Origin: Rufibacter hautae
GTDB taxonomy: Bacteria > Bacteroidota > Bacteroidia > Cytophagales > Hymenobacteraceae
Direction of reading: 5' to 3'
NCBI RefSeq assembly: GCF_008271695.1
Contig: NZ_VKKY01000003.1
Span: forward strand, 620,001-684,000
DNA length: 64,000 nucleotides
Shown here: positions 1 to 64,000 of the stretch, piece by piece
Layout of the letters: every line of letters begins with the position of its first letter
How positions within the stretch are numbered: position 1 is the stretch's first letter
Position numbers and translations under genes: made by a program
Notes under the pieces: generated by a model
What the model was told of the DNA's origin: nothing
The model's database searches: none
What the model saw: only the letters and a program-made list of their open reading frames with translations

Positions 1-324
1 ATTGAACTGAAAGACCAGATCCCGCAGGAAGTAGAAGGGAAATTTGGAAACTGGGTTTTTGGCTGCGACATCTGCCAGGATGTTTGCCCTTGGAACCGCT
101 TCAGCAAAGCACACAGAGAACCGGCGTTTGCGCCTCATCCAGAGTTGCTCCACCTCTCCAAATCTGATTGGCTGGAGCTAACCCAAGACGTTTTTAAGGA
201 TGTTTTCAGAAAATCGGCGGTGAAACGTACAGGCTTTGACGGGCTTACCCGTAACCTGCATTTTGTGGCGAAAGAGCCAGCCGCTTTCTTAGGCAGTGAG
301 GACGTTGCCGAAGACCTTATCTAA
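1..324 (+). CDS. queG: Epoxyqueuosine reductase QueG, C-terminal part (truncated by window edge)
   Basis: The frame is open from base 1 and ends at TAA 322-324, giving the last 107 residues. It contains a ferredoxin-like cluster, GCDICQDVCPWN, the second 4Fe-4S binding site of the QueG family (CxxCxxxCP). After it comes the helical tail, with 'KRTGFDGLTRNLHF' as in QueG proteins. QueG reduces epoxyqueuosine to queuosine, the last step of tRNA wobble-base modification, using cobalamin and two Fe-S clusters. The start and the catalytic N-terminal part lie outside the window. Its last 36 bases overlap the 3' end of a convergent small gene. Confidence 0.93.
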   Translation: MELKDQIPQEVEGKFGNWVFGCDICQDVCPWNRFSKAHREPAFAPHPELLHLSKSDWLELTQDVFKDVFRKSAVKRTGFDGLTRNLHFVAKEPAAFLGSEDVAEDLI

Positions 325-483
325 AATTGTGTTATAAGCGCCTGAAAAGTGATTGTAGCACCATTCCCGCAAGGTTTCCAGCTCTTTGTGCATTAGCATC
401 CGCATACTTTTCCGCAGTTCTTTTTCAAACAAACTGGAGTCAAAGCTTACTTTGTCTAAGATCAATTTCACGTACTCTAACAT
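289..483 (-). CDS. Small conserved hypothetical protein (64 aa)
   Basis: This 64-residue ORF with an ATG at 483 reads toward queG and overlaps its 3' end by 36 bp. The product is mostly helical and amphipathic, with charged/hydrophobic alternation (MLEYVKLILDKVSFDSSLF...KELRKSMRMLMHKELETL). It has no signal peptide, membrane segment or metal-binding motif. I recall similar 60-65-residue proteins beginning MLEYVKLILxKVSFD in Cytophagales genomes, which is why it is kept; the function is unknown. It could act as a small cytoplasmic adaptor, but that is speculation. Confidence 0.7.
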   Translation of the reverse strand: MLEYVKLILDKVSFDSSLFEKELRKSMRMLMHKELETLREWCYNHFSGAYNTILDKVFGNVLTA

Positions 484-610
484 GACTTTAAATAAGATGT
501 GATTTAATTTATGATGAATTAGATATTATGCAGACACAAAGATGCGACTTTTAATTCCATTCAGATTAACTATTTGTTAAAATATTTATACGGAATTGTG
601 TTTGTATTTA

Positions 611-654
611 TACAAAAAAGGGCTGAACTTGTACAAGTTCAGCCCTTTTTTGTA
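611..654. terminator. Bidirectional intrinsic terminator
   Basis: A perfect palindrome (GGGCTGAACTTG / CAAGTTCAGCCC) is flanked by A6 on the left and T6 on the right. It therefore makes a GC-rich hairpin with a U-run in both directions. It lies at the 3' end of the minus-strand ferritin-like operon. Confidence 0.9.
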
Positions 655-667
655 TAATATTTATAAT

Positions 668-1516
668 TTATGCAATAAACGGCATCACAATTGCATTTAC
701 CTGGGCAACAGTCAACGGCTCATCAAAGGCTTCTGAGGCCGCATTGGCGTCGATCGTGATTCCTCCGAAGGTTCCAGTGATGTTTACGGTAGCTTGGGTA
801 GTAACTTCCTCGCCATCATAGATGCCCTGGAACTCGGCAGGAAGTCCGCCTCTGTCTTTCATGGTGATCCAAGGTTTCAGGCCAGCCACGCCACTGGCCA
901 TATCGCGACGCATGCGGCGCAGGTGAGCGGCGTGTCTTGCTTCTACAGAGTGGATCTGCAGGGCGGCTTGTAGAACAATGTCGTTGCTCATCAGGGCCGG
1001 AGCGGCACCTTTGTAGGCTCTAACGCCAGTGTCTTCAAACGCCTGGGCCACGGCCAACATGGTTGGATAGCTGGTGAAGGTGGCGTTACCCAACAAGCCG
1101 TTAGCGGTCCAGTCAAAGCTAGCATCGGTGTAAGGGGTAGGGGCAGCACCGCCCAGGCCTGAGATGGCTGTGCGCAAGAAGTCTACGTGCGCTTTTTCGT
1201 GGTCACGGATCACACCGAAAGCAGTTTTACCGGCAGCGCTTGGGAAAATGTCCGTAGCAGCGGCTCTCAGGTAGAAGTGGTACTCCAGGTTTTCCAGCAA
1301 CAGCGCAAACTCCAGCACTTCGCGCACCGATGGCATGGTGGTGTTTTGGCCATAGGCCTTGTTCAGCATGGACCCAAACGCAATTGGAATAGCAGCAGCC
1401 GCCAGTTTCTTCCCGAAACCACCGAAGTGTTTGAAGACCTCGCGACGCGGATCAATGCGGTCAAAGATTTCCGGATCTACTTTCTCTACCTCTTTTAGTA
1501 TATTGAAGATATTCAT
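668..1516 (-). CDS. Ferritin-like domain protein (second gene of pair)
   Basis: The 282-residue product starts at ATG 1516 (MNIFNILKEVEK); an upstream in-frame extension would overlap the previous gene and is not needed. After a basic N-terminus and a hydrophobic stretch near residue 40 (KKLAAAAIPIAFGSML), it carries the iron-ligand helices of the ferritin-like (Ferritin_2) family: ENLEYHFY, DHEKAHVDFL and HSVEARHAAHLR. The likely role is a di-iron, possibly desiccation- or oxidative-stress-related protein outside the cytoplasm. The twin-arginine motif of its partner is absent here. It is 13 bp downstream of a paralogue (1530-2285), so the two are probably co-transcribed and may form a heteromer. 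Confidence 0.85.
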   Translation of the reverse strand: MNIFNILKEVEKVDPEIFDRIDPRREVFKHFGGFGKKLAAAAIPIAFGSMLNKAYGQNTTMPSVREVLEFALLLENLEYHFYLRAAATDIFPSAAGKTAFGVIRDHEKAHVDFLRTAISGLGGAAPTPYTDASFDWTANGLLGNATFTSYPTMLAVAQAFEDTGVRAYKGAAPALMSNDIVLQAALQIHSVEARHAAHLRRMRRDMASGVAGLKPWITMKDRGGLPAEFQGIYDGEEVTTQATVNITGTFGGITIDANAASEAFDEPLTVAQVNAIVMPFIA

Positions 1517-1529
1517 GGTTTTCTGATGA

Positions 1530-2285
1530 TTAGGTGGTTGGTAAACTGCTTGCGTTGATGGTTTCCTTGATGAAAGGCTGAGCGGCGGCCAATACCTGGG
1601 TTGGCGTGAGGGCCACATCCAGACCGTTGGCGTCTACAATGTTACCGGCTGTAATGCCAGCGGCGCCACTGGCGAAGGTGCCATTCTCAATCATGTCTCT
1701 GATCTCAGCGGCGTGTCTGGCCTCAACGGAAACAATTTTACCGGCAATGCCCAAGAAAGCAGCGCTGGTAAGCAATTTACCTGCCCCGTTGTAAGCGGCT
1801 ACACCCAGGTCTTCAAACGTTTTGGCATAAGTCAAAATTGAGGCCCGACTAGCCAAAGCATCGGTAGGAAGGTTAGGCGTCAGGCTTGGGATGATTTTGC
1901 TTGCGTCATTGGCGGTGATAGCTGCCTTGAAGAACTCACGGTGCGCCACCTCGTGGTTACGGATATCAGTGAGCACTTGTCTTTCAGTGGCGTTGGTGAA
2001 CAGGGTAGAGAAATTAGGCAACGCTACCACTGCGGTATAGAACGCGGCTTCCAATTGCTCCAGGGCGTAGGCGTAGTTCAGAATGCCTACATCGCCGGAG
2101 CCCAGGTTCACGGTGCCAGACATGTTGGTGTCAGTCATGTCATCATCGTCATCGCAGCCTGCCAGTAATAACGCCGATGCCGCTACGCCTGCTCCAGTGT
2201 ACTGAAGGAAAGAACGTCTGTTGAGAGGGTTTTTCAATCCCTGCAGGGTGCCCTGCTCTGGAACTGAATTTGTGTTTTTTGCCAT
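1530..2285 (-). CDS. Tat-exported ferritin-like lipoprotein (first gene of pair)
   Basis: I choose ATG 2285 (MAKNTNSVPEQ); the longer ORF runs into upstream non-coding sequence. At residues 20-45 there is a twin-arginine signal NRRSFLQYTGAGVAASALLLAGC, with an SRRxFL-like core and a lipobox (LLAGC) followed by an acidic run DDDDD. This suggests export folded, with iron, and lipid anchoring. Ferritin-like ligand helices follow: EQLEAAFY, NHEVAHREFF and VSVEARHAAEIR. Members of this family are found in tandem in many Cytophagales and are sometimes labelled desiccation-associated proteins. The biochemical role is not established by sequence. Confidence 0.87.
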   Translation of the reverse strand: MAKNTNSVPEQGTLQGLKNPLNRRSFLQYTGAGVAASALLLAGCDDDDDMTDTNMSGTVNLGSGDVGILNYAYALEQLEAAFYTAVVALPNFSTLFTNATERQVLTDIRNHEVAHREFFKAAITANDASKIIPSLTPNLPTDALASRASILTYAKTFEDLGVAAYNGAGKLLTSAAFLGIAGKIVSVEARHAAEIRDMIENGTFASGAAGITAGNIVDANGLDVALTPTQVLAAAQPFIKETINASSLPTT

Positions 2286-2509
2286 AGTTTTAAATAATTG
2301 AAGATGAAATAATTTCAATAGCCTGAAGCTCACTTGCCCTTGGCTGTACCCTGGCCCGGCTGCTTTCACCGGCGGAATTTGCGAGACCTACGAGGAGAGT
2401 TGTAGGCCTGGATTTCGGGTGTGGGAAAAAAAGTTGAGAATTGAGGTATTTCTTTCGGCAGGTTCTTGAACTATGCCCCAGATAGATAGGGAGGCTGAGC
2501 GGTTATTCG

Positions 2510-2517
2510 TACTTTTG
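2510..2517 (+). promoter_or_regulatory. Candidate Bacteroidota -7 box for batD
   Basis: TACTTTTG matches the Bacteroidota consensus TAnnTTTG and lies 46 bp before the batD start. I see no good TTTG -33 box at the usual distance. Confidence 0.45.
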
Positions 2518-2535
2518 TGAAAATTAAAAGGCGGC

Positions 2536-2570
2536 TTTTTAGGGCCGTTTTCAAGAAAACAGATGAAAAA
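2536..2570 (+). repeat. 36-bp intergenic palindrome, copy at the batD start
   Basis: TTTTAGGGCCGTTTT, then GAAAACAGATGAAAA: the right arm runs across the batD start codon, so the inverted repeat lies in the batD leader. Confidence 0.5.
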
Positions 2571-3996
2571 GGCGGTTATCTTCTTTCTATGGTTTATGGG
2601 CTGGGCCGCCTGGTGCAGCGCGCAGAGCCATACTGTAGAATTTGGCCCCACCTCCATTCCTATTGACCAATATTTCACTATTTCTTTAAAATCGCCGGGC
2701 GTGCGGCCGGCCAAAGTTGAAGGATTCCCAGAGATTGAAGGTTTGCAGAAAAGCACCCAGAAATCGTTTACCACTACTATCACCAAGGGAACCAAGACCT
2801 CTATGGTCTATACGCTTACCCAGCAATACGCGCCGCTTAAGGAAGGAGAGGTAACCGTGAAGCCCTTTACGCTGGTGGTGGACGGTAAGAATGTGCCTGC
2901 TCCGGGAATCAAGGTAAAAGTGGGACCGTCGGCGCCTGTGGTTCCGGTGCCCAAAGATAGCCTGGCCGCCCCCGCACCTGTAACCGCCGCTGCCCCAGAG
3001 TTTGTAGACGTGAAAGAGAATGCCTTCCTCACGCTGCACGTGCCCAAGGAGAAGGTGTTTGTGGGGGAAGCGGTACCAGTCTCGCTGTGGTTTTACGTAG
3101 CCGATGCTGACTTGGGCCTCTTGGACTTCTATGAGTTTGAATCGCAGATTGGAGCCATTGTGCGGCAGCTGAAACAGCGGAGCACCCTGGAGGAAGTGGT
3201 GCAGCAGGAGGAAATCCTGCCGGAGAAAATCAAGATAGGGGAGAAGCCGTTCACCCGCTATAAACTGTACGAAGCCCTCCTGTTTCCCATCACGCCGCAG
3301 CCGCTCCGTTTTCCGGTGGTGAGCCTGCGCATGATCAAATACAAGATCGCGAAAAACCCTTCGCTCCTCACCCAGAACCGGTTGCCCGAAAACAAAACCT
3401 ATTCGGCCCAAAGCAAAGACGTGACGGTACGTGGGTTGCCGCCGCACCCTTTGCGCGACCAGGTGGCGGTGGGCGTTTTCCGGCTGGAAGAGCAGGTTTC
3501 CCGCAAAACCGTTTCCCTGAACCAGAACCTGGTGTACCATTTCAATATCAAAGGGGAAGGCAATATCAGAACCCTGTCGGCCCCGCAGAGCCTGGGCATC
3601 TCCAGTGAGTTAGAAATCTACTCGCCAGAGATACGGCAAACCCTCGAAGTAACGCAGGGACGGCTAATGGGCAACAAAAACTTTCGGTATTTCATTGTGG
3701 GGCGCCAGGCAGGCGAGTTTCCTTTGCGGGAACTGTTCCAGTGGGTGTTTTTCAACCCCACAACTGCCCGCTATGACACCCTTCGGCCGGCGCTCACGGT
3801 GCAAGTACGGGGGCAGGAAGACCAAAATAGTTTCATCAGGGCGCAAGATGTGGGCGATTTTTACAATATTGCCGCCACAGAAAGCAATGAGCTCATCGGC
3901 ATAGACCAGTTCAAGGAGGTGCGCCTGTACACCAACGTGGTGCTGGGCCTGCTGCTGGGAGTGGCTTCGTTTATTTTCATACTAAAGAGGAAATGA
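2563..3996 (+). CDS. batD: BatD family protein
   Basis: The 477-residue product has a cleavable signal peptide (residues 1-21, ending WCSAQ), then beta-rich Ig-like repeats typical of BatD ('oxygen tolerance' family; pattern [28 protein letters not shown]). One C-terminal membrane helix sits near residues 452-471 ([16 protein letters not shown]) with a basic end. BatD proteins are periplasmic and membrane-anchored and usually belong to bat operons with MoxR ATPase and VWA proteins. Here it stands alone with aroC, whose ATG overlaps its stop by 4 bp. The molecular function of BatD is not well defined. Confidence 0.88.
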
Positions 3997-5072
3997 GTAA
4001 TACCTACGGATCCATTTTCCGGATCACCACCTTTGGGGAATCGCACGGGACGGCCGTGGGCGTGATTGTGGATGGCTGCCCCGCCGGCCTGCCCATCACC
4101 GTTGAGGAAATCCAGGCCGCGCTGGACCGTCGCCGCCCGGGTCAGTCCAAAATTACCACGCCCCGCGATGAGAAAGACCAGGTTCAAATCCTCTCTGGTA
4201 TCTTCAAAGGCCAGACGCAGGGTACGCCCATCGCGCTGGCGGTTTTCAACAAAGACCAGGCGAGCCACGATTACTCCCACATAGAAAACGCCTATCGGCC
4301 CTCGCACGCAGACTACACCTATACCGCCAAATACGGTTCCCGCGACCACCGCGGCGGCGGTCGGAGCTCGGCTAGGGAAACGCTGGCCCGTGTGGCCGCC
4401 GGGGTATTAGCCCAGAAATTTCTGGCGCAGCAAGGCATCCAGATCACCGCGTATGTCTCGCAAGTCGGCCCCATCCATGCTCCCGCTGATTACACCAAAC
4501 TAGACCTTAGCCAAGTGGACAGCAACATTGTGCGTTGTCCGCACCCCGAGACGGCCCAAACCATGATCCAGCTCATTGAGGAAACCCGCGACCGGCTGGA
4601 CACCGTGGGCGGCGTGGTCTCCTGCGTGGTTACCGGCGTACCGGCTGGCCTGGGAGAACCCGTATTTGACAAACTGCACGCTGAGTTAGGCAAAGCCATG
4701 TTGAGCATCAACGCGGTGAAAGGCTTTGAGTACGGCAGCGGCTTTGAGGGCGTGAGCATGTACGGTTCTCAGCACAACGATGTCTTCTATACCGATGACG
4801 ACGGTCAGGTGAAAACCCGCACCAACCACTCGGGTGGCATCCAAGGCGGCATCTCGAATGGTCAGGATATCTATTTCAAAGTAGCGTTCAAGCCAGTGGC
4901 CACTATCCTGCAGCCGCAGAGCACCATTGATCAAAGCGGCCAGGAAATCACCCTGCAAGGCAAAGGCCGCCATGACCCTTGCGTGTTGCCCCGTGCCGTG
5001 CCCATTGTAGATGCCATGGCGGCGCTGGTGCTTGCTGATTTTGTGTTGCGGCAGCGGACGAATAAAATATGA
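3993..5072 (+). CDS. aroC: Chorismate synthase
   Basis: The product has 359 residues, the normal length. Signature stretches are [11 protein letters not shown] near the N-terminus, [14 protein letters not shown] with [14 protein letters not shown] (FMN/EPSP-binding region), and [11 protein letters not shown] further on. The enzyme eliminates phosphate from EPSP to form chorismate, using reduced FMN, at the end of the shikimate pathway. It starts inside the batD stop region (ATGA overlap), which points to translational coupling. A strong hairpin follows only 2 bp after its stop. Confidence 0.97.
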
Positions 5073-5074
5073 TA

Positions 5075-5112
5075 TGTTTAAGGCCTGTTTTTTGAAAAAC
5101 AGGCCTTAAACA
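5075..5112. terminator. aroC terminator built on the 36-bp palindrome
   Basis: A perfect inverted repeat, TGTTTAAGGCCTGTTTTT and its complement, starts 2 bp after the aroC stop. It is the cleanest copy of the palindrome family found across the window. No long U-run follows, so its strength as an intrinsic terminator is uncertain. Confidence 0.6.
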
Positions 5113-5114
5113 TT

Positions 5115-5417
5115 ATAAAGGATTTTGCTTGTGTTTGTGAGGTGATTTCCATTTGGAAGCGGTTTTTTTTGATAACGTAGTCCGTTTTTGCTGGCGTGGC
5201 GCCGCGGTTTGCGTGGGTTCAATAACTTCATTGTTCCATAGCTGGGCTCCGAGCGCTCACGGCCGCGGGGCCCCGCCTTCCGGTCTCGCGCTGCTGTTTT
5301 AGCCTTGGCCGGTTGGCCTGCCGCTCTCGCGGCACCAAGTCTAAAACAAAGGCGCTCAACCGAAAGGCTGGAAACAGAAATGCGCATCAGCTTATTTGCA
5401 CCATCAAAATTGTACAT
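5115..5417 (-). repeat. ~270-nt repeat body, copy A
   Basis: Read on the minus strand this shares long blocks with 26536-26810. These include TTTCCAGCCTTTCGGTTGAG, then GGAAGGCGGGGCC followed by CGCGGCCGTGAGCGCTCGG, and TGAACCCACG. Its middle is a hairpin (TTTAGACTTGG / CCAAGGCTAAA), while copy B has different bases that also pair. It directly follows a 67-nt three-hairpin element. An in-frame ORF runs through it, but I do not call it a gene. Confidence 0.8.
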
Positions 5418-5484
5418 GGTTCAAGTCTGTGACTTGGACCCAAAATGACGGGCAGTTTGCAACTGCCCTGAGGCGAGAGCCTCA
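5418..5484 (-). repeat. 67-nt three-hairpin element, copy A
   Basis: On the minus strand: hairpin 1 at 5484-5469 (TGAGGC/GCCTCA), hairpin 2 at 5468-5450 (GGGCAGTT/AACTGCCC), a 9-nt linker, then hairpin 3 at 5440-5418 (GGTCCAAGTC/GACTTGAACC). The same layout and exact length occur at 26469, 33359 and 44640. Confidence 0.9.
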
Positions 5485-5507
5485 AATCATGTGGGGTTAT
5501 TTTCAAG

Positions 5508-5559
5508 CAAAAGGCGCTTTCGGGCTGTTTTATTGAAAACAGTCCGAAAGTGCCTTTTG
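5508..5559. terminator. Long hairpin terminator downstream of the Na+/H+ antiporter gene
   Basis: CAAAAGGCGCTTTCGG... pairs with CCGAAAGTGCCTTTTG, and the inner arms are GGGCTGTTTT/AAAACAGTCC. It sits 16 bp past the 3' end of the minus-strand antiporter gene, and its core matches the 36-bp palindrome family. Confidence 0.75.
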
Positions 5560-5575
5560 TCCGTTAAGCGAACCT

Positions 5576-6958
5576 CTACAAAATCACTAGAATCCAAATC
5601 AAAGTCAGGACCGGGAGCAGGTAGACCAGGGAGTACTTGAACATATATTGGAAGAAGGGGGGCATGTTGACGCCGGCCTGCTCGGCGATGGATTTCACCA
5701 TGAAATTGGGTCCGTTGCCAATGTAAGTCATCGCGCCAAACAGAACCGATCCGATGGAGATGGCTTCCAGTACCAGCAGGGTCTCTGGGGTTTGGCCTAA
5801 GCCGTGGGCGAAGTGGGAGACTTGGGTGGTGTTGGCATAATTAAGGTGGTACTTGGCCATACCCAATGACAGGAAGTTGGCGTACGTGGGGGCGTTGTCC
5901 AGCACGCCGGAGAGAGAGCCTGCTACCCAGTAAAAGACCGAGGGTGTCAGTTTAGCGGCAAACTCGGGGGACGAGGCTAATTCTGCGGAAAGCTGCAACG
6001 CGGGCATCATGGTGAAGAAAATCCCGAAAAACAAAAACACCACCTCCAGAATAGGGTCAAAGGTGAAGTGGTTTCCGTTGAGCGCGGTGCGGCTGGCGAA
6101 TTTGAAACACAGGAAAGCGGCTATGAGCTGGACAATCTCCCGCATAAATGAGATTTTGATGCCGCCTTCTAGCGGAATGTACGGCAACCAATCAAAGGAG
6201 GCCGGGTTCAGGAACGTAGCGCCAATGATAACCCCCAGCCACAGCAGGTTGCGTTTGCCGGTAAAGTAGAACTCGGTTTTGGCTTCATTGCGGGCCTTGA
6301 CGGCAGGCTTCGGCGTAAAGGTTTCTTTGTTACGGCTGTCCAGAATATAGAAGATCAGGCATAGGGCGCCCACGGCCATAACCCAGGGCGTGAAAAGGTG
6401 CTGCAGCGTCCAGAAAAAAGGCACGCCTTTCAAGAAACCGATGAAAAGCGGCGGATCGCCCAGCGGGGTCAACAAGCCTCCCGCGTTGCTCACGATGAAG
6501 ATAAAGAATACGATCTGGTAAGGCTTGATGCGGTGGTTATTCAGCCTGATGAACGGCCTAATGAGCAGGAGTGAGGCTCCGGTAGTGCCAATCAGGTTGG
6601 CGATAATGGCGCCAAAGAGCAGAATCCCTACGTTAATGAGCGGCGTGGCATTCGCGTTGGCGTTGATGTAGATGCCGCCCGCGGCGACGTACAGAGAACT
6701 CAGCAAGATGGCGAAAGAGGCGTACTCGGCCAGGGTCTCCACCGGCAGGTGCGTGTCATGCAAGACAAACAAGTAATAGGCCAGTACCAGCAACCCTAAG
6801 CCTATGGAAATATTCTTGAATTGGTGGTGCCAGAAATTTGGGAAGAAAATTGGGCCGGTGGCAATCAGGCCAATCAGCAGGGCAAAAGGAACAATAAGGA
6901 AACCAGGCACATGGGGCGCCGAAGAGGTCAGCAGAACAGTGTCTAAAAGCATAAGCAC
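5576..6958 (-). CDS. Na+/H+ antiporter NhaD-like / citrate transporter-like membrane protein
   Basis: The 460-residue protein has about 11-12 hydrophobic helices. The motif NLIGTTGASLLLIRPFIR and later SNAGGLLTPLGDPPLFIGFL match the ion-transporter superfamily that includes NhaD and the CitMHS_2-type sodium:proton antiporters of Bacteroidota. Expected role: inner-membrane sodium/proton exchange. A start at 6958 or at the second Met (6952) is possible. Transcription is divergent from nfu. It is not assigned to a specific named gene because NhaD, ArsB and citrate transporters share this fold. Confidence 0.82.
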   Translation of the reverse strand: MLMLLDTVLLTSSAPHVPGFLIVPFALLIGLIATGPIFFPNFWHHQFKNISIGLGLLVLAYYLFVLHDTHLPVETLAEYASFAILLSSLYVAAGGIYINANANATPLINVGILLFGAIIANLIGTTGASLLLIRPFIRLNNHRIKPYQIVFFIFIVSNAGGLLTPLGDPPLFIGFLKGVPFFWTLQHLFTPWVMAVGALCLIFYILDSRNKETFTPKPAVKARNEAKTEFYFTGKRNLLWLGVIIGATFLNPASFDWLPYIPLEGGIKISFMREIVQLIAAFLCFKFASRTALNGNHFTFDPILEVVFLFFGIFFTMMPALQLSAELASSPEFAAKLTPSVFYWVAGSLSGVLDNAPTYANFLSLGMAKYHLNYANTTQVSHFAHGLGQTPETLLVLEAISIGSVLFGAMTYIGNGPNFMVKSIAEQAGVNMPPFFQYMFKYSLVYLLPVLTLIWILVIL

Positions 6959-7015
6959 GTAATGAAAGAAGGAGCAATCAGGATAAAGTTAAGGTTTATC
7001 CGGGAAAGCGGGGGC

Positions 7016-7051
7016 GTTTAGGGCTTCGTTTAAGAAAAACCGGCTTAAAAC
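7016..7051 (+). repeat. 36-bp intergenic palindrome between divergent genes
   Basis: GTTTAGGGCTTCGTTT and AAAAACCGGCTTAAAAC, in the 203-bp gap between the antiporter gene and nfu. The left and right arms pair imperfectly. Confidence 0.6.
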
Positions 7052-7102
7052 AGAGAAAGGGCGGTACCCAAGAAGTAACTAACAGGTATCGGAAATTCTC
7101 AC

Positions 7103-7110
7103 TAATTTTG
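7103..7110 (+). promoter_or_regulatory. Candidate -7 box for nfu
   Basis: TAATTTTG fits TAnnTTTG, 51 bp before the nfu start. The -33 element is not clear. Confidence 0.4.
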
Positions 7111-7161
7111 GAAACTTAAATACCTGAGCGTAAGTTTTTACTTTATATAAAGAAGACAGCC

Positions 7162-7779
7162 ATGACTGAAAATACAACCCAACCGGTTTCTGTGTACGCC
7201 GAGGCGAACCCTAACCCGGAGTCAATGAAATTTGTCCTGAACTCTACCTTGTTGGGAGAGGGCGGAAGCGTGGACTATCCAACCGTAGAAAGTGCCGCAG
7301 ATTCTCCTTTCGCGCAGGAGCTGTTCAACTTTGACTATGTGTCCCGCGTGTTCATCGCGAGCAACTTTGTCACCGTAACCAAGAACTCTCCGGTGCAGTG
7401 GCCGCACCTGATCCCAGAGCTGAGAACGTTCATTAAATCATACGTAGAGGCTGGCGGCCCTATTTTCCTGGGCAACCCGGTAACTACCAGCGCGGCTTCG
7501 GCCTCTGCCGAGGTGCCTGCTGACCTTTCTGCCGAAGACACGGAGATCTCGCAGAAAGTGATTGACCTGCTAGAGAATTACGTGCGTCCGGCGGTGGAGC
7601 AGGACGGTGGTAACATCACTTTCCGTTCGTACAAAGAAGGCGTAGTGACCGTGAACCTGCAAGGTTCCTGCAGCGGCTGCCCGTCTGCCACCGTTACTCT
7701 TAAAGCTGGCATTGAGAACCTGCTGAAGCGCATGGTACCCGAAGTGACCGAGGTAGTTGCCGAAGGCGTTGTGCTCTAA
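7162..7779 (+). CDS. nfu: NifU-like Fe-S scaffold/carrier protein (Nfu)
   Basis: The 205-residue protein has two domains. An N-terminal Nfu_N domain (residues ~10-105; ANPNPESMKFVLN is characteristic) is joined by an Ala/Ser-rich linker (residues 108-125) to a C-terminal NifU domain. That domain holds the cluster-binding motif CSGC at C170/C173 (GSCSGCPSATVTLK). Nfu proteins carry 4Fe-4S clusters from the assembly machinery to apo-enzymes in the cytoplasm. The gene is monocistronic, with a strong terminator 11 bp after its stop. Confidence 0.93.
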   Translation: MTENTTQPVSVYAEANPNPESMKFVLNSTLLGEGGSVDYPTVESAADSPFAQELFNFDYVSRVFIASNFVTVTKNSPVQWPHLIPELRTFIKSYVEAGGPIFLGNPVTTSAASASAEVPADLSAEDTEISQKVIDLLENYVRPAVEQDGGNITFRSYKEGVVTVNLQGSCSGCPSATVTLKAGIENLLKRMVPEVTEVVAEGVVL

Positions 7780-7790
7780 TAAATAACATA

Positions 7791-7838
7791 CCCGTCATGA
7801 AAAAGGCCCTGCTCTGTCAGGGCCTTTTTCATGACGGG
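7791..7838 (+). terminator. nfu intrinsic terminator
   Basis: CCCGTCATGAAAAAGGCCCTG pairs with CAGGGCC-T5-CATGACGGG. The inner stem GGCCCTG/CAGGGCC is followed by a T-run, itself embedded in a longer stem. Confidence 0.9.
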
Positions 7839-7970
7839 CTTTTCTGCCTTGCGAGGAAAGAGTCGAGTTTTTAGCCCGATTTTAGCAATTTCGGCCCGTT
7901 CTATATTCCACTAGCGGTATATTTTCATTTCTTTTGCCTATTTTCAAAGCAGATTCCAAAATGTACCCTA

Positions 7971-9617
7971 ATGTCAACAACTGCTTCTAAGCACCCCAAA
8001 GGCCTGTATTACCTCTTTCTGGCGGAAATGTGGGAACGCTTCGGCTACTACCTCATGATAGGTATTTTCTTCCTGTACATGACCGATACCCAGAGCGGTG
8101 GAATGGGGTTGCCCAAAGACCAGGGCTCCGATATCTACGGAACCTTCATTGCCCTGGTGTTCTTAACGCCTTTCATTGGCGGCCTCCTGGCCGATAGACT
8201 GCTGGGGTACCGGTTGTCCATCACCATTGGCGGGGTGCTCATGGGGCTGGGCTACTGCGGCCTGGCCATGCCCGGCAATGCGTTTTTCTACCTCTCGTTG
8301 GCGCTCATCGTCATCGGGAACGGATTCTTCAAAGCTAATATCTCTACGCTGCTGGGCAATCTTTACTCAGAGCCGCAATACCTGCCCAAGAAAGACACCG
8401 GGTACAACATCTTCTACATGGGTATCAACGTGGGGGCCTTTATCTGTAATTTCGTGGCGGCCTATCTGCGCAACACCTACGGCTGGGGCTTCGCGTTCCT
8501 GGCGGCCGGTATAGGCATGTTCATTGGCTTGATCATCTTCTGGGCCGGAAACAAAACCCACCGCGACTACGACATCCGGAAACCCGCCCAACCGCATGAC
8601 ATGCCCCTCTGGAAAGTCTTCGGGATTGTGATCCTGCCGGCCATTGTGGTGGGTATCCTGAGCTGGTACCTGATTCCGGGTGATGTATTCGGGTCCGATT
8701 CCACCGATGCCTTCATTTTCGGATCTATTCCCATTATCCTGTTCTACGTGAGCCTCTGGGCGCGTGCCTCGCAGGAAGATAAGAAACCCATTGCGGCGCT
8801 GCTTTCCATCTTTGCGGTGGTGGTGGTGTTCTGGGGCGTTTTCAAACAGAACGGTACCGCCCTCACCACCTGGGCCGAGTACTACACCGACCGTAGTTTG
8901 CCAGCGGTGCTGGAGAAACCAGCCGCCTCCCTGGGCATGGTACAGCAAGTAGACGCTACGCCTACCACCGTCCCTGATTTTGACGCCGCTTTCCGGACCC
9001 GCACCGATGTCGAGGGAAAGGTAATCACCAAAGAAAGCGTATCTCCTTACCTGAACAACCTGCCCCAAGAAGAATGGCCGCAGGAAGGCAACTCTCTCTC
9101 GCTTATCTCCACCGAGCTGTTCCAGTCCATTAACCCGTTTTTCGTGATTGCCTTAACGCCCTTGGTGGTAGGGTTCTTCGGGTTGCTGCGCCGAAACGGG
9201 AAAGAGCCCAGCACGCCGGCCAAGATGGCTTTGGGGTTATTTATCACCGGCCTTTCCACGCTGGTGATGGTGGGCGCCGTTTGGGCAGGCGACAACGGCC
9301 AGCTCAAAGTGTCTAGCCTGTGGCTTGTAGGAACCTATTTTGTGGTTACCCTGGGAGAACTCTGCCTCAGCCCGATGGGCTTGTCTCTGGTCTCCAAAGT
9401 GAGTCCGCCGCGGTTAACCGCTCTGATGATGGGAGGCTGGTTTATCGCTACCTCCATCGGGAACAAGCTCTCTGGTATCCTGGCCAGCCTCTGGGACACC
9501 TACGACGACAAGCAATACTTCTTCTGGGTTAATTTCGCAGTAACGGTCTCTGCGGCCCTGGTGCTCGTGCTCATGCTCAAGTGGCTGCGCCGAATCATGG
9601 AAAAACCGGCTATTTAA
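7971..9617 (+). CDS. Proton-dependent oligopeptide transporter (POT/PTR family, MFS)
   Basis: The 548-residue protein has about 14 membrane helices. The POT signature ExxERFxYY is present at residues 19-27 (EMWERFGYY), and the PTR2 signature GNGFFKANISTLLGNLY appears near residue 110. Such transporters import di- and tripeptides with protons across the inner membrane. The loop between helices near residues 305-370 is longer than usual and hydrophilic, as often seen in Bacteroidota members. An overlapping out-of-frame ATG at 7961 opens only a 9-codon reading frame. Confidence 0.94.
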   Translation: MSTTASKHPKGLYYLFLAEMWERFGYYLMIGIFFLYMTDTQSGGMGLPKDQGSDIYGTFIALVFLTPFIGGLLADRLLGYRLSITIGGVLMGLGYCGLAMPGNAFFYLSLALIVIGNGFFKANISTLLGNLYSEPQYLPKKDTGYNIFYMGINVGAFICNFVAAYLRNTYGWGFAFLAAGIGMFIGLIIFWAGNKTHRDYDIRKPAQPHDMPLWKVFGIVILPAIVVGILSWYLIPGDVFGSDSTDAFIFGSIPIILFYVSLWARASQEDKKPIAALLSIFAVVVVFWGVFKQNGTALTTWAEYYTDRSLPAVLEKPAASLGMVQQVDATPTTVPDFDAAFRTRTDVEGKVITKESVSPYLNNLPQEEWPQEGNSLSLISTELFQSINPFFVIALTPLVVGFFGLLRRNGKEPSTPAKMALGLFITGLSTLVMVGAVWAGDNGQLKVSSLWLVGTYFVVTLGELCLSPMGLSLVSKVSPPRLTALMMGGWFIATSIGNKLSGILASLWDTYDDKQYFFWVNFAVTVSAALVLVLMLKWLRRIMEKPAI

Positions 9618-9650
9618 TCTGAGTGCATTTCGGACAAATGCCCAATAAAG

Positions 9651-9697
9651 AAACGTAAGACCGCATGGATAGCTAATTCCATGCGGACTTACGTTTT
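9651..9697 (+). terminator. Terminator after the POT gene
   Basis: AAACGTAAG-A-CCGCATGGA pairs with TCCATGCGG-ACTTACGTTTT, 34 bp after the stop. The stem is nearly perfect and ends in TTTT. Confidence 0.85.
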
Positions 9698-9731
9698 ATC
9701 TTGAGTAGCCTTAACCTGTCCCATTTTTCGT

Positions 9732-9867
9732 TTCCTTGGTCTGTTCCTTGACAGACCAACCTCTTGACGAGAGGTTTTGAGTTTTGCAATTCGGTCTGTC
9801 AGGGGACAGATCAAGGAAGAAGTTTTACTGAGAAAATTCCCCTCCTGGGAGGGATAGGGGTGGGTTC
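9732..9867. repeat. Nested foldbacks plus a CCCCTCCTGGGAGGG-type dispersed repeat
   Basis: The outer arms TTCCTTGGTCTG (9732-9743) and CAGATCAAGGAA (9807-9818) enclose three small hairpins (9738-9757, 9760-9774, 9793-9812). Beside them 9837-9867 reads TTCCCCTCCTGGGAGGG then ATAGGGGTGGGTT, a sequence type I recall as a dispersed intergenic repeat in many unrelated bacteria. No gene is seen in the 418-bp gap between POT and CNT genes. Confidence 0.6.
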
Positions 9868-9931
9868 CTCTCTTCCTGATAACACATTACAAGTCCCAAT
9901 TATCCAAAGAAGATAATTGGCTACTTTCTGA

Positions 9932-9965
9932 TTTGAAGCCGCTTTCCCAAAAACTGCCCTAAAAC
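9932..9965 (+). repeat. 36-bp intergenic palindrome between convergent genes
   Basis: TTTGAAGCCGCTTTCC and AAAAACTGCCCTAAAAC; the right arm runs into the left arm of the 9961 terminator. Confidence 0.5.
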
Positions 9966-10018
9966 GCCATCGGCGGCTACCCAACTGTTGAAGCTGTATA
10001 GCCGCCGATGGCGTTTTA
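9961..10018. terminator. Terminator downstream of the CNT nucleoside transporter
   Basis: AAAACGCCATCGGCGGCTA pairs with TAGCCGCCGATGGCGTTTT: a 19-bp perfect stem with A-run and T-run on opposite sides, so it can act in both directions. Confidence 0.93.
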
Positions 10019-10035
10019 TTCAAAGAAAAATTTCC

Positions 10036-11310
10036 TTACAGCAGGATTCCGGCTAGGGCGGCAGACATATAAGAAGCCAGCGTTCCACAGATCAAGGCTT
10101 TCAAGCCGAGGGCGGCCAGGTCTTTTCTCCGCTCTGGTACCAACTGCCCAATGCCACCCACTTGAATAGCGATCGAGCTGAAGTTAGCGAAACCACACAA
10201 AGCAAAAGACGTGATAAGCAAAGTCTTAGGGTGCAGGTTGGCTTTGATGGCGGCCAGGTCAAGATAGGCCACAAATTCGTTAATCACGATTTTGGTCCCC
10301 ATCAAGGAGCCGGCGGTGAACATGTCCTGGGAAGGAACGCCCATGGCCAAAGCGAAAAGGGAGAACACGCTACCCAGTAGGCTCTTCATGCTCAGATTCT
10401 CCAACGGAATACCAACGGCATCCAGAGACATCCCCATGCCCGCCAGTGATCTACCTACAAAACCCAGGAAGTAATCCAGCAAAGCAATCAGGGCAATAAA
10501 GCCTACGAGCATGGCTACTACGTTCAAACCTACGCGCAGACCGTCAGAAGCGCCGTGCGAGATGGCATCTACCAGGTTGGCGTCCTGTTTCTTAACCTCG
10601 ATGCCTACTTTACCCTTGGTCTCGGATACCTCAGTCTCGGGGAATACAATTTTGGAGATCACCAAGGCTCCGGGGGCAGCCATGATACTGGCCGCAATGA
10701 GGTACTCGGCCGGTACACCCAGCGCGATGTACACCGCCATTACACCACCCGCAATACAAGCCATACTACCGGCCATAGAAGCCAAAAGCTCAGAGTTGGT
10801 CATGGTAGGCAGATAAGGTTTGATCATGATCTGGGCTTCTACCTGGCCCACGAACACACTGGCCACGTTAGAAACCGCCTCACTGCCGCTCACGCCCATA
10901 AGTTTGTGCACGCCACGGGCCACCAGAGAAACAATGCGCTGCATCAAGCCAATGTGGTAGGCGATGCTCACCAGTACCGCCACGAAAATGATGGTAGGCA
11001 CAATCTTGAAGAAGAAGATCACATCATTGCCTACCCCGAAGGCCCGGTCCATTTTCTCTTTGTTCACCAGCGCCCCGAACACGAACTCGGCGCCGCGGTC
11101 AGAGAAGCTCAGGATTTGGGTAATGTAATAACCCAGTTTCTGGAAAATCATCTGCCCGAAAGGAACCTTCAGGATAAAGAAAGCCAATCCAAGCTGGAGC
11201 GCAAGGCCCACCACCACCAGCCGCACGTTGATGGCTTTCCGGTTATTTGAAAGTAAAAAGGCAATACCTAAGATCAGAACAATGCCAATCAGGCCGGTAA
11301 ATCGGTTCAT
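10036..11310 (-). CDS. Concentrative nucleoside transporter (CNT/NupC family)
   Basis: The 424-residue membrane protein has the family's three-part layout. An N-terminal helix pair (Nucleos_tra2_N) is followed by the gate domain (VGNDVIFFFKIVPTIIFVAVLVSIAYHIG), then the core with GVSGSEAVSNVASVFVGQVEAQIMIKPYL and a C-terminal domain ending SSIAIQVGGIGQLVPERR. Conserved EA(Q/P) and N residues for nucleoside and ion binding are visible. Expected role: sodium- or proton-driven uptake of nucleosides. It is transcribed alone, with a strong terminator at its 3' side. Confidence 0.94.
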   Translation of the reverse strand: MNRFTGLIGIVLILGIAFLLSNNRKAINVRLVVVGLALQLGLAFFILKVPFGQMIFQKLGYYITQILSFSDRGAEFVFGALVNKEKMDRAFGVGNDVIFFFKIVPTIIFVAVLVSIAYHIGLMQRIVSLVARGVHKLMGVSGSEAVSNVASVFVGQVEAQIMIKPYLPTMTNSELLASMAGSMACIAGGVMAVYIALGVPAEYLIAASIMAAPGALVISKIVFPETEVSETKGKVGIEVKKQDANLVDAISHGASDGLRVGLNVVAMLVGFIALIALLDYFLGFVGRSLAGMGMSLDAVGIPLENLSMKSLLGSVFSLFALAMGVPSQDMFTAGSLMGTKIVINEFVAYLDLAAIKANLHPKTLLITSFALCGFANFSSIAIQVGGIGQLVPERRKDLAALGLKALICGTLASYMSAALAGILL

Positions 11311-11697
11311 ATAAAATTGAAAGGGTTTTTGATGTTAGTTGGGTTTGGGGCTACCAATGACCAGGAATTTGCATGGATCATGGTTAACGTCTCAGGGAAT
11401 TATGTTGACTACCAGGCCTACCCAGAAAGGAGAGAAAGTGAAAAAGGGGAGGCAGATGCAGCAACGTCGCCACGGCGAAAACAGTCCTGGAAGACGTCAT
11501 GTTGGGTATGTTAAAAAACATGGTGACAAAAATACAGATATTTACCTGTAAAACCTTAGCCCCTAAAATTTTATCTGTCCACCTGTAGCGTAAGCGGACG
11601 GGCCATTTCTCCATAGCCAGAGAATTGTTCCTTTTCCATGAAAGTGTCCCCCCAAGGATTGATAGCGGAGCCTCGTAAAAGACTCTAGCAGCGCGCT

Positions 11698-11733
11698 GTT
11701 TTAAAGCCAATTTCATCAAAACAGCCTCTAAAC
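11698..11733 (+). repeat. 36-bp intergenic palindrome
   Basis: GTTTTAAAGCCAATTTC and CAAAACAGCCTCTAAAC, in the CNT/APC divergent gap. Confidence 0.6.
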
Positions 11734-11893
11734 ACTTGATTTGGAAGTGGTGGGAATGTTTGTTCTAAGTTGTAAAGTTTCCCTGCGTGCGGGAGTAAGA
11801 ATAAACTTTTGGGTTTGGCTTGGTTTCTGCCGGAAGATGCCTGCGTAAAAGCGCCGCGGTGGCGGTAAATGAAGAAGGTTTCTGAGATTATTC

Positions 11894-11909
11894 GTTTCTT
11901 GTAAGAAAC
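11894..11909. promoter_or_regulatory. 16-bp perfect palindrome upstream of the APC permease
   Basis: GTTTCTTGTAAGAAAC is a 7+2+7 inverted repeat ending 12 bp before the start codon. This is a plausible operator or small leader hairpin; no regulator is encoded nearby. Confidence 0.35.
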
Positions 11910-11921
11910 TAGTCAACCAAT

Positions 11922-13346
11922 ATGGACAATACAAAGCAATTGCACCGCACACTGGGGTTGCGCCTGGTAGTGGTGGTGGTGATTGGCAACATCATAGGAT
12001 CTGGGGTTTACAAGAAAGTGGCGCCCATGGCCGCAGAGCTGCATTCGCCCGGATGGGTGCTCATCTGCTGGATTTTAGGGGGAATCATCACCCTATTCGG
12101 GGCTCTGAGCAATGCAGAAGTAGCCGGTTTGCTCGCCGATACGGGCGGCGAATACGCTTATTACAAACGCATTTATAACCGCTTTTTCGCTTTCATTTAT
12201 GGCTGGTCACTGTTCTCCGTGATTCAGACGGCAGGTATCTCGTCGCTGGCCTATGTGTTTGCGCAGTCTTTGCACAGCCTGGCCGCGGTGCCGCCGTTGC
12301 TGCCTGAGTTAGCCGATGTGAGCATTGCGGGCATTTTTTATCCCTTCGCCGATTTCAACGTGAAACTCACGGCCATTCTACTCATCATCTTTCTTACCTG
12401 GATCAACAGCCGAGGTGTGAAGGCGGGAGCCGGCCTGAGCACCGCTATCCTCGTTTTGGTATTCATCGGGATTGGCCTTATCATCCTCTTCGGGTTGGGC
12501 AGCGGCAACGCCGATCTCAGCCGCAGTTTTGATCTGCAGACCTCCAATAATCAGCCGGTTTCGTTCAGTGCGGTGTTTGCGGCTATGCTCTCGGCATTCT
12601 GGGCGTACCAGGGCTGGGCTTCGGTGGGCTTTGTGGGCGGCGAGATCAAAGATCCGCACGTGAACATTCCGCGCGGCATCACCATTGGCGTGTTCACCGT
12701 GATCGCTATTTACCTGTTGGTCAACGCCACTTACTTGGCGCTGCTGCCCATCCAGGACCTTGAGGGTATTTATAAAGCCGGAAACCAGATTGCCGCCATT
12801 GAGGCTGTGAAAAGTTTCTGGGGCAGCGGCGGCGGCTTTTTCATCTCCATCCTGATTCTGGTGACCACCTTGGGCTGTACCAACGCCACCATCCTGGCCA
12901 GTTGCCGCACCTACTTTGCCATGGCCCGAGAGGGACTGTTCTTCCGGAAAGCCGCCGATCTGAACAATGCGCAGGTACCCGGCAACTCGCTTGTTTTCCA
13001 GTGCGTTTGGGCCTGTGTTCTGGTGCTCTCGGGCACGTTTGACCAACTGACGGATATGATCATCTTCGCGGTGTTCATCTACTACGGTGCCACCACGTTG
13101 GGCGTATTCATCCTGCGCCGCAAGATGCCCGATGCCCCTCGCCCTTACAAGGCCTGGGGTTATCCGGTGGTGCCGGCCATCATGGTGATCTTCTGCGTGG
13201 CCCTGTTCTTCAACACCATCATTGTGCGTCCCCGCGAAGCCGGCATCGGTATGATTCTGATGCTCACGGGTATTCCCATGTACTGGTGGTTTATGAAGAA
13301 AAACGCCAGAAACCAGGAGCCTGTCGAGATAGAGACGCACGCATAA
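11922..13346 (+). CDS. Amino acid permease, APC superfamily
   Basis: The 474-residue protein has about 12 helices. The APC unwound helix-1 motif GNIIGSGVY is at residues 20-30, followed by the paired TGGEYAYYKRIY region near residue 80. The conserved helix-6 segment SAFWAYQGWASVGFVGGEIKDPHVNIPRGI is typical of LAT/APC members. It probably exchanges or imports amino acids across the inner membrane; the substrate cannot be read from the sequence. Its start is ATG 11922. Confidence 0.92.
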   Translation: MDNTKQLHRTLGLRLVVVVVIGNIIGSGVYKKVAPMAAELHSPGWVLICWILGGIITLFGALSNAEVAGLLADTGGEYAYYKRIYNRFFAFIYGWSLFSVIQTAGISSLAYVFAQSLHSLAAVPPLLPELADVSIAGIFYPFADFNVKLTAILLIIFLTWINSRGVKAGAGLSTAILVLVFIGIGLIILFGLGSGNADLSRSFDLQTSNNQPVSFSAVFAAMLSAFWAYQGWASVGFVGGEIKDPHVNIPRGITIGVFTVIAIYLLVNATYLALLPIQDLEGIYKAGNQIAAIEAVKSFWGSGGGFFISILILVTTLGCTNATILASCRTYFAMAREGLFFRKAADLNNAQVPGNSLVFQCVWACVLVLSGTFDQLTDMIIFAVFIYYGATTLGVFILRRKMPDAPRPYKAWGYPVVPAIMVIFCVALFFNTIIVRPREAGIGMILMLTGIPMYWWFMKKNARNQEPVEIETHA

Positions 13347-13360
13347 GCACAGAATATAAA

Positions 13361-13422
13361 AATCGCCCTGTTGGTTTTAGGCTCATTTTGAGAGATATGG
13401 GCCTAAAACCAACAGGGCGATT
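13361..13422. terminator. Long hairpin between the APC and YitT genes
   Basis: AATCGCCCTGTTGGTTTTAG pairs with CTAAAACCAACAGGGCGATT. It lies between convergent genes and its centre is a copy of the 36-bp palindrome (GGTTTTAGGC...GCCTAAAACC). Confidence 0.85.
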
Positions 13423-13454
13423 CATTTTTAAGGTGATTTCGGTGGAGGAGCGGC

Positions 13455-14336
13455 TTAATGCAGGCTTCTTCTTTTGACCATTCCGCCATCGGTATCGTCA
13501 ATGCTTTGCTGAATCAGGAAGGCATCTGGGTCAATGGACTTTACTTCTTTCCGCAAGGCCGGAATCTCCAGGCGGGTTACTACGGTGAAGATGATGTCAA
13601 TCTCCAGGTTGTCGCCGCGCTTCCCGAATCCTCTTTTGCCCTGGTAGATGGTGACCCCGCGGCCTAGTTTCTCTGTGATGGCTAACCGCACTTCCTCGCT
13701 CAGCTTGGAGACGATGGTTACACCCGTGTATTGCTCTATCCCGTGCAGCAAGAAGTCAATCATTTTGGAGGCCGAGAAATAAGTGAGGATGGAGTAGAGC
13801 GCCACATCTACGCCCAGGAAAAAGGCTGCCGTGCAGAAGATGAAGATATTGAGCAGGAGAATGACGTCGCTCACCTTCATCAATGGGTAAAACTTGCTGA
13901 CCAATACGGCCGCCACTTCGGTGCCGTCCAAAACCGCCCCACCGCGCATGGCCAGGCCAATCCCCAGACCAATGAAAACCCCGCCAAAAATAGACGTGAG
14001 CATCTTGTCTGCGGTCACATCGGGGAAGGTTACCAGCGCTATGCACACTGAAAGCCCCACAATGGCCGAGGCACTCTTAATGGCAAACACCCGCCCCACG
14101 TAGCGGTAGCCCATGAAAATGAAGGGGAGATTAATAATTACAATCAGAAGCGAAAGCGGTATACCGAAGAGATGCGTGAGGAGCATGGAGATGCCGGTTA
14201 CCCCGCCGTCAATGAAATGGCTGGAAAGCAGGAATCCTTTTAGCCCCATTGCCGCTGAAAGTATGCCTAAAATAATGAGCGGAATGTTTTTGAGTTCGGC
14301 TCTAAGGTCAACGTGTTGAGCGGCGGCGGACAGCAT
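13455..14336 (-). CDS. YitT family membrane protein (DUF161 + DUF2179)
   Basis: Start chosen at ATG 14336 (MLSAAAQHVDLRAELKN), because the longer ORF begins in non-coding sequence containing a palindrome copy. The 293-residue protein has five to six N-terminal helices (LIILGILSAAMGLKGFLLSSHFIDGGVTGISMLL is typical). A soluble C-terminal DUF2179 domain follows (residues ~215-285; GRGVTIYQGKRGFGKRGDNLEIDIIFTVVTRLEI). The function of the family is not established; a transport role is suspected. Confidence 0.9.
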   Translation of the reverse strand: MLSAAAQHVDLRAELKNIPLIILGILSAAMGLKGFLLSSHFIDGGVTGISMLLTHLFGIPLSLLIVIINLPFIFMGYRYVGRVFAIKSASAIVGLSVCIALVTFPDVTADKMLTSIFGGVFIGLGIGLAMRGGAVLDGTEVAAVLVSKFYPLMKVSDVILLLNIFIFCTAAFFLGVDVALYSILTYFSASKMIDFLLHGIEQYTGVTIVSKLSEEVRLAITEKLGRGVTIYQGKRGFGKRGDNLEIDIIFTVVTRLEIPALRKEVKSIDPDAFLIQQSIDDTDGGMVKRRSLH

Positions 14337-14451
14337 AGATGGCAGGAGTATCTGGTTGAGGAGAAAAGACGGTTGCTTACTAAGCAAGATAAGGAAAATA
14401 GGTTCTTGAAAGGCAAAACCACATAAGCGCAGGAAAGAAAAAGCACAGTTA

Positions 14452-14487
14452 TTTTTAGCTCTCCTTTTGGAAAAGCAGGCCAAAAAC
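14452..14487 (+). repeat. 36-bp intergenic palindrome
   Basis: TTTTTAGCTCTCCTTTT and GGAAAAGCAGGCCAAAAAC, between the divergent yitT-like gene and the small exported protein gene. Confidence 0.55.
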
Positions 14488-14611
14488 CTATTCCGAAGTC
14501 AGAAATTAATGCTTAAGGGACCAAAGATTGGCCTACCGAGAGGAGGGAGGTGCCCCAAAGACTTGGGGGTTGGACTGGCATAAGGGCCTAAAAACCTTTA
14601 ACTTTACAGGA

Positions 14612-15016
14612 ATGCTGCACCAGGTGTTCAGGAAAATAGCGTCCCCTTTTAAGTTCTCCCTCATGGGAGTAATGCTGCTTTGGGCGCTCACGTTGCCCGG
14701 GCAGGAAGTGGAGGTCTATAAATTTCTGCTCAGTTTTACCACGGGCAAACCGGCTCCCGCCAGCTCGTACCTGGAAAGAGGCACAGGCAAATTATCTGCG
14801 GCAGAGGTACAGCAAGAGGCCCTGCATGCCTTCAAAGAGGCCAGACCCGCCAAAGCACCCCTGCTGAAACTGAGTCCCGCCTTGCTGGCCCGTTCAGAGG
14901 AGGGACTTACTCCTTTGCTGGTTGCTTCCTTTCAGCTTTCCTCACCTACGTTTCCCGGAGAAGCATTCGTTCAGGCAAAATACCTTCTCACCTCTCTTCA
15001 ACCCAACGCTCCTTAG
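14612..15016 (+). CDS. Small exported protein ending in PNAP (134 aa)
   Basis: The ORF can be extended to a TTG at 14528, but ATG 14612 gives a basic start (MLHQVFRKIASPFKF) followed by a hydrophobic segment (SLMGVMLLWALTLPG). This looks like a signal peptide or anchor. The rest is Ala/Leu/Pro-rich and ends SLQPNAP. A second small exported protein in this window (21051-21416) ends ISPNAP. I recall short Bacteroidota proteins with the same C-terminal tetrapeptide; no function is known to me. It precedes the CPA2 antiporter by 290 bp. Confidence 0.6.
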   Translation: MLHQVFRKIASPFKFSLMGVMLLWALTLPGQEVEVYKFLLSFTTGKPAPASSYLERGTGKLSAAEVQQEALHAFKEARPAKAPLLKLSPALLARSEEGLTPLLVASFQLSSPTFPGEAFVQAKYLLTSLQPNAP

Positions 15017-15082
15017 GTTTTCAAAGCCTTTTCAGGTGCTCTAAGGCCCGTGTCTCTTCTGTACCGGCGTAGGATCACTGGT

Positions 15083-15120
15083 GCGTTTTCGTGCTGTTTT
15101 CTTAAAATCTGGTGGTTTTT
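15083..15120 (+). repeat. 36-bp intergenic palindrome (degenerate)
   Basis: GCGTTTTCGTGCTGTTTTC and TTAAAATCTGGTGGTTTTT. The outer right arm has T instead of A, so only the inner arms pair. The 290-bp gap before the antiporter shows nothing else. Confidence 0.4.
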
Positions 15121-15306
15121 ACCCGCCCGTATGCCAAGGCATGCCGCTGATTTTAGCGGCTAAGTAACGGCTCCTATCTAACATTTTCCTTTCCAACTGA
15201 CGGCAGAAGAACTCTTTCTTTCCTGCGGTTAGTCACCTCTATTTAGCATTCTGCTGCTGCCTGCTGCTGTGAGCGGGCGGTTGAATTTCCTTTCACCTGT
15301 TCATTT

Positions 15307-17550
15307 ATGACGCATTTACCACATCTTATCACTGATTTGGGGTTGATCCTGGGGGCTGCCGGTATCACTACCCTTCTATTCAAAAAACTGAAACAGCCTT
15401 TGGTGCTGGGCTACATTATTGCGGGTTTACTCGTGGGCCCTCATTTCGCCCTGTTCCCCACCATCGTGGAATTGGAGAACATTAACATCTGGGCTGAGAT
15501 CGGCGTGATTTTCCTTTTGTTCAGCCTGGGGCTGGAATTCAGCTTCAAGAAACTGGTGAAAGTGGGCGGGGCTTCGTCCATCATGGCTTTGATAGAGGTG
15601 GTGGTCATGCTGCTGCTAGGCTATCTCACGGGTAAGATCCTGGGCTGGACCACCATGGACAGCATTTTCCTGGGCGGTATTCTCTCTATTTCCTCCACTA
15701 CCATCATCATCCGGGCTTTTGACGAACTAGGCGTGAAAACCCAGCGGTTCGCCAGGCTGGTATTCGGGGTGTTGATTGTGGAGGACCTGGTGGCCATCCT
15801 GCTGATGGTATTGCTTTCCACTGTGGCGGTGAGCCAGCAGTTTGCCGGTTCAGAGATGCTCACAGCGGTGCTCAAGCTGGCCTTCTTCTTATTGCTTTGG
15901 TTTCTGGGCGGCATCTTCCTCATTCCCACCTTCCTCCGGAAAGCCAGCAAACTCATGAACGACGAGACGCTGCTCATTGTCTCGCTGGCGCTGTGCTTGC
16001 TCATGGTGATTCTGGCGGCCCAAGCCGGATTCTCGCCAGCCTTAGGAGCGTTTATCATGGGATCTATCCTAGCCGAGACCACCAAAGCCGAGAAAATCGA
16101 GCATCTCATCTCATCGGTAAAAGATTTGTTTGGAGCCATCTTCTTTGTCTCCGTGGGCATCCTGATCAACCCGGCCATGATGGTGACGTACGCCGGTCCC
16201 ATTGCGCTCATTACCATTGTTACCTTGCTTGGGAAAGCCATCAGTATCACGGGTGGCGGTTTGATTTCCGGGCAAGGTTTGAAGACTTCAATTCAGTCGG
16301 GGATGAGCGTTTCGCAGATTGGCGAGTTTTCGTTTATCATTGCCACGCTGGGACTTACCTTGAACGTCACCAGCGATTTCTTGTACCCGGTGGCGGTGGC
16401 GGTTTCGGCCATTACCACTTTTACTACTCCTTACATGATCCGGCTTTCCGGTCCTCTGTACCAGTTCGCGGAAAGGGTGTTGCCGGAAAGGTGGCAGACC
16501 TCTTTGAATGAATACAGTTCCGGAACGCAGACTATTTCCACTACCAGTGACTGGAAACTGGTGCTCCGCTCTTACCTGATCAACCTGGTGGTGTACTCCG
16601 TCATAGTCATCAGCATTGTGCTTTTGTCGGCCCAGTACCTGAATCCGTTTATCACCCAGAATGTGGTGGAAGGCAACTTAGGGGACATTATCACCACGGT
16701 GATCACGTTGGTGTTTATGGCGCCGTTTCTCTGGGCCTTGGCGGTGCACCATCCGCAGAAAGAGGCACAGGGCCGCATTTGGGCCAACCGCAATTACCGA
16801 AGTCTGGTGATTGTATTGGGTTTTGCCAGAATAGCCATCGCTATCCTTTTCATCGGGTTCTTGCTGAACCAGTTCTTCTCGGTGCAGTTGGCGTTCCTGG
16901 TGGGGTTGGTGATTGCGGCACTTATGATCATCTTTTCCAAAAGAATCCAGCGCTTCTACATCCGGATAGAGAACCGGTTTTTACGGAACCTCAACGCCCG
17001 CGAAATCCACGAAGCCTCCAAGATGCACCACACCATTACTCCCTGGAATGTACACCTGACCAGCTTGGATGTGGCGCCTGAAGCCGAAGTGGTAGGGAAA
17101 ACCTTATATGAGCTGCAGATCCGGGAGAAGTATGGGGTCAATGTGGCCGTGATTGAACGGGGAGACCGCACGCTTATGGCGCCTACCCGCAACGAGCAAC
17201 TATTCCCGCATGATAAACTCTACGTGTTTGGTTCAGACGAGCAGGTAGAGGCTTTCCGGCAGTTTATCCAGGCCAAACCAGCCTCCCTGCCCGATAGTGA
17301 GCGCGAGAACGTCAGCCTGCAGAAACTGCAGATCAAGCATAATTCTGTTCTGCTGCAAAAGTCCATCCGTAACTCCGGCATCCGGGAGAAAACCAAGGGA
17401 TTGATTGTGGGCATTGAGCGGAGAGGGGAGCGAATCCTTAACCCAGACTCCGAGATGGTGTTCCAGGAGGGCGACATCGTCTGGATTGTGGGCGTTCCCC
17501 GGAAAATAAAATCGTTGGAAGGAGGGATAGAACAGGTGGTTTCCGCTTAG
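15307..17550 (+). CDS. CPA2 family monovalent cation:proton antiporter with two RCK_C domains
   Basis: The 747-residue protein starts with a Na_H_Exchanger domain (residues ~5-385). Typical segments are LGYIIAGLLVGPH, LFSLGLEFSFKKL and FGVLIVEDLVAILLMV. More helices follow to about residue 550. Then come two TrkA-C (RCK_C) domains: ~585-665 (LTSLDVAPEAEVVGKTLYELQIREKYGVNVAVIERG) and ~675-745. There is no RCK_N nucleotide-binding domain. Kef-like potassium/proton exchange at the inner membrane is the expected role. Start ATG 15307 gives MTHLPHLITDLGLILGAAG. Confidence 0.92.
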   Translation: MTHLPHLITDLGLILGAAGITTLLFKKLKQPLVLGYIIAGLLVGPHFALFPTIVELENINIWAEIGVIFLLFSLGLEFSFKKLVKVGGASSIMALIEVVVMLLLGYLTGKILGWTTMDSIFLGGILSISSTTIIIRAFDELGVKTQRFARLVFGVLIVEDLVAILLMVLLSTVAVSQQFAGSEMLTAVLKLAFFLLLWFLGGIFLIPTFLRKASKLMNDETLLIVSLALCLLMVILAAQAGFSPALGAFIMGSILAETTKAEKIEHLISSVKDLFGAIFFVSVGILINPAMMVTYAGPIALITIVTLLGKAISITGGGLISGQGLKTSIQSGMSVSQIGEFSFIIATLGLTLNVTSDFLYPVAVAVSAITTFTTPYMIRLSGPLYQFAERVLPERWQTSLNEYSSGTQTISTTSDWKLVLRSYLINLVVYSVIVISIVLLSAQYLNPFITQNVVEGNLGDIITTVITLVFMAPFLWALAVHHPQKEAQGRIWANRNYRSLVIVLGFARIAIAILFIGFLLNQFFSVQLAFLVGLVIAALMIIFSKRIQRFYIRIENRFLRNLNAREIHEASKMHHTITPWNVHLTSLDVAPEAEVVGKTLYELQIREKYGVNVAVIERGDRTLMAPTRNEQLFPHDKLYVFGSDEQVEAFRQFIQAKPASLPDSERENVSLQKLQIKHNSVLLQKSIRNSGIREKTKGLIVGIERRGERILNPDSEMVFQEGDIVWIVGVPRKIKSLEGGIEQVVSA

Positions 17551-17625
17551 GCTGGACCTGTAGTACTTGGTGAATTATCTGATTTAACCTGCCAAATGCC
17601 TTTAAGGTTGAACTTGGTAGCTTCT

Positions 17626-17661
17626 GTTTTAAGGTTGTTTTCTTAAAATCGGCTTTAAAAC
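17626..17661 (+). repeat. 36-bp intergenic palindrome
   Basis: GTTTTAAGGTTGTTTTC and AAAATCGGCTTTAAAAC, 75 bp after the antiporter stop. Outer and inner T/A tracts are complete. Confidence 0.65.
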
Positions 17662-17832
17662 ACAGGGGAGCTTGCCAACTCAATTTTGTCTTAAAGCGGT
17701 TGTGGTTCTTCAGCGCTATTGATGATGTTTTCCAATCATCGTTTATTGGCTCTTTTCTCAAAACTGCCATCATACTGGAGTGAGTAGACGAAAGGCAGTC
17801 TTAGGCAGTCGTCGAACAGAAGCTATAGAAAC

Positions 17833-17864
17833 AAAAAAGCCGGGCAGATGCCCGGCTTTTTTTA
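17833..17864 (-). terminator. secDF intrinsic terminator
   Basis: AAAAAAGCCGGGCA-T-GCCCGGCTTTTTTT palindrome, 20 bp beyond the secDF stop. The GC stem is flanked by A6 and T7. Confidence 0.93.
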
Positions 17865-17884
17865 TGTGAGTAGGTTAATTACGC

Positions 17885-20875
17885 TTATTTCGCAGCAACC
17901 ACGGTTGGTTTTACGGCTACCAGTTTCTCTCTGTCCACGTTGGTCGTATCCACCACAATTGGAGCGGCGATGAACAAGGTAGAGTACGTACCGGTCAAGG
18001 AACCGATCAACATGGCGAAGGAGAAGCCTCTCAGGGTTTCACCACCAAAGATGAACAGGATGATTACCACCAGTAATACCGTTAAGTTGGTGATGATGGT
18101 ACGACTGAAGGTGCTGTTCAAGGCTGGGTTCACAATGTCACGGAACTTCATGCGTGGGTTCTCATTGGTGAATTCCCGGATACGGTCAAACACTACCACG
18201 GTATCGTTGATAGAGTAACCGATGATCGTCAGGATGGAGGCGATAAACACCTGGTCCATCTCAAAGGAAACCCCAAACAGGTTAGCGATAGTGAAGGCAG
18301 AGAATACCACCAAAACGTCGTGGATCAAAGCGATTACCCCGCCCAAGCTGAACTGCCAGCGGCTGAAACGGAAAGCCAGGTACACGAAGATACCCGCAAA
18401 AGCAAGCAACACTGCTATGATGGCTGTCTTCTGAATGTCATCGGCCATGGTAGCGCCAACTTTAGAAGAGCTCACAATTCTTGGGTTTTGGGTTTGGTAC
18501 TGTTTCAAGCCCTGAGCCAAAGCGGTTCTTACAGACTCATCGGCTTGGGTAGACTCATCCTCAGCGATGTAGCTGGTGGTGATTTTTAGACGGTTAGGAG
18601 CACCGTAGGTCTTTACCTCGGTACCGGCACCTTTGAACTCGTCATCCAGGGCAGATCTTACCTCAGACGCAGGAACCGCGTTGTTGAAGTCTACCACATA
18701 AGAGCGACCACCTTTGAAGTCAACACCCAACGGCAATTCACCTTTGATGAACACCGCTACTATCCCGAACAGAATGAAAATAGCAGAGAAGATGTACGCT
18801 TTCTTACGGTTACCCAAGATGTCAAACTTGATGTTTTTAAACCAGTTTCTGGAAAGAGGCGTCTCCAGGGAAAGGTTGGCGGTGTCTTTGCCTTTGGTCA
18901 TCCACTCAATCAGTAAACGAGAGATGTATACCGCAGTAAAGAAAGAGGTAGCAATACCAATCATCAAGGTGATGGCGAATCCTTTTACCGGACCTGAACC
19001 GAAGAAGTACAGGATGATACCCGCCAATAAGGTAGTCACGTTGGAGTCAAAGATGGAGCTGAACGCTTTGCTGTAACCTTTCTTGATGGCTTCGCCTATG
19101 CCCAAGCCCGCATGTAATTCTTCTTTGATACGCTCAAAGATCAGTACGTTCGCATCCACGGACATACCCATGGTCAATACCATACCGGCGATACCAGGCA
19201 AGGTAAGGGCGGTACCAAACTGAGCCAAAACACCAATGATGAAGAAGATGTTGAAGAACAAGGCGATGTTCGCAATAAGACCACCTTTATTGTAGTAAGC
19301 GAACATGAACAGCACTACCAGACCCATTCCGGCCAAAGAAGAAAGCAATCCTTGGTTGATGGCTTCCTGACCCAAAGACGGACCTACAATGGCTTCTTCC
19401 ACAATACGGGTAGGAGCTGGCATTTTACCGGCTTTCAGGATATTGGCTAAGTCTTGCGCTTCTTCAATGGTGAAAGAACCAGAGATAGAAGAGTTACCAC
19501 CGCCAATCTCGCTCTGTACCACTGGGGCAGAGTACACATAGTCATCCAACACGATGGCCACTTGGCGACCAATGTTGTCACCGGTCAAACGCTGCCATTT
19601 CTTAGAACCGGCGGCGTTCATGCTCATGTTGATCTCTGGGCGACCTTGCTGGTCATAGTCCTGACGGGCATCTGAGATGTACTCACCAGTCAAAGGAGCT
19701 TTGCCTTCGCGGCCTTTCTTCACGGCGTACAGTTCCAAGAACTCGGCACCGTCATTCGCAACAATTGGCTTCACACCCCATAAAAACTTCATGTTTTGCG
19801 GGAACAAAGCTTTCACTTCCTGCTTCGCGAACAAGGCGTTTACTTTAGCGGTGTCACGTACGTTGGTACCTAAACCACCCGGTAGGGTAGTGAAAAGACG
19901 CGCCAGCAGGGAGCTTTGGTTAGGGTTGATAGAGTCTTTCTTGGCAGCAGCGCTGTCAGCGGGTTTGCTTAACTGGGCGGCCAGAGCAGAAGTATCTGCG
20001 CCAGCGGCGGCAGTCAAAGATTTGGTAGTGTCAGCAGCAGAAGCCAGGGTAGAAGAAGGAGCAGCAGCGCCTTTCAGTTTGTTGGCGGCTTCTTCTTTCA
20101 CCAGGTAGTCATTTAACTGAGTGAAGTAAGGACCGAACTCCTGCACGCCCCAGACTTCCCAGAATTCCAGGTTGGCGGTTCCTTGCAACAGTTTTCTAAC
20201 ACGCTCTGGGTTGTCCACGCCTGGCAACTCAATCTGGATACGGTTGGTGCCTTTCAGGTGCTGGATGTTGGGCTGGTTTACCCCGAATTTATCAATACGG
20301 GTACGCAGGATGTTGAAAGAACGGGCTACCGCATCATCAACCTCTTTGTTGATGACAGCCAACACTTCTTTGTCAGTAGAGTTGTAGCTTAAAGAACGGG
20401 TGGTGCTGTTAGCGAAGATAGACGCCAGTTTGCCGTTTGGCTGCAGCTCACGGTAAGATTGGTAGAACAGGTCTACGAAGCTCCGCTGGCTGTTCACCTG
20501 CAATTTCTGGGCACGGGCGATAGCTTGCTCAAACGCGGCATCTCTGCGGCCACCGGCCATGGCTCTGATGATTTCCACCGGAGAAACCTCCAGCGTCACG
20601 TGCATCCCGCCTTTCAGGTCAAGACCTAGGCCAAGTTCGCTTTCCTTTACTTGCTGGTAGGTATACTCAGCGCCCAGGAAATTGAAGACAGGGGCTTTCC
20701 AGACAGAGTCAAGGTAAGATTGTTTTTTGTAGTGGTCTACGGTGCCCGTTTGAGTGGTGGCAAACCGCGTAGCGTCTTCTTCAACGCCTTTGGAGACCAA
20801 AGAGAACGACAGATAGTAAAGGCACAACGCCGATACGATAACCGTCAAAACCAGGATAAAACCTTTGTTACGCAT
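17885..20875 (-). CDS. secDF: Fused protein translocase subunit SecDF
   Basis: The 996-residue protein joins SecD and SecF, as usual in Bacteroidota. The first helix is at residues 6-28. The SecD P1 region carries LGLGLDLKGGMHVTLEV and IDKFGVNQPNIQHLKGTNRIQIELPGVDNPERV. The SecD membrane block is near residues 510-650 (TMGMSVDANVLIFERIKEEL), and the SecF part starts near residue 680 (PLGVDFKGGRSYVVDF; SINDTVVVFDRIRE). SecDF uses the proton gradient to complete preprotein export at SecYEG. A low-complexity Ala/Ser/Thr-rich insertion occupies residues ~255-320. Confidence 0.97.
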   Translation of the reverse strand: MRNKGFILVLTVIVSALCLYYLSFSLVSKGVEEDATRFATTQTGTVDHYKKQSYLDSVWKAPVFNFLGAEYTYQQVKESELGLGLDLKGGMHVTLEVSPVEIIRAMAGGRRDAAFEQAIARAQKLQVNSQRSFVDLFYQSYRELQPNGKLASIFANSTTRSLSYNSTDKEVLAVINKEVDDAVARSFNILRTRIDKFGVNQPNIQHLKGTNRIQIELPGVDNPERVRKLLQGTANLEFWEVWGVQEFGPYFTQLNDYLVKEEAANKLKGAAAPSSTLASAADTTKSLTAAAGADTSALAAQLSKPADSAAAKKDSINPNQSSLLARLFTTLPGGLGTNVRDTAKVNALFAKQEVKALFPQNMKFLWGVKPIVANDGAEFLELYAVKKGREGKAPLTGEYISDARQDYDQQGRPEINMSMNAAGSKKWQRLTGDNIGRQVAIVLDDYVYSAPVVQSEIGGGNSSISGSFTIEEAQDLANILKAGKMPAPTRIVEEAIVGPSLGQEAINQGLLSSLAGMGLVVLFMFAYYNKGGLIANIALFFNIFFIIGVLAQFGTALTLPGIAGMVLTMGMSVDANVLIFERIKEELHAGLGIGEAIKKGYSKAFSSIFDSNVTTLLAGIILYFFGSGPVKGFAITLMIGIATSFFTAVYISRLLIEWMTKGKDTANLSLETPLSRNWFKNIKFDILGNRKKAYIFSAIFILFGIVAVFIKGELPLGVDFKGGRSYVVDFNNAVPASEVRSALDDEFKGAGTEVKTYGAPNRLKITTSYIAEDESTQADESVRTALAQGLKQYQTQNPRIVSSSKVGATMADDIQKTAIIAVLLAFAGIFVYLAFRFSRWQFSLGGVIALIHDVLVVFSAFTIANLFGVSFEMDQVFIASILTIIGYSINDTVVVFDRIREFTNENPRMKFRDIVNPALNSTFSRTIITNLTVLLVVIILFIFGGETLRGFSFAMLIGSLTGTYSTLFIAAPIVVDTTNVDREKLVAVKPTVVAAK

Positions 20876-21050
20876 TGGTGAATAGAGAAATAAATAAAAA
20901 TGAATGATACTAGTATAAGCAGCTGGGAATGCCGTTTATGCCCCGAAAACCATAAAGTGATCAGAAAACACTAGGCACCGCCCAAAAAGAGAATGCGGAG
21001 GTTACCCGGTAAAGGCCCGAGAGGGACATAAAGTTCCGGGAGACAAGAGG

Positions 21051-21416
21051 TTAGGGGGCGTTGGGTGAGATGGGCAACGTAGCCAGTTGCTGCAAAAAGG
21101 AGGTCCAGTAGGGCGTACCCAGAGACGTTTTCAACAACGCCTGCACCGGCGCCGTGAAGGTAAGGCGCAGGAAGGTGGCAGGCTCGGCAATCTGTAAGGT
21201 AACAAAAGAAGTGGTGGCCTCTAAAGAGACTTTCTGCTTCACCACCGATGAATGCTGGTCCCGGCCCTGTTTGTTCAACTCCGTTTGCTCAGCCGGGGAG
21301 GCTGGGGCATGGGCGTAAGCCGGCAGGGTTCTGTGGTTCACCGTAAGCACCAACAGCAAGGCAATGCTTGTGCAAAGCAGCCGCCAATTACGTTGTATGT
21401 AGTGCCCAGGTTTCAT
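21051..21416 (-). CDS. Small exported protein ending in PNAP (121 aa)
   Basis: Start chosen at ATG 21416 (MKPGHYIQRNWRLLCTS); an in-frame ATG at 21455 would add 13 residues overlapping the udk terminator. Residues 13-35 form a signal peptide (LLCTSIALLLVLTVN). The mature part is Gln/Ser/Thr-rich and ends TLPISPNAP. It shares its size, signal peptide and terminal PNAP with 14612-15016, but the middle is not alignable by eye. It lies 175 bp upstream of secDF on the same strand. Function unknown. Confidence 0.6.
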   Translation of the reverse strand: MKPGHYIQRNWRLLCTSIALLLVLTVNHRTLPAYAHAPASPAEQTELNKQGRDQHSSVVKQKVSLEATTSFVTLQIAEPATFLRLTFTAPVQALLKTSLGTPYWTSFLQQLATLPISPNAP

Positions 21417-21452
21417 CTCTAGTAGCAAAGGTAGAGGATTCTTGAAATAAAA

Positions 21453-21491
21453 CAAAAGCCTCTGCTGGTGGGTGAACAGCAGAGGCTTTTG
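21453..21491 (-). terminator. udk terminator
   Basis: On the minus strand AAAAGCCTCTGCTG pairs with CAGCAGAGGCTTTTG, 26 bp after the udk stop. Confidence 0.9.
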
Positions 21492-21517
21492 ATAAGTGCC
21501 CTTGGGCCAGGAAAAGG

Positions 21518-22141
21518 TTATTTTTTGATTTTAGAGTTCAGGTAGGTCACCAGAACCTCCAGACCCACATCAAAGTGGCGGTTATTGGGGATGATCACAT
21601 CGGCATCGTTCTTGAACGGTTTGATGTATTTCTCATAGGTAGGCGCCACGTGGTTGGTGTAGCGGTAAAGCACATCGTCTAGGTCATAGCCCCGTTCCAC
21701 TTTGTCGCGGATGATGCGGCGCTGCAGTTTGATGTACTCTTTGGCGTCTATGTACACCTTCATGTCCAGGAGTTTGGCTACCTCCTCAAAGTAGAACACA
21801 AAGATACCTTCCACTACCACAATGGGCGCCGGCTTGAACTCCAACTGCCGGGGCACGATGTTTGGATTATTGAAAGTGTATTCCTGCCGGTAAACGGTCT
21901 CTCCCTTACTCAGCTGCAGGATGTCGTGGGCGTACGCGGCGCTGTCAATAGAACTCGGCAAATCAAAGTTATGAAAGCCGTTTTCGTCAATAAACTGCTT
22001 GTCGCGGTCGTGGTAATAATTGTCCTGAGAAACCAGGCAAATGTCCTCAGGTGCATACGAAGCCAGTAGTCTGCTCAGAAATGTGGTTTTTCCTGATGCG
22101 CTTCCTCCCGTAATTCCTACAATGAACGGCTTTTGATGCAT
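21518..22141 (-). CDS. udk: Uridine kinase
   Basis: ATG 22141 (MHQKPFIVGITGG) is chosen over an upstream in-frame ATG. The 207-residue protein has the P-loop GGSASGKT at residues 12-19 and the phosphoribulokinase/uridine-kinase pattern. Also visible are SQDNYYHD, the FDLPSSID nucleoside-binding region, VVVEGIFVFY and RRIIRDKVERGYDLDDVL. It phosphorylates uridine and cytidine for pyrimidine salvage in the cytoplasm. rdgB lies 76 bp upstream on the same strand. Confidence 0.93.
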   Translation of the reverse strand: MHQKPFIVGITGGSASGKTTFLSRLLASYAPEDICLVSQDNYYHDRDKQFIDENGFHNFDLPSSIDSAAYAHDILQLSKGETVYRQEYTFNNPNIVPRQLEFKPAPIVVVEGIFVFYFEEVAKLLDMKVYIDAKEYIKLQRRIIRDKVERGYDLDDVLYRYTNHVAPTYEKYIKPFKNDADVIIPNNRHFDVGLEVLVTYLNSKIKK

Positions 22142-22217
22142 AAATACGTATGGTTTACGGGGTGCAAAATTAACCATTTGTGTGCATGCAGCCTAACGCA
22201 TGTTCAAAAGAATTTAT

Positions 22218-22814
22218 TCAGGTGCCGGTTTGTACATAGCGGTGCTGCAGAAAGGACACCAACTGCTGTACGGCCCGCCCCCGGTGGCTGATTTGGTTCT
22301 TCTCCTGGCTGTCCATCTGGGCAAAAGTGCGGTCATGCCCTTCGGGCACGAAGATGGGGTCGTACCCGAAGCCCTGCTCGCCGCGGGGTTCCTCCATGAT
22401 GTGCCCTTCCACAATGCCGTTGAACAGGTGCTGCTCGCCTTCTTCCAGGAAAAGCGCGATGGAGGTTCTGAACCGGGCCTTGCGGTTGGCTTGGCCTTTG
22501 AGGTTCTCCAGAACCTTCTGCATGTTGGCCTGGTTGTCGCGCTCCGGGCCCGCGTACCGCGCCGAGTATACGCCGGGCTCATTGTTGAGTGCCTCCACCT
22601 CTAACCCGGTATCATCCGCGAAGCAAATGACCTGGTACTGCTCCCACACGAAAGACGCTTTTTGCAGGGCATTGCCTTCCAGGGTGTCCTGGTCTTCGGC
22701 CAGTTCCTGGGTGCAGCCCAGGGCTTCCAGGCTCACGAGCTCAAAAGGCGGCCCCAGCAACTGCTGGATCTCTTTCAGTTTATGGGCGTTGTTAGAGGCG
22801 AAACAGATTTTCAT
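22218..22814 (-). CDS. rdgB: RdgB/HAM1 family non-canonical purine NTP pyrophosphatase
   Basis: Start at ATG 22814 (MKICFASNNAHKLKEIQQLL); the longer ORF begins in non-coding sequence. The 198-residue product has the family's N-terminal SNNxxK, FADDTGLEVEALNNEPGVYSARYAG, and FGYDPIFVPEGHDRTFAQM with SHRGRA. It hydrolyses ITP/XTP/dITP to the monophosphates, keeping deaminated purines out of nucleic acids. It is probably co-transcribed with udk. Confidence 0.95.
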   Translation of the reverse strand: MKICFASNNAHKLKEIQQLLGPPFELVSLEALGCTQELAEDQDTLEGNALQKASFVWEQYQVICFADDTGLEVEALNNEPGVYSARYAGPERDNQANMQKVLENLKGQANRKARFRTSIALFLEEGEQHLFNGIVEGHIMEEPRGEQGFGYDPIFVPEGHDRTFAQMDSQEKNQISHRGRAVQQLVSFLQHRYVQTGT

Positions 22815-23340
22815 GCGTTGTCTTTGGTATAGCGTAAGAAAGTAAGGTGTGGCAATGATACTACGGGTAGCCGGTAGTTCAAAGAACGTTAGAATGGGGC
22901 GGCAGGATGTGGTCATTGCCCCATATTGGTTCTAATCACAGGATTTTCGCTTCTTCGGCTCAAAATTATCTCACCTATTTCAAGCGCATCTGGCTCTTGC
23001 TTAGAACTCTCAACCTTTTTAATAGGTCATCAGGCTTTTTGATGTAATTTTGCCCGGGCAATTTGAGTTAAAGCTACCAGCAACCGTATACGCCGCAGGG
23101 ATGTTCCTGCTTTTTGCGGGCTGGATTGGTTTTAGGCTTGTTTTAAGGAAATCGGGCCTAAAACAGCTCCTTCCAAAAATCCCCGCTAGGTTGCAGTTGG
23201 AGGATGTTTCTCCTATGAAAATGGAAAACGCGGGAGAAAACAGAAACCTGGGCCAGAGTTGCTGCATGGCGCAAAGACGCTAGTGCTTGACAGGCACCCC
23301 GGAATAAAGGGAGGCCGAAGATGAAAAACAAAGACAGTAG
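22815..23340. other. 526-bp divergent intergenic region (rdgB / mlaE)
   Basis: Contains a good copy of the 36-bp palindrome (23129-23165). Small ORFs on both strands run straight through that palindrome and lack family resemblance, so no gene is called. Confidence 0.55.
23129..23165 (+). repeat. 36-bp intergenic palindrome
   Basis: GTTTTAGGCTTGTTTT and AAATCGGGCCTAAAAC, 176 bp upstream of the mlaE-like gene. Confidence 0.7.
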
Positions 23341-24159
23341 ATGAAGTTTCTTAATGATGACGAAAGACCGGTAAGACGGCGCCGTGCGCAGGTGATCTCC
23401 CGCAGATTTGACCGCATTTTCACGGAGCTGCACAATATCGCTTCGTTTATCGGTAGGTTTTTCAAGGAGGTTTTTCTGCCGCCTTATGAGTTCAAGGAAA
23501 TTATCCGGCAGTGTTTTGAGATTGGGGTGAAATCCTTGCCGCTCATCTCGCTCACGGGCTTTATCATCGGGATCGTGTTCATGAACCAGTCCCGGCCATC
23601 GCTGGCCGAGTTTGGGGCTACTTCGTGGTTGCCTTCACTGGTGTCGCTGGCCATTGTACGGGCGCTGGCTCCACTGGTAACCGCCCTGATTGGGGCAGGC
23701 CGTATCGGGTCTATGATTGGGGCCGAGTTGGGTTCCATGAAAGTGACTGAGCAGATTGAGGCAATGGAGGTATCAGCCACGAATCCGTTCAAGTTTCTGG
23801 TGGTAAGCCGTGTGCTGGCCACTACCTTCATGATCCCGGCGCTTATGATGTACACCATGTTAGTGGCGTTGCTGGGCGCTTTCCTCAACGTGAACGCGAA
23901 CGAAGGCACCAGCTTCACTACCTACTTCACCCAGGTTTTTGACGCTATCACCTTTCTGGACATTTTTTCCTCGGTGATCAAATCAGCCTTGTTTGGGTTT
24001 ACCATTGGCGTGGTGGGCTGCTACAAAGGCTACCATTCCTCAAAAGGCACCGAAGGCGTGGGCAAGGCAGCCAACTCTTCCGTAGTAACGGCTATGTTCC
24101 TGGTGTTTATTGAGGAGTTGCTGTCTTTGCAGGTGATTACGGCGCTCCGGTACCTCTAA
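23341..24159 (+). CDS. mlaE: MlaE family ABC transporter permease
   Basis: The 272-residue protein has a basic cytoplasmic N-terminus and about five helices. Conserved MlaE stretches are VKSLPLISLTGFIIGIVFMNQ, RALAPLVTALIGAGRIGSMIGAELGSMKVTEQIEAMEV and VGCYKGYHSSKGTEGVGKA. It is the membrane part of the MCE/Mla system that moves phospholipids between inner and outer membranes. It is first in an operon with the ATPase (12 bp downstream) and the MCE protein. Confidence 0.94.
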   Translation: MKFLNDDERPVRRRRAQVISRRFDRIFTELHNIASFIGRFFKEVFLPPYEFKEIIRQCFEIGVKSLPLISLTGFIIGIVFMNQSRPSLAEFGATSWLPSLVSLAIVRALAPLVTALIGAGRIGSMIGAELGSMKVTEQIEAMEVSATNPFKFLVVSRVLATTFMIPALMMYTMLVALLGAFLNVNANEGTSFTTYFTQVFDAITFLDIFSSVIKSALFGFTIGVVGCYKGYHSSKGTEGVGKAANSSVVTAMFLVFIEELLSLQVITALRYL

Positions 24160-24171
24160 TTTGTTTAAGCC

Positions 24172-24945
24172 ATGAAGGAGACACAACCAGTTATAGACAG
24201 AAGCAACTGCGTCATCAACATCAGGGGGCTGGAGAAATCGTTCGGCGACCTGGACGTACTGCGCGGGGTGGACCTGGACCTGTACAAAGGCGAAAATCTG
24301 GTGGTGCTGGGGAAATCGGGCACCGGGAAATCGGTGTTGATCAAAATCATCTCCGGCTTGCTGAAACCCGATACCGGTACGGTGAACGTGCTGGGGCAGG
24401 AGGTGCCGAAACTCAAAGGCCGTGAGCTGGACCAGTTGCGCCTTAAAATTGGGTTCTCCTTCCAGAACAGCGCCCTGTATGACAGTATGACCATCCGGAA
24501 GAACCTGGAGTTTCCGCTGGTGCGCAACCGCCGAGACATGACCCGGGGCGAGGTGGACCGCATGGTAGAAGTGGTGCTGGATGCAGTGGGCCTCTCGCAG
24601 ACCATCAACCAAATGCCGTCTGAGCTCTCCGGCGGCCAACGCAAACGGATAGGCATTGCCCGTACCTTGATTTTGCAACCAGAGATCATGCTCTATGATG
24701 AGCCCACCGCGGGTCTGGACCCCATTACCTGTATTGACATCAACAACCTCATCAACGAGGTGCAGAGCCGTTTCCATACCTCTTCCATCATCATCACCCA
24801 CGACCTCACCTGCGCCAAAGACGTGGGCGACCGCGTGGTGATGCTTCTGGACGGGCAGTTTCAGCGCCAGGGCACGTTTGACGAGGTGTTTGACACCCCA
24901 GATGAGCGGGTGAAATTATTTCATGATTACAATTTCATAAACTAA
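24172..24945 (+). CDS. mlaF: MlaF-like ABC ATPase
   Basis: The 257-residue protein has Walker A GKSGTGKS (residues 47-54), ABC signature LSGGQ (152-156), Walker B IMLYDE (172-177) with the D-loop, and switch histidine in IIITHD. It energises the MlaE permease. Its stop is directly followed by the ATG of the MCE gene. Confidence 0.95.
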   Translation: MKETQPVIDRSNCVINIRGLEKSFGDLDVLRGVDLDLYKGENLVVLGKSGTGKSVLIKIISGLLKPDTGTVNVLGQEVPKLKGRELDQLRLKIGFSFQNSALYDSMTIRKNLEFPLVRNRRDMTRGEVDRMVEVVLDAVGLSQTINQMPSELSGGQRKRIGIARTLILQPEIMLYDEPTAGLDPITCIDINNLINEVQSRFHTSSIIITHDLTCAKDVGDRVVMLLDGQFQRQGTFDEVFDTPDERVKLFHDYNFIN

Positions 24946-26055
24946 ATGAGTGCAGTAGAAAATAGGCGAGCCGTTGTGGTGGGCATCTTTGTGTTTTTAG
25001 CGCTGGTGATACTGGTGGTAGGCATCTTTGTGCTGGGCGGCCAGCAAAAGCGGTTCACCAAAACCATCCAGGTATCGGCGGTTTTTGACGATGTCACTGG
25101 TCTTAAGATAGGGAACCAGGTGCTTTTCTCTGGCGTGCGGGTGGGCGTGGTGAAGCAAATCGCCTTTGAGGGACCCTCGCAGGTGGCCATCACCATGGAC
25201 ATCACCGAGGAGTCGCAGAAATACATCCGCAAGGACGTGAAAGCCAGAATAGGCTCTGAGAGTTTCATCGGGAACAAGGCCATCGTGCTCTACGGCGGCA
25301 GTCCGCAGATGCCCTCGGTGCAGGAAGGCGACCGTTTAGGAACGGAGGCCCAACTGAGCACGGAGGAAATGATGGCGACTTTCCAGGAGAACAACAAAAA
25401 CCTGGTAGCCATCACCACCGATTTCAAAAAGCTCAGTTCAGGCCTGGCCAACGGCGAAGGACTGGCAGGTGCGCTGCTCACCGATGACCAATTGGCCCAG
25501 AATTTCCAGGCCATCCTGGCGAACCTGCAGCGAACCTCGGCTACCAGTGTGCGGGCTTCCCAGGCCTTGGCCCAGTTCTCCAACAAACTGAACACCGAGG
25601 GCGGCCTCGCCGATGACCTGCTCACCGACACCGTCACGTTCAACAAACTCCAAGCTACGGTGTCGCAACTGGAGCAGGTGATGGCCACCACCAATCAGCT
25701 CACGAGCAAACTCAACCGCACCTCAGACAAGCTCAACAGCAACAATAACGCCCTGGGCGTGCTCCTCAACGACGAGCAGTTTGCCCTAGACCTGCAACTG
25801 ACCATGCAGAACCTGGAAGCTGGCACAGATAAACTGGACGCCAACATGGAAAGCCTGCAGCACAGCATTCTGCTCAACGGGTTCTTCCGGCGCAAAGCCA
25901 AACGCGACGCCAAGCAAAAGGAACGCGAGCAACAACGCCAGGAAAGACTCAGAAAGCTGGAACAGAACCAAGACAAGAAAAAGCAACCAATCCCCGCCAC
26001 CTCCAGCAACGAACCCGCGGAAGCACCCGCCGCAATCCCCGGTCCGGCATATTGA
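24946..26055 (+). CDS. mlaD: MlaD/MCE domain substrate-binding protein
   Basis: The 369-residue protein has one N-terminal helix (residues ~8-30, VVGIFVFLALVILVVGIFVLGG) and one MCE domain at ~37-115 (VSAVFDDVTGLKIGNQVLFSGVRVGVV). A long helical/coiled-coil region rich in Gln/Asn/Thr/Leu follows. The C-terminus (~310-369) is a highly charged KR/Q/E stretch, then Pro/Ala. It should form a periplasmic ring tethered to the inner membrane and carry lipids. It starts one base after the ATPase stop codon. Confidence 0.93.
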   Translation: MSAVENRRAVVVGIFVFLALVILVVGIFVLGGQQKRFTKTIQVSAVFDDVTGLKIGNQVLFSGVRVGVVKQIAFEGPSQVAITMDITEESQKYIRKDVKARIGSESFIGNKAIVLYGGSPQMPSVQEGDRLGTEAQLSTEEMMATFQENNKNLVAITTDFKKLSSGLANGEGLAGALLTDDQLAQNFQAILANLQRTSATSVRASQALAQFSNKLNTEGGLADDLLTDTVTFNKLQATVSQLEQVMATTNQLTSKLNRTSDKLNSNNNALGVLLNDEQFALDLQLTMQNLEAGTDKLDANMESLQHSILLNGFFRRKAKRDAKQKEREQQRQERLRKLEQNQDKKKQPIPATSSNEPAEAPAAIPGPAY

Positions 26056-26073
26056 TTAAGAGAAGGCCTTAGT

Positions 26074-26109
26074 GTTTTGGTGTTGATTTTAAGAAAACAG
26101 GGCTAAAAT
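26074..26109 (+). repeat. 36-bp intergenic palindrome
   Basis: GTTTTGGTGTTGATTTT and GAAAACAGGGCTAAAAT, 18 bp after the mlaD stop. Confidence 0.6.
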
Positions 26110-26162
26110 GCTTAAGGCGGGTTTCTGCCTTTGCAGGAATTATATGAAAAAACGTCCTGATG

Positions 26163-26262
26163 GTTGTTGGTGAAAACACCAACAACGGCAGGCTAGGTTG
26201 GTGAGATATTCAGAAACAGCCGTTAATTATATAAGGGCACCTCTTGTGGGTGCCCTTTTTTG
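26163..26262 (+). terminator. mla operon hairpins and terminator
   Basis: A 10-bp perfect hairpin (GTTGTTGGTG/CACCAACAAC, 26163-26186) precedes a classic terminator at 26231-26262. The latter is AAGGGCACC, a short loop, GGTGCCC and then T6. Confidence 0.85.
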
Positions 26263-26468
26263 TTGCTCTGTTGGTTGCGGAGAAGGCCTTAGAGGCAAGG
26301 CGGTGCCTAGTTCCTACATTCTGCAGATTTCGGAATGAGTGAATCGGCAGGTATAAACACCCCCTCTTTAGAGCTACGCTTGTTGGCCCAAGCTCTTGTT
26401 TGGGCAGTCTCAAAGAGAAAAAGCTGTGTTTTAGTGAAAGCAGTGAAGCAATAAGCAAAATTTACTTT

Positions 26469-26535
26469 TGAGGCTAGAACCTCACGGCAGTTGCAAACTG
26501 CCGGTCAAGATGGGTCCAAGTCACAGACTTGAACC
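26469..26535 (+). repeat. 67-nt three-hairpin element, copy B
   Basis: Hairpin 1 at 26469-26484 (TGAGG/CCTCA), hairpin 2 at 26485-26503 (CGGCAGTT/AACTGCCG), 9-nt linker, hairpin 3 at 26513-26535 (GGTCCAAGTC/GACTTGAACC). Hairpin 2 differs from copy A in its outermost pair (C-G here, G-C there). Confidence 0.9.
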
Positions 26536-26810
26536 ATGGACTATTGTTAAGGTGCAACTCAGTTGTGACGCATTCCCTTTTTCCAGCCTTTCGGTTGAGC
26601 GCCTTGTCAGGTTCCGGTGCCGCAGGCATTGCGACCGAAGGGAGCAAAGGAAGCTGGCGCAGCGCGATGCCGGAAGGCGGGGCCTCGCGGCCGTGAGCGC
26701 TCGGAGCCCGGCTATGCAACAATAAAGCTTATGAACCCACGAAAACAGCGGGACCACGCCAGCACAAGCGGACTACGATTGCACAAGCAAACCATGAGTG
26801 ACCAGAAGCT
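26536..26810 (+). repeat. ~270-nt repeat body, copy B
   Basis: Inverted with respect to 5115-5417 and diverged, but with the same order of blocks. The central variable hairpin here is CAGGTTCC/GGAAGCTG instead of the unrelated arms in copy A. An ORF in the second half is in the same frame as in copy A (shared RKAGPRGRERSEP and NPRK), but it lacks a fixed start. Confidence 0.8.
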
Positions 26811-26894
26811 TTGAAACAAAAGTCCGCCTATCCAACCAATTTTAAAAGAGTTGATTGGTGTACAACCCAATTTCCCAAAACCAGCCTCAAACCC

Positions 26895-27404
26895 CTACAA
26901 CAAATAAGCATTCCATTCATTCTCCGTCAACACCACCCTAATATGCTCCCGCAGGGTAGTAGACAGAGAGTAGCCGGTGTAGGTAGCAGCAATGGGGTAA
27001 AGCGGATGGTGGCGGTTGATGAGCGTGGCAATCTCCAGCTTCTTGCAGTCTTTCTCCAGAAACTCCCGCAGGGTATACGCCAGGGTTCTGCCTGTATTCA
27101 GCACATCGTCCACCAAGACCACGGGCGTGTGGGTTAAAGCGGGGAGGGCAGGTTCAATCTGGATGTCATGGGTGAGGGGCTCGGTTTTGTGCAGCGAGAC
27201 GCCTACCAGCTGTACCTCCAGCGGCGAGATCTCCCTGAGTTCCTGGGCCAGGGCCTGCGCCAGAAAGTAGCCGTTCTCGTGGATGCCGGCCAACACCAGC
27301 TGCTTTTCCTCAAAGTTCTGCTCGTAGATCTCAAACGCCATGCGCTTGATTTTCTGAAGGATCTGGTGGTGGTCCAGGATGCGGTTCTCTTTTGTAAAGA
27401 CCAT
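26895..27404 (-). CDS. Phosphoribosyltransferase family protein (PyrR-like)
   Basis: Start at ATG 27404 (MVFTKENRILDHHQI). The 169-residue protein carries the PRPP-binding loop VVLVDDVLNTGRT in the second half, the hallmark of type I phosphoribosyltransferases. The layout resembles PyrR/hypoxanthine PRTases (LVLAGIHENGYFLAQALAQEL as the first loop). It could be a uracil or purine PRTase or a PyrR-type regulator. It is not close to any pyrimidine gene, so I do not name it. Confidence 0.88.
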   Translation of the reverse strand: MVFTKENRILDHHQILQKIKRMAFEIYEQNFEEKQLVLAGIHENGYFLAQALAQELREISPLEVQLVGVSLHKTEPLTHDIQIEPALPALTHTPVVLVDDVLNTGRTLAYTLREFLEKDCKKLEIATLINRHHPLYPIAATYTGYSLSTTLREHIRVVLTENEWNAYLL

Positions 27405-27528
27405 GGCGTGTTGCGGTTTAGGGGCCAAATTACCAAAATAATCACCAAACCAGAGGCTTCATCCGCGAGAGAGTCCTATATTTGAAAATATTTCTGCCAA
27501 AGCGTTTTAATTGTAAGGGAAATGCCTT

Positions 27529-27536
27529 ACTTTTGC
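27529..27536 (+). promoter_or_regulatory. Candidate -7 box of rpmE2
   Basis: TACTTTTG followed by C, with TTG at 27511-27513. This is a good TAnnTTTG match, 39 bp before the start codon. Confidence 0.6.
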
Positions 27537-27575
27537 AGTCCTATTCCAGAAATCCGTTGTTAAAAATATAGAATA

Positions 27576-27818
27576 ATGAAAAAGGACCTTCATCCTGAAT
27601 ACAGAGAAGTAGTTTTCCAGGACACTTCCTCTGATTTTAAATTCATCACCCGTTCTACCATGAACTCTAACGAGAGCATCACCATGGAAGACGGCAAGAC
27701 TTACCCTGTGATCAAAGTGGAGGTTTCTTCTGCTTCTCACCCGTTCTACACCGGTAAAAACATCTACGTGGATACTGCCGGACGTATTGACAAGTTCAAG
27801 CAGCGTTACAAAAAATAA
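27576..27818 (+). CDS. rpmE2: Ribosomal protein L31 type B
   Basis: The product has 80 residues starting [19 protein letters not shown]. This is the zinc-independent (C-minus) form: the four cysteines of type A L31 are absent and the type-B insertion ([23 protein letters not shown]) is present. The end [22 protein letters not shown] is diagnostic. It is a structural protein of the 50S subunit. The gene has its own promoter and terminator. Confidence 0.97.
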
Positions 27819-27841
27819 GCGTATTGCGGTTCTCCGTACAG

Positions 27842-27873
27842 AAGTCTTCCTGAACCTCAGGAAGACTTTTTTT
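27842..27873 (+). terminator. rpmE2 terminator
   Basis: AAGTCTTCCTGA, 3-nt loop, TCAGGAAGACTTTTTTT; its U-run merges with the next promoter box. Confidence 0.92.
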
Positions 27874-27880
27874 ATTTTTG
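27873..27880 (+). promoter_or_regulatory. Candidate -7 box immediately before the alternative glmU
   Basis: TATTTTTG fits TAnnTTTG and ends 4 bp before the ATG at 27885. If used, transcription would start at or very near the start codon. Confidence 0.4.
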
Positions 27881-27884
27881 CCTT

Positions 27885-29114
27885 ATGAACATCATCCTCT
27901 TTGACGACCCGGTTCTGCGGGCCAACCTGTTACCGCTTACCTTTACCCGGCCCGTGGCCCAAATCCGCATCGGGATCCTGACCATTGCTGAGAAATGGCA
28001 GACTATTTCCAATGATCTGGTTTCTTACCTCACCCAGGGCTACCTGCAGGGCAAGTTCCCGCAGCACCTGGACGGCGGCGATAACCTTTATATCAACGGG
28101 GCTGTCTGCCCTACGCCAGAACTGCTGGCTCAGATTCAGCAACTACCCGTAGGCGGAACCCTGTTCCATAACGAGATACTGGTGGCCCTGAACGCCGACA
28201 ACCTGGAACTACGGAGTGTGGAAGAGGTGTACCAGCACAATACTTCCAAAGGAACCCAGGTAGAACTTCCGGCCCATACCGTGGTGCAGAACCTGTGGGA
28301 TATCTTCAAGTTCAACGGTCCACAGATCCGAGAGGATTTTAAACTGGTGACCCAGGGCCGCGTGAGCCAGAAAATCACAGATCCGCATACGGTGGCCTAT
28401 AAGCCGGAGGACATTTTCATTGAGGAAGGCGTCATCTTCAAAGCAGCTATTTTGAACGCCGAGGCGGGTCCTATTTACATCGGGAAGAACGTGCAGGTGC
28501 AGGAAGGAACCGTGATTAGGGGGCCTTTTGCCATATGCGAGGAATCTGTGATCAACATGGGCGGCAAGATGCGCGGCGACGTAACCGTGGGCCCGTACTG
28601 CAAAGTGGGCGGCGAGATCAGTAATTGCGTGTTCTTCGGGTACTCCAACAAAGGGCATGACGGGTTCCTGGGTAACTCGGTGGTAGGGGAGTGGTGCAAC
28701 TTCGGGGCAGATTCCAATACCTCCAACCTCAAGAACAATTACTCCAACGTGCGGCTCTATAGCCACGCCGAAGAGAAAATGGTTGACACCGGCCTGCAGT
28801 TCTGCGGCACCATCATGGCCGACCACGCCAAGTGCGGCATCAATACCATGTTCAACACCGGTACGGTGGTGGGCGTGGGGGCTAACGTGTTCGGAGCCGG
28901 GTATCCGCCTAACTTCGTGCCGTCGTTCAGCTGGGGCAGCGGGACAGAGTCCCAGACGTTCAAACTAAACAAATTCTACGAGGTGGCGCAGGCAGTGGTA
29001 GGCCGTCGCGGCCTTTCTGTCTCGGCGGAGGACCACAAGATCTTCGACCACGTGTTTGAGGAAACCAAAACCTCCCGCACCTGGGAAACCGAGCCTGTGG
29101 CCACTACCGCTTAG
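27885..29114 (+). CDS. Bacteroidota-type GlmU-like sugar nucleotidyltransferase / acetyltransferase
   Basis: The 409-residue protein begins MNIILFDDPVLRANLLPLTFTRPVAQIRIGILTI. This is the degenerate nucleotidyltransferase N-terminus of the alternative GlmU family of Bacteroidota. The second half is a left-handed beta-helix of hexapeptide repeats (IYIGKNVQVQEGTVIRGPFAI; VGGEISNCVFFGYSNKGHDGFLGNSVVGEWCNFGADS). The family probably makes UDP-GlcNAc for peptidoglycan and lipid A. It is inferred from phylogenetic distribution to replace classical GlmU. Confidence 0.9.
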   Translation: MNIILFDDPVLRANLLPLTFTRPVAQIRIGILTIAEKWQTISNDLVSYLTQGYLQGKFPQHLDGGDNLYINGAVCPTPELLAQIQQLPVGGTLFHNEILVALNADNLELRSVEEVYQHNTSKGTQVELPAHTVVQNLWDIFKFNGPQIREDFKLVTQGRVSQKITDPHTVAYKPEDIFIEEGVIFKAAILNAEAGPIYIGKNVQVQEGTVIRGPFAICEESVINMGGKMRGDVTVGPYCKVGGEISNCVFFGYSNKGHDGFLGNSVVGEWCNFGADSNTSNLKNNYSNVRLYSHAEEKMVDTGLQFCGTIMADHAKCGINTMFNTGTVVGVGANVFGAGYPPNFVPSFSWGSGTESQTFKLNKFYEVAQAVVGRRGLSVSAEDHKIFDHVFEETKTSRTWETEPVATTA

Positions 29115-29135
29115 GAACGTTAAACTATAGAATAC

Positions 29136-29195
29136 CGGCGCCGGATGGTTTTTACGCTATTTTCTGAAAAGTAGGGCAAAAACGGTCCGGCGCCG
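29136..29195. terminator. GC-clamped hairpin containing the 36-bp palindrome
   Basis: CGGCGCCGGA (29136-29145) and TCCGGCGCCG (29186-29195) enclose GTTTTTACGC...GGGCAAAAAC, a nested copy of the palindrome at 29148-29183. Only a weak T-run follows. Confidence 0.65.
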
Positions 29196-29264
29196 TTATC
29201 TTTACAGACCAATTGGCGCGGGAGCAGAGATTCCGGGCCTTCGATTTAAAATTAACCTTCATTC

Positions 29265-30386
29265 GTGCAGTTTTCCCAGATTTACGGCCACCAGGAAACA
29301 AAGCAACTGCTGCTGAACTCGGTGAAGTCACAGCACGTGGCCCACGCCCAGCTTTTCTTAGGATCAGAGGGAAGCGCTAACCTGGCGCTGGCGCTGGCCT
29401 ATGCCCAATACCTCAACTGCGAAGACCCGCAGCCCCAGGATTCCTGCGGCGTGTGCCCCAGCTGCAACAAGATCAGCAAGCGCATTCACCCCGATCTGAA
29501 CTTCGTGATGCCGGTGACCAAAGTGAAAGACCAGGATGCCCTGAGCAAGAACTTTGTGAACCAGTGGCGCGCGTTTCTCTCTGATAGCCCCTACCAGACC
29601 CTCAACGACTGGATGCAGTTCATTGGCGCCGAGAACAAGCAGGGTACTATTCCGGTAGGCGAAAGCCGCGAGTTGGTACGCATGACCTCTTTGAAAGCCT
29701 TCGAGGCGAAATACAAAGTCATTGTCATCTGGCTGCCCGAACTCATGAACGCCAGCGCGGCCAACGCCCTGTTGAAGCTGCTGGAAGAGCCGCCGGCCGC
29801 CACCGTGTTTTTGCTTGTGAGCAACGCCTCAGACAAGATCATGCCTACCATCCTGTCCCGGACTCAATTGGTCAAAGTGCGCGCGTTCACCGATGAGGAA
29901 GTCATTCAATATTTGATGGAGCAGCAAGGTACCGAGCGGGAACGCGCCTACCAGGTGGTGTCTCTGGCCGAAGGGAACCTGCAAGCGGCCCGCGTGCTGA
30001 GCCAGGAAATGACCTCGGATTACTTCACGTTCTTCCTGAGCTGGATGCGATTGTGCTACAACCACAAGTTTGACGGCGTGTTGGAGCAGAGCGAGGATTT
30101 CCAGAAGCTGGGCCGCGAGAACCAGAAGAACTTCCTGCAGTTTGCCTTGGGGTTGCTGAGAAAAGTGCTTTTGTATGGCGTAGACAGCAAGCTGATCGCG
30201 TTTCTGCCGCCGCCGGAACTGGATTTCGTGCAGAAGTTCGCGAAGCTTATCCATCAGGGCAATGGCGCGCAACTGTCGCAGGAACTAAACGAGGCGCATT
30301 ACCACATTGAGCGGAATGCGCATCCTAAAATCACGTTTTTAAATACCTCTATTCAAATTGCCCAGCTCATCAGGCCGGTGGCATAA
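29265..30386 (+). CDS. holB: DNA polymerase III subunit delta'
   Basis: A GTG start at 29265 gives MQFSQIYGHQETKQLLL, matching the family N-terminus; no in-frame ATG is better placed. The zinc module is visible at C52, C61, C64 and C67 (CxxxxxxxxCGVCPSC). The sensor region (NASAANALLKLLEEPPAATVFLLVSNASDKIMPTILSRTQ) is typical of DnaX/HolB. Residues ~210-373 are the C-terminal collar domain. The subunit is part of the clamp loader in replication. hemC follows after 9 bp. Confidence 0.94.
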   Translation: MQFSQIYGHQETKQLLLNSVKSQHVAHAQLFLGSEGSANLALALAYAQYLNCEDPQPQDSCGVCPSCNKISKRIHPDLNFVMPVTKVKDQDALSKNFVNQWRAFLSDSPYQTLNDWMQFIGAENKQGTIPVGESRELVRMTSLKAFEAKYKVIVIWLPELMNASAANALLKLLEEPPAATVFLLVSNASDKIMPTILSRTQLVKVRAFTDEEVIQYLMEQQGTERERAYQVVSLAEGNLQAARVLSQEMTSDYFTFFLSWMRLCYNHKFDGVLEQSEDFQKLGRENQKNFLQFALGLLRKVLLYGVDSKLIAFLPPPELDFVQKFAKLIHQGNGAQLSQELNEAHYHIERNAHPKITFLNTSIQIAQLIRPVA

Positions 30387-30395
30387 AAGGAGAAC

Positions 30396-31340
30396 ATGGA
30401 AACAACTGAACCAACGGCTCCCATCCGCATCGCTACCCGCGGCAGTCGGCTCGCGCTGTGGCAGGCCCACCACGTGGCAGAAACGCTGCGCGCCCATGGC
30501 ATGGAAGTGGAGATCGTGACCATCACTACCAAGGGAGACATCGTTTTAGACAGGTCTTTAGATAAAATAGGCGCAAAAGGCGTGTTCACCGAAGAGCTGG
30601 AAGAAAGCCTAAGAACCGGCGCCACCGATATTGCCGTGCACAGCGCCAAAGACGTGCAGTCCACCATCCCTGATGACCTGGAACTGCTGGCGTTCATGGA
30701 GCGCGAGAAAGTGCACGATGTAGTCATTTCCTTCGACCCTTTGTTCAAGCTGGGCGAGGGGCAACAGGTGATTGGCACTTCATCAACCCGCCGTCGGTCC
30801 ATGCTGAAGCGGTTCTACCCCAACGTGATTACGTCTGAGTGCCGCGGCAACCTGCAGACCCGCATCCAAAAACTGAAAGACGGTCAGTACGATGCCATTC
30901 TGCTGGCTTATGCCGGCGTGGCCCGCATGCAGTACGACCACATGGTGGCGCAGCACCTGCCGCTGGATAAATTCATTCCGGCGGCCGGTCAGGGCAGCGT
31001 GGCCATTGAGTGCTCCAAAAACCTGTCGTTGGAGCGCAAACTGAACCTGAAGTTGGCCCTGGACCATAAGCCTACGCACCTTTGCCTTTTAGCCGAGCGG
31101 GCGTACCTGCGCACCATGGAAGGCGGCTGCAGCATCCCATCCTTCGCGCTGGCGACCATAGAAGGAGAGGCCATCACCTTGCAAGCCGGTATCATCAGCC
31201 TGGACGGGCAGGAGCTCATTGTAGAGGAAATAACCGGACCCGCTGACCAAGCCGAAGCCATGGGCGAGAGCCTGGCCCAAACCGTACTCAGCAAAGGCGG
31301 CGACCGGATTTTGAAAGCCATCAGAGAAGAGAAAGCATAA
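30396..31340 (+). CDS. hemC: Hydroxymethylbilane synthase (porphobilinogen deaminase)
   Basis: The 314-residue protein has the N-terminal RIATRGSRLALWQA and the catalytic aspartate D86 in HSAKDVQS. The substrate-binding arginines are in GTSSTRRRSML and RGNLQTR. C245 in the motif GGCSIP carries the dipyrromethane cofactor. It joins four porphobilinogens into hydroxymethylbilane in tetrapyrrole synthesis. The closely spaced holB upstream suggests co-transcription; the other hem genes are not nearby. Confidence 0.97.
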   Translation: METTEPTAPIRIATRGSRLALWQAHHVAETLRAHGMEVEIVTITTKGDIVLDRSLDKIGAKGVFTEELEESLRTGATDIAVHSAKDVQSTIPDDLELLAFMEREKVHDVVISFDPLFKLGEGQQVIGTSSTRRRSMLKRFYPNVITSECRGNLQTRIQKLKDGQYDAILLAYAGVARMQYDHMVAQHLPLDKFIPAAGQGSVAIECSKNLSLERKLNLKLALDHKPTHLCLLAERAYLRTMEGGCSIPSFALATIEGEAITLQAGIISLDGQELIVEEITGPADQAEAMGESLAQTVLSKGGDRILKAIREEKA

Positions 31341-31378
31341 ACCATTGAATCACGGAAGCAGGTCTAAAGCAGTGGATT

Positions 31379-31404
31379 CGTTTTAGCCCTGTTTATCTAA
31401 AAAC
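31379..31404 (+). repeat. 36-bp palindrome, right arm truncated, before the cyclophilin gene
   Basis: GTTTTAGCCCTGTTTATC, then AAAAACACCC running to the ATG at 31409; the end of the right arm is missing. Confidence 0.4.
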
Positions 31405-31408
31405 ACCC

Positions 31409-32029
31409 ATGAAAAAGAGTTTGTACTTGTTGGCCTTGCTGGTGCTGTTAGGCGTTTCGGCATTCGCTCAGAAGAAAAGCAAAAAAGATTACCTGGTGAC
31501 CATCGCTACCTCGCAGGGAAACATCCGGTTGGTGTTGTTTGAGGATACGCCAAAGCACCGTGAGAACTTCCTGAAGCTGGTAAAAGACAAGTTCTATGAC
31601 GGCACCACTTTCCACCGCGTCATCAACGACTTCATGATCCAGGGCGGAGACCCCAACTCCAAAGACGAGGACCCGAACAACGACGGAGCCGGTGGTCCGC
31701 AAGCGACCATCCCCGCCGAGATTCTGCCGCACCACAAACACATCTACGGCGCGCTGGCGGCTGCCCGCATGGGTGACCAGATGAACCCCAAGCGGGAATC
31801 CAGCGGATCGCAGTTTTACTTGGTAGAGAACCATGAGGGCGTTCCCTTCCTAGACAACCAATACACCGTGTACGGCCAGGTGATTGACGGCTTGTCTATC
31901 ATTGACAAAATTGCGGAGCTGCCGAAGGATTACCGTGACCGCCCCACCCAGGACCTTAAGATGACGGTAACCGCCAAGAAGATGTCTAAAAAGAAAATCA
32001 CTAAATTGTACGGCTACCGCTACGAATAA
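31409..32029 (+). CDS. Exported cyclophilin-type peptidyl-prolyl isomerase
   Basis: The 206-residue protein has a signal peptide (residues 1-21, LLGVSAFAQ) and a cyclophilin domain. Diagnostic stretches are FYDGTTFHRVINDFMIQGGDP, with the catalytic Arg in FHRV, then SSGSQFYLV and YTVYGQVIDG. It should help fold proteins in the periplasm. The C-terminus is Lys-rich (AKKMSKKKITKLYGYRYE). The gene lies 68 bp after hemC and 12 bp before an RmlD-like gene. Confidence 0.94.
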   Translation: MKKSLYLLALLVLLGVSAFAQKKSKKDYLVTIATSQGNIRLVLFEDTPKHRENFLKLVKDKFYDGTTFHRVINDFMIQGGDPNSKDEDPNNDGAGGPQATIPAEILPHHKHIYGALAAARMGDQMNPKRESSGSQFYLVENHEGVPFLDNQYTVYGQVIDGLSIIDKIAELPKDYRDRPTQDLKMTVTAKKMSKKKITKLYGYRYE

Positions 32030-32041
32030 ACCTCTCCTCCT

Positions 32042-32941
32042 ATGAAGACGATCCTTATTACCGGCTCCAACGGTCTACTGGGGCAGAAACTGATTGGCCT
32101 GCTCCACACCGAGCCCCACATCAAACTCATTGCCTCTTCCCGCGGCCAAAACAAGCTGGCCGAGCTGTACCCGCAAGTGGCCTTCGCCGCCATGGACGTG
32201 ACCAATGCCGAGCAGGTGGAACAGGTAATCGCTGAAACGCAGCCCACGCACATCATCCACACGGCCGCCATGACCAACGTAGACGACTGCGAGAGCCAGC
32301 GCGAGGAATGCTGGAAACAGAACGTAGACGCTGTGGAGAACTTGGTGAAAGCCTCTGAACGCCACGGCGTGCACCTCATCCACGTCTCCACAGATTTCAT
32401 CTTCGATGGCGAAAACGGCCCCTATTCGGAAGAAGCAGAAGGCGCACCGGTGAACTTCTATGGTGAAAGCAAACTGGCCGCCGAGGAACTGGTGAAGAAC
32501 GCCGCCTGCAAGTGGGCTATCCTGCGTACCGTGCTGGTCTTCGGGATTGTGCATGACTACGGCCGCTCCAACATTGTGCTGTGGGTGAAAGGCTCTCTGG
32601 AGCAAGGCAAGCAAATCAAAGTAGTCAACGACCAACTCCGTACCCCAACCTTAGCCGAGGACCTGGCCCAAGGCTGCTGGCTCGCCGCCAAACACGACGC
32701 CCAAGGCATCTTCAACATTTCCGGCGAAGAACTGCTCACCCCCTACCAGATGGCCATCCAGGTAGCTGAGTACTTTGATCTAGACAAAAGCCTGATTGAG
32801 GAAGTGGACGGCTCCATCTTCACCCAACCCGCCAAACGCCCCCCACGCACTGGCTTCAACATCACCAAGGCCAAAACGCAGCTAGGCTACCAACCCCGCA
32901 CCTTCAAAGAAAGCATCGCCATTGTGGCAGAGCAGATTTAA
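32042..32941 (+). CDS. RmlD-like NAD(P)-dependent sugar-nucleotide reductase (SDR)
   Basis: The 299-residue protein has the N-terminal Rossmann motif TGSNGLLGQKL and the extended-SDR active site (HVSTDFIFDGENGPYSE; YGESK with Tyr/Lys). The rest fits dTDP-4-dehydrorhamnose reductase-type enzymes. No other rhamnose genes are near, so the exact substrate is open. It is co-directional with the cyclophilin gene and followed at once by a strong terminator. Confidence 0.88.
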   Translation: MKTILITGSNGLLGQKLIGLLHTEPHIKLIASSRGQNKLAELYPQVAFAAMDVTNAEQVEQVIAETQPTHIIHTAAMTNVDDCESQREECWKQNVDAVENLVKASERHGVHLIHVSTDFIFDGENGPYSEEAEGAPVNFYGESKLAAEELVKNAACKWAILRTVLVFGIVHDYGRSNIVLWVKGSLEQGKQIKVVNDQLRTPTLAEDLAQGCWLAAKHDAQGIFNISGEELLTPYQMAIQVAEYFDLDKSLIEEVDGSIFTQPAKRPPRTGFNITKAKTQLGYQPRTFKESIAIVAEQI

Positions 32942-32990
32942 AAAGAGGAACGGCCCTCCTGAAGATTTCAGGAGGGCCGTTCCTCTTTTT
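32941..32990 (+). terminator. Terminator after the RmlD-like gene
   Basis: AAAAGAGGAACGGCCCTCCTG pairs with AGGAGGGCCGTTCCTCTTTTT, starting at the stop codon. Confidence 0.95.
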
Positions 32991-33075
32991 ATCCGACTAC
33001 AAATCCATTGCATAAATAACTCACAGCAAGAAGAGCATAAGCAAGGAACCAGTCAGCTTAAAACCTTTATACCAC

Positions 33076-33131
33076 CTGCGGCAGGCCGGGGCGAAGGCCT
33101 ACAGTGAGGCCGAGGACCGGCCTGCCGCAAG
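33076..33131. repeat. Inverted repeat with 14-bp arms
   Basis: CTGCGGCAGGCCGG (33076-33089) and CCGGCCTGCCGCA (from 33117) flank a 27-nt loop. This is the first of several unrelated foldbacks packed into the 659-bp gene-free gap 32991-33649. Confidence 0.75.
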
Positions 33132-33203
33132 CAGGAACCTGTCAAGCGGTAGTGGCGTACGTTTGCTATGCAACAGAGGACGCTGGCGGGGTGGTACTGA
33201 ATT

Positions 33204-33286
33204 GAAGCCTCACTGTCCGAGCGTCAGCGAGTTTGAGGCTTCTTGATTCTTTTGGTTACTTTTCTCATCAAGGAGAAAAGTGACAA
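33204..33286. repeat. Two adjacent palindromes of a Bacteroidota-type dispersed repeat
   Basis: GAAGCCTCA ... TGAGGCTTC (33204-33243) is followed by GTTACTTTTCTC, a 6-nt loop and GAGAAAAGTGAC. The pairing of a 'GAGCGTCAGCGAGTTTGAGG' segment with a 'TTTTGGTTACTTTT' hairpin is one I recall seeing dispersed in many Bacteroidota genomes. Confidence 0.65.
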
Positions 33287-33358
33287 ACGCCCGCAGGCCG
33301 CGACTGCACCTAGAAGGTTGCAAGGAAGGCAATAGGAAGTAACCCCTCCAAAGTGGTT

Positions 33359-33425
33359 TGAGGCTGTCGCCTCACTACAGTTGCAAACTGCAGGCCATGA
33401 TAGGTCCAAGTCATAGACTTGAACC
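33359..33425 (+). repeat. 67-nt three-hairpin element, copy C
   Basis: Hairpin 1 at 33359-33374, hairpin 2 at 33375-33393 (CTACAGTT/AACTGCAG, one mismatch), 9-nt linker, hairpin 3 at 33403-33425. The ~270-nt body does not follow this copy. Confidence 0.9.
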
Positions 33426-33456
33426 AGAGAAGATAAAAGAAAAGGAGGAGAAGGAT

Positions 33457-33474
33457 CAGCAGCAGCAGCAGCAG
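33457..33474 (+). repeat. (CAG)6 trinucleotide microsatellite
   Basis: Six perfect CAG units in non-coding DNA just after copy C of the 67-nt element. Confidence 0.95.
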
Positions 33475-33478
33475 TCAT

Positions 33479-33502
33479 CCCCCTACCCCCTTCAAAGGGG
33501 GA
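33479..33502. repeat. CCCCCTACCCCC/GGGGG foldback
   Basis: CCCCCTACCCCCTTCAAAGG with GGGA following: a C-rich/G-rich hairpin of a kind I recall as dispersed in many bacterial genomes. Confidence 0.6.
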
Positions 33503-33649
33503 CAATACGCATTGCAACCGCAGTTTTGGCCATTGTAAGAACACCAAAAAAGCTGGAGCTTCACTAGTAAGGCATTTACTTCAAAGTGAAATTCTCTAAC
33601 TCAAAACCAAATATTCAACATTCTTAATGTTTATCCGTAGAAGACCTCT

Positions 33650-34603
33650 ATGCTGAAACGTCTGCTACGAGCCCTTCAGGATTACTTCTCGTTCTCCCAG
33701 CGGGAGCTCACGCAGTTTTTCATTCTCCTCTTTCTCATGGTGGTGCTCGTGGCGGCGCCATTTCTCTTTTTCCAGGACGACGTGCCCTATGACCCTACCA
33801 CCGATCAGAAAATTCTGGACAGTTTGGTGGTGCAGCTGGAAAGCCAGGTAGAAGCCGAGGAGGCGGAAAGGGCAGAGAAGTACAGACGCAAGCCCATCAA
33901 GCTGTACCGCTTCAACCCTAATACCTTAACCGTGGCGCAGTGGCAGGAACTGGGCCTGAACAAGTACATCGCGCAGCGTATTTTGAACTACCGCGCCAAG
34001 GCCGGCGACTTCAAGAGCAAGGCCCAACTGCAGAAAATCTACGGATTGCCTGATTCGCTGTTCCAGAGGTGGTATCCGTATATCAACCTGCCGGATGAAA
34101 GTCCAGGGTACGCCCGGGTCTATGCCAAGGACCGCCCGTTTTCAGGCCCTTATCCAAAAAACAGACCCAAAACAGAATATCCAAGGAAACGCTGGGAACT
34201 GCAGCCTTTTGACCTGAACACCGCCGATACCACCGACCTGATGCGGATCAGGGGCATTGGGAGCAAGTTGTCGGCCCGGATTGTGAAGTTCAGGGACAAG
34301 ATGGGCGGGTTCCACTCGGTGGAGCAGGTGGCGGAAGTGTACGGGCTGGCGCCGGAGGTGGTGGACAGCGTGCGGAAGTACGGCTTCATTGCCAAGGCGT
34401 ATGCCCCCAAGCGCCTCAACCTCAACACCGCTTCGTTTGACGAGCTGCGGCAGCATCCCTACATCGGGTATGGTCTGGCCAAAGCCATTGTGAATTACCG
34501 GACCCAGCACGGACCCTACCCCAGCGTGGCAGAGCTGCGCAAAATAAAAATCCTGGATGACGCCAAGTTCCAGAAGATGCAGGCGTACCTGAGCGCGCCC
34601 TAA
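33650..34603 (+). CDS. ComEA-like helix-hairpin-helix DNA-binding protein
   Basis: The 317-residue protein has one N-terminal helix (residues ~22-43). Three helix-hairpin-helix units follow: ~88-135 (LNKYIAQRILNYRAKAGDF), ~185-240 (IRGIGSKLSARIVKFRDKMGGF) and ~255-310 (HPYIGYGLAKAIVNYRTQHGPY), each introduced by a LN(T/P) turn. Such proteins are membrane-anchored and may bind DNA as in competence, or serve another role. No other competence gene is near. Confidence 0.88.
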   Translation: MLKRLLRALQDYFSFSQRELTQFFILLFLMVVLVAAPFLFFQDDVPYDPTTDQKILDSLVVQLESQVEAEEAERAEKYRRKPIKLYRFNPNTLTVAQWQELGLNKYIAQRILNYRAKAGDFKSKAQLQKIYGLPDSLFQRWYPYINLPDESPGYARVYAKDRPFSGPYPKNRPKTEYPRKRWELQPFDLNTADTTDLMRIRGIGSKLSARIVKFRDKMGGFHSVEQVAEVYGLAPEVVDSVRKYGFIAKAYAPKRLNLNTASFDELRQHPYIGYGLAKAIVNYRTQHGPYPSVAELRKIKILDDAKFQKMQAYLSAP

Positions 34604-34983
34604 GAAGCTACGCAGCAGAAAGAGAAAGTTGGCTTCTTGCAGATGAATCGCCTTGGTGGTTCTTCCAATCTATCGCTCAATGTGGGCAACTTGTTTTAGG
34701 GTCCTTTTTCAGAAATCACCTGCAAAACCTTCAGAAAGCCGGCCTAGGTATAAACACGTATTTATGCGCGTAAAACGGCACTTTGTCCTTGCAAAGAAGA
34801 ATATTTCCGTTGTTATAGGAAACAAATCGTATTTTAAAAGACAAAGTAGTTAGGCCATTTTATTCTGCTGAAAAGCCTGCGCCTTTGGGCATCAGGCACA
34901 AGACTTAGGGAATTGCTAAAAGGACGGATAAGCCTGAAGCGCGGGGTTTTGGAAAAAGGATAGCAGTTGCAGAAGCACAGGGT
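34604..34983. other. 380-bp intergenic region upstream of the PAS kinase
   Basis: Contains a palindrome copy (34693) and AT-rich sequence. No gene, promoter match or structured leader that I can support. Confidence 0.5.
34693..34728 (+). repeat. 36-bp intergenic palindrome
   Basis: GTTTTAGGGTCCTTTTT and GAAATCACCTGCAAAAC, 90 bp after the ComEA-like gene. Confidence 0.55.
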
Positions 34984-37900
34984 ATGAGACAGGAAGAAAT
35001 CATAGGAATTCACCCCATAGAGGTATCGGTGCTGGAGCGGATTCTCCAGGCTGCGCCGGACCCATACCTGATCCTTTCTCCTGATCTGCGCATCTTGACG
35101 GTGACTCAGGCTTATCTCAACGCTACTTTCAGTAAGCAGGAAGACCTGGTGGGGAAATATGTATTCGATGCTTTCCCAGACAATCCGGCTACCCCAGAGG
35201 CCAAGGCCGTGAATAACCTGCACGCTTCCCTGCAAACCGTCCTCACTACCAAAAAGCCGCACCAGATGCCCGTCCAGCACTATGACGTACCTCGGCCCAA
35301 GGCGTTAGGGGGCGGTTTTGAAGAAAAGCACTGGATACCGGTGAACGTGCCCGTGCTCAGTGAAACAGGAGACGTGCTCTGCATCATCCATAAGGTAACC
35401 GACGTCACGGCGCTGGTCAAAGAACAGGAGGAGGTGCAGGCGCTGGTGCAGGAGCGGAAGGCTTTGCAGCTGGGCCTTGGTCTGGCCCAGGATCTGCAGC
35501 GCCAAGCCAAAGAAGGGGAACGCCGCCTGAAAGAAGCCCAGGCCATAGGCCACATCGGGAGCTTTGAGTCCATTCTGCCGCAGGATGACCTGGTCTGGTC
35601 AGATGAGATGTACCGGATATTCGGCCTGGAACCCCAACAGGAGCCTGCCTCCTTTGAGAAATTCGCCTCCTTTATCCACCCCAGCGACCAAGCCCGCTTT
35701 GACGAGGCCATGCAGCGGTTCTACCAAACCCGGGGTGACCTTGACATCACCTACCGCATCATCAGGGCAGATGGGCAAACCCGTTTGGTACACGTCCGGG
35801 CCACCGTGCAGGTAGATGCGCAAGGGCAAAAGCAAAGGGTGCATGGCACCATGCAGGACATCACCGAGCAGAAACTGGCGCAGGAAAAGCTGGAGGCCAA
35901 CGAAGCGCTGCTTCGGCAGGCCGAGGCAGTGGGCCAAACCGGCAGTTACGAGGCCGACGTAGAGACCATGGACTTCAGGTTCTCAGATGAGATGTTCCGG
36001 ATACTGGGGTATGAGCCGCAGTCTGTGCAACCCACCCTGGACTGGGTAGACAGCATCACCCACCCCGAGGATGCGCCCCTGATCCGGCAGAAACTGCAGC
36101 AGGCCCTGGAAACCAGGCAGCCGTACCAGTACGTGCGGCGCATTTACTGGCCTAACGGACAACTGCGCTATATTGAAGGCAAAGGACGGATTGTCTGTGA
36201 CGCGGAAGGAAAGCCCCTCAAATTCCTGGGTACCGTCTATGACATCACCGACCAGACCCGCACCGACCTTATCCTGAACACCATCAACGAGGTGTGTTTT
36301 GAGCTGGATGAGCAACTCCGGTTCAAGTACGCCAACCGCAAAGCCTTGGAGGCCTGGTCTAAGACAGAGGAAGAGGTCCTGGGCAAAAGCTATTTTGAGG
36401 TTCTTCCGCACCACCAGAACTCAGAGATGGCCCAGGTGATCTCTTTGGCCACCAAAAGCCGCAAGCAGGTTTTGCAGCGGGTACACCATCCGGAGGAAGA
36501 CAAATGGTATTTCTATAACGCCACGCCTTCGCCCACGGGCCTCATTGTCCTATACCTGGATATCACCGATCGGGTGAAGGCCCGGCTGGAGATCAAAAAA
36601 CAGCAGGACCAATTCAGGCTGCTGGTAGAGAACATGCCCAGCCTTATCTCCCGCTGGGACCGGACCTGCCGTCTGGTGTATTGCAACCTTAATTTTGAGA
36701 CTAAACTGGGCTTAAACCCAGGCCTTGGGTTAGGGAAGACAAACCATGAGATGGGTGTTTCCGCGGAAGTGGCCGCGCCGTTCAACCAGAGCCTGGAAGA
36801 GGTGTTCTCTACCGGCAAGGCCGTGGACCATGCCTGTGATCTGGATTCCCCCGAAGGAAAGGTCAACTTACTGGCGCGGATGGTGCCCGAGTTCAGCCCG
36901 GAAGGTACCGTGGAAACAGTCCTGACCATTGCGCATGACATCTCCTTCGTGAAGAAAGCCGAGGAGCAGATCAGAAACAACCTCAACATTCTGCAGCAAG
37001 CCGAAGAGTTGGCTGGCATGGGGAGTTGGGAGTATGACATCGCCTCCGGCGCCATCACCTGGTCTGAGGGGTTGGGGCGGCTGTTGGAGGTAGACAGAAC
37101 CAAAGGTTCCTGGGTGCAGAACTTTCTGGAGGCCGTGGTGGAGGAAGACAAACCCATTGGCGAGCGAATCCTGCACGCGCTTCAAAAAGAGCCTACATCC
37201 TTTGAGGAAACCCTGCGCCTGAACACCTACAAAGGATTAAGGCGCCAGAAGGTGAAAGGCACCCTGGTGCTGGGGCCAGACGGCACCCCCTCCAAAGTGA
37301 TAGGCGTGAACTGGGACATCACCGAAATGCACCGGCTGGAAGAAGAGAACCTCAACATCAGGCTGAACCAACAGAAAGAATTGCTTGTAGCCATCCTGAA
37401 CACGCAGGATGAGGAACGGCGCCGCATTGCCGAAGGGCTGCACAACGGCATCGCGCAGTTGCTGTACGCCGCCAAACTGAACCTGAACCAGGTAGTAAGC
37501 GAAGAAGAAGTCCTGCGTAACAAGCACCTACTGGAAAAGACCGCCAAAGCAGACGCCATCCTGGAAAAAGCCATCCAGCAGACGCGCTCCCTGTCGCATG
37601 AGTTGATTCCCACTCCCTTGTCTGACCTGGGGCTGCAGGCGGCCATCAAAGACATCTGTTCCACCTTAAGCAGCAAGCAGCTGAAGCTGAAATGCTGGGT
37701 GTTCAACCTGCACACGCCCCTGGAGAAACACCTGGAGCTGGCCATCTACCGCATTGCCCAGGAACTGGCCAACAACATCGTGAAACACGCCAACGCCACC
37801 CAGGGCGGGCTTCTGCTGCGTGAGCAACGCGGCGCCCTGGTGCTGGAAGCCGAAGACAACGGCCAAGGCTTTGTGCCCAGCGAGGTAGGCCACAAAGGAA

Positions 37901-38040
37901 TGGGCCTTAAATCCATCCATGACCGGGTAAAACTGCTCAACGGCACCATGGAGATAGACTCGGCCCCGGGCCACGGCACCACCATCAGCATCTCCTTTCC
38001 CCTGTCTAACCCCGGGGTAGGAGCAGAGCAAACCTCTTAA
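34984..38040 (+). CDS. Cytoplasmic multi-PAS sensor histidine kinase (NarL-partner type)
   Basis: The 1018-residue protein has no membrane helix or signal peptide. Five to six PAS/PAC repeats occupy residues ~15-785 (for example HWIPVNVPVLSETGDVLCIIHKVTDVTALV and FLGTVYDITDQT). They are followed by a HisKA_3-type dimerisation domain with H820 in RRRIAEGLHNGIAQLL. The HATPase is at ~905-1005 (N box ELANNIVKHANA; DNGQGF; GMGLKSIHDRV; GHGTTISI). It should phosphorylate a LuxR/NarL-type regulator in response to an intracellular cue. No response regulator lies next to it, so it is an orphan kinase. Confidence 0.94.
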   Translation: MRQEEIIGIHPIEVSVLERILQAAPDPYLILSPDLRILTVTQAYLNATFSKQEDLVGKYVFDAFPDNPATPEAKAVNNLHASLQTVLTTKKPHQMPVQHYDVPRPKALGGGFEEKHWIPVNVPVLSETGDVLCIIHKVTDVTALVKEQEEVQALVQERKALQLGLGLAQDLQRQAKEGERRLKEAQAIGHIGSFESILPQDDLVWSDEMYRIFGLEPQQEPASFEKFASFIHPSDQARFDEAMQRFYQTRGDLDITYRIIRADGQTRLVHVRATVQVDAQGQKQRVHGTMQDITEQKLAQEKLEANEALLRQAEAVGQTGSYEADVETMDFRFSDEMFRILGYEPQSVQPTLDWVDSITHPEDAPLIRQKLQQALETRQPYQYVRRIYWPNGQLRYIEGKGRIVCDAEGKPLKFLGTVYDITDQTRTDLILNTINEVCFELDEQLRFKYANRKALEAWSKTEEEVLGKSYFEVLPHHQNSEMAQVISLATKSRKQVLQRVHHPEEDKWYFYNATPSPTGLIVLYLDITDRVKARLEIKKQQDQFRLLVENMPSLISRWDRTCRLVYCNLNFETKLGLNPGLGLGKTNHEMGVSAEVAAPFNQSLEEVFSTGKAVDHACDLDSPEGKVNLLARMVPEFSPEGTVETVLTIAHDISFVKKAEEQIRNNLNILQQAEELAGMGSWEYDIASGAITWSEGLGRLLEVDRTKGSWVQNFLEAVVEEDKPIGERILHALQKEPTSFEETLRLNTYKGLRRQKVKGTLVLGPDGTPSKVIGVNWDITEMHRLEEENLNIRLNQQKELLVAILNTQDEERRRIAEGLHNGIAQLLYAAKLNLNQVVSEEEVLRNKHLLEKTAKADAILEKAIQQTRSLSHELIPTPLSDLGLQAAIKDICSTLSSKQLKLKCWVFNLHTPLEKHLELAIYRIAQELANNIVKHANATQGGLLLREQRGALVLEAEDNGQGFVPSEVGHKGMGLKSIHDRVKLLNGTMEIDSAPGHGTTISISFPLSNPGVGAEQTS

Positions 38041-38053
38041 AGCCATAGAAAGC

Positions 38054-38090
38054 TGTTTTTAAGCCGATTTTCCGGAAACGGCTGCAAAAC
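38054..38090 (+). repeat. 36-bp intergenic palindrome
   Basis: GTTTTTAAGCCGATTTTCC and GGAAACGGCTGCAAAAC, 13 bp after the kinase stop. Confidence 0.6.
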
Positions 38091-38109
38091 GGCTTTGCCG
38101 ATGTTTTCC

Positions 38110-38188
38110 ATGGAGGGGCAATCCCTTGTGGTCGCCCTATTTGCGGTGGAAACGGTGTTAGGGCAACCACAAGGGATTGCCCCTCCAT
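38110..38188. repeat. 79-bp foldback with ~30-bp arms (GGGGCAATCCCTTGTGG type)
   Basis: The left arm ATGGAGGGGCAATCCCTTG continues to 38140. The right arm, 38159-38188, is its complement with one mismatch. The loop is ~18 nt. A single arm of the same sequence is found at 44547-44572. It looks like a small non-autonomous element or dispersed palindrome; no target-site duplication is evident. Confidence 0.85.
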
Positions 38189-38407
38189 CAACTTCATAAC
38201 CTTTCCTTGAGAAAACCTCCGCAAAAGAATCGCCCATTTTACCTTGGTTTGTAATGCAGCCCACATTCCTTAATTTACCGGGGCGAGTGCGCCTGGGGGC
38301 AGGTGTACCAAAGGGAGAAAGCAACCGTTTCCCTCCAGAAGCAGTTTACTTCTTACAGTTTGCCCCAGGCATTCGCTTAAATTGATCTCAGTTCCTCAAA
38401 TTGCCAG

Positions 38408-41400
38408 ATGACCAACCCCGCCACGTCCCTTCCGAACTTGCTCAAACAATACCAGCGCCGGCTCCTGAACCTGAGTGGCTCAAACCGTTCGTTGGTCTTG
38501 CTCAAACCCTCGGCTAGCCTGCATTTAGATGTGCAGGCCCTGGATTTCGCCCATAAAAGTCCGGCTTACGACTATGTGAAAGACCTCCTGGCCGGTCGGC
38601 AGAACATCACGCTGTGCGAAGTCGCTGATGCCCGTGATGCTGCCCTAGCGCCGCTCACCAAAAGCCTGAAAACCATTCAGCGGCGGGCGCACATGATCTG
38701 GGAAGAGCGCGGCGCGAAGGAGTTGTTCGTGGGTTGGCCCTTCGTGGAAGGCGCTTTCCCCGACGGGACGCTGGTACGCTGCCCTTTGATTTTCTTTCCG
38801 GTGGAACTGCGCGTGAACGAGAAGCGCCAATGGCAATTAACGCGGCCCGAGGACGCGCCCGCTTTCTTCAACAAGAGCTTTTTGCTGGCCTACGCGCATT
38901 ACCTCAACCTGGTACCCGATGAGGCGCTCATGGAAGAAGACTTTGACGAGTTCCCTTCTGATGACTTGCAGTTCAAAACCAAACTATACGAACTCCTGAA
39001 GGAGAGTAACCTGGAGATCAACTTCAACCAGGAACTCATGACAGGCGGATTGCAGCCGTTTAAAGCCTACAAACGCGAAGACCTGGAGAAAACCTGGAAA
39101 CCGGGCCAACTCAAACTTCAGCCCGAGGCCGTGCTGGGCATTTTTCCGCAGGCCGGTTCTTACCAGTTAGCCGATTACGATGACTTGCTAGAGAATCCGC
39201 CCGCCGAAACGCTGGAGGAACTGCTGCTGCCCCAGGCCGAGGTGAACGCCGCGCAAGCCCAACTGGAACAGCAACTCTTCACCGCCTTTGACGCCGACTC
39301 TTCGCAGGAAGCGGCGTTGCGGCAGGTGAAAGCGGGCCAGAGCGTGGTGGTGCAAGGGCCACCGGGCACGGGCAAATCGCAGCTCATCTGCAACCTGGTC
39401 TCAGATTACCTGGCGCGGGGCAAAAGCGTGCTGGTGGTCTGCCAGAAACGCGCCGCTTTGGATGTGGTGTACCAGCGCCTCTCCACCACCGGCCTGGACC
39501 AGTTCTCCGCGTTGGTGCATGACCTTAACTTGGACCGCCCGGCGGTGTTCTCCAAAATCAGGTACCAGATTGAGCAGGTGGAGGAATATCAGCGGCAGAA
39601 CGTGGCCTTGGGTAACATCCAGGCCGAGCGGCAGTTTCTGGAAACCAGCCGCCGCATCAACCAGATCTCGGAACGGCTGAATGACCTGAAGGAAGCCTTG
39701 TTTGACACCAGCGCCTGCGGATGGTCGGTGAAGGAACTGTATCTGCGCAGCAACCCACGTGCGCCGCATCTGCCTGCCCAAGGAATTTACCTGAACTTTA
39801 CCGCTTCTTCCTGGCAGGAGTGGCGTCCGCGCCTGCTGCATTACCTGCAAGACGCCGTACTGCTGCAAAGCCCAGATTTCCCGTGGAACGACCGCCGCTC
39901 TTTTCATCTGCACACCTGGGCTGAGCGCCAGAAACTGAACCAACTCCTCACGCAAATCCCTGCTTCAGTGCAAACCGTGGCAGGTCAGGTGCAGGCCTTG
40001 TTGCCGCCTCAGGCCGAGGTGTGGGATGCCCTTCAGGCACTGCTCCAGGAACTGCCCGCGCTGCTGGCTGTGCAGCATACCTTACATGACGAGGCCGTTT
40101 CGCGCCTGTTTTTCGGGAATCTGGCGCAAACGAAGGATTACCGGCAGCGCGAGACGCAGGTAGCACAACTCCAGAAAGACATGGCGGCAATCCAGACCAA
40201 ACTCACACCCGTAGAGGCCCAGGACCTGACTCAACTGTTAGCCGCCTATGACCAGGCACACAGCGGATTACTGGGCAAGATCCAGTGGGCTTTCTCCTCG
40301 GATAAAAAGAAACTGGCCGCCTTCGCCGAAGGCAAAAAACTGACGAACGCAGACACTGCGGTAGAGCACCTGCGCACGGCCCTCAAGCAACAGAAAGCCA
40401 TACAGACGCAGTGGCAGAACCTGCAGACCTTGGAACCCACCCTGGAACTTCCCGCCGATGTCTTTTCAATGGAAGCCGCACAGGAACTGGCGTCTTTGCA
40501 GAAGGCTTGGGAGCAGCGCAAAGTAATCCAGCGTCTGGCCGCCTATGACGTGGTGCCCGATGCCTTGCTGCAACTACCGGCGGAGCGTTTCAGGGCTGTT
40601 TTTGCGCAAACCCTACCAAAGCTCACAGAACTGCAGGACCAGCTGCGCGAGTGGGCCAAGTGGCTGACTTCCTCCCAGGTAGAAACCATCGCCACGGATG
40701 TGGTCGCCACGCAGCGCCTGACCCAGAGCCTGGCCGAGGATTTCGAGCGGATGGTCAGCTACGACGAACTGGTGCAGACGCTTTCGCCGGAGCTCAAGAC
40801 TTGGCTGGATGATCTGCGGGCCGCTATTCCGGAAGGCGTGGAGGCGCAGTTGCAGGCCCTGGAGAACAGCGTGCTGCTGGCCTGGGTCCAACACCTGGAG
40901 GGCCAACACCCCGTGCTGACCATTGTGAGTACCGGCGAACTGGAGCGTCTGGAAACAGAGCTGCAAGACAAAATCAAACAGAAAGCTGACCTCAGCCGCC
41001 AGATCATTTTGCTCAACCTGCGCGAGCAGACCTACCAGAACATGGAGTACAACCGGCTGGGCAACCCGGTAACCTATAGACGTTTGCTCACGCAGGTAAG
41101 CAAAAAGCGCATGTTATTTCCGCTCCGCAAACTGAACGCCGAGTTCGGGCAGGAGATACGGCAGTTGTTACCTTGCTGGCTGGCCTCGCCGGAGACCGTA
41201 TCGGCGTTGTTTCCGCTGGAGCGCATCTTTGACCTGGTCATCTTTGACGAGGCCTCGCAGTGTTTCGCGGAGGTGGGCATTCCGGCCATGATTCGGGGTA
41301 ACCAAGCCGTGATTGCCGGGGATGAGCAGCAGTTGGGACCATCGGATCTGTACCGCGTGCGCTTCGGGACGGACGAGGAAGAGACCGAGGAACTGCTGGT

Positions 41401-42403
41401 GGAGTCACTGTTACAGTTGAGCGCGCTGCACCTGCCGCAGACCTTGCTTTCTGAACATTACCGCAGCCAGTACCCAGAGTTGATCCAATTCTCTAACCAG
41501 AATTTCTACCGCCATAAACTGCAGCTCATTCCCAAACTAGAGGCCATGAACACCTCTGAGCCCGCGCTCCAGTACCTGAAAGTAGACGGCGTCTGGGAAA
41601 ACCAAACCAATAGGGTAGAGGCCGAGCGCGTGCGCGACCTGGTCTTTGAGCTGATGGCCAAAGGCGAGACCAACATCGGCGTGATCACCTTCAATTTCCC
41701 GCAGCAGCAGTTGGTGCAGGATCTTCTGGAAGAGCAGGCGCTGGCCCAGAATGTGAAACTGCCCGAGGAGCTTATCATCAAGAACATTGAGAACATCCAG
41801 GGCGATGAGCGGCAGTACATCATCTTCTCCATCGGGTATGCGCCAGATGCCACGGGCACGGTGCGCGCCATGTTCGGGAGTCTGAATGCGGCCAAAGGCG
41901 AGAACCGGCTCAACGTGGCCATTACGCGCGCCATCAAGCGGGTGTACGTGGTCACCAGCCTCTGGCCAGAGCAATTCCCGACGGAGAACGTGAAGCACCC
42001 CGGACCTAAGCTGCTGCGCGAGTACCTGGCCTTTGCGCGCGAGGTGAGCGAGAACGGGTTCACGCCGCAACCGGCGCCTGCGGCGGGCATCCCATCTGCA
42101 CTGCTTTTGTATCCGCAGCTTTTGCAGGAGTTCGGGAAAAATGGGGCCAAAACGCAGTTGTCACTGGAACTTCCCTTCGCGGATCTCACTTTCCGCAACG
42201 GCAACCGTTACCAGGCCGTAGTACTTACCGATGACGATTTGTACTATCGCCGGCCTTCCGCAAAAGCATCGCACGCCGATGTGCCGCTGCGCCTCAAAGC
42301 CCGGGGCTGGAAATTCGGTGCCGTGTACAGTCGTCAGTTCTGGAACCAGCCCGAGAAGGTCTGGCAAAAACTAACTGAACTGTACCAACCCTATGAAAGA
42401 TAA
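38408..42403 (+). CDS. Large SF1 (AAA_11/AAA_12) DNA/RNA helicase-like ATPase
   Basis: The 1331-residue protein has an N-terminal DUF4011-like region (~10-150). Walker A GPPGTGKS is at residues 317-324 and motif II is DEAS at 947-950. Between them sit about 600 mostly helical residues. Later motifs are GDEQQLGPSD (III), SEHYRSQYPELI (IV), IENIQGDERQYIIFS (V) and LNVAITRAIKRVYVV (VI). Some proteins with this Upf1-like core carry a nuclease domain. The C-terminal ~100 residues (TDDDLYYRR...LRLKARGWKFGAVYSRQFW) may be a degenerate restriction-endonuclease-like fold. The cellular role is unknown: RNA/DNA metabolism or defence are both possible. Confidence 0.88.
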   Translation: MTNPATSLPNLLKQYQRRLLNLSGSNRSLVLLKPSASLHLDVQALDFAHKSPAYDYVKDLLAGRQNITLCEVADARDAALAPLTKSLKTIQRRAHMIWEERGAKELFVGWPFVEGAFPDGTLVRCPLIFFPVELRVNEKRQWQLTRPEDAPAFFNKSFLLAYAHYLNLVPDEALMEEDFDEFPSDDLQFKTKLYELLKESNLEINFNQELMTGGLQPFKAYKREDLEKTWKPGQLKLQPEAVLGIFPQAGSYQLADYDDLLENPPAETLEELLLPQAEVNAAQAQLEQQLFTAFDADSSQEAALRQVKAGQSVVVQGPPGTGKSQLICNLVSDYLARGKSVLVVCQKRAALDVVYQRLSTTGLDQFSALVHDLNLDRPAVFSKIRYQIEQVEEYQRQNVALGNIQAERQFLETSRRINQISERLNDLKEALFDTSACGWSVKELYLRSNPRAPHLPAQGIYLNFTASSWQEWRPRLLHYLQDAVLLQSPDFPWNDRRSFHLHTWAERQKLNQLLTQIPASVQTVAGQVQALLPPQAEVWDALQALLQELPALLAVQHTLHDEAVSRLFFGNLAQTKDYRQRETQVAQLQKDMAAIQTKLTPVEAQDLTQLLAAYDQAHSGLLGKIQWAFSSDKKKLAAFAEGKKLTNADTAVEHLRTALKQQKAIQTQWQNLQTLEPTLELPADVFSMEAAQELASLQKAWEQRKVIQRLAAYDVVPDALLQLPAERFRAVFAQTLPKLTELQDQLREWAKWLTSSQVETIATDVVATQRLTQSLAEDFERMVSYDELVQTLSPELKTWLDDLRAAIPEGVEAQLQALENSVLLAWVQHLEGQHPVLTIVSTGELERLETELQDKIKQKADLSRQIILLNLREQTYQNMEYNRLGNPVTYRRLLTQVSKKRMLFPLRKLNAEFGQEIRQLLPCWLASPETVSALFPLERIFDLVIFDEASQCFAEVGIPAMIRGNQAVIAGDEQQLGPSDLYRVRFGTDEEETEELLVESLLQLSALHLPQTLLSEHYRSQYPELIQFSNQNFYRHKLQLIPKLEAMNTSEPALQYLKVDGVWENQTNRVEAERVRDLVFELMAKGETNIGVITFNFPQQQLVQDLLEEQALAQNVKLPEELIIKNIENIQGDERQYIIFSIGYAPDATGTVRAMFGSLNAAKGENRLNVAITRAIKRVYVVTSLWPEQFPTENVKHPGPKLLREYLAFAREVSENGFTPQPAPAAGIPSALLLYPQLLQEFGKNGAKTQLSLELPFADLTFRNGNRYQAVVLTDDDLYYRRPSAKASHADVPLRLKARGWKFGAVYSRQFWNQPEKVWQKLTELYQPYER

Positions 42404-43322
42404 ACTGCTGGAGATTGGCGTGGGCCTGTGCCTGCTGGTGGCCGTAGCCTGTGACACCGGATCGGCTAAAAACGAAGACGCCAACCTGGATTCCTCGGCC
42501 AAGAAAGAGAAGAAAGAGAAAAAGAAAGACAAGAACCCGGCCTCTGAGGGCTTTGCCGTCAACAACAACTATGACCTGCTGGAGGTGAGCAAGATGGGCA
42601 AGAAGACGGTGCCCGAGAGCTCTGGACTGGAAGCATCCGGCGACGGCAATTTCTGGACGCACCCAGACGCGGGCAATGAGGCGGTATTGTACAAAGTGAA
42701 CCAATCCGGCGAGTTGCTGGAGACCATGAACGTGCAGGGTGCCAAAAACAACGATTGGGAAGACGTGACTCGCGGCGAGGACGGTTTCCTGTACATAGGC
42801 GACATGGGTAACAACGAAAACACCCGCAAGGACCTGCAGATCTTGAAAGTAGACGAGAAAGCCAAGAAAGTGGTGGCCTCCATTCCGTTCAAGTACGCTG
42901 ACCAGACCGAGTTTCCGCCTACCAAGGGAAACCTGAATTTTGACGTGGAAGGCTTCCTGATGCACAACAACGCATTTTACCTGTTTACCAAAAATCGCGG
43001 CAAAGGCGACTGGGTGAAGTTGTACAAAGTAGCCAACCAGCCCGGCGCTTCGCAGACCGTATCTCCTTTAGACAGCGTTCAGATCAGCACCAAAATCACC
43101 GCCGCAGACGTGTCGCCAGATGGCCGCCACATTGCGCTGCTGGGCGAAGGGTGGGTTTACCTCTTCTCGGCAGACAGCCCCGAGGGCGTTTTCAAAGGCA
43201 CGAAAGAGCAGATTCCATTGGGCAAAGTTGGGCAGGCCGAGGGCTTGGTGTTCGTGAACGATTCTGACATGATGATCTCCAACGAGGCCGGTCGGCTGTT
43301 CATGCTCAGCCTGAAGAAATAG
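42393..43322 (+). CDS. Lipoprotein with beta-propeller-like fold
   Basis: The 309-residue protein starts at ATG 42393, inside the last 11 bp of the helicase gene. It has a lipoprotein signal (CLLVAVACDTG; lipobox Cys near residue 20). A Lys/Glu-rich linker (KKEKKEKKKDKN) follows, then about six short beta repeats such as NDWEDVTRGEDGFLYIGDMGNN and ADVSPDGRHIALLGEGWVYLF. It resembles SdiA-regulated or esterase-like propeller proteins. It is likely anchored in the outer or inner membrane; the ligand is unknown. Confidence 0.82.
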   Translation: MKDKLLEIGVGLCLLVAVACDTGSAKNEDANLDSSAKKEKKEKKKDKNPASEGFAVNNNYDLLEVSKMGKKTVPESSGLEASGDGNFWTHPDAGNEAVLYKVNQSGELLETMNVQGAKNNDWEDVTRGEDGFLYIGDMGNNENTRKDLQILKVDEKAKKVVASIPFKYADQTEFPPTKGNLNFDVEGFLMHNNAFYLFTKNRGKGDWVKLYKVANQPGASQTVSPLDSVQISTKITAADVSPDGRHIALLGEGWVYLFSADSPEGVFKGTKEQIPLGKVGQAEGLVFVNDSDMMISNEAGRLFMLSLKK

Positions 43323-43323
43323 C

Positions 43324-43357
43324 GTTTTAAGCCTGTTTTCAGGAAAGTATTTCAAAA
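43324..43357 (+). repeat. 36-bp intergenic palindrome (right arm degenerate)
   Basis: GTTTTAAGCCTGTTTTC then GGAAAGTATTTCAAAA, starting one base after the lipoprotein gene's last codon. Confidence 0.55.
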
Positions 43358-43480
43358 GTACGCAGCCGTTTTCGGGCGCTTTCAGTAAGAACGGCCTCAA
43401 AACGGAAGGGCCTGTCACCGGGCCTGGGCTTCTTCCGTAAGCAGTACTAGTCTTCTAACCACACATTCAACCGCAACAGC

Positions 43481-44350
43481 ATGGCGCATATCATCTTAGT
43501 AACCGGCGCAACAGGTACCGTAGGTTCTGCCACCGTGAAGGCACTTTCAGCGGCAGGAGCAGATGTGCGGGCTGGCGTCCGCTCGCTGATCAAAGGAGAT
43601 AGCCTGAAACGCTTGCCAGGCGTGGACCTGGTGGAAATCAACTTTGACCGGCCCGAAAGTCTGGCAGTGGCCTTTACCGGCGTCACGACCGCTTTTCTCG
43701 TTACGCCGTTCGTCCAGAACCAAGTGGAACTGGCCCAGAAACTGATGGATGCCGCGCAGGCCGCCGGCGTGAAGCACGTGATCCGGCTCTCGGCGAGCGG
43801 GGCAGAGGCCGAGCCAGGCATCCAACTGGCCCGCTGGCACCGCCAGGCCGAGGACTATCTCAAAGGCACCGGCATGAACTATACGTTGCTGCGGCCTGGT
43901 TCCTTCATGCAAAACTTCGCCAACATGTACGCGCACACCATCAAGGAAAGCAACACCTTTTACCAGCCCGCCGGCGAAGGACGGGTGTCCCATGTTGATG
44001 TGCGGGATATTGGCGATGTGGCCGCGGAAATCCTCCTGAACCCCGATGAACATAACGGCAAAGCCTACACGCTCACTGGTCCGCAGGCCCTCTCCGGGAA
44101 TGAGGTCGCCGAGATTTTCTCCCGGGTTTTAGGCCGTACCATCCAGTACGTGGACTTACCCGAAGACGCCGCCCGCGCCGCCATGCAACAGCAAGGCATG
44201 CCCGACTGGATGACCGAAAGTCTGCTGGAACTCAACGCCATTACCAGAGCCGGCTTTGCCTCAGGTGTCACCAGCGACGTCCAGGAAATCCTTGGCCGGC
44301 AGCCCTACACCTTTGAAGAGTTCGTACAGGTTTACCGCGATTGTTTCTAA
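43481..44350 (+). CDS. NmrA-like NAD(P)-binding reductase (atypical SDR)
   Basis: The 289-residue protein has N-terminal GATGTVGS (residues 8-15), the NADP-binding motif of atypical SDRs. Also present are VKHVIRLSASGAEAEPG, YTLLRPGSFMQNF and DVRDIGDVAAEIL, seen in NmrA/YtfG (quinone oxidoreductase-like) proteins. The canonical YxxxK pair of classical SDRs is not evident. The substrate is unknown. It is monocistronic, with a very long terminator stem. Confidence 0.88.
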   Translation: MAHIILVTGATGTVGSATVKALSAAGADVRAGVRSLIKGDSLKRLPGVDLVEINFDRPESLAVAFTGVTTAFLVTPFVQNQVELAQKLMDAAQAAGVKHVIRLSASGAEAEPGIQLARWHRQAEDYLKGTGMNYTLLRPGSFMQNFANMYAHTIKESNTFYQPAGEGRVSHVDVRDIGDVAAEILLNPDEHNGKAYTLTGPQALSGNEVAEIFSRVLGRTIQYVDLPEDAARAAMQQQGMPDWMTESLLELNAITRAGFASGVTSDVQEILGRQPYTFEEFVQVYRDCF

Positions 44351-44370
44351 ACCTGCGCGGAAAACGTCTT

Positions 44371-44434
44371 AAAAAGAATCGCCCGTTTTGAAGCTGTTTC
44401 CAAAAAAACAGCTTCAAAACGGGCGATTCTTTTT
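44371..44434 (+). terminator. Long terminator hairpin after the NmrA-like gene
   Basis: AAAAAGAATCGCCCGTTTTG and onward pairs perfectly with CAAAACGGGCGATTCTTTTT. Its centre, GTTTTGAAGCTGTTT and AAACAGCTTCAAAAC, is a copy of the 36-bp palindrome. Confidence 0.93.
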
Positions 44435-44503
44435 GTGTGCATCTTACGGTATTTAACCTAGGTGGTGGAGGCATCAACTAGTTATGGTGGTATCACAAAT
44501 CCT

Positions 44504-44572
44504 GTAGAGACCAGGCACCGCCTTGTCTCTACGTTAGCTGATCCATGTAGGGGCAATCCCTTGTGGTTGCCC
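44504..44572. repeat. Two dispersed-type repeats side by side
   Basis: GTAGAGAC ... GTCTCTAC (44504-44532) forms a hairpin. GTAGGGGCAATCCCTTGTGG (from 44547, continuing to 44572) is one arm of the foldback at 38110-38188. Both are sequence types I recall from many unrelated genomes. They lie in the 444-bp gene-free gap 44351-44794. Confidence 0.7.
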
Positions 44573-44639
44573 GTGCGCAGGCTACCGCAGAACAGGTTGT
44601 TCTTTTTTATCCTGCTGCTGGTTATCAACTGTTTTGATT

Positions 44640-44706
44640 TGAGGCTATCGCCTCACTGAAGTTAGAAACTTCAGCCCATTTTGGGTCCAAGTTGAAAACT
44701 TGAACC
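44640..44706 (+). repeat. 67-nt three-hairpin element, copy D
   Basis: Hairpin 1 at 44640-44655, hairpin 2 at 44656-44674 (CTGAAGTT/AACTTCAG), 9-nt linker, hairpin 3 at 44684-44706 (GGTCCAAGTT/AACTTGAACC). Stem bases changed relative to the other copies changed on both sides, keeping the pairing. Confidence 0.92.
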
Positions 44707-44740
44707 AGTGAAGAGGGAGGAAAAGCCCCGCTTCAAACAA

Positions 44741-44772
44741 AAAGCCCCGCTGGAAACCAGCGAGGCTTTTCT
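44741..44772 (-). terminator. Terminator of the Gly/Ser-rich protein gene
   Basis: On the minus strand AAGCCTCGCTGG pairs with CCAGCGGGGCTTTTT, 23 bp after the stop. A direct repeat of AAAAGCCCCGCT lies just beyond (44720). Confidence 0.88.
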
Positions 44773-44794
44773 TAGATGAGATTATCTAAACTGA

Positions 44795-46912
44795 TTAACG
44801 ATCGTCTCTGGAAGAACCGCCACGTGAGGAGCGGTCATTGCGGTCTTTGTCTCCGCTGGAGCGACGGTCATCATGGTCTTGGTCTGAACGGCCGTACTGA
44901 GAGCGGTTCTCATAGCCGGAACCACCGCCACCGTAGCTAGACTGTCCTCCGCCTTGGGTGCCGCCGTAGCCACCGCGTGAACCCATGCTGCCGGATGAAG
45001 AAGAACCGTATCCGCTGGAGCCGCCGTAGCTGCTGCCGCCTTGGCCGTATCCGCCCATGCCGTAGTCACGGCTTTGGTCGCCGTAGCCACCGCCGGTAGA
45101 GGCACCACCATGGCCGCGGTCATGGTCGCCACCGCCTTGTCTTGAACCGGTTCCTGAAGAGCCGTAGCCACCACGGGAGCCCATGTCATTGCCCATGTTC
45201 CCGTAGTTAGAGCCACCAAAGCTTCCGCCGCTGTGGCCGCCCTGTGATCCCTGGCCGGAGCCGTAGCTAGAACCACCGTAGTTGCCACCACCCATTGAGC
45301 CGTAGCCACCTTGCGAAGAGCCGTGGCTTCCGCTTCCACTGCCGCCTTGTGAAGAACGGGACCCGAAATCGCCACCCTGTGAGTTATAGGTGCTGTAACC
45401 GCCCTGGCCGCTGCCGCCGCTCATAGAGCCGTAGCCGCTGCTATCGCCCCCGCGGTTCTGGCCGCGTGAGCCGCCGCCTCCTTGCCAGTCTTGGTTGCCG
45501 CCCTGTGAAGAGCCGTAGCCGCCGCGTGATCCCATGTCTGAACCCATAGAGCCGCCGTAGCCGCCTCTGGAGCCCATGTCATGTGAACCGTAGTTAGAGC
45601 CGCCACGTCCACCCTGGTTTTGGGTGCTGTAGCTGTTTCCGCCTTGGCTGTAGCCACCGTCATAGTCAGAGTTTCCATCGTACCCCTGTCCGCGGGAAGA
45701 ACCGCCACGTGAGCCGTACTCTTCGCTGTAAGATCCGCCTCTTGAGCCCATAGAGCCGTAAGAGCCGCCTTGCTGATTGCTATAGCCTTGGCTGTATCCG
45801 CCGTGGCCGCTGCCTTGGCCTCCGCCACCGTGCATGCCGTAGCCGCTCTCAGTGCCGTAGCCCATCTGGTTTCCGTAATAGCCGGAACCGCCGTAGTTTG
45901 AATATCCACCGCGGTCAGACTCTGAACGGGAAGAATTACCGGCGTATCCGCCTTGTGAGCTCATGCCGTACGGATTGCTGCCCATGCCAGAGCCTCCGCC
46001 GTAGCCGCCTTGTCCACCGGAGTGGCCCATAGATCCGCCGTAGCCGCCCTGGCCGTAGTTAGAACCACCTTGGTTGCCCTGTGATCCGTAACCGCCTTGG
46101 CCGTAGTTAGAGCCACCCTGGCCACCGTAGTTGCCGCCGCCTTGTCCGCCGTAACGGTTGTGCTGGTCGTCATGGTTGTTCCAGGAGTTTCCGCCGCCGA
46201 AGCTGCCGTTGTTGCCTCCCTGTGAACCGTATCCGCCTTGGCCGCCACCTTGTGAGCCGTAGCCGCCTTGCTCGCCGTTGAAGTTACCGCCCCCGCTGAT
46301 GCCGCTCATAGAAGAGCTGCCCTGGTTGCCGTAGTCTCCGCCCTGTGATCCGCCATAGCCCATGCCGCTGCCCATAGAAGCAGAAGAACCTGAAGCGCTG
46401 TCAGAGCCAGAAGACCCAGATTTAGATGATTTGCCGGAGCCTGATTTATCACCGGAAGCTTTGGCCGAGGTAGATGAACCTGATCTGCCACCGGCTTTTG
46501 GTGTGGAAGAGGTAGTGGAACCTGAAGCGGAAGTTTTGCTTCCGGAGGTTTTGCTACCTGAAGCGTTATTGGAAGTGGAAGAAGATCCTTTTTTGGAAGT
46601 AGCAGAAGAACCGCTAGTGGCAGTAGGAGAGCTGGTGCTTCCTAAACCGCCGGAAGAGCCGGAGCTAGAAGAAGTATCACCTGAGGCAGTTCCACCAGAA
46701 GCGCTGGAGGTTGAGCCAGTGCTTCCTTGTAAACCAGAAGTTCCTTGTGTGCCCGAAGAACCTAAAGATCCAGGAGAGGAACCTGAAGTTGAGCTTTGGC
46801 CCACGGTACCTGATGAAGAGGAGGAAGAAGCATTCGTACCCATCCCACCGGATGACCCGGTAGAAGAGGAGCCTTGGTTATCGTTTTGCTGCTCTTTTTG
46901 ATTGTCTTTCAT
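44795..46912 (-). CDS. Gly/Ser/Tyr/Gln-rich low-complexity (FUS-like) protein
   Basis: The 705-residue protein starts MKDNQKEQQNDNQGSSSTGSS with no signal peptide and a clear Shine-Dalgarno. Residues ~1-185 are Ser/Gly/Thr-rich with SGSKTSGSKTSASG repeats. Residues ~186-660 are dense imperfect repeats such as GGYGSQGG, SNYGQGGYG and SRGGYG, with Tyr, Gln, Asn and scattered Arg as the only large side chains. The last ~30 residues are strongly charged (DQDHDDRRSSGDKDRNDRSS). No globular domain is visible, so it should be intrinsically disordered. Composition resembles eukaryotic FUS/TAF15 low-complexity and RGG regions, and some bacterial stress proteins. Function unknown; a phase-separating or water-retaining stress protein is an inference. 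Confidence 0.85.
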   Translation of the reverse strand: MKDNQKEQQNDNQGSSSTGSSGGMGTNASSSSSSGTVGQSSTSGSSPGSLGSSGTQGTSGLQGSTGSTSSASGGTASGDTSSSSGSSGGLGSTSSPTATSGSSATSKKGSSSTSNNASGSKTSGSKTSASGSTTSSTPKAGGRSGSSTSAKASGDKSGSGKSSKSGSSGSDSASGSSASMGSGMGYGGSQGGDYGNQGSSSMSGISGGGNFNGEQGGYGSQGGGQGGYGSQGGNNGSFGGGNSWNNHDDQHNRYGGQGGGNYGGQGGSNYGQGGYGSQGNQGGSNYGQGGYGGSMGHSGGQGGYGGGSGMGSNPYGMSSQGGYAGNSSRSESDRGGYSNYGGSGYYGNQMGYGTESGYGMHGGGGQGSGHGGYSQGYSNQQGGSYGSMGSRGGSYSEEYGSRGGSSRGQGYDGNSDYDGGYSQGGNSYSTQNQGGRGGSNYGSHDMGSRGGYGGSMGSDMGSRGGYGSSQGGNQDWQGGGGSRGQNRGGDSSGYGSMSGGSGQGGYSTYNSQGGDFGSRSSQGGSGSGSHGSSQGGYGSMGGGNYGGSSYGSGQGSQGGHSGGSFGGSNYGNMGNDMGSRGGYGSSGTGSRQGGGDHDRGHGGASTGGGYGDQSRDYGMGGYGQGGSSYGGSSGYGSSSSGSMGSRGGYGGTQGGGQSSYGGGGSGYENRSQYGRSDQDHDDRRSSGDKDRNDRSSRGGSSRDDR

Positions 46913-47511
46913 GGTTAAATCTCCTTGTTTTTAGTTTGTGAATGGTGTTTTGAATACCCTTGCCGTAGACCCTGAAATTATACCAGATTCTATGGCAAGT
47001 GTTTATACTATACGAACGGGTGTTTGCATGGTTAACTCATTCATTACGATTTTTTAATTCAGAAAGAATTTGTAGGAGAATAGCCTTAAAAAGTTTGTGA
47101 AAAAGGAAGCTTAAATTACGAAATTGATTTTGCCTGCTGTTTTACCTGCCCGGTTTTTAGAAAAGCCTCAAAAATAGGCAAACTGCTTCTGATGCAGTTC
47201 AAAGAAAACACCTCTGAAACAGCGAATGCCACAACCAAGCATTTTGAGGTCACAATAACTTTGGAATTGGTAACTCGCCTAGCCTAAAAATGAAGGGTTC
47301 TTGGAAGACCTTACCAAGTTGGCAGAATGATTTACACCTAAACGTGTACGAAACAACACTGCCACCAACGCTTCCCTATATTGAAAGGAACAGTGTTGAT
47401 GGCAGGAGAAGTGAGGTGCTAAAAAGGACCTCTGAAAGGGGTGCGCGGTGTTGTCAGAACAGGCGAAGTAACAGCTTGCTTTTAACCGATGGAAGCTATT
47501 AGCTGAGCCTT
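46913..47511. other. 599-bp intergenic region upstream of the Gly/Ser-rich gene
   Basis: A minus-strand TATAAT hexamer lies at 46977-46982, about 65 bp from the start codon. A truncated palindrome copy (GGTTTTTAGAAAAGCC, 47152-47167) is present. A 70-codon plus-strand ORF (47290-47502) has no features of a real gene. Nothing else is seen. Confidence 0.5.
46920..46925 (-). promoter_or_regulatory. Canonical Shine-Dalgarno of the Gly/Ser-rich gene
   Basis: On the minus strand AAGGAG sits 7 nt before the ATG at 46912. This is unusual here: most genes in the window have no such site. Confidence 0.75.
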
Positions 47512-48630
47512 TTACAAAGGCTTTTTTGCTTGCCCGGTGGTGCTCTGAACGGTGACGGTATTGTTGCTGAGATTGGAAGGAACGTCTATGTCCAGTTTGT
47601 TGAGTAGTTCCTCCGCGTCTTCCTGTTCTTCTTCATTCGGTTCAGGAACCTCGTGTTCATCTGCCTCCAGTGGTTCATAGTTCAACCGGATAAACATAGG
47701 AAAGTGGTCTGAGCCGAAGAAAGGCAAGCGTTTGATTCTGATCAGGCGGAAAGCAGGATCATAAAAAATGTGGTCCAGGGAATACCGGAAGAACGGCACA
47801 AACGCATTGTAGGTGTTGAAGAATCCGCGCCCGATGCGTGGGTCCAGGAGTCCGCTTAATTTCCGGAAAAGGTTGGTGGTATACGACCAGGCCACATCGT
47901 TCAGGTCGCCTATCACAATGCTGGCGTAAGGTGAGTCTTTCGCCATTTTGGCCACGGTGAGCAGTTCGGCCTCGCGGGTGTCGGTGTCTTTGTTCAGGTG
48001 CGGCGGTTGCGGGTGCACGGTGAAGAGATCGAACTTAAGCCCGGATGGTAATTCCACTACCATGTAGAACGAAGGAATGCCTTCCTCCACCAAGTATCTT
48101 ACCTCGGTGTGCGTGAGTTTGAACTTGCTGTAGAACATCATGCCATAGGTGTTCTCCAGGGGCTCTTTGATGCAATACGGGTAGCGCTCGTCCAACTCAG
48201 AAATGGCGGTGGCCCAGCGGTGGTTGGGTTCATTGATGAGCAGCAGGTCTGGGTCGTTCTCGCGCACCACCTTCAGGAACCGGTCATAGCGCTTGTTGGA
48301 CATCCGCACGTTGGAAATCATCACCCCAAACGAGTTTCTGGGGGCTTTTATCTTGGACCTGAGCGCCTGTACCCGCACAAAAGGGCTGAATTTATACACA
48401 TGGACCAACTCATTCACAATAGCCAGCACCAACAGCCCCGCAAAGATCTTCTGGGTGAGCAATTCATACCCGAACAGCCAGCCGTACAAACCCAGGATAA
48501 GCGTACCTAACAAGGCCACTTGAACCCTGGGGAAATCCAGAATCCTGATCCACCAATATGTACTCTTTACCAGGGTCAGCAAAGAGGCCAAAATGGTAAT
48601 ACAGCCAAGCAGCTCAAGGGCGATTTTCAT
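47512..48630 (-). CDS. Membrane-anchored endonuclease/exonuclease/phosphatase family protein
   Basis: The 372-residue protein has three N-terminal helices (residues ~5-22, 35-55, 60-78). An EEP domain follows: MISNVRMSNKRYDRFL, DPDLLLINEPN (metal-binding Glu), FDLFTVHPQPP, SIVIGDLNDVAWS (GDxN) and GSDHFPMFIRL (catalytic SDH). Relatives include phospholipases, nucleases and phosphatases, so the substrate is open. The catalytic part should face the periplasm or cytoplasm according to the three-helix topology. The C-terminus is acidic (EADEHEVPEPNEEEQEDAEELL). Confidence 0.9.
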   Translation of the reverse strand: MKIALELLGCITILASLLTLVKSTYWWIRILDFPRVQVALLGTLILGLYGWLFGYELLTQKIFAGLLVLAIVNELVHVYKFSPFVRVQALRSKIKAPRNSFGVMISNVRMSNKRYDRFLKVVRENDPDLLLINEPNHRWATAISELDERYPYCIKEPLENTYGMMFYSKFKLTHTEVRYLVEEGIPSFYMVVELPSGLKFDLFTVHPQPPHLNKDTDTREAELLTVAKMAKDSPYASIVIGDLNDVAWSYTTNLFRKLSGLLDPRIGRGFFNTYNAFVPFFRYSLDHIFYDPAFRLIRIKRLPFFGSDHFPMFIRLNYEPLEADEHEVPEPNEEEQEDAEELLNKLDIDVPSNLSNNTVTVQSTTGQAKKPL

Positions 48631-48725
48631 AGGTCAGGAATATTTCGGTTCGTTCACATACTGATTTCTTGAGGCAGGGTTGCCTCCGTACAAATACAGC
48701 CCCGACGCTGGGGAAAGTTGCCGCC

Positions 48726-48775
48726 AAAAAAAAGTCGTTTCCAGCTTGATTTGCGAAAATCAGGCCAGAAACGAC
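48726..48775 (-). terminator. gldH terminator, a variant of the 36-bp palindrome
   Basis: On the minus strand GTCGTTTCTGGCCTGATTTT pairs with AAATCAAGCTGGAAACGAC, followed by T8. The arms keep the palindrome family's layout but carry GTTTC instead of GTTTT. Confidence 0.85.
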
Positions 48776-48801
48776 GCGTAAGAAATTTTAGTATAGGTTC
48801 C

Positions 48802-49287
48802 CTACGGAGCCACTTTCTCTACCCGTATGCCCACCGACATAATGCCCGGCAACGGATCTTGGCGCATGTACTGGTTTAGTTTCAGTTGGTATTTACCCGC
48901 CTGAGGAAAACGCACGTTCTTGAGGGCCCTGAACCGATGGTCAAAGATGTCTCCGGTGCCATTGCCCCGGGGCTCGCCGGTTTTAGGGTCCATGAGGTAC
49001 ATCTCATGCAGCATGGTGTTGATCTGCTTGCCATCTGGCCCTATGAGGTAATGCCGCAGGTACAGGTTGTAAAACGGATACTGAATGGCGTTGCGCACAT
49101 TGAGAAACACGTTGTACTGCTGCGTGGTGTCTGTGATTTCAAACTCAAACTTGGGCGCCAGGGCCACCGGCCACTGGTTGTTCTCAATATCCTGGTTTTC
49201 TTCAAACACGCGGTTGGCGTCACAGTTGGCCAGGAATAAGCCCAGGCTCAGCAGCGACACTAGTACACGAAAACTCTTTATCATCAT
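48802..49287 (-). CDS. gldH: Gliding motility lipoprotein GldH
   Basis: The 161-residue protein (start ATG 49287, overlapping the upstream stop as ATGA) has a lipoprotein signal ending LFLANC. The mature start CDANRVFEENQDIENNQW matches the GldH pattern. GldH is an outer-membrane-associated lipoprotein needed for gliding and the type IX secretion machinery in Flavobacterium. In other Bacteroidota it persists without gliding. The partner gldB, gldK-N genes are not in the window. Confidence 0.92.
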   Translation of the reverse strand: MMIKSFRVLVSLLSLGLFLANCDANRVFEENQDIENNQWPVALAPKFEFEITDTTQQYNVFLNVRNAIQYPFYNLYLRHYLIGPDGKQINTMLHEMYLMDPKTGEPRGNGTGDIFDHRFRALKNVRFPQAGKYQLKLNQYMRQDPLPGIMSVGIRVEKVAP

Positions 49288-50927
49288 CCTTCTGCTTTTG
49301 GCGTTCCGCCTTCTTGGTTGCCCGGTTTGCGGTTCCGGTGGTTGCGGTTGCGGTTGCGTCTGGGGCGTTGTTCCCCTTCTGGCCTTGCACCGGCTTCTGG
49401 CCTGTCTGGAGCGCCTACGGCAGCGGGCGCGGCGGCCTGGGTTACCGGTTGGGGCCTGTTCTGCGGCGGACGTTGCCCTTGGGGCCGCTCCTGGCGCGGT
49501 GGTCGGTTACCGCCTTCCCGGTTTCCACTTTCTTTCGGCGGACGGTTAGGGTCACGCTCACGCTCCTGACGGGGTTTGCCTTGCTGCTGCTGTCCTTTGG
49601 GTTGCTGCTCGCGCTCTGGCCTGGGTGGTCTGCCTTCTCCGCCGGCCGGACGCTCCCCACGCTCTGGGCGGGGCTTAGGTTCACCCTGCACCGCGCGGCC
49701 CGATGGACGGTCTCTGCGTGCTTCCGGGGTAGGGGCGGCCTGGGCCAACACCTCGGTGGCAGTAGCGCCGCTGCCTCCGTTTTTGTTCTTTTTCTTGCGC
49801 TTCTTCTTTGATTTATATTGCTCGTCCAGCCGGTCCAGGTTGCCTTCCAGGGCTTCTACAAAGTCTACCACTTCCGGTAGTTGCTTTTTCACTTCCTCAG
49901 CCAGGTTCTCGGGCATTTCGCCGGCGGCATTCATCTTCAACACCTCCTGCACGCGCTCTACCGTTACCGGGAACCAGTTGCTGTCGCCGCGATACCCGAA
50001 CCACATGATGCGGCGGAAAATATCGGTCTTCTGTAGGAAAGCGTCACCGGCTTTGGTCTGGAGCGGACGGTTCACGTTGGGGATGTCTTTGAGGGCATCC
50101 ATATACGTTTCCAGCTCATAGTTGAGGCAGCACTTGAGGCGCCCGCACTGGCCAGACAGCTTGCTGGGGTTCAGAGACAGGTTCTGGTAACGCGCCGCGG
50201 TGGTGGACACGCTCCGGAAATCGGTGAGCCAGGTAGAGCAGCACAGCTCGCGGCCGCACGACCCGATACCGCCCAGACGGCCGGCCTCATGGCGCAGGCT
50301 GATCTGGCGCATCTCAATGCGTACCTTGAACTCCTCGGCCAGTTTCTTGATCAGCTCCCTGAAATCCACGCGGTCATCGGCGGAGTAGAAGAAGGTGGCC
50401 TTGGTTTTATCAGCCTGGTACTCCACGTCTGAGAGCTTCATCTTGAGCTTCAGCTCCTGCACAATGGCACGGGCGCGGTACATGGTGGTGGGCTCCTGCT
50501 CGCGGGCGAGGTTGAACTTCTCCATGTCCTTCTCGGTGGCCACGCGGTAGATGCTCCGGATCTCGTCGTTGTTCTGGACCTTCTTCTTGTTCATCTGCAG
50601 GCGAACCAGTTCGCCTTTGAGAGACACGTGGCCAATGTGGTGGCCATTGGGTACATCCACTACCACGGCATCGCCGGTAATGAGCGGCAGCCGGTTCACG
50701 TTTCTGAAGAACTCTTTGCGGCCGCCTTTGAAGCGTACCTCTACTATATCAAACTCTTTAAAAGACACGGGAATCTCCATGTCTGAGAGCCAGTCAAATA
50801 CATTTAACCGGTTACAGCCTCCCGTGCTGCAACCGCCGTTGCTTTTGCAGCCCGCAACTACCTCGGTGCCATCGGCAGAGGTGGTTTTGGTGCCGCAGCC
50901 GCCACTAGAACATGAACTACATCCCAC
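49284..50927 (-). CDS. PSP1 domain protein (RicT/YaaT-like) with basic disordered tail
   Basis: A GTG start at 50927 gives MGCSSCSSGGCGTKTT, a Cys-rich N-terminus seen in Bacteroidota members. The PSP1 region covers ~100-330: IGSCGRELCCSTWLTDF and SGQCGRLKCCLNYELETYMD are the characteristic cysteine motifs. Residues ~370-547 form a Lys/Arg/Pro/Gln/Gly-rich tail. In Bacillus, RicT joins RicA and RicF, binds Fe-S clusters and acts with RNase Y in mRNA processing. The gene is coupled to gldH by a 4-bp overlap, an arrangement I recall from other Bacteroidota. Confidence 0.9.
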   Translation of the reverse strand: MGCSSCSSGGCGTKTTSADGTEVVAGCKSNGGCSTGGCNRLNVFDWLSDMEIPVSFKEFDIVEVRFKGGRKEFFRNVNRLPLITGDAVVVDVPNGHHIGHVSLKGELVRLQMNKKKVQNNDEIRSIYRVATEKDMEKFNLAREQEPTTMYRARAIVQELKLKMKLSDVEYQADKTKATFFYSADDRVDFRELIKKLAEEFKVRIEMRQISLRHEAGRLGGIGSCGRELCCSTWLTDFRSVSTTAARYQNLSLNPSKLSGQCGRLKCCLNYELETYMDALKDIPNVNRPLQTKAGDAFLQKTDIFRRIMWFGYRGDSNWFPVTVERVQEVLKMNAAGEMPENLAEEVKKQLPEVVDFVEALEGNLDRLDEQYKSKKKRKKKNKNGGSGATATEVLAQAAPTPEARRDRPSGRAVQGEPKPRPERGERPAGGEGRPPRPEREQQPKGQQQQGKPRQERERDPNRPPKESGNREGGNRPPRQERPQGQRPPQNRPQPVTQAAAPAAVGAPDRPEAGARPEGEQRPRRNRNRNHRNRKPGNQEGGTPKAEG

Positions 50928-51420
50928 AGGTCAATTTCCTTTATATAGATAATTCTTGTTTTCAAAAAAAATTAAAACTCCACCTACCCGAACGCTACGC
51001 CTGAATTCCTATAAATTACTATGATTTATCCCCCTGACCTTGAATATCTTACTTCAGGTGAGATTTGGATTACAAACCTTTTTTAAGCCTTTCTGCGGTA
51101 AATACTGAGAGCCTAATTAACAAATATAATAACTTAAATTGAATAGGCAGGCACGATTTCTTGGGTTATCCACAAGGCATTTTGGGGCTATTTTTAGAAA
51201 AAGCCCCTTAAAATATCTGAAAACCCAAACAAAAAGGCCTTCTGCCTGTTTTATTGTACTGTTCTCCAAACAGTTTTGTTGATGTGGTTAGTTCGGCCAG
51301 TCAACTTCAGAAAACACAAAGGGCGCCTAGCGCGCATAGAGCACGATACAGCTTCTTCAGGATTTTGAGTTAGAAGCCCGATTTCGTTATTTAGCTCCCG
51401 ATCTCCAATCATCAGCTCCT
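50928..51420. other. 493-bp divergent intergenic region (PSP1 gene / GNAT gene)
   Basis: AT-rich, with a palindrome copy at 51181-51214. No gene, promoter consensus or known RNA structure that I can support. Confidence 0.5.
51181..51214 (+). repeat. 36-bp palindrome, compact copy
   Basis: TTTTGGGGCTATTTTT and AAAAAGCCCCTTAAAA: arms GGGGCT.TTTTT/AAAAAGCCCC pair well. Confidence 0.65.
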
Positions 51421-52275
51421 ATGACCTTTGCTTTCGCCGACAACCAGACGGTTGATCAGTTATGTGCCCTCTTTAATGCCGCTTTTTCTAACTACATCAT
51501 GCCCCTGTCGCTTACCCCGGAGGTGATGGCCCTGAAACTGCGCCGCGACGGCACCAACCTGACCCTTTCACCGCTGGTACTGGACCACAAGGAACCGGTG
51601 GGTTTTATCTTCCAGAACCTGGGCGATTGGCAGGGCAAGAAGACGGCATACAACAGCGGTACCGGGGTGGTCACCAAAGCGCGGGGACAAGGGCTCACCT
51701 CAAAAATGTATGCGTTCTGTCTGCCTTACCTGAAGGAGTACGGGGTTGAGCAGTGCCTGTTGGAGGTGATCCAGGAGAACAAGCGGGCGCTGGGTATTTA
51801 TGAGCAGCTAGGCTTTGAGGTGACCCGGTCCTTCCATGTGTTCAGGCACAACAAGGCAGAGCTTGTTTGGCACGGCTACTCGCCCTCGGAGGTCACTTTC
51901 CAGAAAGTTCATGTGCCAGACTGGCCTCTTTACCAAACATTTTGGGAGGTAGAACCCAGTTGGCATCTGCATACGGCCGCCATTGATCGCACCCTCTCAG
52001 ATGTAGAGATAGTGGAGGCGTATGCGCAGGGCAGATGCGTGGGCTATGGCATCATCTATCGGCTCACCGGAGCCTTGGCCCAACTGGCCGTGGCCCCTGG
52101 CTGGCGCGAAAAGGGGATAGGGCAGGCCCTGCTCCAACAACTGTTTTCCCTCACACCCTCGCCCGTGATCAGCGCCATTAACGTGGATGCCAAAGGCGAG
52201 AAACTGCTTCGGTTTTTAAAGAATAGGAAAATGACGGAACTGCTTGGTCAGTACGAAATGCTCTGGAAATTGTAA
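51421..52275 (+). CDS. Tandem GNAT-domain acetyltransferase
   Basis: The 284-residue protein has two GNAT folds. The first (~1-150) has the acetyl-CoA loop GVVTKARGQGLTSKMY and the helix LEVIQENKRALGIYEQLGF. The second (~155-284) has QLAVAPGWREKGIGQALLQQL. Both loops match Q/RxxGxG/A. It probably N-acetylates a small molecule or protein; the substrate cannot be read. Monocistronic. Confidence 0.9.
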   Translation: MTFAFADNQTVDQLCALFNAAFSNYIMPLSLTPEVMALKLRRDGTNLTLSPLVLDHKEPVGFIFQNLGDWQGKKTAYNSGTGVVTKARGQGLTSKMYAFCLPYLKEYGVEQCLLEVIQENKRALGIYEQLGFEVTRSFHVFRHNKAELVWHGYSPSEVTFQKVHVPDWPLYQTFWEVEPSWHLHTAAIDRTLSDVEIVEAYAQGRCVGYGIIYRLTGALAQLAVAPGWREKGIGQALLQQLFSLTPSPVISAINVDAKGEKLLRFLKNRKMTELLGQYEMLWKL

Positions 52276-52281
52276 ACTTGC

Positions 52282-52315
52282 GTTTTGCGGCAGTTTTTAG
52301 GAAAGTAGGCAAAAT
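52282..52315 (+). repeat. 36-bp intergenic palindrome
   Basis: GTTTTGCGGCAGTTTTT and GGAAAGTAGGCAAAAT, 6 bp after the GNAT gene stop. Confidence 0.5.
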
Positions 52316-52428
52316 ACCAAGTAGAATACGTTCGCTTCCTACCTGTTTACCTTTGGCAGGGAACTGTCTATTTATGCTGCATTTTAAATTTATTCTATAT
52401 CATAAAGCCATCTATACCCATACTCTAT

Positions 52429-53091
52429 ATGCGAATTCTGTCCTTCGTTCTTTTCGTTCTTTGCCTCAATTTCTTGCCTCACTTTACCCAAGGGGCGGAG
52501 AAGTACAAAGCAGGAGACAGACTGTTTGTAGCCCCCACCAAAGGGTTAAACCTGAGAAAATCACCTGATTTTCAATCTGCTGTTCTAGCTACACTGGACT
52601 ATAACACCCAAGTCACCATTGCAGAAGACTCTTTGCCCAGCAAGCCTTTCCAAGTGGCGGTAACTAATTTTGCGGGCGGAAAACTGAGCCTGCAAGGGCA
52701 TTGGGTTAAAGTGCGCAGCGGTCATGCCGTTGGGTATGTGTTTGACGGAATGCTCTCCAACTACAAAGGATTGACATTGGGTAGCTATGACGAGGACGCT
52801 TGGCTCGTTTCTTTGTTCGGGAAGCCAACCCTGAAGACGTCTAAAAAGAGTATGATGGCACCTTTTGGAAAAATCGACTTTGAAATAGAGGAAAAAACGT
52901 ACCCGCGGGCATTGGTCTTTGAGTCTACCTGGGGTGATGGCTGTGGAAGTTATGAATATACGTTCAGCATTTCCTTTAACGAAACTTACTGGCTTATTGA
53001 GCGCATGATGGTGCGCGCCGATGCCGCAGATGATACCAAAATCAAGAAGCTTAAAGGTAAAACGGTATTTAGTTTCGATAGCTGTACGTAA
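52429..53091 (+). CDS. Exported SH3-domain protein
   Basis: The 220-residue protein has a signal peptide (residues 1-22; FVLFVLCLNFLPHFTQG). A bacterial SH3 domain spans ~28-110 (GDRLFVAPTKGLNLRKSPDFQSAVLATLDYNTQVTI; HWVKVRSGHAVGYVFDGML). The C-terminal half contains DGCGSYEYTFSISFNE and resembles no family I know. The location is periplasm or cell surface, possibly with peptidoglycan or peptide binding. Confidence 0.85.
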   Translation: MRILSFVLFVLCLNFLPHFTQGAEKYKAGDRLFVAPTKGLNLRKSPDFQSAVLATLDYNTQVTIAEDSLPSKPFQVAVTNFAGGKLSLQGHWVKVRSGHAVGYVFDGMLSNYKGLTLGSYDEDAWLVSLFGKPTLKTSKKSMMAPFGKIDFEIEEKTYPRALVFESTWGDGCGSYEYTFSISFNETYWLIERMMVRADAADDTKIKKLKGKTVFSFDSCT

Positions 53092-53102
53092 AACTTGCCC
53101 CA

Positions 53103-53138
53103 GTTTTTAGCTCATTTTCTTCAAACCAGAGGAAAAAT
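53103..53138 (+). repeat. 36-bp intergenic palindrome
   Basis: GTTTTTAGCTCATTTTC and CAAACCAGAGGAAAAAT, 11 bp after the SH3 gene stop. Confidence 0.45.
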
Positions 53139-53149
53139 GGTAGAAGCCA

Positions 53150-53202
53150 AAAAGCGGAAAACCCCGGCCGATCTTTGAAATCGGCCGGGGTTTTCCGCTT
53201 TT
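53150..53202. terminator. Convergent bidirectional terminator
   Basis: AAAAGCGGAAAACCCCGGCC pairs with GGCCGGGGTTTTCCGCTTTT. The stem exceeds 20 bp between the SH3 gene and the minus-strand ADH operon. Confidence 0.95.
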
Positions 53203-53219
53203 GAGGTCAAGCAAAGGAA

Positions 53220-53732
53220 TTAATAATCATAATCCTCTTCGCGCTCTCTTCTCTTTTTAGCCCTGAAATAAGCAACTATTCCGTAGCCAATGATGGCGGT
53301 GACCGCCAACTGGCGCAGGAGGCCGCCGCGGTTGTGCTGCCATTCGGCCTTCATGCCTTTCTCAGCGGGGATATTGGGGAACTTGCCGCTTGCGATGTCC
53401 TCAATGATGCCTTCCACCACATTTATGCGGTCTGCCAGGATGAGGGGTAGCCAGTGGCCATAATCGTTCTCGCTTTTCTTGAAGGCCAGTCGCCGGATCA
53501 TGCCGCTGAGCCCTTTGGGCGGAGTGGCCGTCCCGAAGACCGCCGTCACATCGGGTCGTTCAATGGAGTGGAATATCTCCACAGTCTGCGGCTGTTGCGT
53601 AGGGCGGGTCCAGGTATAGCCTTTCTCCTCTTCGCCCGCGCGGTTCCGCATGGGGTACGTGGGGTCGTTTTTGGGGTCTGCGTCTATTCCCCAGCCAATG
53701 ATATGGGCATATTTATTTGGTGTGGTTTCCAT
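53220..53732 (-). CDS. Hypothetical membrane protein downstream of the ADH gene
   Basis: Start at ATG 53732 (METTPNKYAHIIGWGIDADP), preferred to a TTG 6 bp upstream. The 170-residue protein is soluble except for one C-terminal helix (~140-156, LAVTAIIGYGIVAYF) followed by a charged tail (RAKKRREREEDYDY). The N-terminal half is Pro/Thr/Glu-rich (YTWTRPTQQPQTVEIFHS). No known family. It is 12 bp downstream of the alcohol dehydrogenase gene, so probably co-transcribed. Confidence 0.75.
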   Translation of the reverse strand: METTPNKYAHIIGWGIDADPKNDPTYPMRNRAGEEEKGYTWTRPTQQPQTVEIFHSIERPDVTAVFGTATPPKGLSGMIRRLAFKKSENDYGHWLPLILADRINVVEGIIEDIASGKFPNIPAEKGMKAEWQHNRGGLLRQLAVTAIIGYGIVAYFRAKKRREREEDYDY

Positions 53733-53744
53733 AGTCAATCTCGG

Positions 53745-54899
53745 TTAAATTCTTGCTGATGGTGGAATAAGAACAGGTTTAATGCAATTGTCCAGTTTCT
53801 CAGAGAACATGCGGTACGCATCAGAAACCTCCTCTAACGGAATGCGGTGCGTGATAAGCCCTTTAGGGTTCAGGACTCCGTTCTGCACGTGCTCAATCAA
53901 CCTGGGCAGCAGGCGTTTCACGGAGGCCTGGTTTGCCCGGATGGTAAGCCCTTTATTCAGCACGTTTCCAATCGGCACCAGGTTGTCGGTAGGGCCGTAC
54001 ACCCCAACAATGGACACCACCCCGCCTTTCTTCACGCAGTTGATGGCCCAGTGCAGCGCCGTAGCGGAACCCGCCTGAATGAGCAGTTTCCGGCCGGTGA
54101 TGGTTTGCAGGGCGTTACCGGCGGCTTCGGCACCTACGGCGTCAATGCAGACATCGGCGCCCAGCCAATCGGTTTGTTTTTTGATGAACACAGCCGGGTC
54201 TCCGAACTCTCTGAAGTTGTAGGCCTCGCACTGCGCATAGTTTTTGGCGAACTCCAAGCGGTATTCCACCTCGTCAATGATGATCACGCGGCCGGCCCCA
54301 AATAACCAGGAGCATTTGGCAGCCATAATCCCTACCGGACCTGCTCCAAACACCACCACGGTATCGCCGGGCTGGATACCGCCCATCTCGGCGGCCTGGT
54401 AACCGGTTGGTACCACGTCGGTCAAAAGAACGGCATCATCTGGGTCCATCCCCTCGGGGATGATGGTGGGGCCCACGTTGGCGTAAGGCACGCGCACATA
54501 CTCGGCCTGGCCGCCGTTGTAGCCACCCGCAGTATGCGAGTACCCGAAAATACCGCCCACGGCCGTAGCCTGCGGATTGGATTCATGGCAGTTGCCGTAC
54601 ATCTCCTGCTTACAGAAAACACACTGACCACAGGCAATGTTAAACGGCACCAGCACGTGGTCACCCACTTTCACTTTGGTCACCTCAGAGCCTATTTCCT
54701 CTACTATGCCCGTGAACTCATGCCCGAAGGTCATGCCCACGCGGGTATCCGGCACTGAACCGTTGTATAAGTGCAAATCAGATCCGCAAATACATGACCT
54801 GGTAACCCTAACAATCGCATCCTGCGGGTGCAGTATCTCAGGCATTGGTTTTTGATCTATCCGGACCCGTAAAGGTCCGCGGTAATTCATGGCTAGCAT
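53745..54899 (-). CDS. Zinc-dependent alcohol/formaldehyde dehydrogenase-like protein
   Basis: The 384-residue medium-chain dehydrogenase has catalytic zinc ligands C38, H60 and E61 (CICGSDLHLYNG; FGHEFTG). Structural zinc ligands are C90, C93, C96 and C104. The Rossmann motif is GAGPVGIMAA, near residue 190. It resembles glutathione-independent formaldehyde dehydrogenases and S-(hydroxymethyl)glutathione-type ADHs; the substrate is not certain. Its ATG (54899) is preceded by a strong Shine-Dalgarno, and the small membrane protein gene follows. Confidence 0.93.
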   Translation of the reverse strand: MLAMNYRGPLRVRIDQKPMPEILHPQDAIVRVTRSCICGSDLHLYNGSVPDTRVGMTFGHEFTGIVEEIGSEVTKVKVGDHVLVPFNIACGQCVFCKQEMYGNCHESNPQATAVGGIFGYSHTAGGYNGGQAEYVRVPYANVGPTIIPEGMDPDDAVLLTDVVPTGYQAAEMGGIQPGDTVVVFGAGPVGIMAAKCSWLFGAGRVIIIDEVEYRLEFAKNYAQCEAYNFREFGDPAVFIKKQTDWLGADVCIDAVGAEAAGNALQTITGRKLLIQAGSATALHWAINCVKKGGVVSIVGVYGPTDNLVPIGNVLNKGLTIRANQASVKRLLPRLIEHVQNGVLNPKGLITHRIPLEEVSDAYRMFSEKLDNCIKPVLIPPSARI

Positions 54900-54907
54900 A
54901 AGAATTC

Positions 54908-54913
54908 TCCTTG
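54908..54913 (-). promoter_or_regulatory. Canonical Shine-Dalgarno of the ADH gene
   Basis: Minus-strand AAGGAG, 8 nt before the ATG at 54899. Confidence 0.7.
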
Positions 54914-55266
54914 GGGTTAAAGTGAGACATAGTTGAAGCTGTGCCGTGTTGCCGCGCAGGGTTGGTTTGTACCAATCCCCGATAAGATTTCATGACACAG
55001 GTATTTTTTACTTCCTGAGGTCCCGAAAGTTTCAGTAAGTCCTTTGTTCAGGAGTAAATACGTATTTATACGGTGTTTGTACGAAAAGGGCCTTGAGCCA
55101 CCAACCGCATAAGAGAAACGCGTGGTCTTGGGTTAAAAACCAGCACCTTACCTTCTAAAGCCATTATTGATTAATTGTGTTTTTAGAGGGAATGGGCAAT
55201 GCAGGAAGGGAAAAGTCAACCTGAGTTCAGCGGGAGAAGCATAGTTCTTTTTCTTGATGCATTGGC

Positions 55267-55303
55267 TGTTTAGGAGCTGCTTTTTGGAAAAGGCACCTGA
55301 AAC
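55267..55303 (+). repeat. 36-bp intergenic palindrome
   Basis: TGTTTAGGAGCTGCTTTTT and GGAAAAGGCACCTGAAAC in the ADH/GNAT gap. Confidence 0.5.
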
Positions 55304-55371
55304 GGAGGCCGATGATCCGGTTCTGGAAACGTATTTCATAAGGCAATTTCTGCAGTTTGGGTTTCCTGCCT

Positions 55372-55379
55372 TACTTTTG
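55372..55379 (+). promoter_or_regulatory. Candidate -7 box of the GNAT gene
   Basis: TACTTTTG, 55 bp before the ATG at 55435. The preceding CCT and following C repeat the context of the rpmE2 box. Confidence 0.5.
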
Positions 55380-55434
55380 CCCGCAGAGTAGAAACGTCAT
55401 CCCTGTATTACCTGAACCAGAGCAACCCAGCAGC

Positions 55435-55953
55435 ATGAGCATCACCGTCAGAGCCATTGAAGAAAAAGACAACCTGCCACTGGCAGATCTCATCAGGAAG
55501 GTATTCAGGGAGTTCAAGATTGACAAGCCGGGCACCGTCTACACAGACCCCACCACCGATGCCCTGTACCAGCTTTTCCTTACGCCCGGCAGCGGTTGTC
55601 TGGTGGCCGAAGAGAACGGAGAGATGGTTGGCTGCTGCGGCGTTTTCCCCACCCAAGGCCTACCGGACGGCTGTGCCGAGTTGGTGAAATTCTACCTTTC
55701 TGCCGAAACCCGCGGCAGGGGAATTGGCTTGCAACTATTGGAAAGAAACATGGAACTGGCCCGGGAACTTGGCTACAAGCAACTGTATTTAGAGTCTTTT
55801 CCTGAGCTGTCCAAGGCGGTGAGCATGTACACCAAAGCCGGCTTCAAACCGTTGCCTCACGCCCTAGGCAACTCCGGCCATTTCGCCTGCACCATCTGGA
55901 TGCTGAAAGACCTGACGGCCGAAGTCTCCGCTGAGGATGCTCCGATAAAGTAG
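55435..55953 (+). CDS. GNAT family N-acetyltransferase
   Basis: Start at ATG 55435 (MSITVRAIEEKDNLPLADLIRKVF); upstream codons are in the promoter region. The 172-residue protein carries one GNAT fold: VAEENGEMVGCCGVFP (beta 2-3), the acetyl-CoA loop SAETRGRGIGLQLLER and YLESFPELSKAVSMYTKAGF. The substrate is unknown. It is convergent with the response regulator gene across a clear terminator. Confidence 0.92.
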   Translation: MSITVRAIEEKDNLPLADLIRKVFREFKIDKPGTVYTDPTTDALYQLFLTPGSGCLVAEENGEMVGCCGVFPTQGLPDGCAELVKFYLSAETRGRGIGLQLLERNMELARELGYKQLYLESFPELSKAVSMYTKAGFKPLPHALGNSGHFACTIWMLKDLTAEVSAEDAPIK

Positions 55954-55974
55954 AACTTTCACTATATAAAAAAA

Positions 55975-56015
55975 TCCGTTGGCTAAGTCTATAAGATAGG
56001 ACTTAACCAACGGAT
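55975..56015. terminator. Terminator between GNAT and LytTR genes
   Basis: ATCCGTTGGCTAAGTCTA pairs with TAGGACTTAACCAACGGAT, with an A-run on the left. Confidence 0.8.
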
Positions 56016-56028
56016 GAAAGGTGATGCT

Positions 56029-56064
56029 CTTTTGGGCTTATTTTCCTGAAAACAGGTTCTAAAC
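56029..56064 (+). repeat. 36-bp palindrome at the 3' end of the LytTR gene
   Basis: CTTTTGGGCTTATTTTCC and GAAAACAGGTTCTAAAC, ending 2 bp before the minus-strand gene's stop. Confidence 0.6.
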
Positions 56065-56066
56065 GG

Positions 56067-56852
56067 TTATTTTCCCAGCCACTCTTTGAAAGCCGCGGCC
56101 CGCTCGTTGCTGATAATGATTTCCTTGTCAGTCACAGGTTTCACGTACACTTTCAGGCGGCCTTTGAGGTAGGGGTGAATCTCGTCAATGGAGTGGATGT
56201 GGGCAATGAACTGGCGGTTAAGCCGGCTGAAATGCTCAGGGTCCAGAAGTTCTTGCAAGGTATCCAGGGTGTAATCGGTGATGAAGCGCTGGCCGGCGTT
56301 GGTGATGAGGAAAACGATCTTGTCCTCGGCGTAGAAATAGGCGATCTCATCAGTAGAGACCGAGCGTATTTTCTGGCCGGTTTTCACCAGGAACCGGGTT
56401 TTGTAGTTAGGCGTATCCGCGACAGGATTGGAGTTTCGGTTCAGGAGCGCCATGATCTGCTGCATGTCCAGGGCCGGGGCTGGCGCAGGCTGGCTTTGCC
56501 GCAGGGCCTTGAATTTGTCCATGGCCGCGCCCAGGTCTTCGTTGCTGATGGGCTTGAGCAGGTAGTCAATGCTGTTCACCTTGAAGGCTTTCACCGCGTA
56601 CTCATCGTAGGCGGTGGTAAAGATGATGGGGCATTTTACCTCCACCTTCTGGAAAATCTCGAAGCTGTTACCGTCAGACAAGTGGATGTCCAGGAAAGCC
56701 AGGTCCGGGGCTGGATTGGATTCAAACCACTTCACCGCGTTGCGGATGGAGTCAATGGTGGCTACCACCTGGATGGTGGGATCGTAGCGCAGCAATTGGG
56801 CTTCCAGTTTCTCTGAAGCCAGGTACTCGTCTTCAATCAGGAGAATGTTCAT
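56067..56852 (-). CDS. LytTR-type response regulator
   Basis: The 261-residue protein has a receiver domain (~1-125) with acidic pair E8/D9 and phospho-acceptor D55 (LAFLDIHLSDG). The Lys is in YLLKP. The DNA-binding LytTR domain is at ~150-258 (RFLVKTGQKIRSVSTDEIAYFYAEDK; RLNRQFIAHIHSIDEIHPY). It partners with the kinase gene just upstream, whose stop overlaps this gene's ATG by one base. Target genes are not predictable here. Confidence 0.95.
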   Translation of the reverse strand: MNILLIEDEYLASEKLEAQLLRYDPTIQVVATIDSIRNAVKWFESNPAPDLAFLDIHLSDGNSFEIFQKVEVKCPIIFTTAYDEYAVKAFKVNSIDYLLKPISNEDLGAAMDKFKALRQSQPAPAPALDMQQIMALLNRNSNPVADTPNYKTRFLVKTGQKIRSVSTDEIAYFYAEDKIVFLITNAGQRFITDYTLDTLQELLDPEHFSRLNRQFIAHIHSIDEIHPYLKGRLKVYVKPVTDKEIIISNERAAAFKEWLGK

Positions 56853-57964
56853 TAGGCGGCTTTGTTTAGAAGCGGTAATTTAGCAATGAAATCGTGGGCT
56901 GTTACCTCTACATCCACTTTTTTATCGGTGATGAATTTATACCGATTTATGATGTTTTTCAGGCCCACGCCGGTAGACTCTTCGCTGCTCTCTCGTAACT
57001 GCAGGTTGTTCTTGATGATGATGTAATCGCCTTCAATGAACACGTCAATGAACAGCGGCTCATCGCGGCTCACAATGTTGTGCTTGATGGCGTTCTCCAT
57101 GAGCAACTGCATGGTGAGCGGTGCTACCTGGTGGTTCAGGAGATGGTCTGGCACATCCATGTTCACCCGCAGGTTCTCCCGGAACCTGATCTTGAGCAAA
57201 AAGAGGTATGAATAGATAAAGTCCAGCTCGGTGTTGAGGGTCACCAGCTCTTTGTCTTTGTTCTCCAGCACGTAGCGGTACACTTTAGAGAGCTGTTCCA
57301 CAAACTTGGCGGCCAGGTCCTGGTCTTTGTAAATGAGCGAGGAAAGGGCATTGAGGCTGTTGAACAGAAAGTGCGGGTTCACCTGCTGCTTCAAAGACTC
57401 AAACTGTACTTTGATGGTTTCCTTCTTCAGCTTCTCAGACTGCATAAGGTAGCGGTGCCACTGGTTGTAGAAGTAAATGCCAGACCGGATGAAGTGCACA
57501 AAAAGCAGAATGATGCTGCCAAACACAAACACCTCTTTGATGTCACGCATGGCGGTGGGGTTCTGGAAATCATACTCCATTTGCCCTAACACCAACCTTG
57601 GCATGATCTCAAACAGCACCATCACTAGCAGGATGTAAATCTGAACAGCCACCCACTCATAGATGAAACGGCGCAGCCCGTACTCGCGCCAGTCATATTT
57701 CCGGCTCAGGCGTTTGGCAATGCGGCGGGTACCTTCCAGCACCACGTTGACCATGAGGGCATTATACAGTAAACGGAAAACATCAAGCGCTTCAAAATCC
57801 CGCACCCCTGCGCGGTGGATAAAGAAAAACGTCCAGAATATAAGAAAAGCGATGCCCGTGTTGCCCAAGTAGCGCAACAGGTGCTTGTTCTTGAATTGAA
57901 ACTTCTTTTTCATAAAGGGCGACTGCACAAACAGCCTGTCCAAAAACTCTGTGGAGAGAAGCAT
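56852..57964 (-). CDS. LytS-type sensor histidine kinase
   Basis: The 370-residue protein (start ATG 57964; ATG 57910, MKKKFQFKNKH, is an alternative) has four N-terminal membrane helices (~residues 30-165). A His_kinase domain has H198 in QQVNPHFLFNSLNALSSLI. A short HATPase domain has LLMENAIKHNI and STGVGLKNIINRY. It senses an unknown membrane or external cue and signals to the LytTR regulator. The pair forms one operon. Confidence 0.94.
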   Translation of the reverse strand: MLLSTEFLDRLFVQSPFMKKKFQFKNKHLLRYLGNTGIAFLIFWTFFFIHRAGVRDFEALDVFRLLYNALMVNVVLEGTRRIAKRLSRKYDWREYGLRRFIYEWVAVQIYILLVMVLFEIMPRLVLGQMEYDFQNPTAMRDIKEVFVFGSIILLFVHFIRSGIYFYNQWHRYLMQSEKLKKETIKVQFESLKQQVNPHFLFNSLNALSSLIYKDQDLAAKFVEQLSKVYRYVLENKDKELVTLNTELDFIYSYLFLLKIRFRENLRVNMDVPDHLLNHQVAPLTMQLLMENAIKHNIVSRDEPLFIDVFIEGDYIIIKNNLQLRESSEESTGVGLKNIINRYKFITDKKVDVEVTAHDFIAKLPLLNKAA

Positions 57965-58055
57965 AGTTCAAAAAGAAAGAAAGCGCTCTGCCGCAGTGAA
58001 AGAATCCGTTTCGTGCGCTCTCCTCATACTGGTATTGGTTGATGTTTGACGTTCT

Positions 58056-58091
58056 GTTCTGAGCTTACTTTTTGAAAAACAGCCTTAAAAT
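58056..58091 (+). repeat. 36-bp intergenic palindrome
   Basis: GTTCTGAGCTTACTTTTT and GAAAAACAGCCTTAAAAT, upstream of the LytS gene (divergent gap). Confidence 0.55.
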
Positions 58092-58280
58092 ATCCTTTGT
58101 TTAGCAGCTTGAGCTCCCTGAATGAATGCCTGTCATTTCTCTGTCTGGTTGAAACGTTTGATCAGGGAAGGCATTCAGTTTAAATACATTATCTGATCTG
58201 TTCCGGCAATAGAGGCAAAAGCTTCCGTCGGCCTTTTTCATTCGGTTGCGTAAGAAATCCCAATGGGAAATTATCTCCGC

Positions 58281-58288
58281 TAAGTTTG
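58281..58288 (+). promoter_or_regulatory. Candidate -7 box of the Gdx gene
   Basis: TAAGTTTG, a full TAnnTTTG match, followed by C. It would give a 5' leader of about 120 nt. No -33 TTTG is seen. Confidence 0.4.
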
Positions 58289-58412
58289 CAAGTAGATGTT
58301 TTCACCGCAAGCCGTCAAGATAATCCTGACCAAACCGGAAATTAATCTCCTGAAGCTGTGGTATCTACAGATTAAGGATGTGAAAACTTTAAAAATCTAA
58401 AGAGGAAATCCT

Positions 58413-58739
58413 ATGAATTCTGCTTGGTGGTATCGGGTGCTGACCGGCCTTTGCGAGATTGGCTGGGCCTTTGGTTTAAAGTATACCGAAGGATTTTCCA
58501 AACTGATGCCCACCATCATTACGGTGGTCATCATGATCCTGAGTTTTGTCTTGCTGGCCCAGGCCATGCGCACCTTGCCCGTAGGTACCGCCTACGCCTC
58601 CTGGACCGGAATAGGGGCGGTGGGTACCACTATCTTGGGGATCATTCTTTTCAACGATCCGAACGATGCTTTGTGCCTGCTTTGCATTGGGTTGATCATT
58701 GCCGGCTTGTTGGGCTTAAGATTTCTAGCCAAAGAATAG
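58413..58739 (+). CDS. gdx: Small multidrug resistance protein of the Gdx (SugE) guanidinium exporter type
   Basis: The 108-residue protein has four helices. E15 (TGLCEIGWAFGLKYTEGF) is the central coupling glutamate. The stretches LKYTEGFSKLMPTIIT and MRTLPVGTAYASWTGIGAVGT fit the Gdx/SugE subgroup better than EmrE. Gdx dimers export guanidinium ions in exchange for protons. A weak Shine-Dalgarno (AGAGGA) precedes the start. The gene is alone; no guanidine carboxylase is nearby. Confidence 0.88.
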   Translation: MNSAWWYRVLTGLCEIGWAFGLKYTEGFSKLMPTIITVVIMILSFVLLAQAMRTLPVGTAYASWTGIGAVGTTILGIILFNDPNDALCLLCIGLIIAGLLGLRFLAKE

Positions 58740-58807
58740 AAGCGGGGTTTTCTGTAATACGGTGGAGCTTGCGATGCATAAACATAGGTAAGCTCTTTTC
58801 CTGCATC

Positions 58808-58844
58808 GGTTTTACACCTGTTTTCTAGAAAGCGGCCTTAAAAC
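58808..58844 (+). repeat. 36-bp palindrome overlapping a gene end
   Basis: GTTTTACACCTGTTTTC and GAAAGCGGCCTTAAAAC; the right arm supplies the stop codon (58838-58840) of the minus-strand exported protein. Confidence 0.6.
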
Positions 58845-59704
58845 AACCCTTGTCTCCGCCGGTAAGTGAAGAGGTTTTCGTTGGTAAGCAGGTAAACGAA
58901 TTTGTCTCCCACCAACACCTGCCGATAGGGAATCGCCTGTTCCGGCAAGGAAACCGTACGGGTCTGGAAGGTGTAGAGGTGCTGGAAATGAAGCTGGTTG
59001 TCAGAAAGGTAATACAGCTCATCTCCCACAAAGCCCAGGTAAGTAAGGTTAGGCAGTGGCAACTTTTTTTGGTAGTTGCCCATGTTGTCAAACACGTAGA
59101 TGCCTGAGGAGCGGTCTACCATGTACAATTTGCCCTGATACTCGCGCATAAACGTGATATCGTGTTGTCGGCGGTCCAAGAGCAGTTCCAAGGGGTTTTC
59201 GTAGACGGCCCGGTTGGTGCGGGTATCTATCTTCAGCAGCCGGAAGGTGGTCTCGTCAAAAAGCCAGAGCCGGTCATCGGCGGCCAGCGTGGCGGCCCTG
59301 ATGGTGCCATCGGTGTATTCTCGCAGATCTGCCAAACCCAGTGGGGTCAGGAAACGGTCCAGCAGTTGCACGCGCTGCCGGTCATCGTAAAACACCGAGA
59401 TTTTGGCGGGGCTCCAGGCTTCCACCATGGCCACCCTTCCCTGCGTGGGTGGCGAGAAGGTGTTGATGACCTTGCCCATCGTATCCAGTTGGATGATGTT
59501 CTGCCGGATGTCTGATAAATACACGCGGTCAAAACGGTCAATGGAAAGCAGGGCATTGCCCTTGGCCGGTAACTGAAAAGCCAGCGTCCAGGCAGGGGTT
59601 TGCGCCTGCGTGCAGATCGGCGCCAAAAGAAACCAGGCCAGAAGACCCAGGTAGAACTTAGGCAGGCTGTTTTTCAAAATACGTAAGGGTGAGTTCCTGT
59701 CCAT
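58838..59704 (-). CDS. Exported hypothetical protein with propeller-like repeats
   Basis: The 288-residue protein (ATG 59704, MDRNSPLRILKNSL; an ATG at 59716 is possible) has a signal peptide ending near IC-TQAQ. The mature part contains repeated short beta motifs (LSIDRFDRVYLSDIRQNIIQLD; LAADDRLWLFDETTFRLLKIDTRTN; YMVDRSSGIYVFDNMGN) suggesting a propeller. Its start overlaps the lpxH gene by 47 bp. It is probably in one operon with lpxH and the LUD gene. No known function. Confidence 0.8.
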   Translation of the reverse strand: MDRNSPLRILKNSLPKFYLGLLAWFLLAPICTQAQTPAWTLAFQLPAKGNALLSIDRFDRVYLSDIRQNIIQLDTMGKVINTFSPPTQGRVAMVEAWSPAKISVFYDDRQRVQLLDRFLTPLGLADLREYTDGTIRAATLAADDRLWLFDETTFRLLKIDTRTNRAVYENPLELLLDRRQHDITFMREYQGKLYMVDRSSGIYVFDNMGNYQKKLPLPNLTYLGFVGDELYYLSDNQLHFQHLYTFQTRTVSLPEQAIPYRQVLVGDKFVYLLTNENLFTYRRRQGLF

Positions 59705-60437
59705 CATATACGGCATAGGAGCAAAAATTGACCCATTCTCCTAGGTTCAGGTAGCGGCTGCGTTCCCCAATGGGTAAATCCAGCGGCAAATGGCGGTGCC
59801 CGAAAACGTAGAAGTCATGGTGCTGCCTTCCTTCCACGCGCTGGCAGTAATGCACCAGCCATTCGTCATCGCCTTTGAATACCTCGTCTACCTTGGTGTT
59901 CTGGATGCGGCTGCGGCGCGACCAGAAAGTGGCCAGCCCGATGCCCATGTTGGGATGGATGCGCGCAAAGAACCACTGGCTCATCTTGTTCGCGAAAATC
60001 CGTTTCAGGACCTTGTACGTGTAATCCTTTGGCCCCAGGCCATCGCCGTGCCCGATGTAGAAGGTGTGGTTCCCTATTTTGGTGGAGATAGGCTTCCGGA
60101 GCACGGGGATGTTGAGTTCCTTGGGGAAGTAGTCAAACATCCACATGTCATGGTTTCCCGTGAAAAGGTAGATGGGAATGCCGCTGTCCGCGATCTCGGC
60201 AAGTTTGCCCTGCAACCGGATAAACCCCCGCGGGATGGCGTGCCGGTATTCAAACCAAAAATCGAAAATATCGCCTAAAAGGAAAATGGCGTGCGCATCT
60301 GCCTTCACTTGATCCAGCCACCGCACAATCTTTTTCTCGCGCGCCAAACTCTGCTCCGGAGACGGAACCCCTAAGTGGAAATCTGAAGCGAAGTAGACTT
60401 TTTTACCGGGCGGCAGGTGGTCAATCGGTGTGATCAT
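59658..60437 (-). CDS. lpxH: UDP-2,3-diacylglucosamine hydrolase LpxH-like phosphoesterase
   Basis: Start at ATG 60437 (MITPIDHLPPGKKVYF), 17 bp inside the upstream LUD gene. The 259-residue protein has the calcineurin-type metal sites DFHLG (D19, H21), GD at 55-56, GNHD (94-97), GHGD (129-132) and FGHRH (near 220). This pattern and length fit the Bacteroidota LpxH group, which removes UMP from UDP-diacylglucosamine in lipid A synthesis. LpxG/LpxI alternatives are not excluded without a tree. Confidence 0.88.
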   Translation of the reverse strand: MITPIDHLPPGKKVYFASDFHLGVPSPEQSLAREKKIVRWLDQVKADAHAIFLLGDIFDFWFEYRHAIPRGFIRLQGKLAEIADSGIPIYLFTGNHDMWMFDYFPKELNIPVLRKPISTKIGNHTFYIGHGDGLGPKDYTYKVLKRIFANKMSQWFFARIHPNMGIGLATFWSRRSRIQNTKVDEVFKGDDEWLVHYCQRVEGRQHHDFYVFGHRHLPLDLPIGERSRYLNLGEWVNFCSYAVYDGQELTLTYFEKQPA

Positions 60438-61071
60438 CAACGAGGAACAGGATAAGTTCTTTGGGGCCGTGGGCACCCATGACTAAGGTTTTCTCAATGT
60501 CGGCGGTACGGCTGGGGCCGCTCACCAGGGAAAGCATGGACGGCAGGCGGTTGCCGTATTTCCCCTGCACAAACTGCAGGGCTTGCTTGATATCGGGCAC
60601 CAGTTGTGACAGTTTGGCCACCACCAGGTGCATGGCCGGGTAGACAGACAACCTCCGGCCGCTGGCGTTGGCGGAGGAAACCAGGATGCTGCCGGTACGG
60701 GCCACCAAGGCCTCACAGGTGGTAAGTGACGCCTGCGCGTTGCTGATGAAATCGTCTTCGGTGCCGTTGAAGTTGATGCCGCTGGCGTGCAGGATTTTCT
60801 TCAGGGCCGGTTCCCACACGTATAGGTTGTCAATGCCGCGCTCTTTCTTGAACTCAAACAGCTGGTCAAAGAAATCCTCCTCGTTCTCGCAGTACACAAA
60901 CGTGCCGCTGTTGCGGATGAACGTCTCCGCGAAAAGCACCGAAAGGTCTTCCAGCAGGGGGCCGTAGACCGAGGTGGAGAAGTCTGGGGTAGGAGGCAGA
61001 AAAGGCGCTGACTTAGCCAGCGCCTCTCTTACCTTGCGGAGCACAATCTCTTTAGATTTGGCTTCGTACAT
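60421..61071 (-). CDS. LUD domain protein (LutC/YkgG-like)
   Basis: The 216-residue protein begins MYEAKSKEIVLRKVREAL. Conserved LUD features are TTCEALVARTGSILVSSANASGRRLSVYPAMHLVV and SMLSLVSGPSRTADIEKTLVMGAHGPKEL. In lactate-oxidation operons LutC works with LutA and LutB, but neither is here. In Bacteroidota stand-alone LUD genes often lie near ftsH; the role is unclear. It overlaps lpxH by 17 bp and lies 38 bp after ftsH. Confidence 0.9.
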   Translation of the reverse strand: MYEAKSKEIVLRKVREALAKSAPFLPPTPDFSTSVYGPLLEDLSVLFAETFIRNSGTFVYCENEEDFFDQLFEFKKERGIDNLYVWEPALKKILHASGINFNGTEDDFISNAQASLTTCEALVARTGSILVSSANASGRRLSVYPAMHLVVAKLSQLVPDIKQALQFVQGKYGNRLPSMLSLVSGPSRTADIEKTLVMGAHGPKELILFLVDDHTD

Positions 61072-61082
61072 GTTGTATTTCC

Positions 61083-61115
61083 GTTTAGGACCTGTTTTTC
61101 AGAAAAAGGCTACGA
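61083..61115 (+). repeat. 36-bp palindrome overlapping the ftsH stop
   Basis: GTTTAGGACCTGTTTTTC and GAAAAAGGCTACGA; its right side covers the ftsH stop codon (61110-61112). Confidence 0.5.
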
Positions 61116-63221
61116 ATTGAACGTAGTGCCTTCTCCGCTGGATGACGGTGCGCCGGTGGGCTCAGCGGCCGTAGGCGTGTCTTCCTGGTTTTGCTGGGCA
61201 CCGGTTGGGGTGATGATATGGTTTTCACCGGCTACTTCGCTCTGCGTTTTGCTACGGTCTGTACCAGCGGTGTGGGCTTGGTAGTTGGTCAATCCCTCAA
61301 AAGGTCTTGGACCTACCAAACGCTCCAGGTCATGTTGGAAAAGGATTTCCTTCTCCAGCAGTTCCTGCGCTACCATTTCCAGCTCGTTCCGTCTGTCAGA
61401 CAACAGTTGCAGCGTGCGGTTGTACGCGTCACCTACCAACAGGCGTACCTCAGAGTCAATCGTTTCTGCGGTGGTTTCTGAATAAGGCTTAGTAAACGTG
61501 TTGTCTGGCTGCTTAGAGTCATAGAACGACAGGTTCCCGATGCGGTCATTCATCCCGTACATGGTCACAATGCTATAGGCCATTTTGGTGATGCGCTCCA
61601 GGTCGCTCAAGGCACCGGTAGAGATTTTGCCGAACACGATCTGCTCCGCCGCGCGGCCGCCTAAGGCCATGCACATCTCATCTACCAACTGCTCGGTGTT
61701 GTACAAGAACTGCTCTTTCGGTAAGTACTGCGCGTACCCTAAAGCGGCCACACCACGTGGAACGATACTCACTTTCACCAACGGATCGCAGTGCTCCAGG
61801 AACCAACCGGCAATAGCGTGACCGGCTTCGTGGTAGGCAACGATTTTCTTTTCCTGCGGAGAGATGATCTTGTTTTTCTTCTCTAAACCACCAATCACGC
61901 GGTCAATGGCATCGTTGAAATCCTGCATCTCAATCGCCTTTTTGTTGCGGCGGGCGGCAATCAAAGCAGCCTCGTTACACACGTTAGCGATCTCGGCCCC
62001 GGCGAAACCAGGCGTCTGGGCAGCTAATTTCTTCGCATCTACGTCACTGGCTAAGGTCAAGGGACCCAAGTGCACGCCAAAGATGTGGGTACGGCCGTTG
62101 ATGTCTGGTTTGTCAATGCTGATCTGGCGGTCAAAACGTCCCGGACGCAGCAAGGCCGAATCCAAGATGTCAGGGCGGTTAGTGGCGGCCAGGATAATTA
62201 CCCCGGAATCCGTTGCGAAACCGTCCATCTCTACCAACAGGGAGTTCAGGGTGTTCTCGCGCTCATCGTTACCGCCTGGCATCTGCCCACGGCTACGGGA
62301 ACGACCAATGGCGTCAATCTCGTCAATGAAGATGATACACGGGGCTTTGGCTTTCGCTTGCTTGAACAGGTCACGCACACGGGCAGCACCCACCCCTACG
62401 AACATCTCCACGAAGTCTGAACCAGACAGAGAGAAGAACGGAACCTCGGCCTCACCGGCAACAGCTTTCGCCAACAAGGTTTTACCGGTACCCGGAGGGC
62501 CTACCAGCAACGCACCTTTCGGGATTTTACCTCCCAGAATGGTGAATTTGGTGGGGTTCTTCAGGAATTCCACAATCTCCTGTATCTCTTCTTTGGCTTC
62601 TTCCAGCCCGGCTACGTCTTTGAAGGTGATTTTCACGCGGTTCTCGGCGTCAAACAACGCGGCGCGCGATTTCCCGATGTTGAAGATTTGTCCACCGGCT
62701 CCTCCGCCCGCCATGCGGCGCATCAGGAACCAGAAACCTACCATCAGCAGGATGAAGAACGGCCAGCCCATTAAGAGCTCCAGAAGTCCGGTGCGCTTCT
62801 CAATCTCCAACGGCACGCGCTGCTCACGCGGGATCTGAGCCTGCAATTGGTCCAGGTCCTGTTTGAAGCTCTCGGCGGTGATGATAGGGAAGTGGTAGTG
62901 CGCGCCCTGGGTGTTCATGCTGAACCCACCGCCGCGGCTCTCCAATTCTGACCGGTACTTGTCGTTCTTCAGGGCTTCCTCTTTCAAGGTCACCTCTGCT
63001 ACGTTGTTGTTCACAACCGCTACCTTCTTCACATCCTGGGCCAACAGCATCTCCTCAAAGCGAGGCTGCCGGATTTCAATGGTGGCGTTGAGGTTGTTAT
63101 AGTAAGTAAGGCCGAAAATAAAGATCACCAAAGCCGCCAGCACCCAGATCTGCATGGTAGGGCGGGGCGGGGTGTTGGGTATTATTTTTCTTTTTCTCTT
63201 TTTTTCTGGTTTGTCTGTCAT
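61110..63221 (-). CDS. ftsH: ATP-dependent zinc metalloprotease FtsH
   Basis: The 703-residue protein has two membrane helices (~residues 25-40 and 149-167) around a periplasmic domain. The AAA module has Walker A GPPGTGKT at 241-248 and [11 protein letters not shown] at 296-306. The SRH is [16 protein letters not shown]. The peptidase zinc site HEAGH is at 464-468. FtsH degrades unneeded membrane and cytoplasmic proteins as a hexamer. The C-terminus is Gln/Ser/Thr/Gly-rich and unstructured. Confidence 0.98.
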
Positions 63222-63269
63222 GGGTTGTTCTCTCTCAATAAAAAGTAAACCTCAGGGCCGGCGCTTTGT

Positions 63270-63668
63270 TTACCGCACAGCCGATGTAGTGCCTTCCGTA
63301 GGCGCTACGTGCGTAATCTCAGCATCACCCCAAAGTTCTTCCAGGGCGTAGAAATTACGTTTGTCCTTGAGAAAGATGTGGGCCACTACGTCTACGTAGT
63401 CCAGTACCACCCACTCACGGTTGGTGCGGCCTTCACTCTGCCAGGGATTTTCTTTGGTAAGCTTGAAAACTTCTTCTTCAATAGACGTAGCAATGGCATC
63501 CAGTTGCGTGTCTGAGCTAGCGGAGCTTATGATAAAGTAGTCTGAGACGGCATTCTTTAAGTGTTTCAGGTTGAGAACGACAATATCAGCTGCTTTTCTT
63601 TCTTGCATGCCTTTTACCACCAGTTCTGCCAATATGTCGGAATTGTCCTGAATCGTGTTGTGTTTCAT
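63270..63668 (-). CDS. rsfS: Ribosomal silencing factor RsfS
   Basis: The start is ATG 63668 (MKHNTIQDNSDILAELVVKGM). The open frame continues upstream but there it lies opposite birA, so it is excluded. The 132-residue protein carries the Iojap/RsfS pattern: AADIVVLNLKHLKNAVSDYFIISSASSDTQLDAIA, REWVVLDYVDVVAHIF and FYALEELWGDAE. It binds ribosomal protein L14 and blocks subunit joining under starvation. It lies 48 bp upstream of ftsH. Confidence 0.95.
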   Translation of the reverse strand: MKHNTIQDNSDILAELVVKGMQERKAADIVVLNLKHLKNAVSDYFIISSASSDTQLDAIATSIEEEVFKLTKENPWQSEGRTNREWVVLDYVDVVAHIFLKDKRNFYALEELWGDAEITHVAPTEGTTSAVR

Positions 63669-63708
63669 TTGGGAAATATAAATTTGATCTTCAAAAATAC
63701 TAAAGTCT

Positions 63709-64000
63709 TTGCATAAATTTTCGCCAAATACCCTTTTTATAGGCCAGCAATTAGTCTTTATGCCAGAATGCGCCTCCACTAACACAGAGGCACATCTGCT
63801 TCTTAACAAAAATGGCGCCACGGATGGTTGTGTCATAGTGGCGGGTGCCCAAACCAGTGGGCGCGGCCAACGTGGCAATACCTGGGACGTGGAGCCTGAC
63901 AAAAACCTTACGTTATCTGTCATATTAAAGCCAACCTTTTTAGAGGCTCAGCATCAGTTTTCGCTCAACATTGCCGTGTCCCTAGCGGCCCTTGACCTTC
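63709..64000 (+). CDS. birA: Biotin--[acetyl-CoA-carboxylase] ligase, N-terminal part (truncated by window edge)
   Basis: The frame 63709-64000 reads MHKFSPNTLFIGQQLVFMPE from a TTG start. No in-frame ATG exists before 63760, and a stop lies at 63685-63687. The BirA motifs are CASTNTEAHLLL and the biotinyl-AMP loop GAQTSGRGQRGNTWDVEP, with NLTLSVILKP after it. It attaches biotin to the carrier protein of acetyl-CoA carboxylase. There is no N-terminal DNA-binding domain, so it is not expected to be a repressor. It is divergent from rsfS, with 40 bp between starts. The gene continues past base 64000. Confidence 0.88.
   Translation, partial: MHKFSPNTLFIGQQLVFMPECASTNTEAHLLLNKNGATDGCVIVAGAQTSGRGQRGNTWDVEPDKNLTLSVILKPTFLEAQHQFSLNIAVSLAALDL

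What the first reader, a model, noticed from the sequence alone, without database searches (positions are those of the whole stretch)
44640..44706. A 67-nt three-hairpin element in four copies, with compensatory stem changes
Copies at 5418-5484 (minus), 26469-26535, 33359-33425 and 44640-44706 all have the same parts: a 16-nt hairpin, a 19-nt hairpin directly abutting it, a 9-nt linker and a 23-nt hairpin. All four are exactly 67 nt with no indels. Stem 2 arms are GGGCAGTT/AACTGCCC, CGGCAGTT/AACTGCCG, CTACAGTT/AACTGCAG and CTGAAGTT/AACTTCAG. In stem 3 the pair next to the loop is C-G in three copies and T-A in copy D. Changed bases are mostly matched on the partner strand, which indicates selection on a folded RNA or single-stranded DNA. 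The linker and loops vary. This is REP-like, but I do not recognise the family.
Basis: seen in the sequence. Interest (0 to 1): 0.88.

Follow-up and report, generated by a model that had tools for sequence, protein, structure and literature searches.

The report
Three-hairpin mobile DNA repeat in Rufibacter

Summary
The four copies exist as described; a covariance model gives 94 matches at E<1e-4 in the 5.84 Mb genome, a few of them related REPs. Own-genome matches and matches in seven named Rufibacter/Sabulibacter species both show paired stem changes that 0 of 500 shuffles reach. All 15 same-genus relatives searched have it; 0 of 22 genomes outside the family do.

Best reading: a REP-type element. 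Both REP-transposase (RAYT) genes of this genome have beside them two-hairpin REPs sharing hairpin 2, linker, hairpin 3 and its internal mismatch. At hairpin 3's foot, 74 of 74 own rows read NT[AG]G, a loose form of the REP foot GT[AG]G. Hairpin 1 sits where four-hairpin inverted REP pairs carry a second hairpin 2, so I infer a truncated REP pair.

Against: no RAYT locus fetched carries the three-hairpin form; mobility was not seen directly; several core-rich genomes show no related REP at their fetched RAYT loci.

Unexpected: all 26 copies of a roughly 140-nt, strongly covarying repeat ("Z", no Rfam match) lie just downstream of a core.

The parts
5418..5484 (-). Core copy A: hairpin 1 5469-5484, hairpin 2 5450-5468, linker 5441-5449, hairpin 3 5418-5440
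   Evidence: present at the same site in G003, absent in G014 and G010
26469..26535 (+). Core copy B: hairpin 1 26469-26484, hairpin 2 26485-26503, linker 26504-26512, hairpin 3 26513-26535
   Evidence: present at the same site in G014, G003, G010 (no hairpin 1), G002, G008, G011 and probably G015; absent in G009, G005, G012, G007; not determined in G004, G001, G013, G006
33359..33425 (+). Core copy C: hairpin 1 33359-33374, hairpin 2 33375-33393, linker 33394-33402, hairpin 3 33403-33425
   Evidence: present in G014 and in G003, the latter with two compensated pair changes in stem 2; absent in G010
44640..44706 (+). Core copy D: hairpin 1 44640-44655, hairpin 2 44656-44674, linker 44675-44683, hairpin 3 44684-44706
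   Evidence: present in G014, absent in G003 and G010
26582..26722 (+). Structured repeat Z downstream of copy B
   Evidence: one of 26 copies in the genome
5228..5372 (-). Structured repeat Z downstream of copy A
33204..33284 (+). Repeat X (hairpin plus TTGATTCTTTTGGTTACTTTTCTC...) upstream of copy C
33074..33115 (+). Repeat W (GC-rich hairpin), start of the stretch upstream of X at copy C

Best explanation
The 67-nt element is a REP-class repeat: a non-autonomous palindromic DNA element of the kind spread by REP-associated tyrosine transposases (RAYT/TnpA-REP), here of the Bacteroidota type (subclass 2.6-like). Hairpin 3, with its NT[AG]G foot and kept A/C mismatch, is the REP proper. Hairpin 2 and the 9-nt linker complete the two-hairpin REP found beside RAYT genes. 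Hairpin 1, directly abutting hairpin 2, is most likely the remainder of an inverted partner REP, that is, of a four-hairpin inverted pair that lost its far hairpin. Inferred working: when the DNA is single-stranded (lagging-strand synthesis, repair) the hairpins fold, a RAYT recognises hairpin 3 by foot and mismatch, cuts and rejoins one strand, and copies spread to intergenic sites, where they survive mostly next to gene 3' ends. Shown: copies, covariation, relationship to RAYT-linked REPs, presence or absence at orthologous sites. Inferred: cutting by a RAYT, past or present mobility, truncation of an inverted pair.
For: Two RAYT genes in this genome pass NF047646 REP_Tyr_transpos (96.3 and 94.4 bits, cut-off 80) and carry motifs like those tabulated for subclass 2.6: SHVH/NHVH, WQ, YIHNNP/YLHQNP, SS (PMC6006769 passages). 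One is bracketed by two-hairpin REPs (L106); the other has one directly at its 3' end (L109) and a partial inverted hairpin-3 copy on the other side. The core's model detects RAYT-linked REPs at 8 of 42 Y1-hit loci with E<=0.0022, best 7.1e-8; a two-hairpin regular expression at 9 of 42; 12 of 42 by either. Shared: hairpin 2 AGTT..AACT, linker 8-10 nt, CAAGT..ACTTG, and a mismatch at the same pair (C.A 92, A.C 3, other 3 of 98 own rows). Foot NT[AG]G at 74 of 74 own rows whose hairpin 3 begins GGTCC and 99 of 102 such rows elsewhere. Four-hairpin inverted pairs with middle hairpins abutting without a gap: 6 of 20 G012 loci, two at the G003 RAYT locus L169, and one in the own genome (L107). Three-hairpin copies with the RAYT-type hairpin 3: L059 (own) and L298 (R. 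latericius). E. coli TnpA-REP needs foot and stem mismatch and acts on one strand of ssDNA (PMC8266576, abstract and passages). Copy number varies from 1 to over 85 among same-genus genomes (capped at 85; 104 in G014), and sites differ between species.
Against: The three-hairpin form is at 0 of 42 fetched Y1-hit loci (no match above 38 bits). G010, G011, G008 and G001 have 79, 51, 50 and 60 core matches, yet their fetched RAYT loci (3, 4, 1, 3) show neither test's hit. G006 has 13 cores and no Y1 hit. Strict GT[AG]G is at 34 of 74 own and 50 of 102 other rows; only 9 of 17 RAYT-linked REPs of the CCACAAGT type have T[AG] before hairpin 3 (my count from the listing). The T and G of the foot were fixed in the patterns that seeded the model and picked the other-species loci; the purine was not. 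Hairpin 1 of the core does not resemble hairpin 2, so the truncated-pair origin rests on geometry. No clean empty site could be read. Positions B and C are shared by several species, so such copies are old. In the own genome the four-hairpin search found one sound pair among 80 loci (L107; a second, L105, I discount as misparsed).
Confidence: 0.72

Rival explanations
1. A transcribed RNA element: a 3'-UTR stem-loop array that blocks exonucleases or aids termination, with selection on the RNA fold.
For: Strong covariation and predicted fold (DNA parameters). Of 92 own copies 37 lie between two gene 3' ends and 5 between two 5' ends (44 mixed, 6 undetermined).
Against: G.T pairs do not exceed A.C mismatches (12 v 28; 30 v 30). 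The kept irregularity in stem 3 is a C.A mismatch on the strand as read (it would be a G.U pair on the other strand). In the copies listed no run of T follows. Copies are absent at orthologous sites. The position is not diagnostic: the abstract of PMC3733652 places many REPs downstream of coding regions too (passage).
Confidence: 0.13
2. The core is an end of a larger non-autonomous transposon (core - W - X - core, about 465 bp) moved as a unit, as IS200/IS605 derivatives are.
For: Six loci hold two cores 394-447 bp apart (start to start) in direct orientation with X between in all six and W in five. X lies upstream of 26 of 29 copies with CTGC or CTAC stem 2.
Against: Most own copies have neither W nor X, or X without a left core; at site C, G010 has X-like DNA without the core.
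Confidence: 0.08
3. A double-stranded protein-binding or chromosome-organising site whose palindromes are kept by a dimeric protein.
For: Hairpins 1 and 2 are symmetric on both strands; many intergenic copies.
Against: Compensated changes over several stem-2 types and a kept mismatch fit folding better than a fixed binding sequence.
Confidence: 0.05

Closest known systems
REP elements with RAYT/TnpA-REP, subclass 2.6 = RAYT group 5 (Bacteroidetes), PMC6006769 (passages seen)
   Same: RAYT genes with such motifs, REP-like structures beside them and copies elsewhere in the genome; the passages call the structures atypical, without GT[AG]G and with weaker secondary structure.
   Different: The passages I saw give no sequence anatomy (supplements not read). 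Here two hairpins, linker, kept mismatch and NT[AG]G foot are defined, plus a three-hairpin form found beside no fetched RAYT.
REPIN/BIME inverted REP pairs (PMC8266576 passages; PMC3116915 seen in listing only)
   Same: Four-hairpin inverted pairs exist in relatives and once in this genome.
   Different: The core has one full REP and only one hairpin of the supposed partner.
E. coli REPs, PMC8266576 (abstract and passages seen)
   Same: Imperfect palindrome, foot tetranucleotide 5' of the stem, conserved mismatch within the stem.
   Different: One hairpin rather than three; strict GTAG; another RAYT group.
ERIC-like intergenic repeats (recalled, not tested)
   Same: Repeat Z resembles them in being a conserved, structured intergenic repeat in tens of copies.
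   Different: No sequence comparison was made.

Membership tests
REP element | Short palindromic repeat with many dispersed, mostly intergenic copies | tested here: met
   94 matches at E<1e-4; 8 of 92 overlap an ORF of 110 aa or more
REP element | GT[AG]G tetranucleotide at the 5' foot of the hairpin | tested here: inconclusive
   NT[AG]G at 74 of 74 own and 99 of 102 other rows, strict GT[AG]G at 34 and 50; PMC6006769 passages say subclass 2.6 REPs lack the strict motif
REP element | Same element flanks a RAYT gene (REPtron) | tested here: inconclusive
   Related two-hairpin REPs beside both own RAYT genes and at 12 of 42 Y1-hit loci by either test; the three-hairpin form at 0 of 42
REP element | Conserved stem mismatch or bulge (E. 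coli type) | tested here: met
   C.A or A.C at the same pair in 95 of 98 own rows
REP element | Cut and joined as ssDNA by its RAYT | not testable with these tools
   Needs biochemistry
REPIN/BIME | Two complete REPs in inverted orientation | tested here: not met
   Core copies carry one REP plus one hairpin; complete pairs of other REP types at 6 of 20 G012 loci, at L169 (two) and at own L107
RAYT subclass 2.6 (the two own genes) | NH[LIV]H, WQ, YIH[QN]NP, SS motifs | tested here: inconclusive
   Read by eye: SHVH/NHVH, WQ, YIHNNP/YLHQNP, SS; no tree was built
Known Rfam RNA family | Match above the gathering score | tested here: not met
   0 in the window; in five loci only matches far below gathering scores
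IS200/IS605 insertion sequence or derivative | Element ends around a Y1 transposase gene | tested here: not met
   No core at 42 fetched Y1-hit loci

The most novel reading that the evidence does not exclude
Probability: 0.12. Interest if true: 0.85.

Novelty: new variant of a known kind. Interest (0 to 1): 0.5.

Why it matters
It supplies sequence anatomy for Bacteroidota REPs that the passages I could read call only 'atypical secondary structures': which hairpin, foot and mismatch a subclass 2.6-like RAYT should recognise. That turns an undescribed enzyme-substrate pair into a testable one. It also exposes repeat Z, a covarying element with 14 to at least 54 copies per same-genus genome (capped at 54) and no Rfam match, which would be a new RNA family if transcribed.

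Tried and rejected
Rejected: chance match (control 0); known Rfam RNA; IS200/IS605 end pair (no transposase gene beside cores). A coding role and integron attC sites were judged by eye and from recalled features only: loop and spacer lengths change without regard to codons, and copies are dispersed, not arrayed.

Led nowhere: G.T versus A.C counts leaned to one strand in the own genome (28 A.C v 12 G.T, p 0.017) but not in other species (30 v 30; pooled p 0.13), so I do not name the folding strand. Predicted ssDNA folds favour the complementary strand in 4 of 4 window copies, but that follows from the mismatch being T.G there. Empty-site reading failed: the nearest genome, G014, is 83-90% identical over aligned stretches and too diverged between genes. 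The phylum search with the Z model (1 of 296 genomes, the own) scored 10 candidates per genome, and the two other family members it lists (G020, G025) also lack Z, so it does not bound Z's range. The PDB search with the RAYT gave weak hits, best TnpA-REP 4er8 at E 0.21. Literature searches (open-licence PMC only) listed no paper that by title or abstract describes this element or Z; I opened three of the listed papers, in passages.

Counts and drops: one search scored at most 85 and at most 54 candidates per genome, with stricter filters, so high counts are lower bounds. From A3 (106 rows) I used the first 82, 92 or 98 rows, dropping the weakest, among them overlapping antisense matches. Of the Y1 hits in relatives I fetched 40 loci; IS200-like hits, two G007 hits and hits of other genera except G021 were left out. 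Of the 42 loci, 9 gave no reading frame by my motif rule and one (L196) a different type. Orientation classes use a simple ORF rule and no computed expectation. A first four-hairpin scan found pairs at 4 of 20 G012 loci and none at own or RAYT loci; the wider scan found 6 of 20, two places at L169 and two own places of which I count L107 only, and one doubtful place in L298 that I do not count. The Z structure comes from RNAalifold with RNA energies, which favours G.U, so the G.U count leans that way.

Full report
What is there. The four window copies are as described, 67 nt each: hairpin 1 (16 nt), hairpin 2 (19 nt) directly abutting, a 9-nt linker and hairpin 3 (23 nt). A strict pattern has 27 matches in the 5.84 Mb genome against 0 when read backwards. 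A covariance model from 29 copies gives 103 matches at E<=1 and 94 at E<1e-4; some of the weaker ones are related REPs of other types or antisense matches. All 15 same-genus relatives have matches (1 to 85, the cap), as do 13 of 21 other genomes of the family (1 to 50) and 0 of 22 genomes outside it. G014 alone has 104 matches at E<=0.01.

Folding. On 106 own-genome matches 95.9% of stem cells pair, 16 of 23 pairs show two-sided changes, and 0 of 500 shuffles reach any of the five measures. On 107 matches from 93 loci of other species the figures are 97.2%, 18 of 23 and 0 of 500. At site C the stem-2 arms are CTACAGTT/AACTGCAG here and CGGAAGTT/AACTTCCG in G003, two compensated pairs. The fourth pair of stem 3 is kept unpaired: C.A in 92, A.C in 3 and other in 3 of 98 own rows. 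In the other-species set it is C.A in 102 and A.C in 2 of 104, but those loci were picked by a pattern that fixes it. G.T pairs are not commoner than A.C mismatches (12 v 28; 30 v 30), which argues against selection on a transcribed RNA and does not choose a strand.

Link to a transposase. The genome has two Y1 transposase genes, both REP-associated tyrosine transposases by NCBIfam, with motifs close to those tabulated for subclass 2.6 (PMC6006769 passages). One gene is bracketed by two-hairpin REPs (L106); the other has one at its 3' end (L109) and a partial inverted hairpin-3 copy on the other side. These REPs share with the core the AGTT..AACT hairpin 2, a linker of 8-10 nt, the CAAGT..ACTTG hairpin 3 and a mismatch at the same place. 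The core's model detects them: 8 of 42 Y1-hit loci at E<=0.0022, best 7.1e-8. A two-hairpin regular expression finds 9 of 42. At the other fetched loci neither test found one, including all fetched RAYT loci of G010, G011, G008 and G001, which hold 50-79 cores. No locus carries the three-hairpin form. Immediately 5' of hairpin 3, 74 of 74 own rows whose hairpin 3 begins GGTCC read NT[AG]G (34 strict GT[AG]G), and 99 of 102 such rows in other species (50 strict). The T and G were fixed in the seeding patterns; the purine was not. Foot plus mid-stem mismatch are what E. coli TnpA-REP needs, on one strand of ssDNA (PMC8266576, abstract and passages).

Where hairpin 1 may come from. Complete inverted REP pairs have four hairpins in the order 3'-2'-2-3, the two middle ones abutting without a gap. 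They occur at 6 of 20 fetched G012 loci, twice at the G003 RAYT locus L169 and once in the own genome (L107). Three-hairpin copies with the RAYT-type hairpin 3 occur in the own genome (L059) and in R. latericius (L298). The core's hairpin 1 sits exactly where the partner's hairpin 2 sits in such a pair. Hence the inference that the core is a pair that lost its far hairpin. Hairpin 1 does not resemble hairpin 2 in sequence, so this step is not proven. Some copies lack hairpin 1 altogether.

Places. Of 92 own copies 37 lie between two gene 3' ends, 44 in mixed positions, 5 between two 5' ends and 6 are undetermined; 8 of the 92 overlap an ORF of 110 aa or more. Against G014, G003 and G010, copy A is in 1 of 3, B in 3 of 3 (one without hairpin 1), C in 2 of 3 and D in 1 of 3. 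So copies are old at some sites and gained or lost at others.

Modules around the core. X lies 114-146 nt upstream of 26 of 29 copies with CTGC or CTAC stem 2. Six loci have two direct cores 394-447 bp apart with X between, five of them with W. Z, about 140 nt, has 26 matches in the genome; the same 26 places were found beside cores, 8-130 nt downstream on the same strand. In G014 25 of 29 Z copies have a core upstream, 16 of them at 74-78 nt; in G012 1 of 21 listed, while 7 of 20 fetched G012 loci have the CCACAAGTT-type REP upstream. Z occurs in all 15 same-genus relatives, 11 of 21 other family members and, weakly, 2 of 22 order members. Its structure covaries across genomes: 30 of 36 pairs with two-sided changes, 0 of 500 shuffles, with G.U 52 against A.C 6 in helices 1-5 (structure predicted with RNA energies). 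It has no Rfam match above threshold and is at 0 of 42 Y1-hit loci. Z looks more like an RNA than the core does, but transcription is unknown.

Verdict. The finding is real. It works like, and by most of the features tested is, a REP element of the Bacteroidota RAYT type in an unusual three-hairpin form. A strict GTAG foot is present in under half of the copies, and a RAYT flanked by this very form was not found. A new variant of a known kind, of moderate interest, with the companion repeat Z as the more surprising lead.

Noticed in passing
[not shown]
   Followed up: partly
33204-33284 (+): Repeat X, a hairpin GAAGCCTCACTG...TTTGAGGCTTC plus a conserved tail; its arms could also pair with hairpin 1 of the downstream core (TTTGAGGCT, GCCTCACTG).
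   Followed up: partly
33074-33115 (+): Repeat W, GC-rich hairpin; like Z it is followed by a CTATGCAACA stretch.
   Followed up: no
9836-9864 (-): Copy (2 mismatches) of a CCCACCCCTACCCCTCCGAGGAGGGGAAT repeat that elsewhere lies between core and Z.
   Followed up: no
44740-44775: Terminator-like hairpin AAAAAGCCCCGCTGGAAACCAGCGAGGCTTTT downstream of copy D, recognisable in G014, G003 and G010 although the core is in G014 only.
   Followed up: partly
44795-46912 (-): 705-aa reading frame made largely of Ser, Gly, Gln, Tyr and Asn repeats, an unusual low-complexity protein next to copy D.
   Followed up: no
L035:1001-1118 and L069:1001-1130: A second, partial core (linker plus hairpin 3, or hairpins 2 and 3) directly after a core, as slippage at hairpins might leave.
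   Followed up: no
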